This document shows, one piece after another, positions 1 through 33,370 of a DNA stretch of 33,370 nucleotides; position 1 is the first letter of the stretch; the number at the start of each line of letters is the position of its first letter. The notes under the pieces are model-generated. The model ran no database searches. It was not told the origin of the DNA and was given only the letters and a program-made list of their open reading frames with translations. Source of the DNA: an uncultured Sphingomonas sp. (lineage in GTDB: Bacteria; Pseudomonadota; Alphaproteobacteria; Sphingomonadales; Sphingomonadaceae); assembly GCA_913777325.1 (NCBI GenBank), contig CAJYSA010000040.1:1-33370 (forward strand). Direction: 5' to 3'. Position numbers and translations under genes: made by a program.

Positions 1-984
1 CATTTCTGGGACGTGTGGTCGGGATCGAAGCCGGTCGCGAACTACCTGAATTCCTGCCCGCGCTTCATGTCGGAATATGGTTTCCAGGCGATGCCCGATC
101 TGGCGACGATCAAGGACTTCGCGGGCACGCTGAACGTGTCGCCCACCGATCCGGTGATGAAGGCGCACCAGAAGTTTCTCGCCGGCGAAGGCAACGATCG
201 GCTGCTGTTCTATATTCGTGAGCGGCTCGGCGAGCCGAAGGGACTGGCCGATTACGTCTACCTCAGCCAGGTCAACCAGGCGCAGGCGATCGAGCTTGCC
301 GCGCTCCACCACCGCGCGTGCCGCCCGATCACGATGGGGTCGCTCTACTGGCAGTTGAACGACACCTGGCCCGCGATCTCGTGGTCGAGCATCGATTACG
401 ACGGGCGGTGGAAGCTGCTCCAATATGCCGCCCGGCGCTTCTTCGCCGATCAGGTGATCGTCACCGAGCATAAGGATGCCGCGACGCGCGTCGCCTTGGT
501 CTCGGACGCCACGACCCCGATCGCGGCGCGCTGGCGCGTGCGCGGCTATGCGATGGATGGGCGCGTGCTGGGTGAGCGCGGCGGCGCGGTGACGCTGGCG
601 CCGCTGGCCGCCGCCGACACCGCGACGATCCCGGATGCCGAGCTGTTCGGCACCGTCGCCCCCGCCGACAGCTATGGCGTGGCCGAACTTTATGCCGGGA
701 ACACGTTGCTCCACCGTCGTCTGGTCGAACGCGCCCTGCCGCGCGACGTCCACTGGCCCGACCCTGGCCTGTCGGCCCGCTGGGACGGACGGACGGTGAC
801 GATCACCGCGAAGGCACTGGCCCGTGCGGTGATGCTCGATTTCGGCGCGACGCCCGCGCAGCCGTCCGACGACGGGTTCGATCTGTTGCCCGGTGAAAGC
901 CGGACGATCCAGGTGGAGTCGACCGCGACGCCCGCACAATTGACGCGCGCGCTGACCTTGCGCTCGCTGGGAGGACGCAAATGA
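1..984 (+). CDS. GH2 beta-mannosidase, C-terminal part (5' end outside window)
   Basis: Frame 1 is open from the first base, so about 327 residues of the C-terminal half are visible and the true start lies upstream. The fragment opens inside the catalytic barrel. SEYGFQ carries the family's nucleophile glutamate (codon at bases 73-75). It is followed by the signature LYWQLNDTWPAISW (about residues 116-129) and then IDYDGRWK, which together mark GH2 beta-mannosidases rather than beta-galactosidases. The rest is beta-sandwich domain. The expected reaction is removal of a terminal beta-linked mannose, for example Man-beta-1,4-GlcNAc of an N-glycan core or mannan oligosaccharides; the choice between these is inference from the neighbours. 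The stop overlaps the next start in an ATGA, with GGGAGG at 969-974 serving the downstream gene, so the two are translationally coupled. A signal peptide cannot be judged because the N-terminus is missing. Confidence 0.88.
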   Translation, partial: HFWDVWSGSKPVANYLNSCPRFMSEYGFQAMPDLATIKDFAGTLNVSPTDPVMKAHQKFLAGEGNDRLLFYIRERLGEPKGLADYVYLSQVNQAQAIELAALHHRACRPITMGSLYWQLNDTWPAISWSSIDYDGRWKLLQYAARRFFADQVIVTEHKDAATRVALVSDATTPIAARWRVRGYAMDGRVLGERGGAVTLAPLAAADTATIPDAELFGTVAPADSYGVAELYAGNTLLHRRLVERALPRDVHWPDPGLSARWDGRTVTITAKALARAVMLDFGATPAQPSDDGFDLLPGESRTIQVESTATPAQLTRALTLRSLGGRK

Positions 985-3530
985 TCTGGCTGTTGCTGGC
1001 AAGCGCCGCCCCCGTTGCCGTTCCCGCGAATGTCGATCGCGATCCGGTCGCGACGGCGATCGCGACGATGACGATCGAGGAAAAGGCCGCGCAGTTGCAA
1101 AGCACCGCGCCCGCCGATGCGGAGGCGGGGCTGCCCGCTTACGACTGGTGGAACGAGGGGCTGCACGGCCTCGCGCGCAACGGCCATGCCACGGTGTTTC
1201 CGCAGGCGATCGGGATGGCGGCGACCTGGGACACCGGGCTGGTCCACCGCATCGGCGATGTCGTCGCGACCGAGGCGCGCGCGAAGTTCAACGCGCAGCC
1301 CGTCGGCGCGAACCGGCGCATCTACGAAGGGCTGACGATCTGGTCGCCCAACATCAACATCTTCCGCGATCCGCGCTGGGGGCGTGGCCAGGAAACCTAT
1401 GGCGAGGATCCCTACCTCACCGGGCGGATGGGCGTCGCCTTCGTCACCGGGCTACAGGGGCCGGACCCGCTGCATCCCAAGGTGATCGCGACGCCAAAGC
1501 ACCTCGCGGTGCACAGCGGGCCCGAGGCGGGGCGCGACGGTTTCGACGTCGATCCCAGCCCGCAGGATCTGGAGGCGACCTACCTCCCCGCGTTCCGCAT
1601 GGCGGTGACGGAGGGCAAGGCGCAGTCGCTGATGTGCGCCTACAATTCGATCCTCGGCACGCCCGCCTGCGCCGCGAGCCATATGCTGAACAAGCGCGTA
1701 CGCCAGGATTGGGGCTTCAACGGCTTCATCGTGTCCGATTGCGACGCGGTGGCCAACATCCACCTGTTCCACCATTTCCAGCTCGATGCCTCGGCGGCGG
1801 CGGCGGCGGCACTGGTTGGCGGCAACGACCTGAATTGCGGCAACACCTATGCGGCGCTGCCCGAGGCGGTGAAGCGCGGCCTGGTGCGCGAAGCGGACAT
1901 CGACGTCGCGTTGACCCGCGTGCTGGAGGGGCGCCGCGCGCTGGGGATCGCGTTTGGCGCGACCAGCCCCTGGGCATCGATCAAGCCCGATGCGATCAAC
2001 ACCCCCGCCGATCGCGCGCTGGCGCTGGAAGCGGCGCGCAAGGCGATCGTGCTGCTCCAGAACGATGGCCAGCGCCTGCCGCTGGCGGCGGGGACGAAGC
2101 TGGCGGTGATCGGCGCGAACGCCGACGATCTGGGCGTGCTGCAGGGCAATTATCACGGCACGGCGGTCGCGCCCGTCACCCCGCTGGAGGGGCTGCGGCA
2201 ACGCTTCGCCAACGTCACCTATGCGCAAGGCTCGGTGCTGGCGGACGGCGCGCCGGTCGTGCTGCCCGAGACCGCGCTGAAGGGGCTGACCGCCAGCTAC
2301 AGCGTCGGCGGACGCGAACTGCTCAGGCGTGCCGAGCGCCACATCGACCTCGATCTGACCCGCGTGCCCCCCGCCCCGGGCCTGCCGGTGCAGGGCTATG
2401 TCGCGCGCTGGACCGGCACGCTTACCCCGCCGGGGCCGGGCGCCTACCGGCTGGTGCTCGATCAGGCGCAATGCTGGAAGGATTGCCGGACGCACGACAC
2501 CGCGACCCTGTCGGTCGGCGGGCGCGTGCTCCACGATGGTGCGCTGCCCAAGGGGCGCGTCGAGATCGCTTGGGACAGCGACGGCACGCCGCAACCGTTC
2601 GACCTGACGCTGAACCACGCCAGCCAGGACGAGACGTTCCGCCTGCTGTGGCTGCCCCCCGAGGAGCCCTTGCTCGCGCAGGCGGTGAAGGCCGCGCAGG
2701 CATCGGACGTGGTCGTCATGGTCAGCGGCCTCTCCCCCGATCTGGAGGGTGAGGCATTGCAGGTGCAGGTGCCCGGCTTCGTCGGCGGCGATCGCAGCGA
2801 CATCGCGCTTCCGTTCGCGCAACAACGGCTGCTGACCGCGCTGAAGGCGACGGGCAAGCCGATCGTGCTGGTGCTGGCGAGCGGCAGCGCGGTCGCGGTC
2901 GATCCCAAGGCCGCCGATGCGGTGGTCGAGCTGTGGTATCCGGGCGAGGCGGGCGGCACCGCGCTGGCCGATGTGCTGAGCGGCGCGACCAACCCGTCTG
3001 GCCGCCTGCCCGTCACCTTCTACAAGGCGACGACCGACCTGCCCGCCTTCGTCGATTACGGGATGAAGGAGCGGACCTACCGCTACTTCACCGGCACGCC
3101 GCTGTGGGGATTCGGACACGGCCTGTCCTATACGACGTTCGGCTACGACCGCGTGGCGGGCGCCGCGACCGTGGCCGGCGGTCGTCCGCTGACCGTCACC
3201 GCGCGCGTCACCAACAGCGGGCGGCGCGATGGCGAGGAAGTGGTGCAGGCCTATCTGCTCCCGCCGAAGGTGGCGGACGGCGGCTTCACCGCGCCGGTGC
3301 TGCAACGCCAGCTCGTCGGGTTCCAGCGCATGCCGCTGCGCGCGGGCAAGGCGGCCACCGCACGTTTCACGATCGATCCGCGCATGATGAGCGTGGTGGA
3401 GCGCGACGGGCGCCGCCATATCGTGCCGGGTGCCTACCGCCTGTGGATCGGCGGCGGCCAGCCGGGCAGCGCGCCGGGCGCGTGGACCGACTTCACCGTG
3501 ACCGGGGCCGACGTGGATCTGCCGAAGTGA
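981..3530 (+). CDS. GH3 glycoside hydrolase, beta-xylosidase-like, with PA14 insert
   Basis: 849 residues. A short hydrophobic N-terminus (MIWLLLASAAPVAVPA) looks like a signal peptide. The GH3 N-terminal barrel carries WWNEGLHG near residue 55, KHLAVHSG in the middle, and IVSDCDA with the nucleophile Asp253. The C-terminal alpha/beta sandwich is split by a PA14-like domain at about residues 435-550 (WTGTLTPPGPGAYRLVLD). It resumes with VVELWYPGEAGG and LWGFGHGLSYT, and a fibronectin-III-like domain follows from about residue 715. The NEGLHG type is common in bacterial and plant GH3 xylosidases, but GH3 specificity (xylose, glucose or arabinose) cannot be fixed by eye. In the Xanthomonas campestris N-glycan cluster the GH3 enzyme NixI removes beta-1,2-xylose, and the same neighbour order here favours that role. 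The ATG overlaps the upstream stop and has GGGAGG 6 bases before it. Confidence 0.9.
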   Translation: MIWLLLASAAPVAVPANVDRDPVATAIATMTIEEKAAQLQSTAPADAEAGLPAYDWWNEGLHGLARNGHATVFPQAIGMAATWDTGLVHRIGDVVATEARAKFNAQPVGANRRIYEGLTIWSPNINIFRDPRWGRGQETYGEDPYLTGRMGVAFVTGLQGPDPLHPKVIATPKHLAVHSGPEAGRDGFDVDPSPQDLEATYLPAFRMAVTEGKAQSLMCAYNSILGTPACAASHMLNKRVRQDWGFNGFIVSDCDAVANIHLFHHFQLDASAAAAAALVGGNDLNCGNTYAALPEAVKRGLVREADIDVALTRVLEGRRALGIAFGATSPWASIKPDAINTPADRALALEAARKAIVLLQNDGQRLPLAAGTKLAVIGANADDLGVLQGNYHGTAVAPVTPLEGLRQRFANVTYAQGSVLADGAPVVLPETALKGLTASYSVGGRELLRRAERHIDLDLTRVPPAPGLPVQGYVARWTGTLTPPGPGAYRLVLDQAQCWKDCRTHDTATLSVGGRVLHDGALPKGRVEIAWDSDGTPQPFDLTLNHASQDETFRLLWLPPEEPLLAQAVKAAQASDVVVMVSGLSPDLEGEALQVQVPGFVGGDRSDIALPFAQQRLLTALKATGKPIVLVLASGSAVAVDPKAADAVVELWYPGEAGGTALADVLSGATNPSGRLPVTFYKATTDLPAFVDYGMKERTYRYFTGTPLWGFGHGLSYTTFGYDRVAGAATVAGGRPLTVTARVTNSGRRDGEEVVQAYLLPPKVADGGFTAPVLQRQLVGFQRMPLRAGKAATARFTIDPRMMSVVERDGRRHIVPGAYRLWIGGGQPGSAPGAWTDFTVTGADVDLPK

Positions 3531-3564
3531 TGGACGGCCGCTACCCTACCGATCTCACCTTCAC

Positions 3565-3642
3565 CGTCATTACGAGCGCAGCGAAGCAATCCAGAGCGTT
3601 GCGCGCCAGACCCTGGATTGCTTCGCGATGCTGGCAATGACG
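3565..3642. repeat. Palindromic intergenic repeat, family A, degenerate copy
   Basis: Two 30-base arms (3565-3594 and 3613-3642) form an inverted repeat with 5 mismatches around an 18-base loop. The outer ends CGTCATT and AATGACG and the inner GCGAAGCAATCCAG are intact. The left arm matches that of the perfect copy at 9497-9573 at 28 of 30 positions. It fills most of the 132-base gap between the GH3 and GH125 genes. It may fold in the transcript and shield the upstream message or reduce readthrough. No transposase accompanies it. An open frame runs through the right arm into the GH125 gene, but its start lacks a ribosome site. Confidence 0.85.
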
Positions 3643-3662
3643 GTACGATCAAGGAACACCGC

Positions 3663-5090
3663 ATGACCTCCACCCGCCGCGCCTTCCTCGCCGGCAGCGC
3701 CGCGCTCGCCGCGACGCCGGCGTTCGCCGCACCGGCGGCACGCTACGCCAGCAAGCGCCCGCCGCTCGCCGACCGCCGCTTCACCTCCCCCGCGGTCGAG
3801 CGCGAACTGGCGCGCGTGTCGAAGCAGATCGCCGATCCGAAGCTGCGCTGGATGTTCGGCAATTGCTATCCGAACACACTCGACACCACCGTGAAGATGG
3901 GCGTGGTCGATGGAAAGCCCGACGCCTTCGTCATCACCGGCGACATCAACGCGCTGTGGCTGCGCGACAGCTCGGCGCAGGTCACGCCCTATCTGCACCT
4001 CGTGCGCGACGATCCGAAGCTGGGCGAGCTGTTCCGCGGCCTGATCGCGCGGCAGGCACGCTCGATCCTGATCGATCCCTATGCCAACGCCTTCATGCAG
4101 GATCCCGCCGCCAAGACCGATCTCGAATGGTCGCTGAAGGACCAGACCGAGATGAAGCCTGGCGTCGCGGAGCGGAAGTGGGAGATCGACTCGCTCTGCT
4201 ACCCGATGCGTCTCGCCCACGGCTATTGGCAGGCGACCCGCGACGCACGCCCGTTCGACCGGACCTGGGCCGAGGCCGCGCGCGCCAGCGTGCGCACCTT
4301 CCGCGAGCAGCAGCGCAAGGAAGGGCGCGGGCCGTACAGCTTCCTGCGCACCTCGAACCGCAATACCGAGATGATGCCGCTGGAGGGCTGGGGCAATCCG
4401 ATGCGGCCCGTGGGGCTGATCGTCTCCGGCTTCCGCCCGTCGGACGACGCATGCCAATATCCGTTCCTGATCCCGTCGAACCTGTTCGCGGTCACCGCGC
4501 TGCGCGAGATGGCGGTGGTTGCAAACGACGCTGCCCACGATACCGCGCTGGCGCAGGACGCGACCGCGCTCGCCGCCGAGGTCGAGGCGGCGCTGAAGCA
4601 ATATGGCACGATGCGGCTGCGCGACGGGCGCGAGGTCTGGGCCTATGAGGTCGACGGCTTCGGCAACGCGCTGTTCATGGACGATGCCAACGTGCCGTCG
4701 CTGTCGGGCCTCGCCTATCTCGGCTGCATCGCGCCCGACGACGCGCTGTGGCGGCGCACCGAGGCGGCGGCGTGGAGCGACGCCAATCCCTATTTCTTCC
4801 GCGGGTCGGCCGGCGAAGGGATCGGCGGCCCCCACGTCGGGCTGGGGCAGATCTGGCCGATGTCGCTGATCGTCCGTGCGCTCTCCACCGGCGACGCGGG
4901 CGTCATCCGGGCCTGCCTGAAGACGCTGCGCGATACCGATGCCGGCACCGGCTTCATGCACGAAACGTTCGATCGGAACGATCCGTCGAAATGGACCCGC
5001 CACTGGTTCGCCTGGGCCAACGGCCTGTTTGGCGAGCTGATCGTGCGGCTGGCGCGCACGAACCCCGCGATCCTGAAGGAATCCTTGTAA
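3663..5090 (+). CDS. GH125 exo-alpha-1,6-mannosidase (DUF1237 family)
   Basis: 475 residues from the ATG at 3663, which has AAGGA 7 bases upstream and begins MTSTRRAFLAGSAALA, a twin-arginine type signal that ends near AFAA. An upstream in-frame start at 3618 would place that signal internally and lies inside a repeat arm, so I rejected it. Family markers are LWLRDSSAQVTPYL with Asp102, then GPHVGLGQIWP and GFMHETF with Glu434, probably the family's general base. Length and motifs fit metal-independent GH125 enzymes, which release non-reducing alpha-1,6-mannose. In plant N-glycan breakdown such an enzyme (NixJ in Xanthomonas campestris) takes the alpha-1,6 arm after the alpha-1,3 mannose and the xylose are gone. 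The stop TAA shares one base with the GH92 start. Expected location is periplasm or cell surface. Confidence 0.9.
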   Translation: MTSTRRAFLAGSAALAATPAFAAPAARYASKRPPLADRRFTSPAVERELARVSKQIADPKLRWMFGNCYPNTLDTTVKMGVVDGKPDAFVITGDINALWLRDSSAQVTPYLHLVRDDPKLGELFRGLIARQARSILIDPYANAFMQDPAAKTDLEWSLKDQTEMKPGVAERKWEIDSLCYPMRLAHGYWQATRDARPFDRTWAEAARASVRTFREQQRKEGRGPYSFLRTSNRNTEMMPLEGWGNPMRPVGLIVSGFRPSDDACQYPFLIPSNLFAVTALREMAVVANDAAHDTALAQDATALAAEVEAALKQYGTMRLRDGREVWAYEVDGFGNALFMDDANVPSLSGLAYLGCIAPDDALWRRTEAAAWSDANPYFFRGSAGEGIGGPHVGLGQIWPMSLIVRALSTGDAGVIRACLKTLRDTDAGTGFMHETFDRNDPSKWTRHWFAWANGLFGELIVRLARTNPAILKESL

Positions 5091-7402
5091 TGCTTACCCG
5101 CCGCGCCTTGCTCGCGACCACGGCGACCGTCGCGGTCGCGCCCGTCCCCGCCTTCGCCGCCCGCCCCGCGCGGGTCGCGCCGAACCTGTTCGTCGGCACC
5201 GGTGGCGACGGCCATACCTATCCCGGCGCGACCTTGCCGTTCGGCATGGTGCAATTGTCGCCCGACACGGATGTCGCGCGGTGGGACACCTGCTCGGGCT
5301 ATCACCACGGTGACGGCTCGATCATGGGGTTCAGCCACACGCATCTGTCGGGCACCGGCATCGGCGACATGCTCGACGTGCTCGTCGTGCCGACGCGCGG
5401 ACCGGTGAAGTTGCAGCCCGGCCCGATCGAGAACCCCGACGCGGGTTATCGACAGCGCTATTCGGACGAACATGCCGAGCCGGGCTATTATCGGGTCGCG
5501 CTGGAAAGCGGGGTGCGTGCCGAGCTGACCACCACCGATCGCACCGGCTGGCACCGCTACACCTTCCCCAGCGGCGCGGGGCATATCCTGGTCGACATGG
5601 CGCACATGATCCTCGACAAATGGGACAATCCGCCGCTGATCGACGACGGCAGCCTCGCGATCGATCGTGACGGCGTGCTGACCGGCAGCCGCCGCGTCCA
5701 CCGCTGGGCGAAGGGCCGCCGCATCCATTTCGCGATGCAATTGTCGCGCAAGCCCGATCGCATCGCCTTCTACGGCGACGACGATGCCGAACAGCCGCAG
5801 GGCGCGACGAACGTCGCGGGCAAGAGGGTGAAGGCGGTGCTGTTCTACGACGATGCCGGCGCCACGCCGATCATCGTCCGCTGCGGCATCTCGGCGGTCG
5901 ATGTCGCGGGCGCGCGCGCGAATCTGGCGGCGGAGGGCGCGCGCGGCGACTTCGACAGCGTCCGTCGCGCCGCCGCACGCCGCTGGGCCGAGGCGCTGGG
6001 CGCGATCGCGGTCGAGGGCGGCACCAGCGATCAGCGCACGATCATGGCCAGCGCGCTCTATCACACGATGGTCGCGCCGACGCTCTTCTCGGATGTCGAC
6101 GGGCGCTACATCGGGCTGGACCGGCAGGTGCACACCGTTCCCGCCGGGCAGCGCGCCTATTCCACCTTCTCCTTGTGGGACACGTATCGCGCGCTCCACC
6201 CGCTGCTGACGATCGTCGCGCCCGACCGCGCGAAGTCGCTGGTCGACGATCTGATCCGCCAGACGCAACAAAGCCCCTATGGCCCGCCGGTCTGGCCGCT
6301 GCAGGGCGTGGAAACCGGCACGATGATCGGCTGGCATGCGGTGCCGGTGCTCGCCGAGGCGCAGGCCAAGGGCATCCCCGCCGATTACGCCGCCGCCTGG
6401 CCGGCGATCGCCAAGCGCTCGTTCGACTTCAGCGCGCCCGATCTCGACAACAGCAAGGGCCGCGACCTGTACGACGCGAAGGGCTACGTCCCCGCCGACA
6501 AATGGTTCGAGAGCGTCAGCCGCACGCAGGAATACGCCTATGACGATTGGGCGTCGTCGAAGATCGCGGCGGCAGCGGGTGCACAGGCCGAGGCGGCGCG
6601 GCTGCTCAAGCGCTCCGGCAATTGGCGCAACGTCATCGACGCCTCGATCGGCTTCGCGCGTCCGCGCTTCGACGACGGAAGCTGGTGGACACCCTATGAC
6701 CCGATCCAGCTCGGCCACATGCCGAAGCCGTGGTGGCGGGACTATACCGAGGCGAACGGCTGGCAGGCGACGTTCCTCAACCAGCACGACGTCTACGGCC
6801 TGATCGCGCACATGGGCGGCGATACGAAATTCGAGGCGAAGCTGGACGCGCTGTTCACCGCGCCGTCGACGCTGCCGAAGAACGCGCCGCCCGATATCAG
6901 CGGGCTGGTCGGCCAATATGCGCACGGCAACGAGCCGGATCAGCATGTCGCCTATCTCTACGCGTTCGTCGGCGCAGCCTGGAAGACGCAGAAGATGGTG
7001 CGCCGCTTGTGCACCGAAATGTACAAGAACGACCCGAACGGCGTGATCGGCAACGACGATTGCGGGCAGATGAGCGCGTGGTTCGTCATGTCCTCGCTCG
7101 GCTTCTACCCGGTCGACCCGGTCGAGGCGGTGTATGTCTTCGGCTCGCCGCTGTTCGAGCGCGCGACGGTGGCGCTGCCCGGCGGCAAGCGTTTGGTGGT
7201 CGAGGCGCCGGGGAACACCGCCGGCACCCCCTATGTCACCGCCGTGACATGGAACGGGCGTCCCTGGACCAAAAGCTGGATCGCGCACGCCGATCTGGTG
7301 AAGGGCGGAACGCTGCGCTTCACGATGAGCGCGACGCCCAACCCGGAGTTCGGGCGCGCGCTGGCGGATCGTCCGCCGTCGTTCGGGCGGGGGGCGGCGT
7401 GA
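5090..7402 (+). CDS. GH92 calcium-dependent alpha-mannosidase
   Basis: 770 residues from the ATG at 5090, which overlaps the GH125 stop as TAATG and has AAGGA 9 bases upstream. The N-terminus MLTRRALLATTATVAVAP is a twin-arginine type signal. Family markers run the full length: VGTGGDGHTYPGATLPFGMV near residue 40, GYHHGDGSIMGFSHTHLSG, FSLWDTYRALHPLL, TGTMIGWHAVP, then HGNEPDQHVAYLY with Glu615 and GNDDCGQMSAWFV with Asp656 and Asp657. The last two blocks carry the acid and base side of the GH92 active site. The family removes alpha-1,2, 1,3, 1,4 or 1,6 mannose with inversion and needs Ca2+; the linkage cannot be read here. In context the likely substrate is the alpha-1,3 arm of an N-glycan, or high-mannose branches, acting before the GH125 enzyme. 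Confidence 0.93.
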   Translation: MLTRRALLATTATVAVAPVPAFAARPARVAPNLFVGTGGDGHTYPGATLPFGMVQLSPDTDVARWDTCSGYHHGDGSIMGFSHTHLSGTGIGDMLDVLVVPTRGPVKLQPGPIENPDAGYRQRYSDEHAEPGYYRVALESGVRAELTTTDRTGWHRYTFPSGAGHILVDMAHMILDKWDNPPLIDDGSLAIDRDGVLTGSRRVHRWAKGRRIHFAMQLSRKPDRIAFYGDDDAEQPQGATNVAGKRVKAVLFYDDAGATPIIVRCGISAVDVAGARANLAAEGARGDFDSVRRAAARRWAEALGAIAVEGGTSDQRTIMASALYHTMVAPTLFSDVDGRYIGLDRQVHTVPAGQRAYSTFSLWDTYRALHPLLTIVAPDRAKSLVDDLIRQTQQSPYGPPVWPLQGVETGTMIGWHAVPVLAEAQAKGIPADYAAAWPAIAKRSFDFSAPDLDNSKGRDLYDAKGYVPADKWFESVSRTQEYAYDDWASSKIAAAAGAQAEAARLLKRSGNWRNVIDASIGFARPRFDDGSWWTPYDPIQLGHMPKPWWRDYTEANGWQATFLNQHDVYGLIAHMGGDTKFEAKLDALFTAPSTLPKNAPPDISGLVGQYAHGNEPDQHVAYLYAFVGAAWKTQKMVRRLCTEMYKNDPNGVIGNDDCGQMSAWFVMSSLGFYPVDPVEAVYVFGSPLFERATVALPGGKRLVVEAPGNTAGTPYVTAVTWNGRPWTKSWIAHADLVKGGTLRFTMSATPNPEFGRALADRPPSFGRGAA

Positions 7403-7435
7403 TCTCTTCCAACTCCCGTCACCCCCACCTTTACC

Positions 7436-7526
7436 GTCACCCCGGCGGAGGCCGGGGTCCAGTGGCGGGCGGCTCGCGCAATGCGGCGACGTCCTCCAAC
7501 TGGGCCCCGGCCTCCGCCGGGGCGAC
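7436..7526. repeat. Palindromic intergenic repeat, family B
   Basis: Two 27-base arms, 7436-7462 and 7500-7526, are complementary with 2 mismatches. Each has the core CCCCGGCGGAGGCCGGGG or its complement, and 37 bases lie between them. It lies in the 148-base gap between the GH92 and GH29 genes and differs in sequence from the repeats at 3565 and 9497. Each arm is also partly self-complementary (CCCCGGC/GCCGGGG), so small hairpins and one large hairpin can compete. No promoter is evident between it and the GH29 start. Confidence 0.8.
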
Positions 7527-7550
7527 ACGCGATTGTTTCAGGAGCCACCG

Positions 7551-9467
7551 ATGACCCATCTCACCCGCCGCGCGCTGCTCGCCGCCGGTGCCGCCACCAC
7601 CGCGCTGCCCGCATTCGACCTGCCCGCGCTGGCGCAGGGCACCGCCGCCCCGCGTCCATGGGGCGCGACGCCGTCGAAGCGTCAGCTCGCCTGGCACATG
7701 CGCGAGCAGTACGCGTTCATCCATTTCTCGATCAACACCTTCACCGATCGCGAATGGGGGTATGGCGACGAGAGTCCGAAGCTGTTCAACCCGACCGACT
7801 TCGATGCCGACCAGATCGTCGCGGCGGCCAAGGCGGGGGGCATGCGCGGGATCATCCTGACCGCCAAGCATCACGACGGCTTCTGCCTGTGGCCGACGAC
7901 GCTCACCGAGCATTGCATCCGCAACAGCCCGTACAAGAACGGCAAGGGCGATATCGTCGGCGAGATGGAGAAGGCCACGCGCCGCGCCGGGCTGGCGTTC
8001 GGGCTGTACCTGTCGCCCTGGGATCGCAACCACGCCGAATATGGTCGCCCGGCGTACATCGATTATTACCGCAAGCAGGTGGTCGAACTCTGCACGCGTT
8101 ATGGTGAGCTGTTCGAATTCTGGTTCGACGGCGCGAACGGTGGCGACGGCTATTACGGCGGCGCGCGCGAGACGCGGAAGATCGATGCGCCGAAATATTA
8201 TGACTGGCCGTCGATCATCGCGCTGGTGCATCGGCTTCAGCCGATGGCCTGCACCTTCGATCCGCTCGGTGCCGATATCCGCTGGGTCGGCAACGAGGAC
8301 GGCATCGCGGGCGATCCGTGCTGGCCGACGATGCCCAACCATCCGTATGTCCAGTCGGAGGGCAATTCGGGTGTGCGCGGCGCGCCGCTCTGGTGGCCCG
8401 CCGAGACCAACACCTCGATCCGCCCCGGCTGGTTCTATCACGCCGACGAGGATGCGAAGGTGAAGAGCCCCGAGCGGCTGCTGCGCTATTTCGACGAGTC
8501 CGTCGCGCGCGGGACCAACATGCATCTCAACATCCCGCCCGACCGGCGCGGGCGTGTCGCCGACCACGATGTCGCGGTGCTCAAGAGCTTCGGCGACGCG
8601 CAGGCGGCGACCTTCGCGCGCGATCTGGCGCAGGGCGCGGTCGCACATGCCACAGCGGAACGCGGCAAGGCGTTCGCCGCCTCGCGGGTGCTCGACGGCA
8701 ACCGCGACACCTATTGGTCCACCCCGGATCGCGACACGACGCCGTCGCTGACGCTCGATCTGCCGCCGGGCCGCGCGTTCGACCTGATCCGGATTCGCGA
8801 GTTCCTGCCGCTCGGCGTGCGCGTCACGCGCTTCGCGCTCGATCTGGAGGAAGGCGGGCAGTGGAAGACGGTCGCCGAGCATGAGTGCATCGGCGCGCAG
8901 CGGATCGTGCGCCTGCCGCACGTGTCGTCGGCGCGCCGGCTGCGCCTGCGCATCCTCGACGCCCCCGCCTGCCCCGCGATCAGCGAGATCTCACTGTTCC
9001 GACAGGTTCAGCCAGTCGCGGTCGCCGCGCCGAAGGTGTCCGATCCGACGATCATCCCGCGCCAGGGCTGGTCGATCGTCACCGCCAGCGGCCCGGGTGC
9101 CGAGGCGCTGATCGACGGCGATGCGCAGACGCGCTGGACGGTCCCGTCCCCCACCGCCGCCGCGCCCGCCAGCGTGACGATCGACCTCGGCAAGGCGCAC
9201 GCGCTCGCCGGGTTCAGCCTCACGCCCTCGCGCACCATCGCGAAGGACACCGCGCCGCCGCGCGGCTATGTCGCGGAGACGAGCGTCGATGGCCGCACCT
9301 GGGCGCCGGCGGCGACCGGCGAGTTCGGCAACATCGCTTACGCCCTCGCGACGCAGCGCGTTCCGTTCGCGGCGCGCGCCGCACGCTTCCTGCGCCTGCG
9401 CTTCGATGCCCCCGCGATCCCCGCCGGACAGATGACCGTCGCGGACATCGGCGCGTTCACGGGGTGA
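7551..9467 (+). CDS. GH29 alpha-L-fucosidase with two discoidin-type (F5/8 C) domains
   Basis: 638 residues from the ATG at 7551, with AGGAG at 7540-7544 just upstream. A start 18 bases earlier would overlap this ribosome site. The N-terminus MTHLTRRALLAAGAATTALP is a twin-arginine type signal. The GH29 barrel covers about residues 40-365: HFSINTFTDREWGYG, LTAKHHDGFCLWPT, YLSPWDRN and FEFWFDGANGG, where Asp193 is the expected nucleophile. Two F5/8-C-like sandwiches follow at about 370-485 (SRVLDGNRDTYWST) and 505-638 (EALIDGDAQTRWTV). The tail domains and WFDGANG resemble the GH29-B group, which prefers alpha-1,3/1,4-linked fucose; this is inference. That specificity would suit the core alpha-1,3-fucose of plant N-glycans. 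It is the last gene of the operon and is followed by a palindromic repeat. Confidence 0.9.
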   Translation: MTHLTRRALLAAGAATTALPAFDLPALAQGTAAPRPWGATPSKRQLAWHMREQYAFIHFSINTFTDREWGYGDESPKLFNPTDFDADQIVAAAKAGGMRGIILTAKHHDGFCLWPTTLTEHCIRNSPYKNGKGDIVGEMEKATRRAGLAFGLYLSPWDRNHAEYGRPAYIDYYRKQVVELCTRYGELFEFWFDGANGGDGYYGGARETRKIDAPKYYDWPSIIALVHRLQPMACTFDPLGADIRWVGNEDGIAGDPCWPTMPNHPYVQSEGNSGVRGAPLWWPAETNTSIRPGWFYHADEDAKVKSPERLLRYFDESVARGTNMHLNIPPDRRGRVADHDVAVLKSFGDAQAATFARDLAQGAVAHATAERGKAFAASRVLDGNRDTYWSTPDRDTTPSLTLDLPPGRAFDLIRIREFLPLGVRVTRFALDLEEGGQWKTVAEHECIGAQRIVRLPHVSSARRLRLRILDAPACPAISEISLFRQVQPVAVAAPKVSDPTIIPRQGWSIVTASGPGAEALIDGDAQTRWTVPSPTAAAPASVTIDLGKAHALAGFSLTPSRTIAKDTAPPRGYVAETSVDGRTWAPAATGEFGNIAYALATQRVPFAARAARFLRLRFDAPAIPAGQMTVADIGAFTG

Positions 9468-9496
9468 GGTGAGCAGGACCCCGCCGCTCCCTCCTT

Positions 9497-9573
9497 CGTC
9501 ATTGCGAGCGTAGCGAAGCAATCCAGGGCGTCTTGATCCGGCACTGGATTGCTTCGCTACGCTCGCAATGACG
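9497..9573. repeat. Palindromic intergenic repeat, family A, perfect 30-bp arms
   Basis: The arms 9497-9526 and 9544-9573 are exactly reverse-complementary over 30 bases, with a 17-base loop. Sequence starts CGTCATTGCGAGCGTAGCG and ends with the complement. It sits in the 115-base gap between the convergent GH29 and receptor genes, where a hairpin in either transcript could act as a barrier. There is no T-tract, so it is not a standard intrinsic terminator. A diverged copy lies at 3565-3642. Confidence 0.92.
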
Positions 9574-9582
9574 TGGAGGGTT

Positions 9583-11421
9583 TCAGAACGACGACCAGTC
9601 GTCCTCGCTCGCGGCCAGCGCGGTGTTGCCGATCGTCCGCGGCACCGGGCGGCTCGTGCGCGTGGGCGCGGTGATCTGACGCACCGGCGGGGCCGGCGTG
9701 CGCACCGCGCCGCGCACCGGGGCCTCGCCGACCGTGAAGATCGCGACCGCGCCGGCCAGCTGCTCGGATTCGCGTGCCAGCAGGTTGGCGGCGGCGGTCG
9801 ATTCCTCGACCATCGCTGCATTCTGCTGCGTCACACCGTCCATCTCGCTGATCGCGATGTTCACCTGCCCCAGGCTCTGCGCCTGGTGGTCCGACGAACG
9901 CGAGATCGACTCCATGATCGTGCTGACGCTGCCGACCCGCTCGATGATCCGCCCCAGCGCCTGTCCGGTTTTGTCGACCAGCTCCACGCCCGACTTCACA
10001 TGGTGGAGCGACGACAGGATGCGCGTCTTCACGTCGGACGCCGCGTCGGCGGAGCGCTGCGCCAGCGCGCGCACCTCGCTGGCGACCACCGCGAAGCCTT
10101 TGCCCGCCTCGCCCGCGCGCGCCGCCTCGACGCCGGCGTTGAGCGCGAGCAGGTTGGTCTGGAACGCGATGCCGTCGATCACGCTGATGATGTCGGCGAT
10201 CTCCCGGCTCGCCTGATCGATGCCGTTCATCGCGGCCACCGATTTGCGGACAACCTCGCCACCCTGCTCGGCGGCGACGCGGGCCTGTGCCATCGCGTCG
10301 TTGGCGCTGGCCACCTGCGCCGCGCCCTCGCGGACGGTGCCGGTGATCTCGTCCATCGCCGCCGCCGTCTCGCGCAGCGACGCGGCCTGCTGCTCGCTGC
10401 GTGCCGACAGGTCGCGGGCGGACTGGCTGATCTCGTCGGCGTTCTGGCGGATCGTCGTCACGCTGCTGCGCACGTTGGTGGTCAGGTCGGCCAGCTTGCC
10501 CACCGCGTCGTTGAAGTCCTTCGACAGCGCCGCGAACGTCCCCGGCAGCGCCGTGAGCCGCACCGTCAGGTCGGCCTCCGACAGGCGGTGCAGCCCGTCG
10601 CCGATCGCGCGCATCGCCTGCTCGCGCTCGCGATCGTCGGTCTGCTTGGCCTGCGCGGCGTCGCGGAAGACGAGGACCGCGCGCGCCATGTCGCCCAGTT
10701 CGTCGGCGCGATCCGCGATCGGCACGGTGACGTCGTTCTTGCCCGCCGCCAGATCGGCCATCCGCCGCGTCAGTTCGGAGACCGGGCGCGCGATGCTGCG
10801 GCTAAGCGCCATCTGCAGCATCACCGCGATCCCGATCAGCGCCAGCCCGCCCAGCACCAGCGCGATCGTCGCGGTGGTCAGCGCGTGTTCCTGGCGGACC
10901 GCGTTCCGCGCGATCGCGGCGGTCTCCTCATCGCGCAGGTCGCGCAGCGGCAGGACGATCGCGCTGGTCAGCACCTTCTTGCCGGCGTCGCGCACCGCCT
11001 GTTCGGCCTCGACGCGCTGCCCGGCGCGCACCATCGCGACCAGCCGGTTGCTCCACGCCTGCCGCCATGCCGCCGCCTCGCGCCGCGAGGTCAGCACCAG
11101 CGCGCGCTGCGCGCTATCGGGCACCAGCGCCTCCAGCGCGGTGCTGGTGGCGTCATATTCGGTGCGCGCCTCGTTATAGGATTTCAGATACGTCGCGTCG
11201 CCCGTCACCAGATAGCCGCGAAGCTGGCTGTTCTCGCGCAGGATCGACGTCTCGAGCGTCAGCGCCTTGGCATAGACTTCCTGGCTATGGTTGCTGTTGG
11301 CGGTGGCCGAGCGAATCATCCAGATATTGGCGAAGAACACGATCATCATGATCGCCGCCGACGCATTGATGACCAGGAAGGAAAACCCCAGCTTCCTCGG
11401 TATGCTCAGGCTCTTGAACAT
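9583..11421 (-). CDS. Methyl-accepting chemotaxis protein, CHASE3-type sensor, C-terminal pentapeptide
   Basis: 612 residues. TM1 is at about 11-35 and TM2 at about 183-206. The helical region between them, with [16 protein letters not shown] near residue 67, resembles a CHASE3 sensor bundle. A HAMP domain ([13 protein letters not shown]) and a second HAMP-like segment around [16 protein letters not shown] follow. The signalling domain contains the hairpin tip [20 protein letters not shown] and [17 protein letters not shown]. After a Pro-, Thr- and Arg-rich flexible tail of about 40 residues the protein ends DDWSSF. The last five residues fit the aromatic-x-x-aromatic pattern by which CheR and CheB bind some receptors. 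The signal sensed is unknown. The gene lies 55 bases downstream of the DUF2332 gene on the same strand and points away from the che operon. Its end converges on the GH29 gene. Confidence 0.94.
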
Positions 11422-11440
11422 GTCTGGTGTTTCCGTCGCA

Positions 11441-11466
11441 CTAACCCTTGATGTTCCAAGGGTTAG
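11441..11466. promoter_or_regulatory. Perfect 9-bp palindrome upstream of receptor gene
   Basis: CTAACCCTT at 11441-11449 and AAGGGTTAG at 11458-11466 are perfect complements around an 8-base spacer, 20 bases before the receptor start and just after the DUF2332 stop. There is no T-tract on either side, so a protein-binding operator or an mRNA hairpin near the ribosome site is more likely than a terminator. Function is inferred from position only. Confidence 0.4.
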
Positions 11467-11476
11467 CGCCCGTTAG

Positions 11477-12592
11477 TTAAGCCTCGCTAAACATCGTTGG
11501 CTGCGCGTGCCATTCGATCCACGCGCCGTACGGGTGGCAAGTCGCCAGCACGCGCGTCGCGCCGCCCGGCCAGGTCGTCAGGCACAGCTCCACCGCGCTG
11601 CGGTCCGCGTTCCACTCGAACGCGATCCGCGCGAGCGGGCACGTCGGCGCCGCGCGCTCGCCGGCCCGGGCGATCACCTGGTCCAGCAGCGCGCGCTGCG
11701 CGGTGCCGACATATTGCGCCATCATCGAATGGAAGATGACGCGCCAGCGCCCCGCCGGTTGCGGCTGCGCCAGTCGCTCCGCCAGCCAGGCCGTCGCGTC
11801 CGCGCGCATCAGCCGCGGCGGATGCCGCCGCGCGATCGCCAGCGCCTCGCCCAGCCGCGCCGATCGCGCCGGCTGGTCCGCGAAGACATAGGCCATCAAT
11901 CGCTCGCACGTCGCCGGATCGTGTGCGTCCAGCGGCTGCAGGTCCACGCCCTCCGCCGCCGCCACCGTCACCGCATGGTCCGCCGACGGCGCCGCGCCGC
12001 GCCACGCGGGTGCGATCCGCACCGCCGATTCCGCCGGCCCGAACGCCACCCCGCCCAGGTCGTAGCGGTAATGCGCCAGATTCAGGTTCAGCCCCGCGCT
12101 CGCCCCCAGTTCGATCAGCTCGACCGGCAGGGCCGCCTGCCGCATGACCTCGGTCAGCGCGGCCAGGATCGCGGCGGTCCGCCCGACCTCGTTGGTCTGC
12201 GGCGCCTCGCGCAGCCACGCCGCCACCACATCGTCATGCGCGACCAGCGCGGCACGCACCGCGCCGTCCACGTCGTCATGCTCGCCGCGATACAGCGCGC
12301 CCAGCGTCGCGGGCGTGTCGCGCCGCGCCAGCGCGTGCAGCGCGGCGTTCAGCCGCATCGCCAGCGCGGCGGCGGCGGGATCGCCCGGCCAGTCGGCCAT
12401 GATCGCCCGCGTCAGCGGCGCGTGATGCAGGTGCCGATCGGCGGCGACCAGCACGTCGGCGACGAACGGCGATCCGATCGCGCGCATCACGCGCGCCTGC
12501 CGCGCCAGTTCCGTCACGCCCGCATCCGCCACGATCGTTCCCAACGCCTGCGACAAGTCGATCCACCCCGTCGGCATCAGCGCCGCCTTCAT
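11477..12592 (-). CDS. DUF2332 family protein of unknown function
   Basis: 371 residues, no signal peptide or membrane segment. It matches the DUF2332 family as I know it by overall build and by the central block IELGASAGLNLNLAHYRYDL (about residues 162-181). A second block lies near the C-terminus (TCHPYGAWIEWH). The glycine-rich central block resembles the nucleotide or SAM loop of Rossmann-like methyltransferases, but that is only a resemblance, and no function is established to my knowledge. AGGAGG lies directly against the first ATG with no spacer, which is unusual; the next in-frame ATG is 15 bases on, so the exact start is open. The gene is divergent from the che operon across 242 bases and is followed by the receptor gene on the same strand. 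A link to chemotaxis is therefore possible but unproven. Confidence 0.85.
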   Translation of the reverse strand: MKAALMPTGWIDLSQALGTIVADAGVTELARQARVMRAIGSPFVADVLVAADRHLHHAPLTRAIMADWPGDPAAAALAMRLNAALHALARRDTPATLGALYRGEHDDVDGAVRAALVAHDDVVAAWLREAPQTNEVGRTAAILAALTEVMRQAALPVELIELGASAGLNLNLAHYRYDLGGVAFGPAESAVRIAPAWRGAAPSADHAVTVAAAEGVDLQPLDAHDPATCERLMAYVFADQPARSARLGEALAIARRHPPRLMRADATAWLAERLAQPQPAGRWRVIFHSMMAQYVGTAQRALLDQVIARAGERAAPTCPLARIAFEWNADRSAVELCLTTWPGGATRVLATCHPYGAWIEWHAQPTMFSEA

Positions 12593-12612
12593 CCTCCTCT
12601 TGGCCGTACAAT

Positions 12613-12639
12613 GGTTGTCATCGGATTAACCGCACAACC
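12613..12639. promoter_or_regulatory. Inverted repeat GGTTGT-N15-ACAACC in divergent promoter region
   Basis: A perfect 6-base inverted repeat (12613-12618 and 12634-12639) lies about 20 bases upstream of the DUF2332 start, inside the 242-base region shared with the che operon. The form suits a dimeric regulator, but six-base arms can arise by chance and no regulator can be named. Confidence 0.25.
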
Positions 12640-12672
12640 CTTTGCCACATCGGCCCGGGTACTGATCCGTGT

Positions 12673-12687
12673 TTAACGGCATCTTAG
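12673..12687 (+). promoter_or_regulatory. Possible CtrA-type site upstream of che operon
   Basis: TTAA-N7-TTAG at 12673-12687 differs at one base from the TTAA-N7-TTAA core bound by CtrA, which controls motility genes in many alphaproteobacteria. It lies about 150 bases before the first che gene. A single near-match in a 242-base region is weak evidence. Confidence 0.28.
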
Positions 12688-12834
12688 GAGAGATCGGGCA
12701 CATCCCTGTCACGACCCGCCCCGCTCCTCGTTGGGAACCGGGACGGACACCGACGACGCGAAGGAGAAAGCGGCCATGATCGACCATCCTGCCCGCCCGG
12801 CCTTCGCCTCCGTCCTCTGACAGGAAGGCCCGCA

Positions 12835-13098
12835 ATGTCGATCGTCCTCGGCTCCCGACTGGATACCGCCGCCGCCGGGCCGTTGCGCCAGTCGCTGATG
12901 AAGCAGATCGATTCGGCACAGCCGATCGCGATCGATGCCAGCGCGGTCGATCAGGTCGGGCTCGCCTGCCTCCAGGTGCTGGCCGCCGGACGGGCGGCGG
13001 CGGTCGCGCACGGCGTGTCGTGGCAGGTCGCCTTTCCCAGCGTGGCGATGATCGAGGCCGGCGAACTCGCCGCCATCGACGTCCTCGTCGACGCCTGA
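12835..13098 (+). CDS. STAS-domain protein, first gene of the che operon
   Basis: 87 residues forming one STAS (anti-anti-sigma-like) domain: a beta strand with GSRLDTAAAGPLRQSL, the strand PIAIDASAV, then the loop and helix DQVGLACLQVLAAGRAAA. In SpoIIAA-type proteins the loop reads D-S-S-G and its serine is phosphorylated. Here it reads D-Q-V-G, so that switch is absent. STAS proteins at the head of che operons are seen in other proteobacteria, where they presumably act as a protein-interaction module; the partner is unknown. AGGAAGG at 12822-12828 gives a good ribosome site for the ATG at 12835. The next gene, cheA, begins 40 bases downstream in the same direction. Confidence 0.85.
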   Translation: MSIVLGSRLDTAAAGPLRQSLMKQIDSAQPIAIDASAVDQVGLACLQVLAAGRAAAVAHGVSWQVAFPSVAMIEAGELAAIDVLVDA

Positions 13099-13138
13099 TC
13101 CAGAACAATCCAGACCATCTTCGCGCAGGAGCCCGACC

Positions 13139-15403
13139 TTGGACCTCGATGCAATCCAGCAAATCTTCTTCCAGGAATGCGAAGAAGGACTGGCAGGGAT
13201 GGAAAGCGCCTTTGCCGCGCTTCGCGCCCAGCAATATGACGGCGAGACCATCAACGGCATCTTCCGTGCGGTCCATTCGATCAAGGGCGGCGCGGGCGCG
13301 TTCGGCCACGAACGGCTCCAGGCCTACACGCATCAGTATGAAACGCTGCTCGATCTGCTCCGCAGCGAGTCGCTGGCGCTGACGCCGGCGCTGGTCGACC
13401 TGATCGTCGCCGCGTTCGACATGCTGGCCGATCACGTCGCCGCCGCGCGCGATGCCGGCGAGGCGCCCGACGACGCCGCGATGCTGGCACGGCTGATCGC
13501 GGCGGCCAGCGGCGAGTCGGCAGAACCCGCTCCTGCCCCCGCCACGGTCGAGGCTCCGGCTGCCGCCTTGATGGTGGAGGACGCGCCGGTCGGCGTGTCC
13601 GACGATTTCGATGACCTGATGGCGATGCTGGACGATGTCGGCGGCGCCACCGGCGACGCCGACGGCGAGGATGCGGCGCCCGCCCCCGCCCCGGGCTGGC
13701 TCGTCACCTTCCGCCCGCCCGCCAACGCGCTCGATCACGGCGGCGAGCCGCTGCTGCTGCTGCGTGAGTTGCAGCGGATGGAGGCGCGCGTGCTGTCGTG
13801 CGACGCGACCGCGCTGCCGCCGCTCGCCGCGCTCGATCCCGATCTGTCCTATCTGGCGTGGCAGATCGCGGTGCCCGGCACCGTCGAGGAAGACGATATC
13901 CGCGCCGTGTTCGAATTCACCGATGGCGCCGCCGTGACCTTGGAGCGCGTGGCCACGCTGCCCCCCGTGGCGATGCCGACGATCGTGGTCGAGCCGGTGG
14001 TGGAGCAATCGTCAGACGCGACGATTTCAGTCATCGCGGAATCGCCGCCGGCGCCGGTCGTGGTCGAGGCGACGCCCACCCCCGCCCCGATCCCCGCACC
14101 GGCGGCTGCCGCCGCCGAGTCCGCTCCCGCACCCGCGCCGGTCCCGTTGGCCGTCGTCCCCGCCGCGCCGCCCGCGCCACGTGCGGCGCCCGCCGCCGCC
14201 ACCGCGGTTCCGCCGCCCACCCCGGTGGCGCAGACGATCCGCGTCGATCTCGACAAGCTCGATCGGCTCGTGAACCTCGTCGGTGAGCTGGTCATCACCC
14301 AGGCGATGCTCGCGCAGCGACTGAGCGAGAACGACATGGCCGGCATCTCGGAGCTGACCGATCTCGATCACCTGACGCGCGAGCTTCAGGAATCGACGAT
14401 GGCGATCCGCGCACAGCCGATGAAGACCGTCTTCAGCCGCGTGCCGCGTATCATCCGCGAGCTGGAAAGCGAGACCGGCAAGCGCGTCCGCCTCGATATC
14501 GAAGGCGAGATGACCGAGGTCGACAAGACCGTGGTGGAGCGCATCGGCGAACCGCTGACCCATCTGATCCGCAACGCGGTCGATCATGGGCTGGAGACGA
14601 CCGAGCAGCGGATCGCCGCCGGCAAGCCCGAAACGGGCGTCGTCACGCTGTCCGCCGCGCATCATTCGGGTCGCATCGTCATCACCGTCGCCGACGACGG
14701 GCGCGGCATCGATCGCACGCGGGTGCGCGCCAAGGCGGTCGAACGCGGGATCATCCTGCCCGACGCGGTGCTCAGCGACGAGGAGGTCGACAATCTGATC
14801 TTCGCGCCGGGCTTCTCCACCGCCGCCACCGTCTCCAACATCTCGGGGCGCGGCGTCGGCATGGACGTGGTGCGCAAGAACGTGCAGGCGCTCGGCGGGC
14901 GCATCGGCATCCATTCGAAGTTCGGCTCGGGGTCCAGCTTCTCGCTCAGCCTCCCGCTGACGCTGGCGGTGGTGGACGGGATGATCGTCACGGTCGGCGA
15001 CCAGACGTTCGTGATCCCGCTCAGCCATATCGTCGAAAGCCTGCGTCCGTCCGATCGCTCGGTCACCGCGATCGGGATCAACGGTTCGGTGCTCGACGTG
15101 CGCGGCTCCTACGTGCCGATCTATCCGGTCGCCGAACAGCTCGGCATCGAAGGCGGCGAGCGCGATCCGGAGAAGGCCGTGCTGATCGTCGTCGAGGGCG
15201 ATCAGGGCCAGGCCGCGCTGCTGGTCGATTCGATCCAGGATCAGCGTCAGGTGGTCGTGAAGAGCCTGGAGGCCAATTACCAGGCGATCGACGGCCTCGC
15301 CGGCGCCACGATCCTGGGCGACGGGCGCGTCGCGCTCATCATCGACGTCGATGCGTTGACCTCGCAGCGCTCGCGCCGCGGGCAGCTGGCCCACGCCGCG
15401 TGA
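13139..15403 (+). CDS. cheA: Chemotaxis histidine kinase CheA
   Basis: 754 residues. The start is TTG at 13139: AGGAG at 13127-13131 lies 7 bases before it, and it gives a natural P1 beginning (MDLDAIQQIFFQECEEGL). P1 (HPt) occupies about 1-110, with the phosphorylated His46 in AVHSIKGGAGAFG. A middle domain at about 180-270 (WLVTFRPPANAL, LLLLRELQRMEA) is the P2-like module common in proteobacterial CheA. A long Ala/Pro linker follows. The P3 dimerisation helices start near 365 (LDKLDRLVNLVGELVITQ), the P4 ATPase has HLIRNAVDHGLE, VADDGRGID and GRGVGMDVV, and a CheW-like P5 completes the C-terminus. CheA autophosphorylates under receptor control and passes phosphate to CheY and CheB. The stop TGA overlaps the GTG of cheR. 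Confidence 0.97.
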   Translation: MDLDAIQQIFFQECEEGLAGMESAFAALRAQQYDGETINGIFRAVHSIKGGAGAFGHERLQAYTHQYETLLDLLRSESLALTPALVDLIVAAFDMLADHVAAARDAGEAPDDAAMLARLIAAASGESAEPAPAPATVEAPAAALMVEDAPVGVSDDFDDLMAMLDDVGGATGDADGEDAAPAPAPGWLVTFRPPANALDHGGEPLLLLRELQRMEARVLSCDATALPPLAALDPDLSYLAWQIAVPGTVEEDDIRAVFEFTDGAAVTLERVATLPPVAMPTIVVEPVVEQSSDATISVIAESPPAPVVVEATPTPAPIPAPAAAAAESAPAPAPVPLAVVPAAPPAPRAAPAAATAVPPPTPVAQTIRVDLDKLDRLVNLVGELVITQAMLAQRLSENDMAGISELTDLDHLTRELQESTMAIRAQPMKTVFSRVPRIIRELESETGKRVRLDIEGEMTEVDKTVVERIGEPLTHLIRNAVDHGLETTEQRIAAGKPETGVVTLSAAHHSGRIVITVADDGRGIDRTRVRAKAVERGIILPDAVLSDEEVDNLIFAPGFSTAATVSNISGRGVGMDVVRKNVQALGGRIGIHSKFGSGSSFSLSLPLTLAVVDGMIVTVGDQTFVIPLSHIVESLRPSDRSVTAIGINGSVLDVRGSYVPIYPVAEQLGIEGGERDPEKAVLIVVEGDQGQAALLVDSIQDQRQVVVKSLEANYQAIDGLAGATILGDGRVALIIDVDALTSQRSRRGQLAHAA

Positions 15404-16251
15404 GCGCCGCCGCCCAGCCGATGGCGACCAGGCGCGAGTTCGACTTCGCGCCCGCCGATCACCAGGCGATCGCCCGCATCGTCTACGACGCGCTCGGCAT
15501 CCTGCTGCCCGACGGCAAGGCGCAGTTGGTCTACGGCCGGGTCGCCCCGCGGGTGCGCGCGTGCGGCGTGAGCAGCGTCGCGGCGTATCTGAAGGTCGTG
15601 GAGCAGGACGAGGATGAGCGCGGGCGCATGCTGGACGCGCTCACCACCAATCACACCAGCTTCTTTCGCGAGGCGCACCACTTCGAGGATTTCGTCGAGC
15701 GGATGTGGCCCACGCTGTCGCAGCGGCTGGCCTCGGGCGGGCGCGTGCGGCTGTGGTCGGCGGCCTGCTCCAGCGGCGAGGAACCCTATACCTGGCTGAT
15801 GGCGGCGCTGGGTTCCGACAAGGGCGCGGCACAGCGGCTGCTCAAGGGCGACTTCCGCCTGCTGGCGACGGACGTCTCGCCCAGCGTGCTGGAGACCGCG
15901 CGCGCCGGGCGCTACGCGGCGGACACGCTGCGCACCGTCCCCGCGAAGCTCCGCGCGACCTGGGTCGACAGCCGGCTGACGGTCGATCCGCTGCTGCGCG
16001 ACGCCATTTCCTTCCGCCCGCTCAACCTGTTGGGCGCCTGGCCGATGAAGGGACGTTTCGACGCGATCTGCTGCCGGAACGTCATGATCTATTTCGACGA
16101 ACCAACGAAGGCCAAGCTGCAGTCGCGGCTGGCCGATCATCTGGAGACCGGGGGGATGCTGTACATCGGACATTCGGAGCGGCTGTCGCCCGATGTGGCG
16201 AAGCGCTTCGACTGCGTGGGGCGCACCGCGTATCTGAAGGTGCGCGCATGA
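15400..16251 (+). CDS. cheR: Chemotaxis protein methyltransferase CheR
   Basis: 283 residues from the GTG at 15400, which overlaps the cheA stop as GTGA. An in-frame ATG at 15421 also exists, but neither has a clear ribosome site, and coupling to cheA favours GTG. CheR methylates receptor glutamates using S-adenosylmethionine. Motifs are the target-proximal TTNHTSFFREAHHFE (about residues 83-97), the SAM loop LWSAACSSGEEPYT, CCRNVMIYFDEPTK and the C-terminal GGMLYIGHSERLS. Full-length for the family. The receptor gene nearby ends in a W-x-x-F tail of the kind CheR's beta-subdomain can dock on. The stop overlaps the cheB start as ATGA. Confidence 0.96.
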   Translation: MSAAAQPMATRREFDFAPADHQAIARIVYDALGILLPDGKAQLVYGRVAPRVRACGVSSVAAYLKVVEQDEDERGRMLDALTTNHTSFFREAHHFEDFVERMWPTLSQRLASGGRVRLWSAACSSGEEPYTWLMAALGSDKGAAQRLLKGDFRLLATDVSPSVLETARAGRYAADTLRTVPAKLRATWVDSRLTVDPLLRDAISFRPLNLLGAWPMKGRFDAICCRNVMIYFDEPTKAKLQSRLADHLETGGMLYIGHSERLSPDVAKRFDCVGRTAYLKVRA

Positions 16252-17273
16252 GCGTCCGTACCCTCGTCGTCGACGATTCGCTGACCATGCAGGCGCTGAT
16301 CCAGCGCACCCTCGCCAGCGATCCGCACATCCACGTGGTCGGCACCGCGTCCAGCGCGGAGGAGGCACGCGCGCGGATCAAGGAGCTCGATCCCGACGTC
16401 GTCACGCTCGATATCGAGATGCCGGGAATGAACGGGCTCGACTTCCTCGAACGGTTGATGCGGCTGCGTCCGACGCCGGTGGTCATGCTCTCGACGCTCA
16501 CGTCCGAAGGAGCCGACGCCAGCATCGCCGCATTGGAACTGGGCGCGTTCGAATGCTTCGATAAGCTGGCACTTCGGCGTCCGGACGAGGCTATTCGGCT
16601 GCCTGCGCTGGTACGGGCCGCATCCGGATCGCGCGGACGCAGCGTCGCGGCGGCACCGCGCGCGCCCGAACCGGCACCCCAGGCGGACTATACGCCGCGC
16701 GACCAGTCGATGATCGCGGTCGGCGCATCGACCGGCGGGGTCGAGGCCTTGATCGAGCTTTTGTCGGGCTTTCCCGCGACTTGCCCGCCTACGGTGATCG
16801 TGCAGCACATGCCGCCCAGCTTCACCGCCAGCTTCGCCGCGCGGCTCGACCGCCTGTGCAAGCCCAGCGTCGAGGAAGCCCGCGCCGGCGCCGTCCTCCG
16901 CCCCGGCAAGGTCTATCTCGCCCCCGGCGGCGATCAGCATCTCGAGATCGCCGGCCCCGCGAACCGCCGCTATTGCCGCCTGCTCGCCGGACCGAAGGCA
17001 AGCGGCCATCAGCCGTCGGTCGACGTGCTTTTCCAATCAGTTGCGCGGGTCGCCGGCGCCGATGCGGTGGGTGCGATCCTCACCGGCATGGGCGCCGACG
17101 GTGCCGAGGGCATGCTCGCGATGCGCCAGGCCGGCTCGGTCACGATCGGCCAGGACGAGGCGTCCAGCGTCGTCTACGGCATGCCCGCGGTCGCGCATCG
17201 CATCGGCGCGGTGGTCCAGCAGATGCCGCTCCGCCGCATCGCCGCCCGCCTGTTGCAGGAGTGTCGCGCATGA
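16248..17273 (+). CDS. cheB: Chemotaxis response regulator protein-glutamate methylesterase CheB
   Basis: 341 residues from the ATG at 16248, overlapping the cheR stop. The receiver domain (1 to about 120) has VVDDS near the start, phospho-acceptor Asp55 in TLDIEMPGMNG and a conserved lysine in CFDKLA. An Ala/Pro linker leads to the methylesterase domain from about 155. All catalytic elements are intact: Ser161 in VGASTGGVEAL, the histidine in VQHMPPSF and the aspartate in GMGADGAEGM. It removes methyl groups from receptors and can deamidate glutamines, activated by CheA phosphorylation. This intact copy contrasts with the second CheB-like protein at 18769. The stop overlaps the cheD start by 4 bases. 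Confidence 0.96.
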   Translation: MSVRTLVVDDSLTMQALIQRTLASDPHIHVVGTASSAEEARARIKELDPDVVTLDIEMPGMNGLDFLERLMRLRPTPVVMLSTLTSEGADASIAALELGAFECFDKLALRRPDEAIRLPALVRAASGSRGRSVAAAPRAPEPAPQADYTPRDQSMIAVGASTGGVEALIELLSGFPATCPPTVIVQHMPPSFTASFAARLDRLCKPSVEEARAGAVLRPGKVYLAPGGDQHLEIAGPANRRYCRLLAGPKASGHQPSVDVLFQSVARVAGADAVGAILTGMGADGAEGMLAMRQAGSVTIGQDEASSVVYGMPAVAHRIGAVVQQMPLRRIAARLLQECRA

Positions 17274-17833
17274 CCGGCCTGGCACTCCGCGACGGCCTGC
17301 GCCGCCTCACGGTCGCGCAGGGCGAAACGCGCGTCAGCGACGAACCGGACGTGGTGCTGACCACCGTCCTGGGTAGCTGCATCGCGGCCTGTTTTTACGA
17401 TCCGGTCGCGAAGGTAGGAGGTATTAACCACTACCTGTTAGCGGAAGGGGGACATGCCTCCGATCCCGCCTCGATGCAGCGCTACGGCGTCTATGCGATG
17501 GAAGTGCTCATCAACGCCATGCTGGCGATGGGTGCGGCGCGGTCGCGGCTCAAGGCGCGTATCTTCGGCGGCGCGACGATGCGCACCGGCTTTCGCGACA
17601 TCGGCGGCGACAATATCGCCTTCGCCCGCCGCTTCCTGCGTGACGAGCGCATCGCACTGGTCGGCGAGGACGTCGGCGGCAATGGCGCGCGCCGGGTCGA
17701 ATTCCGCCCGGCGCTGGGCCTCGCGCGGTGTCGCGTCGTGACCGACCAGTCGATCCCGGCGCCGGTCGTCCGCACCCGCCCCGTCGCACCGCCACCGCCG
17801 CCCGCGTCGCTTGGCGACGTCGAGTTCTTCTGA
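17270..17833 (+). CDS. cheD: Chemoreceptor glutamine deamidase CheD
   Basis: 187 residues from the ATG at 17270 (AGGAG at 17257-17261, 8 bases before). CheD deamidates receptor glutamines and in some bacteria helps a CheY-P phosphatase. The Cys-His-Thr triad is visible: Cys37 in LGSCIAACFYDP, His54 in GGINHYLL and Thr103 in IFGGATM. After the enzymatic domain a Pro-rich stretch (PPPPPASLGDVEFF) ends the protein in two phenylalanines, longer than the minimal fold requires. It lies between cheB and cheY, with a 46-base gap before cheY, where the operon's tight overlaps stop for the first time. Confidence 0.94.
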   Translation: MTGLALRDGLRRLTVAQGETRVSDEPDVVLTTVLGSCIAACFYDPVAKVGGINHYLLAEGGHASDPASMQRYGVYAMEVLINAMLAMGAARSRLKARIFGGATMRTGFRDIGGDNIAFARRFLRDERIALVGEDVGGNGARRVEFRPALGLARCRVVTDQSIPAPVVRTRPVAPPPPPASLGDVEFF

Positions 17834-17879
17834 CCCGCCGCCCCCTCATGACCCGCAATCTTCCCAGGAGCCAGTACCC

Positions 17880-18254
17880 GTGACCAAGACGATCATGACC
17901 GTGGATGACTCGCCCAGCATGCGAATGCTGCTGCGCGCCGCGCTGACCGACCTCGGCTATCACGTCGTCGAGGCCGAGGACGGCGTTCACGCGCTGGAGA
18001 CGCTCGCCAGCTTCGATGAAGAGGATGAGCCGGATCTGCTCATCACCGACATCAACATGCCGCGCATGGACGGTTTCGGGCTGATCGAGAACGTCCGTGC
18101 CGACGGCCGCCGCACGCTGCCGATCCTGGTCCTGACGACCGAAAGCTCCGACGAGAAGAAGCAGCGCGCGCGCCAGGCCGGCGCCACCGGCTGGATCGTC
18201 AAGCCCTTCCACCCCGAAAAGCTCGCCGCCGCGATCCGGCGCGTGCTGCATTGA
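17880..18254 (+). CDS. cheY: Chemotaxis response regulator CheY
   Basis: 124 residues from the GTG at 17880, chosen because AGGAG at 17866-17870 precedes it and it yields a standard receiver (MTKTIMTVDDSPSMRMLL). Earlier in-frame codons would add a proline-rich stub and overlap cheD. The acid pocket is VDDS (residues 8-11), phospho-acceptor is Asp57 in LLITDINMPRMDG, the switch residue is in VLTTESSDEKK, and the lysine is in IVKPFHPEKL. It is a single domain with no output module, as expected for the diffusible messenger from CheA to the motor or another target. No flagellar genes are in the window, so the target cannot be stated. Confidence 0.95.
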   Translation: MTKTIMTVDDSPSMRMLLRAALTDLGYHVVEAEDGVHALETLASFDEEDEPDLLITDINMPRMDGFGLIENVRADGRRTLPILVLTTESSDEKKQRARQAGATGWIVKPFHPEKLAAAIRRVLH

Positions 18255-18274
18255 TGCTACAAGGAGGCTACGCC

Positions 18275-18715
18275 ATGTCCCGTCAGCTCATCACCTTCCA
18301 GCTCGGCGACCAGTACCTGGGCGTCGACATCATGGCGATCCGCGAGATTCGCGCCTGGTCGCCCGCCACCCCGCTGCCCAACGTGCCCAGCCACGTGCGG
18401 GGCGTCGTGAACCTGCGCGGCGTCGTGCTGCCGGTGCTCGATCTGCGCCACCGCCTGGGCTGGGGCATGACCGACCCGACCGCGCGCCACGTCATCATCG
18501 TCGTGCGGATTGGCGAGCAGTTGCAGGGCATTATCGTCGATGCGGTCAACGACATCGTCACCGTGCAGACCGAGGACATGCAGCCGCTGCCCGACATGGG
18601 TGACAGCGCGGCCCAGCAGTTCCTGGATGGGCTGGCGACGATCGACCAGCGGCTGATCCTGGTGCTGGCGCTGGAGCGACTGGTCGAGCGCGCAGCGATG
18701 GCGGACGCCGCCTGA
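18275..18715 (+). CDS. cheW: Chemotaxis coupling protein CheW
   Basis: 146 residues from the ATG at 18275, preceded by AAGGAGG at 18261-18267, the strongest ribosome site in the operon. A longer reading from 18251 would run through that site and overlap cheY. CheW bridges receptors and the P5 domain of CheA. Typical blocks are LITFQLGDQYLGVDIMAIRE at the N-terminus, VRGVVNLRGVVLPVLDLR in the middle and LPDMGDSAAQQFLDGLATI late in the chain. Full-length single domain. A 53-base gap follows before the second CheB-like gene. Confidence 0.96.
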   Translation: MSRQLITFQLGDQYLGVDIMAIREIRAWSPATPLPNVPSHVRGVVNLRGVVLPVLDLRHRLGWGMTDPTARHVIIVVRIGEQLQGIIVDAVNDIVTVQTEDMQPLPDMGDSAAQQFLDGLATIDQRLILVLALERLVERAAMADAA

Positions 18716-18768
18716 GGGCAAATCGCCCTGAATACGAATAGTTAACGCGCGTAGGTTAGGACGGGATC

Positions 18769-19773
18769 ATGGCTGGAACGAAGGTATTGGTGGTCGACGA
18801 TTCGCTGACCATGCGCGCGCTGATCTCGGGTGCGCTGGAGCGGATCCCCGGTGTCGAGGTGGTCGGCATGGCCGACGGTGCGGCGGAGGCGCGCGGCCTG
18901 GTCGAATCGACCCGCCCCGACGTGATGACGCTGGACGTCGAGATGCCGGGGATGAGCGGCCTCGACTATCTGGCGGAGATCATGGACAGCCCCCGGCCGA
19001 TGCCGGTCATCATGTTCTCCACCCGGACGCAGGACGGTGCGGCGGAATCGATCGAGGCGCTGCGGCTCGGCGCGATCGATTGCTTCCCCAAACCCCGCGT
19101 CGCCGCCCCGGCCGAACTCGACGCGATCATCGCCAAGCTCGCCAAGCGATTGAAGGCCGCGAAGAAGGCCGACCTGAAGCCCAAGAGCGCACCCAAGGTG
19201 GCCAAGGCGCCGCCGATCGACTGGAACGGTCGCCTGCTGCTGGTCGGCGGCGATGCGTCGAACACGAAGTCGATCTTCGACCTGTTCACGGGTTTCCCCG
19301 CCAATTGCCCGCCGACCGTGGTCGTGCAGCATCTCGGCCCGGGCCTGGTCGAGAGCATGGTCGAAAAGCTCGCGGAACAATGCGCGCCCAAGGTGGTGGT
19401 GGCCGCCGATGGAATGAAGCCCGAGCAGGGCACGATCTATCTCGCCCCGCACGGCGACGCGCATCTGGTGATCGACAGCTGGCCGAACGGCACGTTGCGG
19501 CTGCTGCCCAAGGATCCCGTCGCGGGCGAGCGTCCCTCGATCTCGCTGCTGTTCGCCTCGGCGGCGAAGGCGGCGGCGGGCAATGCGGTCGGCGTGCTGT
19601 TGCTGGACGGAAACGAGGACGGTGCGGGCGGCTTGCGCGCGCTCAACGCGGCGGGCGGCTACGCCTTCGCGCCCGCGGAGAGCGGCGGCTACACGCTGAC
19701 GCGTGGCATGGTGTCGCAGCCGGTTGCCGGTGACGCCCTGATCGCCGGCGTCATGAAGATGTGCTCGAAATGA
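18769..19773 (+). CDS. CheB-like receiver plus degenerate methylesterase domain
   Basis: 334 residues. The receiver (1 to about 120) is intact, with VVDDS, Asp56 in TLDVEMPGMSG and CFPKP. A Lys/Ala/Pro-rich linker (about 124-148) leads to a CheB_methylest-like domain. There the catalytic G-x-S-T-G-G loop is replaced: the sequence reads LLVGGDASNTKSIF, so the serine position is occupied by Asp162, unless a shift makes Ser164 serve, and the double glycine is lost. The other two triad residues remain, His188 in VVVQHLGPG and Asp284 in GNEDGAGG. The PPSF-type segment after the histidine is also changed. The protein is therefore probably not a working methylesterase. It may be a phosphorylation-controlled competitor or scaffold, which is inference. 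The stop overlaps the next gene as ATGA. Confidence 0.88.
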   Translation: MAGTKVLVVDDSLTMRALISGALERIPGVEVVGMADGAAEARGLVESTRPDVMTLDVEMPGMSGLDYLAEIMDSPRPMPVIMFSTRTQDGAAESIEALRLGAIDCFPKPRVAAPAELDAIIAKLAKRLKAAKKADLKPKSAPKVAKAPPIDWNGRLLLVGGDASNTKSIFDLFTGFPANCPPTVVVQHLGPGLVESMVEKLAEQCAPKVVVAADGMKPEQGTIYLAPHGDAHLVIDSWPNGTLRLLPKDPVAGERPSISLLFASAAKAAAGNAVGVLLLDGNEDGAGGLRALNAAGGYAFAPAESGGYTLTRGMVSQPVAGDALIAGVMKMCSK

Positions 19774-20084
19774 GCGCGCTGGCGGGGCCGATCGTGGCGA
19801 CGGGCAGCGTTCCGCGCCCGCTGGCACAGGCGCTCGCCGCCGAGCTGGTGCTCGCGTCGGGCATGCTGGCCGACCTGGCCTATGATCTGGGCAGCGATGG
19901 CGACACGCTGCGCCGTCATATGTCCAGCCTGCAACTGATCGACCGGATCACCCAGATGCAGCTCGCCATCGCCGACCTGCTGCGCGACTCCAAGGGCGAG
20001 GACGATATCGCGCAGGTGACGTTGCAGGATATGGCCGATCGGCTGCGCGCCTTCGTCGCCGGGGGAGACGGCGCGGCACAGTGA
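19770..20084 (+). CDS. Small helical protein with CheZ/CheT-like D-x-x-x-Q motif
   Basis: 104 residues from the ATG at 19770, overlapping the preceding stop by 4 bases. No recognised domain, signal or membrane segment. It reads as a helical hairpin: one helix at about 17-40 and a second at about 45-73, containing SLQLIDRITQMQLAI. Asp58 and Gln62 form D-x-x-x-Q, the motif by which CheZ removes phosphate from CheY (D-L-T-G-Q in E. coli), set in the same amphipathic-helix context. A small CheZ-related protein, CheT, ends the che operon of Sinorhizobium meliloti, a similar position. I infer a CheY-P phosphatase or a relative that binds CheR; a chance motif in an unrelated helical protein is possible. 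A hairpin follows the stop. Confidence 0.82.
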   Translation: MSALAGPIVATGSVPRPLAQALAAELVLASGMLADLAYDLGSDGDTLRRHMSSLQLIDRITQMQLAIADLLRDSKGEDDIAQVTLQDMADRLRAFVAGGDGAAQ

Positions 20085-20119
20085 TAGCCGCTCCGCTTCC
20101 CGCGTGATCCCGGGAACCC

Positions 20120-20154
20120 GCGTCAGGGGGCGGACCGTCGCCGCCACCTGACGC
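20120..20154. terminator. Hairpin between convergent che operon and TonB receptor gene
   Basis: Arms 20120-20133 and 20141-20154 pair over 14 bases with one mismatch around a 7-base loop (core GCGTCAGG/CCTGACGC). It fills the 76-base convergent gap. It lacks a T-tract, so termination in both directions is inferred from position and stem strength. Confidence 0.5.
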
Positions 20155-20160
20155 CCGCCC

Positions 20161-22284
20161 TCAGTAGCGCACGCTGATCGTGCCCAGGATAGCGCGCGGC
20201 GCGCCATAATAGCCGCCGTCGAAGGTCAGCGCGGTGAGATACTTCGCATTGGTCACGTTGCGCAGGTTCGCCGATACCGCCACGTTCGACGTCAGCTCGT
20301 ACCGCGCCATCAGATCGACCAGTGCATAGCCGTCCTGCCGCACCGTGCGCGTCTGGGTCTCGATCTTGCTCTGGTACTGCGCCGAGGCACCCAGCTTCAG
20401 CGCCGGCAGCGCGGGCGGTGCGTAGACGATGTTGAGCCGCCCGGTGTTGCGCGGCACGAACAGCCGCGCCGGATCGCCGTTCTGATCCTCGACGCGCATC
20501 AGCGTGTAGCCTCCGGTGACCTGCACACCGTCGGCCAGACGTCCGCCGATTTCCAATTCGATCCCCTCCGAGCGCGCATCAACTCCGCGCGACACGAACC
20601 GTCCGTTCACGAACCCGATGCTCTCCGCGGTATTGTCCTGGTGGACGCGGAACACCGCCGCGCTGGCGTTCAGCCGTCCGCCGAACCAGTCGCCCTTGAT
20701 CCCCGCCTCGATATTCTTGCCGCGTACGGGATCGAGGATCCGTCCGTCCTCTCCGATCGCGTCCTGCGGGTTGAAGATCGTCGTATAGCTCGCGTAGAGG
20801 CTCAGCGCCTCGCTCACATCATAGGTGGCACCCGCGAACGGCGAGAAGCGCTGGGTGTCGTAATTGGTGTCGACACCGTAGGAGAAGCCACGGCTTCGCG
20901 CATGGGTGACGTTGCCGCCCACCATCAGCTTCAGCGGATCGGTCAGGTTGAAGCGGATGAGCCCGTACACCGTCTCGCGCTTCGTCTGCGTGCTCTGGCT
21001 AGAAAGATAGGCGGTCGAGAAGTCGGTGGGGAAATCGACCTTCGGAAAGGTGCCGTTGAACAGATCGGGGAACGGGAGCAGCAGGTCGACCTTCGAAAGA
21101 TCGTAGCTCGACCCCTGACGATAGTCCTGTGCGCTCCGGTTCAACCCGATCATCGCCTCATGCGTGCGCCCGAAAAGCGACAGCGGACCGGTGACATAGG
21201 CTTCCAGCGTCAGGTTGCGGGTCTGTGCGCGAAATGCGCCTGGATAGCTCTTGATCCCCAGGAACTCGCCGGGATGTTCGGGATCGGGCGCGATCCCGTT
21301 CGGCGCACCGCGTACCGGGTTACCGTAGACGTAGAAAAGTTCATCCGCCTCGCTGGTCGCGCGGCGGATCCCACTGATCCGCGCGGTCCAGCCATTGTCG
21401 AAGCGGTGCGTCAGGTCGCCGAAAATCTGCCGGTCGATCACGTTCCAGCCCGCCCAATCGGGCGCGACATTGGTGGAGCGCGGCATCTCGATCCGCGTAC
21501 CGTCGGTGTAGGTCAGCGGCAGCGCGCCCCACATCGCGCCACGGCTTTGATGGTCTTGATGGCCATAGCCGCCGCTCAGCGTGGTCGACGGCCCCAGATC
21601 GGCCTCGACGATCCCATAGCCGGTCCAGCGCTTCAGCCCGTAGCGATCCAGATAGCTGTCGGCGTCCGAATAGACCCCCACCGCCCGCGCACGCACCGCC
21701 CCGTCGCGCGTCAACGGGACGCTGACATCGGCGTCGAGACGCAGGCTGTCGAATGAACCGTATTGGACGCTGGCGCGTGCCTGTGCGTTCCGCGTGGGGC
21801 GCTTGCGGATGAAGTTGATCACGGCGGACGGGTTGCCGGTTGGCGACAGCAGCCCGGGTGCGCCGCGCACTACTTCGATATGGTCATAGATCGCGGTGTC
21901 GATCGATCCGGTCTGGATGCCGAACGCAAACGGCACGCCAATGCCGTCGATCTGGAACGTCTGAATGTCGAAGCCGCGCGCCGAATAATAGACGCGATCG
22001 GTTTCGTTGGCCTGCACGTTGATGCCCGGCACCGTCGTCAGCAACTGGTTGACGTCGTTCAACTGGAAATCGTCGATCTGCTGACGCGTGACGATACTGA
22101 CCGACTGCGGCGTTTCGCGCAGCGTCAGCGGAATGCGGGTGGCAGTCGTCTGCCCACCGATCGTGTAATCGTCACTGCCTTCCGTGCGCTGCCCGGTGAC
22201 GACGATGTCACCCTGCTGCTCGGGTGTATCCGCCCCCTCCGGCACCCCGGACGCGGCGGCGATCAAGGCAATCAACGATATCAT
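20161..22284 (-). CDS. TonB-dependent siderophore-type outer-membrane receptor
   Basis: 707 residues from the ATG at 22284. GGGAG lies 7 bases upstream; a TTG six bases earlier sits almost on it and was rejected. A short hydrophobic start (MISLIALIAAASG) is the likely signal peptide, followed by a TonB-box-like DIVVTGQR. The plug domain has LRETPQSVSIVTRQQIDDF, VPGINV, YSARGFDIQTFQIDGIG and VVRGAPGLLSPTGNPSA, the pattern of ferric-siderophore receptors (FhuE/FpvA type). The barrel runs to the C-terminus, ending SVRY without the more usual terminal Phe or Trp; Tyr is also acceptable for barrel insertion. The ligand cannot be named. It stands alone, convergent with the che operon. It could in principle import glycans, but the plug sequence favours iron chelates. 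Confidence 0.93.
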   Translation of the reverse strand: MISLIALIAAASGVPEGADTPEQQGDIVVTGQRTEGSDDYTIGGQTTATRIPLTLRETPQSVSIVTRQQIDDFQLNDVNQLLTTVPGINVQANETDRVYYSARGFDIQTFQIDGIGVPFAFGIQTGSIDTAIYDHIEVVRGAPGLLSPTGNPSAVINFIRKRPTRNAQARASVQYGSFDSLRLDADVSVPLTRDGAVRARAVGVYSDADSYLDRYGLKRWTGYGIVEADLGPSTTLSGGYGHQDHQSRGAMWGALPLTYTDGTRIEMPRSTNVAPDWAGWNVIDRQIFGDLTHRFDNGWTARISGIRRATSEADELFYVYGNPVRGAPNGIAPDPEHPGEFLGIKSYPGAFRAQTRNLTLEAYVTGPLSLFGRTHEAMIGLNRSAQDYRQGSSYDLSKVDLLLPFPDLFNGTFPKVDFPTDFSTAYLSSQSTQTKRETVYGLIRFNLTDPLKLMVGGNVTHARSRGFSYGVDTNYDTQRFSPFAGATYDVSEALSLYASYTTIFNPQDAIGEDGRILDPVRGKNIEAGIKGDWFGGRLNASAAVFRVHQDNTAESIGFVNGRFVSRGVDARSEGIELEIGGRLADGVQVTGGYTLMRVEDQNGDPARLFVPRNTGRLNIVYAPPALPALKLGASAQYQSKIETQTRTVRQDGYALVDLMARYELTSNVAVSANLRNVTNAKYLTALTFDGGYYGAPRAILGTISVRY

Positions 22285-22329
22285 ATGCAAGCTCCCTTTG
22301 CGGGGCTGATATGATGCGTCGGTCGTTAT

Positions 22330-22350
22330 TGCAAGTCAGTATCGATTGCA
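22330..22350. promoter_or_regulatory. Possible iron-responsive operator upstream of TonB receptor
   Basis: TGCAA (22330-22334) and TTGCA (22346-22350) form an inverted repeat with 11 bases between, 46-66 bases before the receptor start, in an AT-richer stretch. TGCAA/TTGCA half-sites occur in alphaproteobacterial Fur-type boxes, but the spacing here differs from the compact form I know. Weak support. Confidence 0.25.
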
Positions 22351-22393
22351 TTGTCTTTGATGTGGTCGGCATGGTCTCGGAGCGGCTGACGCG

Positions 22394-22421
22394 AAAAGGG
22401 CGGCCCGTCGCCGGACCGCCC
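22394..22421 (-). terminator. Intrinsic terminator downstream of rplM-rpsI
   Basis: Read on the minus strand, GGGCGGTCC (22421-22413) pairs with GGGCCGCCC (22406-22398) across a 6-base loop, with one U-G pair, and is followed at once by TTTT (22397-22394). It lies about 110 bases after the rpsI stop. A second perfect 8-bp hairpin, at 22493-22520, stands closer to the stop but has no T-tract. Besides these hairpins and the upstream region of the TonB gene, the 244 bases 22285-22528 show nothing. Confidence 0.6.
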
Positions 22422-22528
22422 CCTGCATTATCGGCTGCTCGCCGCATCGACGGTGATCGGCGGTCAACCCGCCTCCACCATCCAAAGCGGCTTCTCCGGG
22501 CCGCCACGACGACCCGGAGATGCCGGTC

Positions 22529-23077
22529 TTAGCGCTTCGAGAACTGGAAGCTACGACGTGCCTTGGCACGACCGTACTTCTTACGCTCGACGACACGCGG
22601 ATCGCGCGTCAGGAAGCCCGCCGCCTTGACCGGTGCACGCAGCGCCGGCTCGTAGCGGGTGATCGCCTGGCTGATGCCGTGCTTCACCGCGCCGGCCTGA
22701 CCCGACAGACCGCCACCCTTGACGGTGCAGATCACGTCATACTGACCTTCGCGTTCGGTGATGCCGAACACCTGGTTGATGACGAGGCGCAGCGTCGGAC
22801 GCGCGAAATAGACTTCCTGGTCACGGCCGTTGATCGTGATCTTGCCCGAACCCGGCTTCAGCCAGACACGCGCGACGGCGTCCTTACGACGACCAGTCGC
22901 ATAGGCGCGGCCGTACTTGTCGAGTTCCTGCGCGCGCAGGGGAGCGCGCTGCACCGGCTCCTGCACGTCGCCGGCCAGATACGCCTCGGCGGTGGTGTCG
23001 GCCTGCTCGACCGCGGTCTCGCGCTGCTGCTGGAGAGCGGCGCCCAGATCGGAAAGCGACTGGCGGTTGTCGGACAT
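22529..23077 (-). CDS. rpsI: 30S ribosomal protein S9
   Basis: 182 residues. The conserved S9 body starts near residue 57 ([20 protein letters not shown]) and ends in the typical basic tail FQFSKR, which reaches the P-site tRNA. Before it is an extension of about 55 residues, acidic and Gln-rich, of the kind found in alphaproteobacterial S9. Other blocks are [28 protein letters not shown] and [12 protein letters not shown]. The ATG overlaps the rplM stop by one base (TAATG), with AAGGTGG shortly upstream, so the two are coupled as usual for this operon. Confidence 0.98.
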
Positions 23078-23556
23078 TATGCGCCCACCTTGTTCTTGCG
23101 GCTCATGGCCGCGATATCGAGGACTTCCGGGTTCTGCGCCTCATGCGGGTGCTCCGAACCGGTGAAGATGCGCAGGTTGCGCATCTGCTGACGGCCCAGC
23201 GGGCCGCGCGGGATCATCCGCTCGACAGCCTTTTCCAGCACGCGCTCCGGGAAGCGGCCTTCCAGCACCTTGGCGGCAGTGATGCCCTTGATGCCGCCGG
23301 CATAGCCGGTGTGCTTGTAATAGACCTTCTGGCCCAGCTTGTTGCCGGTGAAGCGCACCTTGTCCGCGTTGATGACGATGACATTGTCACCGCAATCGAC
23401 GTGCGGGGTGAAGCTGGTCTTGTGCTTGCCGCGCAGCACGTTGGCGATCACCACCGCCGCCCGGCCGACCACGAGGTCGGTGGCGTCGACGATGTGCCAC
23501 TTCTTTTCCACCTCATGCGGCTTGGCCGCCTTGGTGGTCTTCATCAGCGCCTTCAT
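23077..23556 (-). CDS. rplM: 50S ribosomal protein L13
   Basis: 159 residues. [17 protein letters not shown] near the N-terminus, [31 protein letters not shown] and [18 protein letters not shown] are standard L13 blocks. The start MKALMKTTK is kept because sphingomonad L13 proteins commonly begin this way; the internal ATG at the fifth codon is a possible alternative. L13 is an early-assembly protein of the large subunit. The 131 bases to the next upstream gene hold a candidate promoter and a hairpin followed by six Ts on this strand, so leader-based control or a terminator of the upstream gene is possible. Confidence 0.98.
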
Positions 23557-23590
23557 GGTGCCTGGTGACCTTCATTTCGCGTCGAAAGAG

Positions 23591-23634
23591 AAAAAACGCG
23601 CCACCCCGCCGGGTGCACGCGTCGATGGCGGCGC
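23591..23634 (-). terminator. Terminator-like hairpin and T6 upstream of rplM
   Basis: On the minus strand GCGCCGCC (23634-23627) can pair with GGTGGCGC (23605-23598), one base before TTTTTT (23596-23591). A smaller alternative stem, CACCC-GGCG-GGGTG, lies within. The T-run ends 35 bases before the rplM start. It could end the upstream cox15 transcript or act as an attenuator in the rplM leader. Confidence 0.5.
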
Positions 23635-23661
23635 AATGCCGCGCAACGGCGATCCTGTCAA
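23633..23661 (-). promoter_or_regulatory. Candidate promoter for rplM-rpsI
   Basis: On the minus strand a perfect TTGACA (23661-23656) is followed after 17 bases by CATTGC (23638-23633), a weak -10. Transcription would begin near 23626, giving a leader of about 70 bases. The -10 overlaps one arm of the hairpin described at 23591-23634. Confidence 0.4.
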
Positions 23662-23687
23662 GGTTTTCGCGGCTTTGCCGACGGGTA

Positions 23688-24449
23688 TTATGATACCGGA
23701 GCACTTAACGTGACCGTCGTTCGATCAACGACCTCATGGCTCACGCCCGATACGAGCGCGGTTCCGCGCTGCTCGTCCCGTTGCTCGATCAGCAATCCGG
23801 TACGGCGATCGACGACACGACGACGCGACAGACCACCGGCGACCCCGGAAGCCCGCGTGTCGATCTCCACACGCGATCCATCGACCGAAACGCGCTCCAT
23901 GCCCGTCAGCCCGCTCGCTTGCCCTACCCCGGTCGACGGCAGCGTGACGGTACGTATGCCGCGCGCGCGTTCGGCATCACCGGGTGCGAGCGCGGTCAGC
24001 AACACGCCCGCGACCGCCTCCTCCCGCTGGGTCGTGGTCGCCGCGTCATGGAGCCGCCATAAAGCGAGCCGCAGGTCGTCGCGTGTCGCCGCCTGCCCAA
24101 TCGCCTCGCGCAGGCGCGCCCAGATCGCATCGAGTTCGCGCACCTGTCGCAACCGCCCTGCGGCATCGAGATCGACCATGATCGTACGCCCACCCATCGC
24201 CGTCGCCAGCAGCGCATAGTGGCTGTCCGCATCGCTATCGCGCGCCGCACCCAGTTCCATGCGCGCGACATAACCGCCCGGCACGCGCGAGAAGGTGACG
24301 GACCGCTCACTTTCGAACCGGCGTTGACCCCGCGCGTCCCTGTGCTCTTGAACGCGAACCAGCCGGTACGGCGTGTCCTGCTTCGGGGCGAACCGTGCCT
24401 CCGCCGACGCACCGCTCACCAGCAGCGCGGCGGCCGCCAGCGCCTTCAT
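23688..24449 (-). CDS. Secreted protein of unknown function, coupled to heme A synthase gene
   Basis: 253 residues. The N-terminus MKALAAAALLVSGASAEA is a clear signal peptide with an ASA-type cleavage site, so the protein is expected in the periplasm. The rest has no domain I recognise. It reads as a mixed beta-rich first half (YRLVRVQEHRDARGQRRF, VTFSRVPGGYVARMEL), a helical middle (LDAIWARLREAIGQAA, LRLALWRLHDAATTTQR) and a beta-rich end (RVEIDTRASGVAGGLSRRRV). The start ATG overlaps the stop of the COX15 gene (ATGA), so the two are made together; a role in cytochrome oxidase biogenesis is possible but only positional. A longer upstream reading runs antiframe through COX15 and was rejected. 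Confidence 0.8.
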   Translation of the reverse strand: MKALAAAALLVSGASAEARFAPKQDTPYRLVRVQEHRDARGQRRFESERSVTFSRVPGGYVARMELGAARDSDADSHYALLATAMGGRTIMVDLDAAGRLRQVRELDAIWARLREAIGQAATRDDLRLALWRLHDAATTTQREEAVAGVLLTALAPGDAERARGIRTVTLPSTGVGQASGLTGMERVSVDGSRVEIDTRASGVAGGLSRRRVVDRRTGLLIEQRDEQRGTALVSGVSHEVVDRTTVTLSAPVS

Positions 24450-25486
24450 GCGCGACGGCGGCTGACGGCGTGCGCGGCGGCGACGGTGGCGATCAGCAGC
24501 AGCGCGGCGTTCGCCTGATGCGCCACGGCGATGACGATCTGGACACCCGACAGCAGGGTCGCGATCCCCAACGCGATCTGGAGAACCACCAGTCCGGCGA
24601 CCGCTCCCGCCGCGCGCTGGGCACGCATCGCGCGCGCGCGGTACGCCAACCAGAGCAGCGCCCCTGCCGCGACGAAGGCGATCCAGCGATGCAGGAACTG
24701 CACGACGATCGGATTGTCGATCGTGTTGCGCCATTCGGGGGTCAGCATCGGCACGTTCGCCGGGAACCACGCGTCACCCATCAGCGGCCAGCTGGAAAAG
24801 GCATAGCCTGCGTCCAGTCCGGCGGTCAGCGCGCCCAGCACGATCTGCACTGCCAGCGCCGCGATGGCCAGCGCCGGCCCGAGCCGCAGCGCGGCGGGCC
24901 GCGCCAGCGGGTTGGCGGCGAGCGCGCTCAGGTCGCGAGCGGTCCAGACGATCCCGCCAAGAATGAACAATGCGGTGCCCAGATGGGTCGCCAGCCGCAG
25001 GTGGCTGACATCGGTGCGCACCGACAGGCCCGAGGCCACCATCCACCACCCGATCGCCCCTTGCAGACCGCCAAGCGCCAGCAGCGCGCTCAAGCGCCAG
25101 CCGTAACCGCGCGGGATCTGCCGCTTCGCCGCGAACCAGATCAGCGGCACCGCGAACGCCAGCCCGATCACGCGGCCCAGCAGGCGATGGAGATACTCCC
25201 AGAAGAAGATCGCCTTGAACCCGTCCAGCGTCATGCCCCGGTTCAATTGCTGATATTCGGGAATGCGCTGGTAATTGGCGAACTCGGCCTGCCATTGCGC
25301 GTGGGTCAGGGGCGGGACGACGCCGCTGATCGGTTTCCATTGCGTGATGGACAGGCCCGACTCGGTGAGCCGCGTGATCCCGCCGACCACCACCATCGCC
25401 ACGATCAACGCGGCGACCCAATAAAGCCAGCGCGCGATCGCTGCCGGACGCGTGGACATCGAGAAGCCGGGACTTGCCTGTAGCAT
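24446..25486 (-). CDS. ctaA: Heme A synthase, COX15/CtaA family
   Basis: 346 residues, inner-membrane protein with about eight transmembrane segments in two similar halves. It oxidises the C8 methyl of heme O to the formyl group of heme A for aa3-type oxidase. The first half has VVGGITRLTESGLSITQWKP, a strong COX15 signature, then FWEYLHRLLGR and SHLRLATHLGTAL; the second has VVQFLHRWIAF and AVAHQANAALLL. The paired histidines in these blocks are the expected heme ligands. The start ATG at 25486 has AAGG a few bases upstream. No oxidase subunits or ctaB are nearby. The stop overlaps the next gene, encoding a secreted unknown protein. Confidence 0.95.
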   Translation of the reverse strand: MLQASPGFSMSTRPAAIARWLYWVAALIVAMVVVGGITRLTESGLSITQWKPISGVVPPLTHAQWQAEFANYQRIPEYQQLNRGMTLDGFKAIFFWEYLHRLLGRVIGLAFAVPLIWFAAKRQIPRGYGWRLSALLALGGLQGAIGWWMVASGLSVRTDVSHLRLATHLGTALFILGGIVWTARDLSALAANPLARPAALRLGPALAIAALAVQIVLGALTAGLDAGYAFSSWPLMGDAWFPANVPMLTPEWRNTIDNPIVVQFLHRWIAFVAAGALLWLAYRARAMRAQRAAGAVAGLVVLQIALGIATLLSGVQIVIAVAHQANAALLLIATVAAAHAVSRRRA

Positions 25487-25531
25487 GGCGCCTTGTACGA
25501 TCCCACGCGGGTGAAGGAAAGCGCCGCGGGA

Positions 25532-27574
25532 TTACAGCTGCGGGCCGTTCTCCCGCAATTCCGCCAGCCACGCCGCCGCGGTGCCGTCCGAAGGCGCGCG
25601 CCAGTCGCCACGCGGCGACAACGCCCCGCCCGCCGACACCTTCGGCCCGTTGGGAATTGCCGAACGCTTGAACTGGCTGGTCTGGAAGAAGCGGGTCAAA
25701 AACCGCTCCAACCAGTGGACGATCGTCGAGAGATCATAAGCGGTACGCGCGCCCTCGGGGTAACCGATCGGCCAGCGGCCGGTGGAGGCGTCGTGCCAGG
25801 CGTGCCAGGCCAGGAACGCGACCTTCGACGGCGAAAGGCCATGACGGATCAGATAATGCGCGAAAAAGTCGTTGAGGGCATAGGGGCCGATCTTGCTCTC
25901 AGTGCTCTGCAATGCCGCCCCGGGAACCAGTTCGGGGCTGATTTCCTGCCTCAGAATCGCCTCCAGCACCGCGTCCGTGTCGCGATCATATTGATCGGTG
26001 CCGATCGCCCAGCGGATCAGGAACTGTATCAGCGTCTTGGGCACGCCGGCATTGACCGCGTAATGGCTCATCTGGTCGCCGACGCCATAGGTGCACCAGC
26101 CGAGCGCCAGCTCGCTGAGATCGCCGGTGCCCACCACCAGCCCGTCGCGCTGGTTGGCGAGGCGGAACAGATAGTCGGTGCGCAGGCCCGCCTGAACATT
26201 CTCGAACGTCACGTCATAGACCGGCTCGCCGCGCCCGAACGGATGCCCCAGATCCTCCAGCATCCGCGTCGCGGCGGGGCGGATGTCGATCTCCTCGGCG
26301 GTGATGCCAAGCGCGCGCATCAGCGTCCACGCATTCTCCTTCGTCCCGTCGCTGGTCGCGAACCCCGGCATCGTGATACCCAGGATATCGGTGCGCGGGC
26401 GCCCGAGCCGATCGAGCGCCTTGGCGGCGACCAACAGCGCATGGGTGCTGTCGAGCCCGCCCGACACGCCGATCACCAGCCGCTGCGCCCGTGCCGCCAC
26501 CAGCCGCTTGGCAATGCCCTCCACCTGGATGTTGAACGCCTCGTAGCAATCCTGATCCAGCGTGGCCGGCGTGTTGGGCACGAAGGGGAAGCGCCGCAAC
26601 TCGCGCTGCAGCCCGACATCGGCGAAATCGGGACGATGCGCGAAGGCGATGCGGCGAAAGCGCATCTCCGGGTGCCCGGCCAGCGTCGCGGCGTCGTTGA
26701 ACGTGCCGTTGCGCAGTCGCTCCTGCACCAGCCGCTCGGTATCGACGTCGGCGATCGTCAGCGAAGGTTCGTGCGCGAACCGCTCGGACTGCGCGAGCAA
26801 CTCGCCGAGTTCGTGAACGGTCCCCTGCCCGTCCCATGCGAGATCCGTGGTGCTCTCGCCCGGCCCCGCCGCCGAATAGACATAGGCGCATAGCGCACGC
26901 GCCGATTGCGACGCGGACAGCATCATCCGCTCACGCGACTTGCCGATGACGACGTTCGATGCCGACAGGTTGGCGCAGATCAGTGCCCCGGCCAGCGCCC
27001 CTTGGGTCGATGGCGGTGTGGGCGCCCAGTAATCCTCGCAGATTTCGGCATGGACCACGAAGTTCGCCAGATCGCTGGCCGCGAAGATCAGGTCGGCCCC
27101 GAACGGGACCGCCGCACCATCGAGGTCGATCGTCAGCCCGGTCAACCCCGCGCCGCTCGCGAACCAGCGCTTCTCGTAATATTCGCGGTAGTTAGGCAGG
27201 AACGTCTTGGGCACCACCCCCAGCACCCGTCCGCGTGCAATCGCGATCGCGCAATTGTAGAGCCGGCCACCACGCTCCAGCGCCGCCCCCACCAATAGTA
27301 GCGGGCGCAGGTCGGCGCTGGCGGCCACGACCGCCGACACGGCGGCGCGCGTCGCGCGCTGCGATGCCGATTGCAGGTGCAGATCGTCGATCGCATAGCT
27401 GCCGAGGTTCAGCTCGGGAAAAACGACCAAATCGACCGCCGCATCGTGCGCGGTCCGCGCAAGGGCGACGACCGCCTCCGCATTGGCGGCGGGATCGCCG
27501 ACCGTGGCCAGCGGAGTGGCGGCGGCGACACGCACCATGCCGTGGTGATGCAGCGAGCGGAACGCGGAATTCAT
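25532..27574 (-). CDS. nadE: Glutamine-dependent NAD+ synthetase
   Basis: 680 residues from the ATG at 27574; a GTG six bases earlier is an alternative, and neither has a clear ribosome site. The N-terminal nitrilase-type glutaminase domain (about 1-300) shows the Glu-Lys-Cys triad in [34 protein letters not shown] and [11 protein letters not shown]. It supplies ammonia to the C-terminal synthetase, which has the PP-loop [13 protein letters not shown] near residue 360, then [20 protein letters not shown] and a C-terminal [12 protein letters not shown]. The reaction turns deamido-NAD+, ATP and glutamine into NAD+. The length is normal for the two-domain form. It is divergent from the histidine kinase gene across 75 bases. 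Confidence 0.96.
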
Positions 27575-27649
27575 GGCCACGACGCGTACCGGGATACGTG
27601 CCCGTTTGCCAACTGTTCCCGGCCAACGGTCTAAGCTACATTAGGTCGG

Positions 27650-30529
27650 ATGAAGCCCTCTCCATCGCGCGTGGATCATCGTCGCCCCCCCTTCGAGCGC
27701 GGTGGCGAAGCGGGACGATTGCTGCGCGAGATGGATTGGAGCACCACCGGCCTGGGCGCAATCGAGGGATGGCCGGCGGCGCTGCGCGACACGCTGGAGG
27801 TGTTGCTGCCGTCGGGCGCGCAGATCCTGCTGTTCTGGGGCGCAGAGCACCGCGTCTTCTACAATGACGCTTATGCCGCCCTGCTGGGCGACCGGCATCC
27901 CGCCGCGCTTGGCCGGCCCGCCGACCCCCGTTGGCATCGCGCCTGGGCGGAGGTGTCGGCGATGGTCGGCCGCGTCTTCGACACCGGACGGACGCTGTCG
28001 CTGACCGACCACTCGTTCGTCGTGCCCGATGCGAAAGGCGCCCCGCAGACGTTGCATTTCGACCTGTCGATGTCCGCGATAATGCTGGACGAAACGACGA
28101 TCGGCGGGGTGCTCGCGATCGTCTCCGACGTGACCGAGCGGGTGCGCACGGTTGAATCCGCCGAGCAGGAACGCGAACGGCTGCGGGAGATGTTCGACCA
28201 GACGCCCGGCTTCATCGCGGTGCTGCGCGGGCCGGAATATGTCATCGAACTCGCCAACGCGACTTATCGGCGAATGACCGGGAATCGCGACCTGGTGGGG
28301 CATCGCTACGCCGACGTGCTGCCCGAGATCGGCGAGAGTGGCTTTATCGCGCGGCTGGACGAGGTACGCCGGACCGGCGAGCCATTCCGCGCGGTCGACA
28401 TGCCGGTGAGGCTGCCGACCCAACGCGCCGGCGAGACGCGGGAGTATTGGATCGACTTCATCTGCCAGCCGATCAGCGACGATGACGGGGAAGTCTCCGC
28501 GATCTTCATCGAAGGGGTGGATCGCACCGACCGCCATCACGCGCGCCAGGCGCTGGCGCGCGGCCGTGCCACGCTGGAACAGGCGACCGAAGCGGGCGAG
28601 GTGGCGATCTGGGAATATGACGTCGAGACGGATTACGTCATCTGCTCGCCGCGCGGTCGCTATCTCTACGGCCTGCCTCCCGAGATAGAGGGCATGACCA
28701 GCGCCGAATTCGACCAGTTGATCGAACCGGAGGATCTGCCGCCGATCAGGGCAATGGTCGCGCACGTCATCGATCCGCGACAGCGTCTGCCGTTGGACGT
28801 CGAATATCGCGTCGCCTTCCACCGGGTCGGCGAGGTGCGATGGCTGGCGGTGCGCGGTCGCGGAATCTTCGATGGCGATCGCTGCATCCGCATCGTCGGC
28901 ACGATCATCGACATCACCGCGCGCAAGCTGCAGGCCGAGGCGTGGCGCGAAAGCGAGGCGCGGTTCCGCACGCTGGCGGACAGCCTGCCTGCGCTGGTGT
29001 GGATGACCGGGCCGGACGGATCGATCTTTTTCTCCAGCAAGGGGTTCGAGACGATCCTTGGCGTCGGACCCGAGGAGGTGCGCGAACGCAGTTGGATCGA
29101 CATGCTGCGCCCGGATCGCCGCGACGACGTTTGGGCCGCGCGCGAGGAATGGTTCGCCAGGCCACGCGCACTCAGCGGCGAGCATCCGCTACTGACCATC
29201 CACGGCGAGGAGCGCTGGCTGCATATCGAGGCGCGGCCGCGTTTCGTGGGCGATGTCTTCCAGGGATATACCGCCTGTGCCATCGACGTCACCGAAGCGC
29301 ATCTGGCGGGCGAGCGACTGGAGGCGCGCGTCGCGGAGCGGACCGCCGAACTGACCGCCCAGATCGCCGAGCGCGAGCGGGTGGAGGAAACGTTGCACCA
29401 GATGCAGCGCCTGGAGGCGATCGGGCAATTGACGTCCGGCATGGCGCACGATTTCAACAATCTGTTGACGGTGGTGCTGGGCAATGTCGACGCGCTGCTC
29501 GCCGCCGGAGCGCGCGGCATGATGGAGCAGCGACTGTTACCGCGCCTCGACCACATCCGGATCGCGGCGGAGCGCGGCGCCGCGTTGACGGCGCAGTTGC
29601 TCGCCTTCTCGCGGCGGCAACGGCTGGAGGCGAAGGTAGTCGATCTCGACCGCACCGTCGCCGGGTTGCTCGACCTGCTGGGCAGCACGCTGAGCAGCGG
29701 GATCGCGATCCATACCAGCGTGTCGGCGCCGGTCTGGCCCGCACTGGTCGATCCGACGCAGATCGAACTCATCATCCTCAATCTGGCGATCAACGCGCGC
29801 GACGCCATGCCCGGCGGCGGAACGCTGACGCTGGGCGTCGACAATGTCACGCGCGGCGCACCGACCCGACCCGAAGAACCCGCCGCGGGCGATTATGTCC
29901 GCGTCGCGGTGAGCGATACGGGCACGGGGATGAGCGAGGCCGTGCTGGCGCGCGCGTTCGAGCCGTTCTTCACCACCAAGGAGGTCGGAAAGGGATCCGG
30001 GCTGGGGCTGGCGCAGGTGTTCGGCTTTGCCAAGCAATCGGGCGGCGGGGTTCGGATCGACAGTGTGCTGGGACAGGGCACGACGGTCAGCGTGTTCCTG
30101 CCGCGCGCGATCGGCGCCACCGCGCCCACCGTGGAACGGAACACACAAGCGCCGACGGACTCGCTGGCGGGCAGCACCGTCATGGTTCTCGACGATGACG
30201 ATCGCGTGCGGCAGGTCGCGGTCGAGGTGCTGCGCGAGGCGGGGTGTCGGGTCGTCGAGGCAGCGGAAGGGCATGCCGCGCTGGAAGCGCTGGTCCACGA
30301 ACCGCGCGTCAGGCTGGTCGTCACCGACATCGCGATGCCGGGCATGACGGGGATCGACTTCGCGCGGGTGGTGGCGGAGCGGCACCCGCACGTCCACATC
30401 CTGTTCGTGACCGGACACGCCGATCTGTCGGAGGTGGAGGGCGTGGGGGAACATCGCCTGATCCGCAAACCGTATCCGCGCCGCGTCCTGCTCGAGCGCG
30501 TTCGCGCGCTGCTGCGCGAGGATGGCTGA
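27650..30529 (+). CDS. Soluble hybrid histidine kinase with four PAS domains and a receiver
   Basis: 959 residues, no membrane segments, so it should sense a cytoplasmic signal. The N-terminal block MDWSTTGLGAIEGWPAALRD is typical of a family of PAS kinases. PAS-like domains lie at about 50-165, 180-300, 313-428 and 437-550. A coiled stretch (ERLEARVAERTAELTAQIAE) leads to the HisKA domain with His600 in GMAHDFNNLLTV. The HATPase domain has NLAINARDAMPGGG, SDTGTGM and GKGSGLGLAQVFGFAKQSGG. A C-terminal receiver from about 840 has Asp893 in VVTDIAMPGMTG and RKPYPR. No partner regulator is adjacent, and the LOV flavin motif is absent, so the stimulus and output are unknown. An ATG with only a weak AGG upstream starts the gene; it is divergent from nadE. 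Confidence 0.93.
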   Translation: MKPSPSRVDHRRPPFERGGEAGRLLREMDWSTTGLGAIEGWPAALRDTLEVLLPSGAQILLFWGAEHRVFYNDAYAALLGDRHPAALGRPADPRWHRAWAEVSAMVGRVFDTGRTLSLTDHSFVVPDAKGAPQTLHFDLSMSAIMLDETTIGGVLAIVSDVTERVRTVESAEQERERLREMFDQTPGFIAVLRGPEYVIELANATYRRMTGNRDLVGHRYADVLPEIGESGFIARLDEVRRTGEPFRAVDMPVRLPTQRAGETREYWIDFICQPISDDDGEVSAIFIEGVDRTDRHHARQALARGRATLEQATEAGEVAIWEYDVETDYVICSPRGRYLYGLPPEIEGMTSAEFDQLIEPEDLPPIRAMVAHVIDPRQRLPLDVEYRVAFHRVGEVRWLAVRGRGIFDGDRCIRIVGTIIDITARKLQAEAWRESEARFRTLADSLPALVWMTGPDGSIFFSSKGFETILGVGPEEVRERSWIDMLRPDRRDDVWAAREEWFARPRALSGEHPLLTIHGEERWLHIEARPRFVGDVFQGYTACAIDVTEAHLAGERLEARVAERTAELTAQIAERERVEETLHQMQRLEAIGQLTSGMAHDFNNLLTVVLGNVDALLAAGARGMMEQRLLPRLDHIRIAAERGAALTAQLLAFSRRQRLEAKVVDLDRTVAGLLDLLGSTLSSGIAIHTSVSAPVWPALVDPTQIELIILNLAINARDAMPGGGTLTLGVDNVTRGAPTRPEEPAAGDYVRVAVSDTGTGMSEAVLARAFEPFFTTKEVGKGSGLGLAQVFGFAKQSGGGVRIDSVLGQGTTVSVFLPRAIGATAPTVERNTQAPTDSLAGSTVMVLDDDDRVRQVAVEVLREAGCRVVEAAEGHAALEALVHEPRVRLVVTDIAMPGMTGIDFARVVAERHPHVHILFVTGHADLSEVEGVGEHRLIRKPYPRRVLLERVRALLREDG

Positions 30530-30624
30530 CGCGCGCCTTTCAATCGGCTGACGAGGCGGTTCAGCCATTGTTCGCGCGCGTTTTGGCAGAAGGCAGCCAC
30601 GATGAGCGGGAAGGGTATCCGGCG

Positions 30625-31482
30625 ATGCTGAAGACGTTGGTAGCGGGATTGTTGTCGATGACCGCGCTGGTGCCCCCGGCACTCGCGCAGGATGGACGGT
30701 CGATGGATCGAGGGCAGTGGCAGCGCGACCGCGCGGAACGCCCGGCGCCGCCCCCCGCCCCGCCGGGTGGCGACGCGGGGCCTGCGCCTGCGCCGGACGC
30801 GCCGCGTCGCTGGGATGGTGGCGGCCCGCCGCGCGGCGATGCGCAGGCGCCGCGCCCCGATCGCCCCGCCCCACCCGATCGCGCATGGCGTGAGGGACGC
30901 GGCCCCGAAGGCGCGTGGCGGCGCGAGCGTGAGGATGTGCGCCCCGACGGCGATCATTGGCAGTGGGAGCGGCGCGACGACGGCGTGCCGCGTCCACGCC
31001 CGCCCGAGGGCGCGTGGCGCGGCGATCGCGACGAGCCGCGCCCGCTCGATCGCCCCGGTGCCCCCGACCGGGCGTGGCGGAGCGATCGGGCCGACCCGCG
31101 CCGCTATGATGCGCGCGATCGCCCGCCCCCACCCCCGCCGGCGGCGGTGTGGCGATCGGGCCGCGACGATCGCTGGGACCGGACGTGGCGGCGCGAGCCG
31201 CGCTACGACTGGCAACGGTACAGGGCCGAACGCCGCTCCGCCTTCCGTCTGCCGCGCTATTACGCGCCGTACGGCTGGGACCGGGGATATCGGCGGTTCG
31301 GGATCGGGATGCCGCTGGCGCCGGTGCTCTACGCGCCACGCTACTGGATCTACAATCCCTACGCCTATCGCCTGCCCGATGCGGAGGAGCCGTATCGCTG
31401 GATCCGCTATTACGACGACGCGCTGCTGGTCGATATCGAGGACGGGACGGTGGTGGACGTGATCCACGGCATCTTCGCCTGA
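30625..31482 (+). CDS. RcnB-family secreted protein with Trp-Arg repeats
   Basis: 285 residues from the ATG at 30625, with GGAAGGG about 10 bases upstream. MLKTLVAGLLSMTALVPPALAQ is a signal peptide. The mature N-terminal two-thirds is low-complexity, dominated by Arg, Pro, Asp, Gly and Trp, with repeated A-W-R units (DRAWRE, EGAWRR, EGAWRG, DRAWRS, AAVWRS, DRTWRR). The C-terminal 45 residues match the RcnB domain: YRLPDAEEPYRWIRYYDDAL followed by LVDIEDGTVVDVIHGIFA. RcnB in E. coli is a periplasmic protein linked to nickel and cobalt homeostasis. In sphingomonads such proteins are common and their role is not established. The 95 bases after the kinase gene show no clear terminator. Confidence 0.88.
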   Translation: MLKTLVAGLLSMTALVPPALAQDGRSMDRGQWQRDRAERPAPPPAPPGGDAGPAPAPDAPRRWDGGGPPRGDAQAPRPDRPAPPDRAWREGRGPEGAWRREREDVRPDGDHWQWERRDDGVPRPRPPEGAWRGDRDEPRPLDRPGAPDRAWRSDRADPRRYDARDRPPPPPPAAVWRSGRDDRWDRTWRREPRYDWQRYRAERRSAFRLPRYYAPYGWDRGYRRFGIGMPLAPVLYAPRYWIYNPYAYRLPDAEEPYRWIRYYDDALLVDIEDGTVVDVIHGIFA

Positions 31483-31534
31483 TTGATGAAGGTCACTTGA
31501 AACGTCGGCCGGGTCGCGCGACACCGGCGCGATC

Positions 31535-32230
31535 ATGTCGATCGCGACCACGCCCCCCGGCCACCCCTCCCTCGTCCGCGCACAGCAAGGGGCGGCGGTG
31601 GCCGAACGGCTCGATGCCGATCCGCGAATGCAGCGCCTGCCCAGCGACACCGTCGCGGCATGGCGCTGCCCCGACTTCCTGGACGCGGCCAATTGCGACT
31701 GGCTGGTGCAGATCATCGACGCCAACCGGCGTCCCTCGACGCTGTTCAGCGATCGCGGCGGGCCCGGCAGCCGCACCAGCGACAGTTGCGACATGGACCG
31801 CAACGCCGACGGTATCCGCCAGATCGACCAGTATATCGCCGCGTCGCTGGGCATCGCGCCCGAACTGGGCGAGACGATGCAGGGGCAGCGTTATGCGCCC
31901 GGACAGCTCTTTCGCGCGCATCACGATTATTTCCACGAGGCCGAGAGCTACTGGCCTGCGATGCGGGAGAATGGGGGACAGCGCACCTTCACCGCGATGA
32001 TCTACCTCAACGACGTCGAGGAGGGCGGCGCGACCTGGTTCCCCAAGGGCGGGCTGCGCGTCGCACCGCGCAAGGGAATGCTGCTGGCGTGGAACAACAT
32101 GGCCGCCGACGGCAGCCCCAATATCGCGACCCTGCATGAGGGGATGGCGGTGCTGGAGGGGACCAAATACATCATTACCAAGTGGTTCCGCGAACAGCCC
32201 TGGGGCCGCCGCCCCCGCCCCGCTGCATGA
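31535..32230 (+). CDS. 2-oxoglutarate/Fe(II) dioxygenase, prolyl 4-hydroxylase type
   Basis: 231 residues. The C-terminal two-thirds is a P4H-alpha-like double-stranded beta helix. The iron ligands are His129 and Asp131 (FRAHHDYF) and His201 (NIATLHEGMAVLEG), and Lys211 in GTKYIITKWFRE binds the 2-oxoglutarate carboxylate. LNDVEEGGATWFP is the usual strand between them. An N-terminal helical segment (about 1-50) precedes it; there is no signal peptide, so it is cytoplasmic. Bacterial members hydroxylate proline in proteins or small molecules; the substrate here is unknown. There is no good ribosome site before the ATG at 31535. The stop overlaps the cinA start by 4 bases. Confidence 0.92.
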   Translation: MSIATTPPGHPSLVRAQQGAAVAERLDADPRMQRLPSDTVAAWRCPDFLDAANCDWLVQIIDANRRPSTLFSDRGGPGSRTSDSCDMDRNADGIRQIDQYIAASLGIAPELGETMQGQRYAPGQLFRAHHDYFHEAESYWPAMRENGGQRTFTAMIYLNDVEEGGATWFPKGGLRVAPRKGMLLAWNNMAADGSPNIATLHEGMAVLEGTKYIITKWFREQPWGRRPRPAA

Positions 32231-32733
32231 GCGAGCCGCTTTACGGCATCCCGGCCGCGATGGTGGACAGCGCGCGGCGCGTACTCGACGCGGCATGCGC
32301 GCGCGGCCTGTCGATCGTCACCGCCGAAAGCTGCACCGGTGGACTGCTCGCCTCGCTGCTGACCGATGTCGAGGGGGCCAGCCACGCCTTCGAGCGGGGG
32401 TTGGTGGTCTATTCGGCAAAGGCGAAGTGCGAATTGCTGGGCATCGCGGCGACGACGATCGATCGCTGCGGCGTGGTTAGCGAGGATGTGGCGCGCGCAA
32501 TGGCCGAGGGGGCGCTGCTTCACTCCGATGGTGACGTGGCGCTGGCGATCACCGGCTTCGCGGGGCCCGGCGCGCCAGGCGACGAGGCGGGGCTGGTCCA
32601 CCTCGCCTGTCGCCGCCGCAGCGACGGAGCGGTGTGGCACCGCGAATGCCATTTCGGTGACCAGGGTCGCGGGCCGATCCGCGAGGCGGCATTGGGGGTC
32701 GCGCTGGACCTGCTGGAAACCGCGCTCGCCTGA
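32227..32733 (+). CDS. pncC: Nicotinamide-nucleotide amidohydrolase (CinA C-terminal domain / PncC)
   Basis: 168 residues from the ATG at 32227, overlapping the dioxygenase stop as ATGA. The single CinA C-terminal domain shows TAESCTGGLLASLLTDVEGAS near residue 35 (split by the active-site serine of ESCTGG), VVYSAKAKCELLG and ITGFAGPGAPGDEAGLVHLA. The usual G-I-A-G-P-G-G is varied to G-F-A-G-P-G-A. The enzyme converts nicotinamide mononucleotide to nicotinic acid mononucleotide and ammonia, feeding NMN back into NAD synthesis; nadE lies about 4.7 kb away but is not in the same operon. The length is right for the stand-alone form without the N-terminal MoCF domain. The stop is 7 bases from the convergent fumarase stop. 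Confidence 0.92.
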   Translation: MSEPLYGIPAAMVDSARRVLDAACARGLSIVTAESCTGGLLASLLTDVEGASHAFERGLVVYSAKAKCELLGIAATTIDRCGVVSEDVARAMAEGALLHSDGDVALAITGFAGPGAPGDEAGLVHLACRRRSDGAVWHRECHFGDQGRGPIREAALGVALDLLETALA

Positions 32734-32740
32734 TCGCGGC

Positions 32741-33256
32741 TCAAGCCCCGATCAGTAGCCCCTCGCGCGCGATCTTTTCCTTCCACACCAACGGCGCCAG
32801 CTGGTGGACGTTGTTGCCCTCCGCATCGACCGCGACGGTGACGGGGAAGTCGCTGACCTCGAATTCGTAGATCGCTTCCATCCCCAGGTCCTCGAACCCG
32901 ACGACCTTGCTGCCCTTGATCGCGCGCGCCACCAGATAGGCCGCGCCGCCGACCGCCATCAGATAGGCGCTCTTCGCCTCGCGGATCGCATCGGTCGCCG
33001 CCGGGCCGCGCTCGGCCTTGCCGACCATCGCCAGCAGGCCCTGGTCGAGCATCATGCGCGTGAACTTGTCCATGCGCGTCGCGGTGGTGGGACCGGCGGG
33101 GCCGACCACTTCTTCGCCGACCGGATCGACCGGGCCAACATAATAGATCACGCGACCCTTGAACTCGACCGGCAGTTCCTCGTCCTTCGCCAGCATGTCG
33201 GCGATGCGCTTATGCGCGGCGTCGCGCCCGGTCAGCATCTTGCCGTTGAGCAGCAG
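32741..33256 (-). CDS. Class I fumarate hydratase, C-terminal domain only, broken at 5' side
   Basis: About 172 codons are readable. LLLNGKMLTGRDAAHKRIAD, VIYYVGPVDPVGEEVVGP, GPTTATRMDKFTRMML, SKVVGFEDLGMEAIYEF and VTVAVDAEGNNVHQLAPL are the C-terminal (beta-type) part of the iron-sulfur fumarases. Moving upstream on this strand, similarity stops at the codon at 33254-33256: the next codon is TAG (33257-33259) and nothing after it resembles the expected preceding strand or the catalytic Fe-S domain. An ATG at 33238 is inside the conserved block and cannot be the native start. Either the gene is disrupted by a rearrangement or insertion, or the last 114 bases are an assembly artefact. As it stands the product would lack the cluster-binding domain. 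Confidence 0.85.
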   Translation of the reverse strand: MLLNGKMLTGRDAAHKRIADMLAKDEELPVEFKGRVIYYVGPVDPVGEEVVGPAGPTTATRMDKFTRMMLDQGLLAMVGKAERGPAATDAIREAKSAYLMAVGGAAYLVARAIKGSKVVGFEDLGMEAIYEFEVSDFPVTVAVDAEGNNVHQLAPLVWKEKIAREGLLIGA

Positions 33257-33370
33257 CTATAGTAGCCGACGAAGGCCAAACGTCGGCAGTAGGGCAAGCA
33301 GTCGTGGTCGGCTTCAATTCACAGTGCAAACATTCACAGGAGAGGGGAGCTAGGCAGTAGTAGTTCCATA
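33257..33370. other. Terminal segment of unlike composition, no recognisable content
   Basis: These 114 bases are clearly less GC-rich than the rest, carry stops in the fumarase frame and have no coding similarity I can see. A 7-base inverted repeat GCCGACG/CGTCGGC spans 33265-33287. It may be the edge of an inserted element or misassembled contig-end sequence; a target-site duplication cannot be tested because the other end is outside. Confidence 0.5.

Follow-up and report, generated by a model that had tools for sequence, protein, structure and literature searches.

A distant CheT-type protein as candidate receiver phosphatase at the end of a Sphingomonas chemotaxis operon

Little is yet known of how a chemotactic signal is ended in bacteria that have neither CheZ nor CheC, and the question is raised by a chemotaxis operon in the genome of an uncultured Sphingomonas sp. 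The window is the whole stretch of DNA analysed here, 33,370 nucleotides in length, and in the genome from which it comes no match is found to CheZ at E-values up to 10 or to CheC at E-values up to 1. The operon closes with a gene for a small protein, P0001, which an earlier note on this DNA had read as a candidate minimal CheY-P phosphatase on the strength of an Asp followed four residues on by a Gln. We ask what kind of protein P0001 is, and on which phosphorylated receiver it would act.

Gene, operon and predicted structure

By open reading frames (ORFs) and Pfam matches, the operon runs from a gene for a STAS-domain protein through cheA, cheR, cheB1, cheD, cheY, cheW and cheB2 to the P0001 gene (Table 1), whose ATG start and the TGA stop of cheB2 together occupy the four bases ATGA (19770-19773). 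Downstream, the nearest long ORF encodes a TonB-dependent receptor on the opposite strand, so that P0001 is the operon's last gene. Nucleotide differences between P0001 and each of four orthologues are concentrated at the third codon position (against L002, over 88 codons, 8 at the first position, 7 at the second and 32 at the third), indicating a real gene whose protein product is under selection. P0001 reaches no Pfam or NCBIfam family cut-off, its best match being a sub-threshold one to the CheA dimerisation domain.

Table 1. Features of the chemotaxis operon, with positions in the window
Feature	Position	Strand	Basis
STAS-domain protein	12835..13098	+	ORF list and Pfam
cheA; TTG start as listed	13139..15403	+	ORF list and Pfam
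cheR	15400..16251	+	ORF list and Pfam
cheB1; methylesterase-site Ser, His and Asp all present	16248..17273	+	Pfam, alignment
cheD; start uncertain	17261..17833	+	Pfam
cheY, the operon's CheY; start uncertain	17811..18254	+	ORF list and Pfam
cheW	18251..18715	+	ORF list and Pfam
cheB2; receiver and degenerate methylesterase domain (Asp at the catalytic Ser position); 4-base overlap with P0001	18769..19773	+	Pfam
P0001, distant CheT-type protein, candidate response-regulator phosphatase, 104 aa	19770..20084	+	ORF, coding constraint, family, CheT relation
Motif LQxxDxxxQ, codons 54-62 (L54, Q55, D58, Q62); H50 just upstream	19929..19955	+	family alignment

The AlphaFold2 model of P0001 (mean pLDDT 75.6) contains three helices, spanning residues 16-41, 51-73 and 86-98. 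Confidence is high from residue 31 to residue 70 (pLDDT of 91, 92, 91 and 87 for residues 31-40, 41-50, 51-60 and 61-70) and low for helix 86-98. D58 (19941-19943) and Q62 (19953-19955) both lie on the second predicted helix, and the earlier description of a helical protein of 104 residues that ends the operon and carries this pair on one helix is confirmed by ORF and model. A fold search with the model returns generic helical hairpins alone, with CheZ not among the matches listed; because such a hairpin resembles many unrelated bundles, the search is uninformative on CheZ or on mechanism. A sequence search of the PDB with the family profile gives de novo designed bundles and unrelated proteins.

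Conservation and spread of the family

The bare motif is not above chance, DxxxQ occurring at least once in 57.5% of 20,000 shuffles of P0001 and three times in P0001 itself (at 58, 78 and 100), while the longer form [LIM]QxxDxxxQ is found in 1.2% of 200,000 shuffles. It is conservation in the family that lifts D58 and Q62 above chance. The pair is kept in all 36 proteins of the family alignment, P0001 among them, whereas the second copy (78/82) is kept in just two, and the only invariant columns are L40, H50, Q55, D58 and Q62. A wider set of 54 distinct domains was drawn from non-rhizobial loci at E-values up to 1e-5, domains with at least 35 gaps in 90 positions being dropped; identity to the window protein in this set has a median of 31% and a minimum of 17%. 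Here Q55 is kept in 54 of 54 and H50 in 50, and conservation by column is highest for Q55 and L40 (100%) and next highest for D58 and Q62 (98.1%, or 53 of 54, each). The earlier note had named a lack of conservation of D58 and Q62 among orthologues as one part of what would refute its proposal, and in this respect the proposal stands. The sole deviant, L271, is a PilZ-fused protein encoded on the minus strand that has Glu and Asn at the two positions and, judging by these substitutions, is possibly inactive or of altered chemistry.

The family search that the earlier note had suggested finds members in 80 genomes of the Sphingomonadaceae, the window's own family. Of the 296 genomes examined in the order, 81 are matched by the 36-row profile, these 80 and G089, whose match lies inside what reads as a cytochrome P450-like ORF and was discounted. 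Across the class, E-values up to 0.01 are reached in 4 of 181 genomes, namely the window's own, G365 and two with weak matches (L073 and L074) that we set aside as frames opposite, by reading, an ABC-transporter ORF and an acetyltransferase-like ORF. The G365 match (E 5.6e-11) is to an ORF directly after cheD, which is the place of cheT in rhizobia. The relative L093 likewise sits after cheD. Within the window's family, G322 has the order cheR-cheB-cheY-cheD-member (L276), which suggests that the position after cheB2 seen in the window is derived. Members elsewhere follow cheW, cheY or cheD, or sit outside che operons: among the 54 domains, 34 are near che genes, 15 have none within up to 2.6 kb of searched flank, and 5 form parts of longer ORFs with a PilZ-like pattern. 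A plasmid search with the L096 protein gave no match.

Relation to CheT, CheZ and other chemotaxis proteins

The earlier note had named CheT of Sinorhizobium meliloti as a precedent, and profile comparison agrees. Sinorhizobium CheY2 (1p6q) served as query to collect 80 loci whose titles name, almost without exception, genera of the Rhizobiaceae; as a control, the NCBIfam model NF047973 identifies as CheT, with 205.5 bits, the ORF that follows cheD in Sinorhizobium medicae (L104). These loci were scored with the family profile and with a bridged profile, to which three CheD-adjacent proteins (from G365, G322 and G485) had been added. With either profile CheT is the best-scoring ORF in 80 of 80 loci (4267 ORFs), although the 80 CheTs are close relatives and not 80 independent tests. 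The top CheT score is 18.0 bits (E 5.3e-4) for the unbridged and 23.6 bits (E 1e-5) for the bridged profile. With the latter, none of the 80 CheTs scores below 11.0 bits, against 10.4 for the best non-CheT ORF; with the unbridged profile the weakest CheT (7.0 bits) falls, across loci, below one non-CheT ORF at 9.2 bits. In a trimmed set of 69 distinct CheTs, every one outscores all 1449 decoys made by reversal or shuffling, whichever profile is used, the decoy maximum being 8.7 bits unbridged and 9.7 bits bridged, and the real CheTs ranging over 9.1-19.7 and 12.0-23.2 bits, respectively. In hhalign comparisons the motif of the family aligns in register with that of CheT, weakly for the unbridged profile (P 0.0034, probability 9%) and with a P of 1.7e-4 and a probability of 50% for the bridged one. 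The pattern xQGxDxxxQ is present in each of the 74 rhizobial CheTs, of the 80 in the set, that were parsed by the extraction pattern.

The likeness extends to architecture. The AlphaFold model of CheT has helices 15-41, 48-76 and 86-104 with D58 and Q62 at the same numbers as in P0001, and both proteins are small, belong to che operons and are modelled with two long helices folded into a hairpin, then a third helix, with xQxxDxxxQ on helix B. In contrast to the CheTs of Sinorhizobium and other Rhizobiaceae, P0001 has no C-terminal HGHSQPL stretch, its direct profile match is weak, and the equivalog model NF047973 (cut-off 200 bits) gives no match to it at E-values up to 10; two relatives match this model at E 0.0019 (L034) and 0.059 (L029). 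Because NF047973 is missed and the gene is placed after cheB2 rather than cheD, P0001 is classed from its sequence as a distant CheT-type protein and not as CheT itself. CheT is reported in a review (PMC12654446) to speed the dephosphorylation of one of two CheYs, and the publication cited for this activity dates from 2024. A CheT-type phosphatase is a known kind of protein, and what is new is a divergent branch with a dead CheB and PilZ-fused cousins; a literature search, which was not exhaustive, found nothing on this branch. The CheT-type family is extended in this way from the Rhizobiaceae to the window's family, with named residues to mutate.

The relation to CheZ is of another kind. As in CheZ (PF04344), P0001 carries an Asp and, four residues on, a Gln on a helix; the earlier note's CheZ motif is an analogy alone, and homology was rejected after the Pfam scan, HMM scores and hhalign comparison with 30 alphaproteobacterial CheZs had given nothing. 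P0001 is about half as long as CheZ (104 against about 200 residues) and is without both the FQDxxGQ block and the invariant GP near the C-terminus that is common to the 30 aligned CheZs. The C-terminal tail of CheZ binds CheY. The CheC and CheX phosphatases do the same kind of job as is proposed for P0001, which has no Pfam match to either at E-values up to 10.

Nor is CheZ as rare in the class as the earlier note had assumed when it stated that Alphaproteobacteria usually lack it: CheZ exceeds the Pfam cut-off in 68 of 190 genomes class-wide and, among the 296 genomes from the order, in 78, of which 77 belong to other families and one, G088, to the window's own. G089, discounted above, is the sole genome to appear on both the CheZ list and the list of family members. 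A member is found in 33 of 37 Sphingomonadaceae genomes with a strong match to the CheA P3 domain (E under 1e-11, a threshold chosen after the table had been seen, with some of the members in these genomes outside che operons). The four others are G088, which has CheZ, G322, which has a member on closer look, and G173 (cluster near a contig end) and G295 (no member seen in 18 kb). CheZ and CheT-type proteins are distributed in a complementary way, a pattern that follows family lines and may reflect one event.

The argument that a single CheY makes a separate phosphatase necessary is not supported by the whole genome, which has two further CheA loci on other contigs (C120 and C8), each with a CheY-like gene. 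The locus on C120 (L268) is a cheY-cheA-cheW cluster at the contig end. That on C8 (L278) combines a CheA-type kinase and CheW-, CheY-, CheB- and CheR-like genes with a neighbouring ChpT-type phosphotransferase. A CheA of the latter type is present in 10 of 10 other genomes of the family that were looked at, with an adjoining ChpT-like gene in 7, and the locus is a second chemosensory-like system, found also in genomes that have no strong chemotaxis CheA.

Proposed function, substrates and PilZ-fused relatives

In the reading that we prefer, with a probability of about 0.68, P0001 is a distant CheT-type protein that would terminate chemotactic signalling by accelerating the dephosphorylation of a receiver domain. 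The operon's CheY is its most likely substrate, and the CheB2 receiver, encoded in the same operon, is a possible one. The role of D58 and Q62 at such a receiver is proposed by analogy with CheZ and CheT. Helix A (16-41) and helix B (51-73) are predicted to pack as a hairpin, two copies of which probably associate into a four-helix bundle; D58 and Q62 on helix B would be presented to the active site of the receiver, where Q62 would orient the attacking water as the Gln of CheZ does in the active site of CheY. P0001 would then be a candidate phosphatase for a bacterial family in which a single sampled genome has CheZ.

The gene that overlaps P0001 bears on the choice of substrate. CheB2 matches the Pfam models of both receiver and methylesterase, and of the Ser, His and Asp that we take to form the methylesterase site, it has an Asp where CheB1 of the same operon, which keeps all three, carries the catalytic Ser. 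In 21 of 38 family loci examined, a count that includes the window and leaves out the duplicates L011 and L016, the gene directly upstream of the member is CheB-like. Of these 21, 17 have lost the Ser and the other four keep the Ser without the His, a loss counted solely where the Ser remains since the His position is possibly off by one in the alignment for L010 and L020; the Asp is present in all 21. The co-translation of a dead methylesterase that retains a receiver with this putative phosphatase suggests that the two function as a pair.

This pairing could be taken further, P0001 acting mainly on the degenerate CheB2 as a phosphate sink or timer that is charged by CheA and discharged by P0001. 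The translational overlap, the recurrent loss of Ser or His in the upstream CheB with retention of the Asp, the intact site of CheB1 and the receiver match of CheB2 all favour such a role, but members located after cheW, cheY or cheD, or away from che operons altogether, argue that CheB2 is not the family's only substrate. We regard it as unlikely, though with a real share of the probability, and it overlaps with the preferred reading, where CheB2 is an allowed second substrate. More doubtful still is a non-catalytic helical adaptor, either a dimer partner resembling CheA P3 or a binder of CheR or CheB2, in which the conserved Q, D and Q would be structural. P0001 is a helical hairpin like CheA P3, and its residues 22-62 match the CheA dimerisation domain PF02895 (E 0.0028, 18.5 bits, below the cut-off of 23), as do 3 of the 36 family members at E-values up to 1; a P3 profile made from the uncleaned set scores L002, L003 and the window protein at 11.0, 10.4 and 7.7 bits; and binding to CheR is reported for CheT (PMC12654446). 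Against it, hhalign finds no profile-profile relation to 22 P3 sequences (P 0.13-0.16), a set cleaned of mis-extracted rows from 29, so that an origin from CheA P3 was rejected; P3 domains score at most 6.8 bits with the bridged profile, and the presence of polar residues among the most conserved points to a catalytic or binding site and not to packing. It is scarcely credible that the motif arose by chance in a small ORF of no importance: the frequency of the bare motif in shuffles would permit it, but the recurrence of the same pair across the distinct domains, the third-position bias and the relation to CheT all speak against it.

The preferred reading, of a CheT-type receiver phosphatase, may apply beyond chemotaxis operons. 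Among nine longer member proteins, PilZ exceeds the Pfam cut-off in seven (L246, L248, L249, L250, L253, L271 and L277, the last by 0.1 bit alone), falls below it in L270 and is not detected in L251, which has an incomplete N-terminus. The fusions, all from the window's family, have an N-terminal PilZ and a C-terminal CheT-type domain and are not beside che genes, CheY-like ORFs lying about 7 kb from L246 and L248. The D and Q are kept in six of the seven PilZ-positive proteins, L271 with its E and N being the exception. From this domain arrangement it is possible that the PilZ-fused members are receiver phosphatases controlled by c-di-GMP, for which the ChpT-associated L278-type locus is a candidate partner system. 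We tentatively propose, at rather less than even odds, that P0001 belongs to a larger Sphingomonadaceae family of small receiver phosphatases of the CheT type that is put to two uses, beside a catalytically dead CheB in che operons and, elsewhere, fused to PilZ as a response-regulator phosphatase under cyclic di-GMP control. If true, phosphatase activity may be governed by c-di-GMP in the fusions, which would directly link c-di-GMP to a phosphorelay, also in genomes without a strong chemotaxis-type CheA match.

Stand-alone members are also found away from che genes. In genus g33 (L244, L245 and L035-L040) they have an intact motif and follow what reads as a transketolase- or E1-like gene, with no che genes in the 1.5-2.6 kb searched and, for L244, a CheY-like ORF about 7.5 kb away. 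Finally, on the minus strand of L094 (G417), a frame of 195 residues near cheD contains LQSADRLTQ and is perhaps another small phosphatase-like protein.
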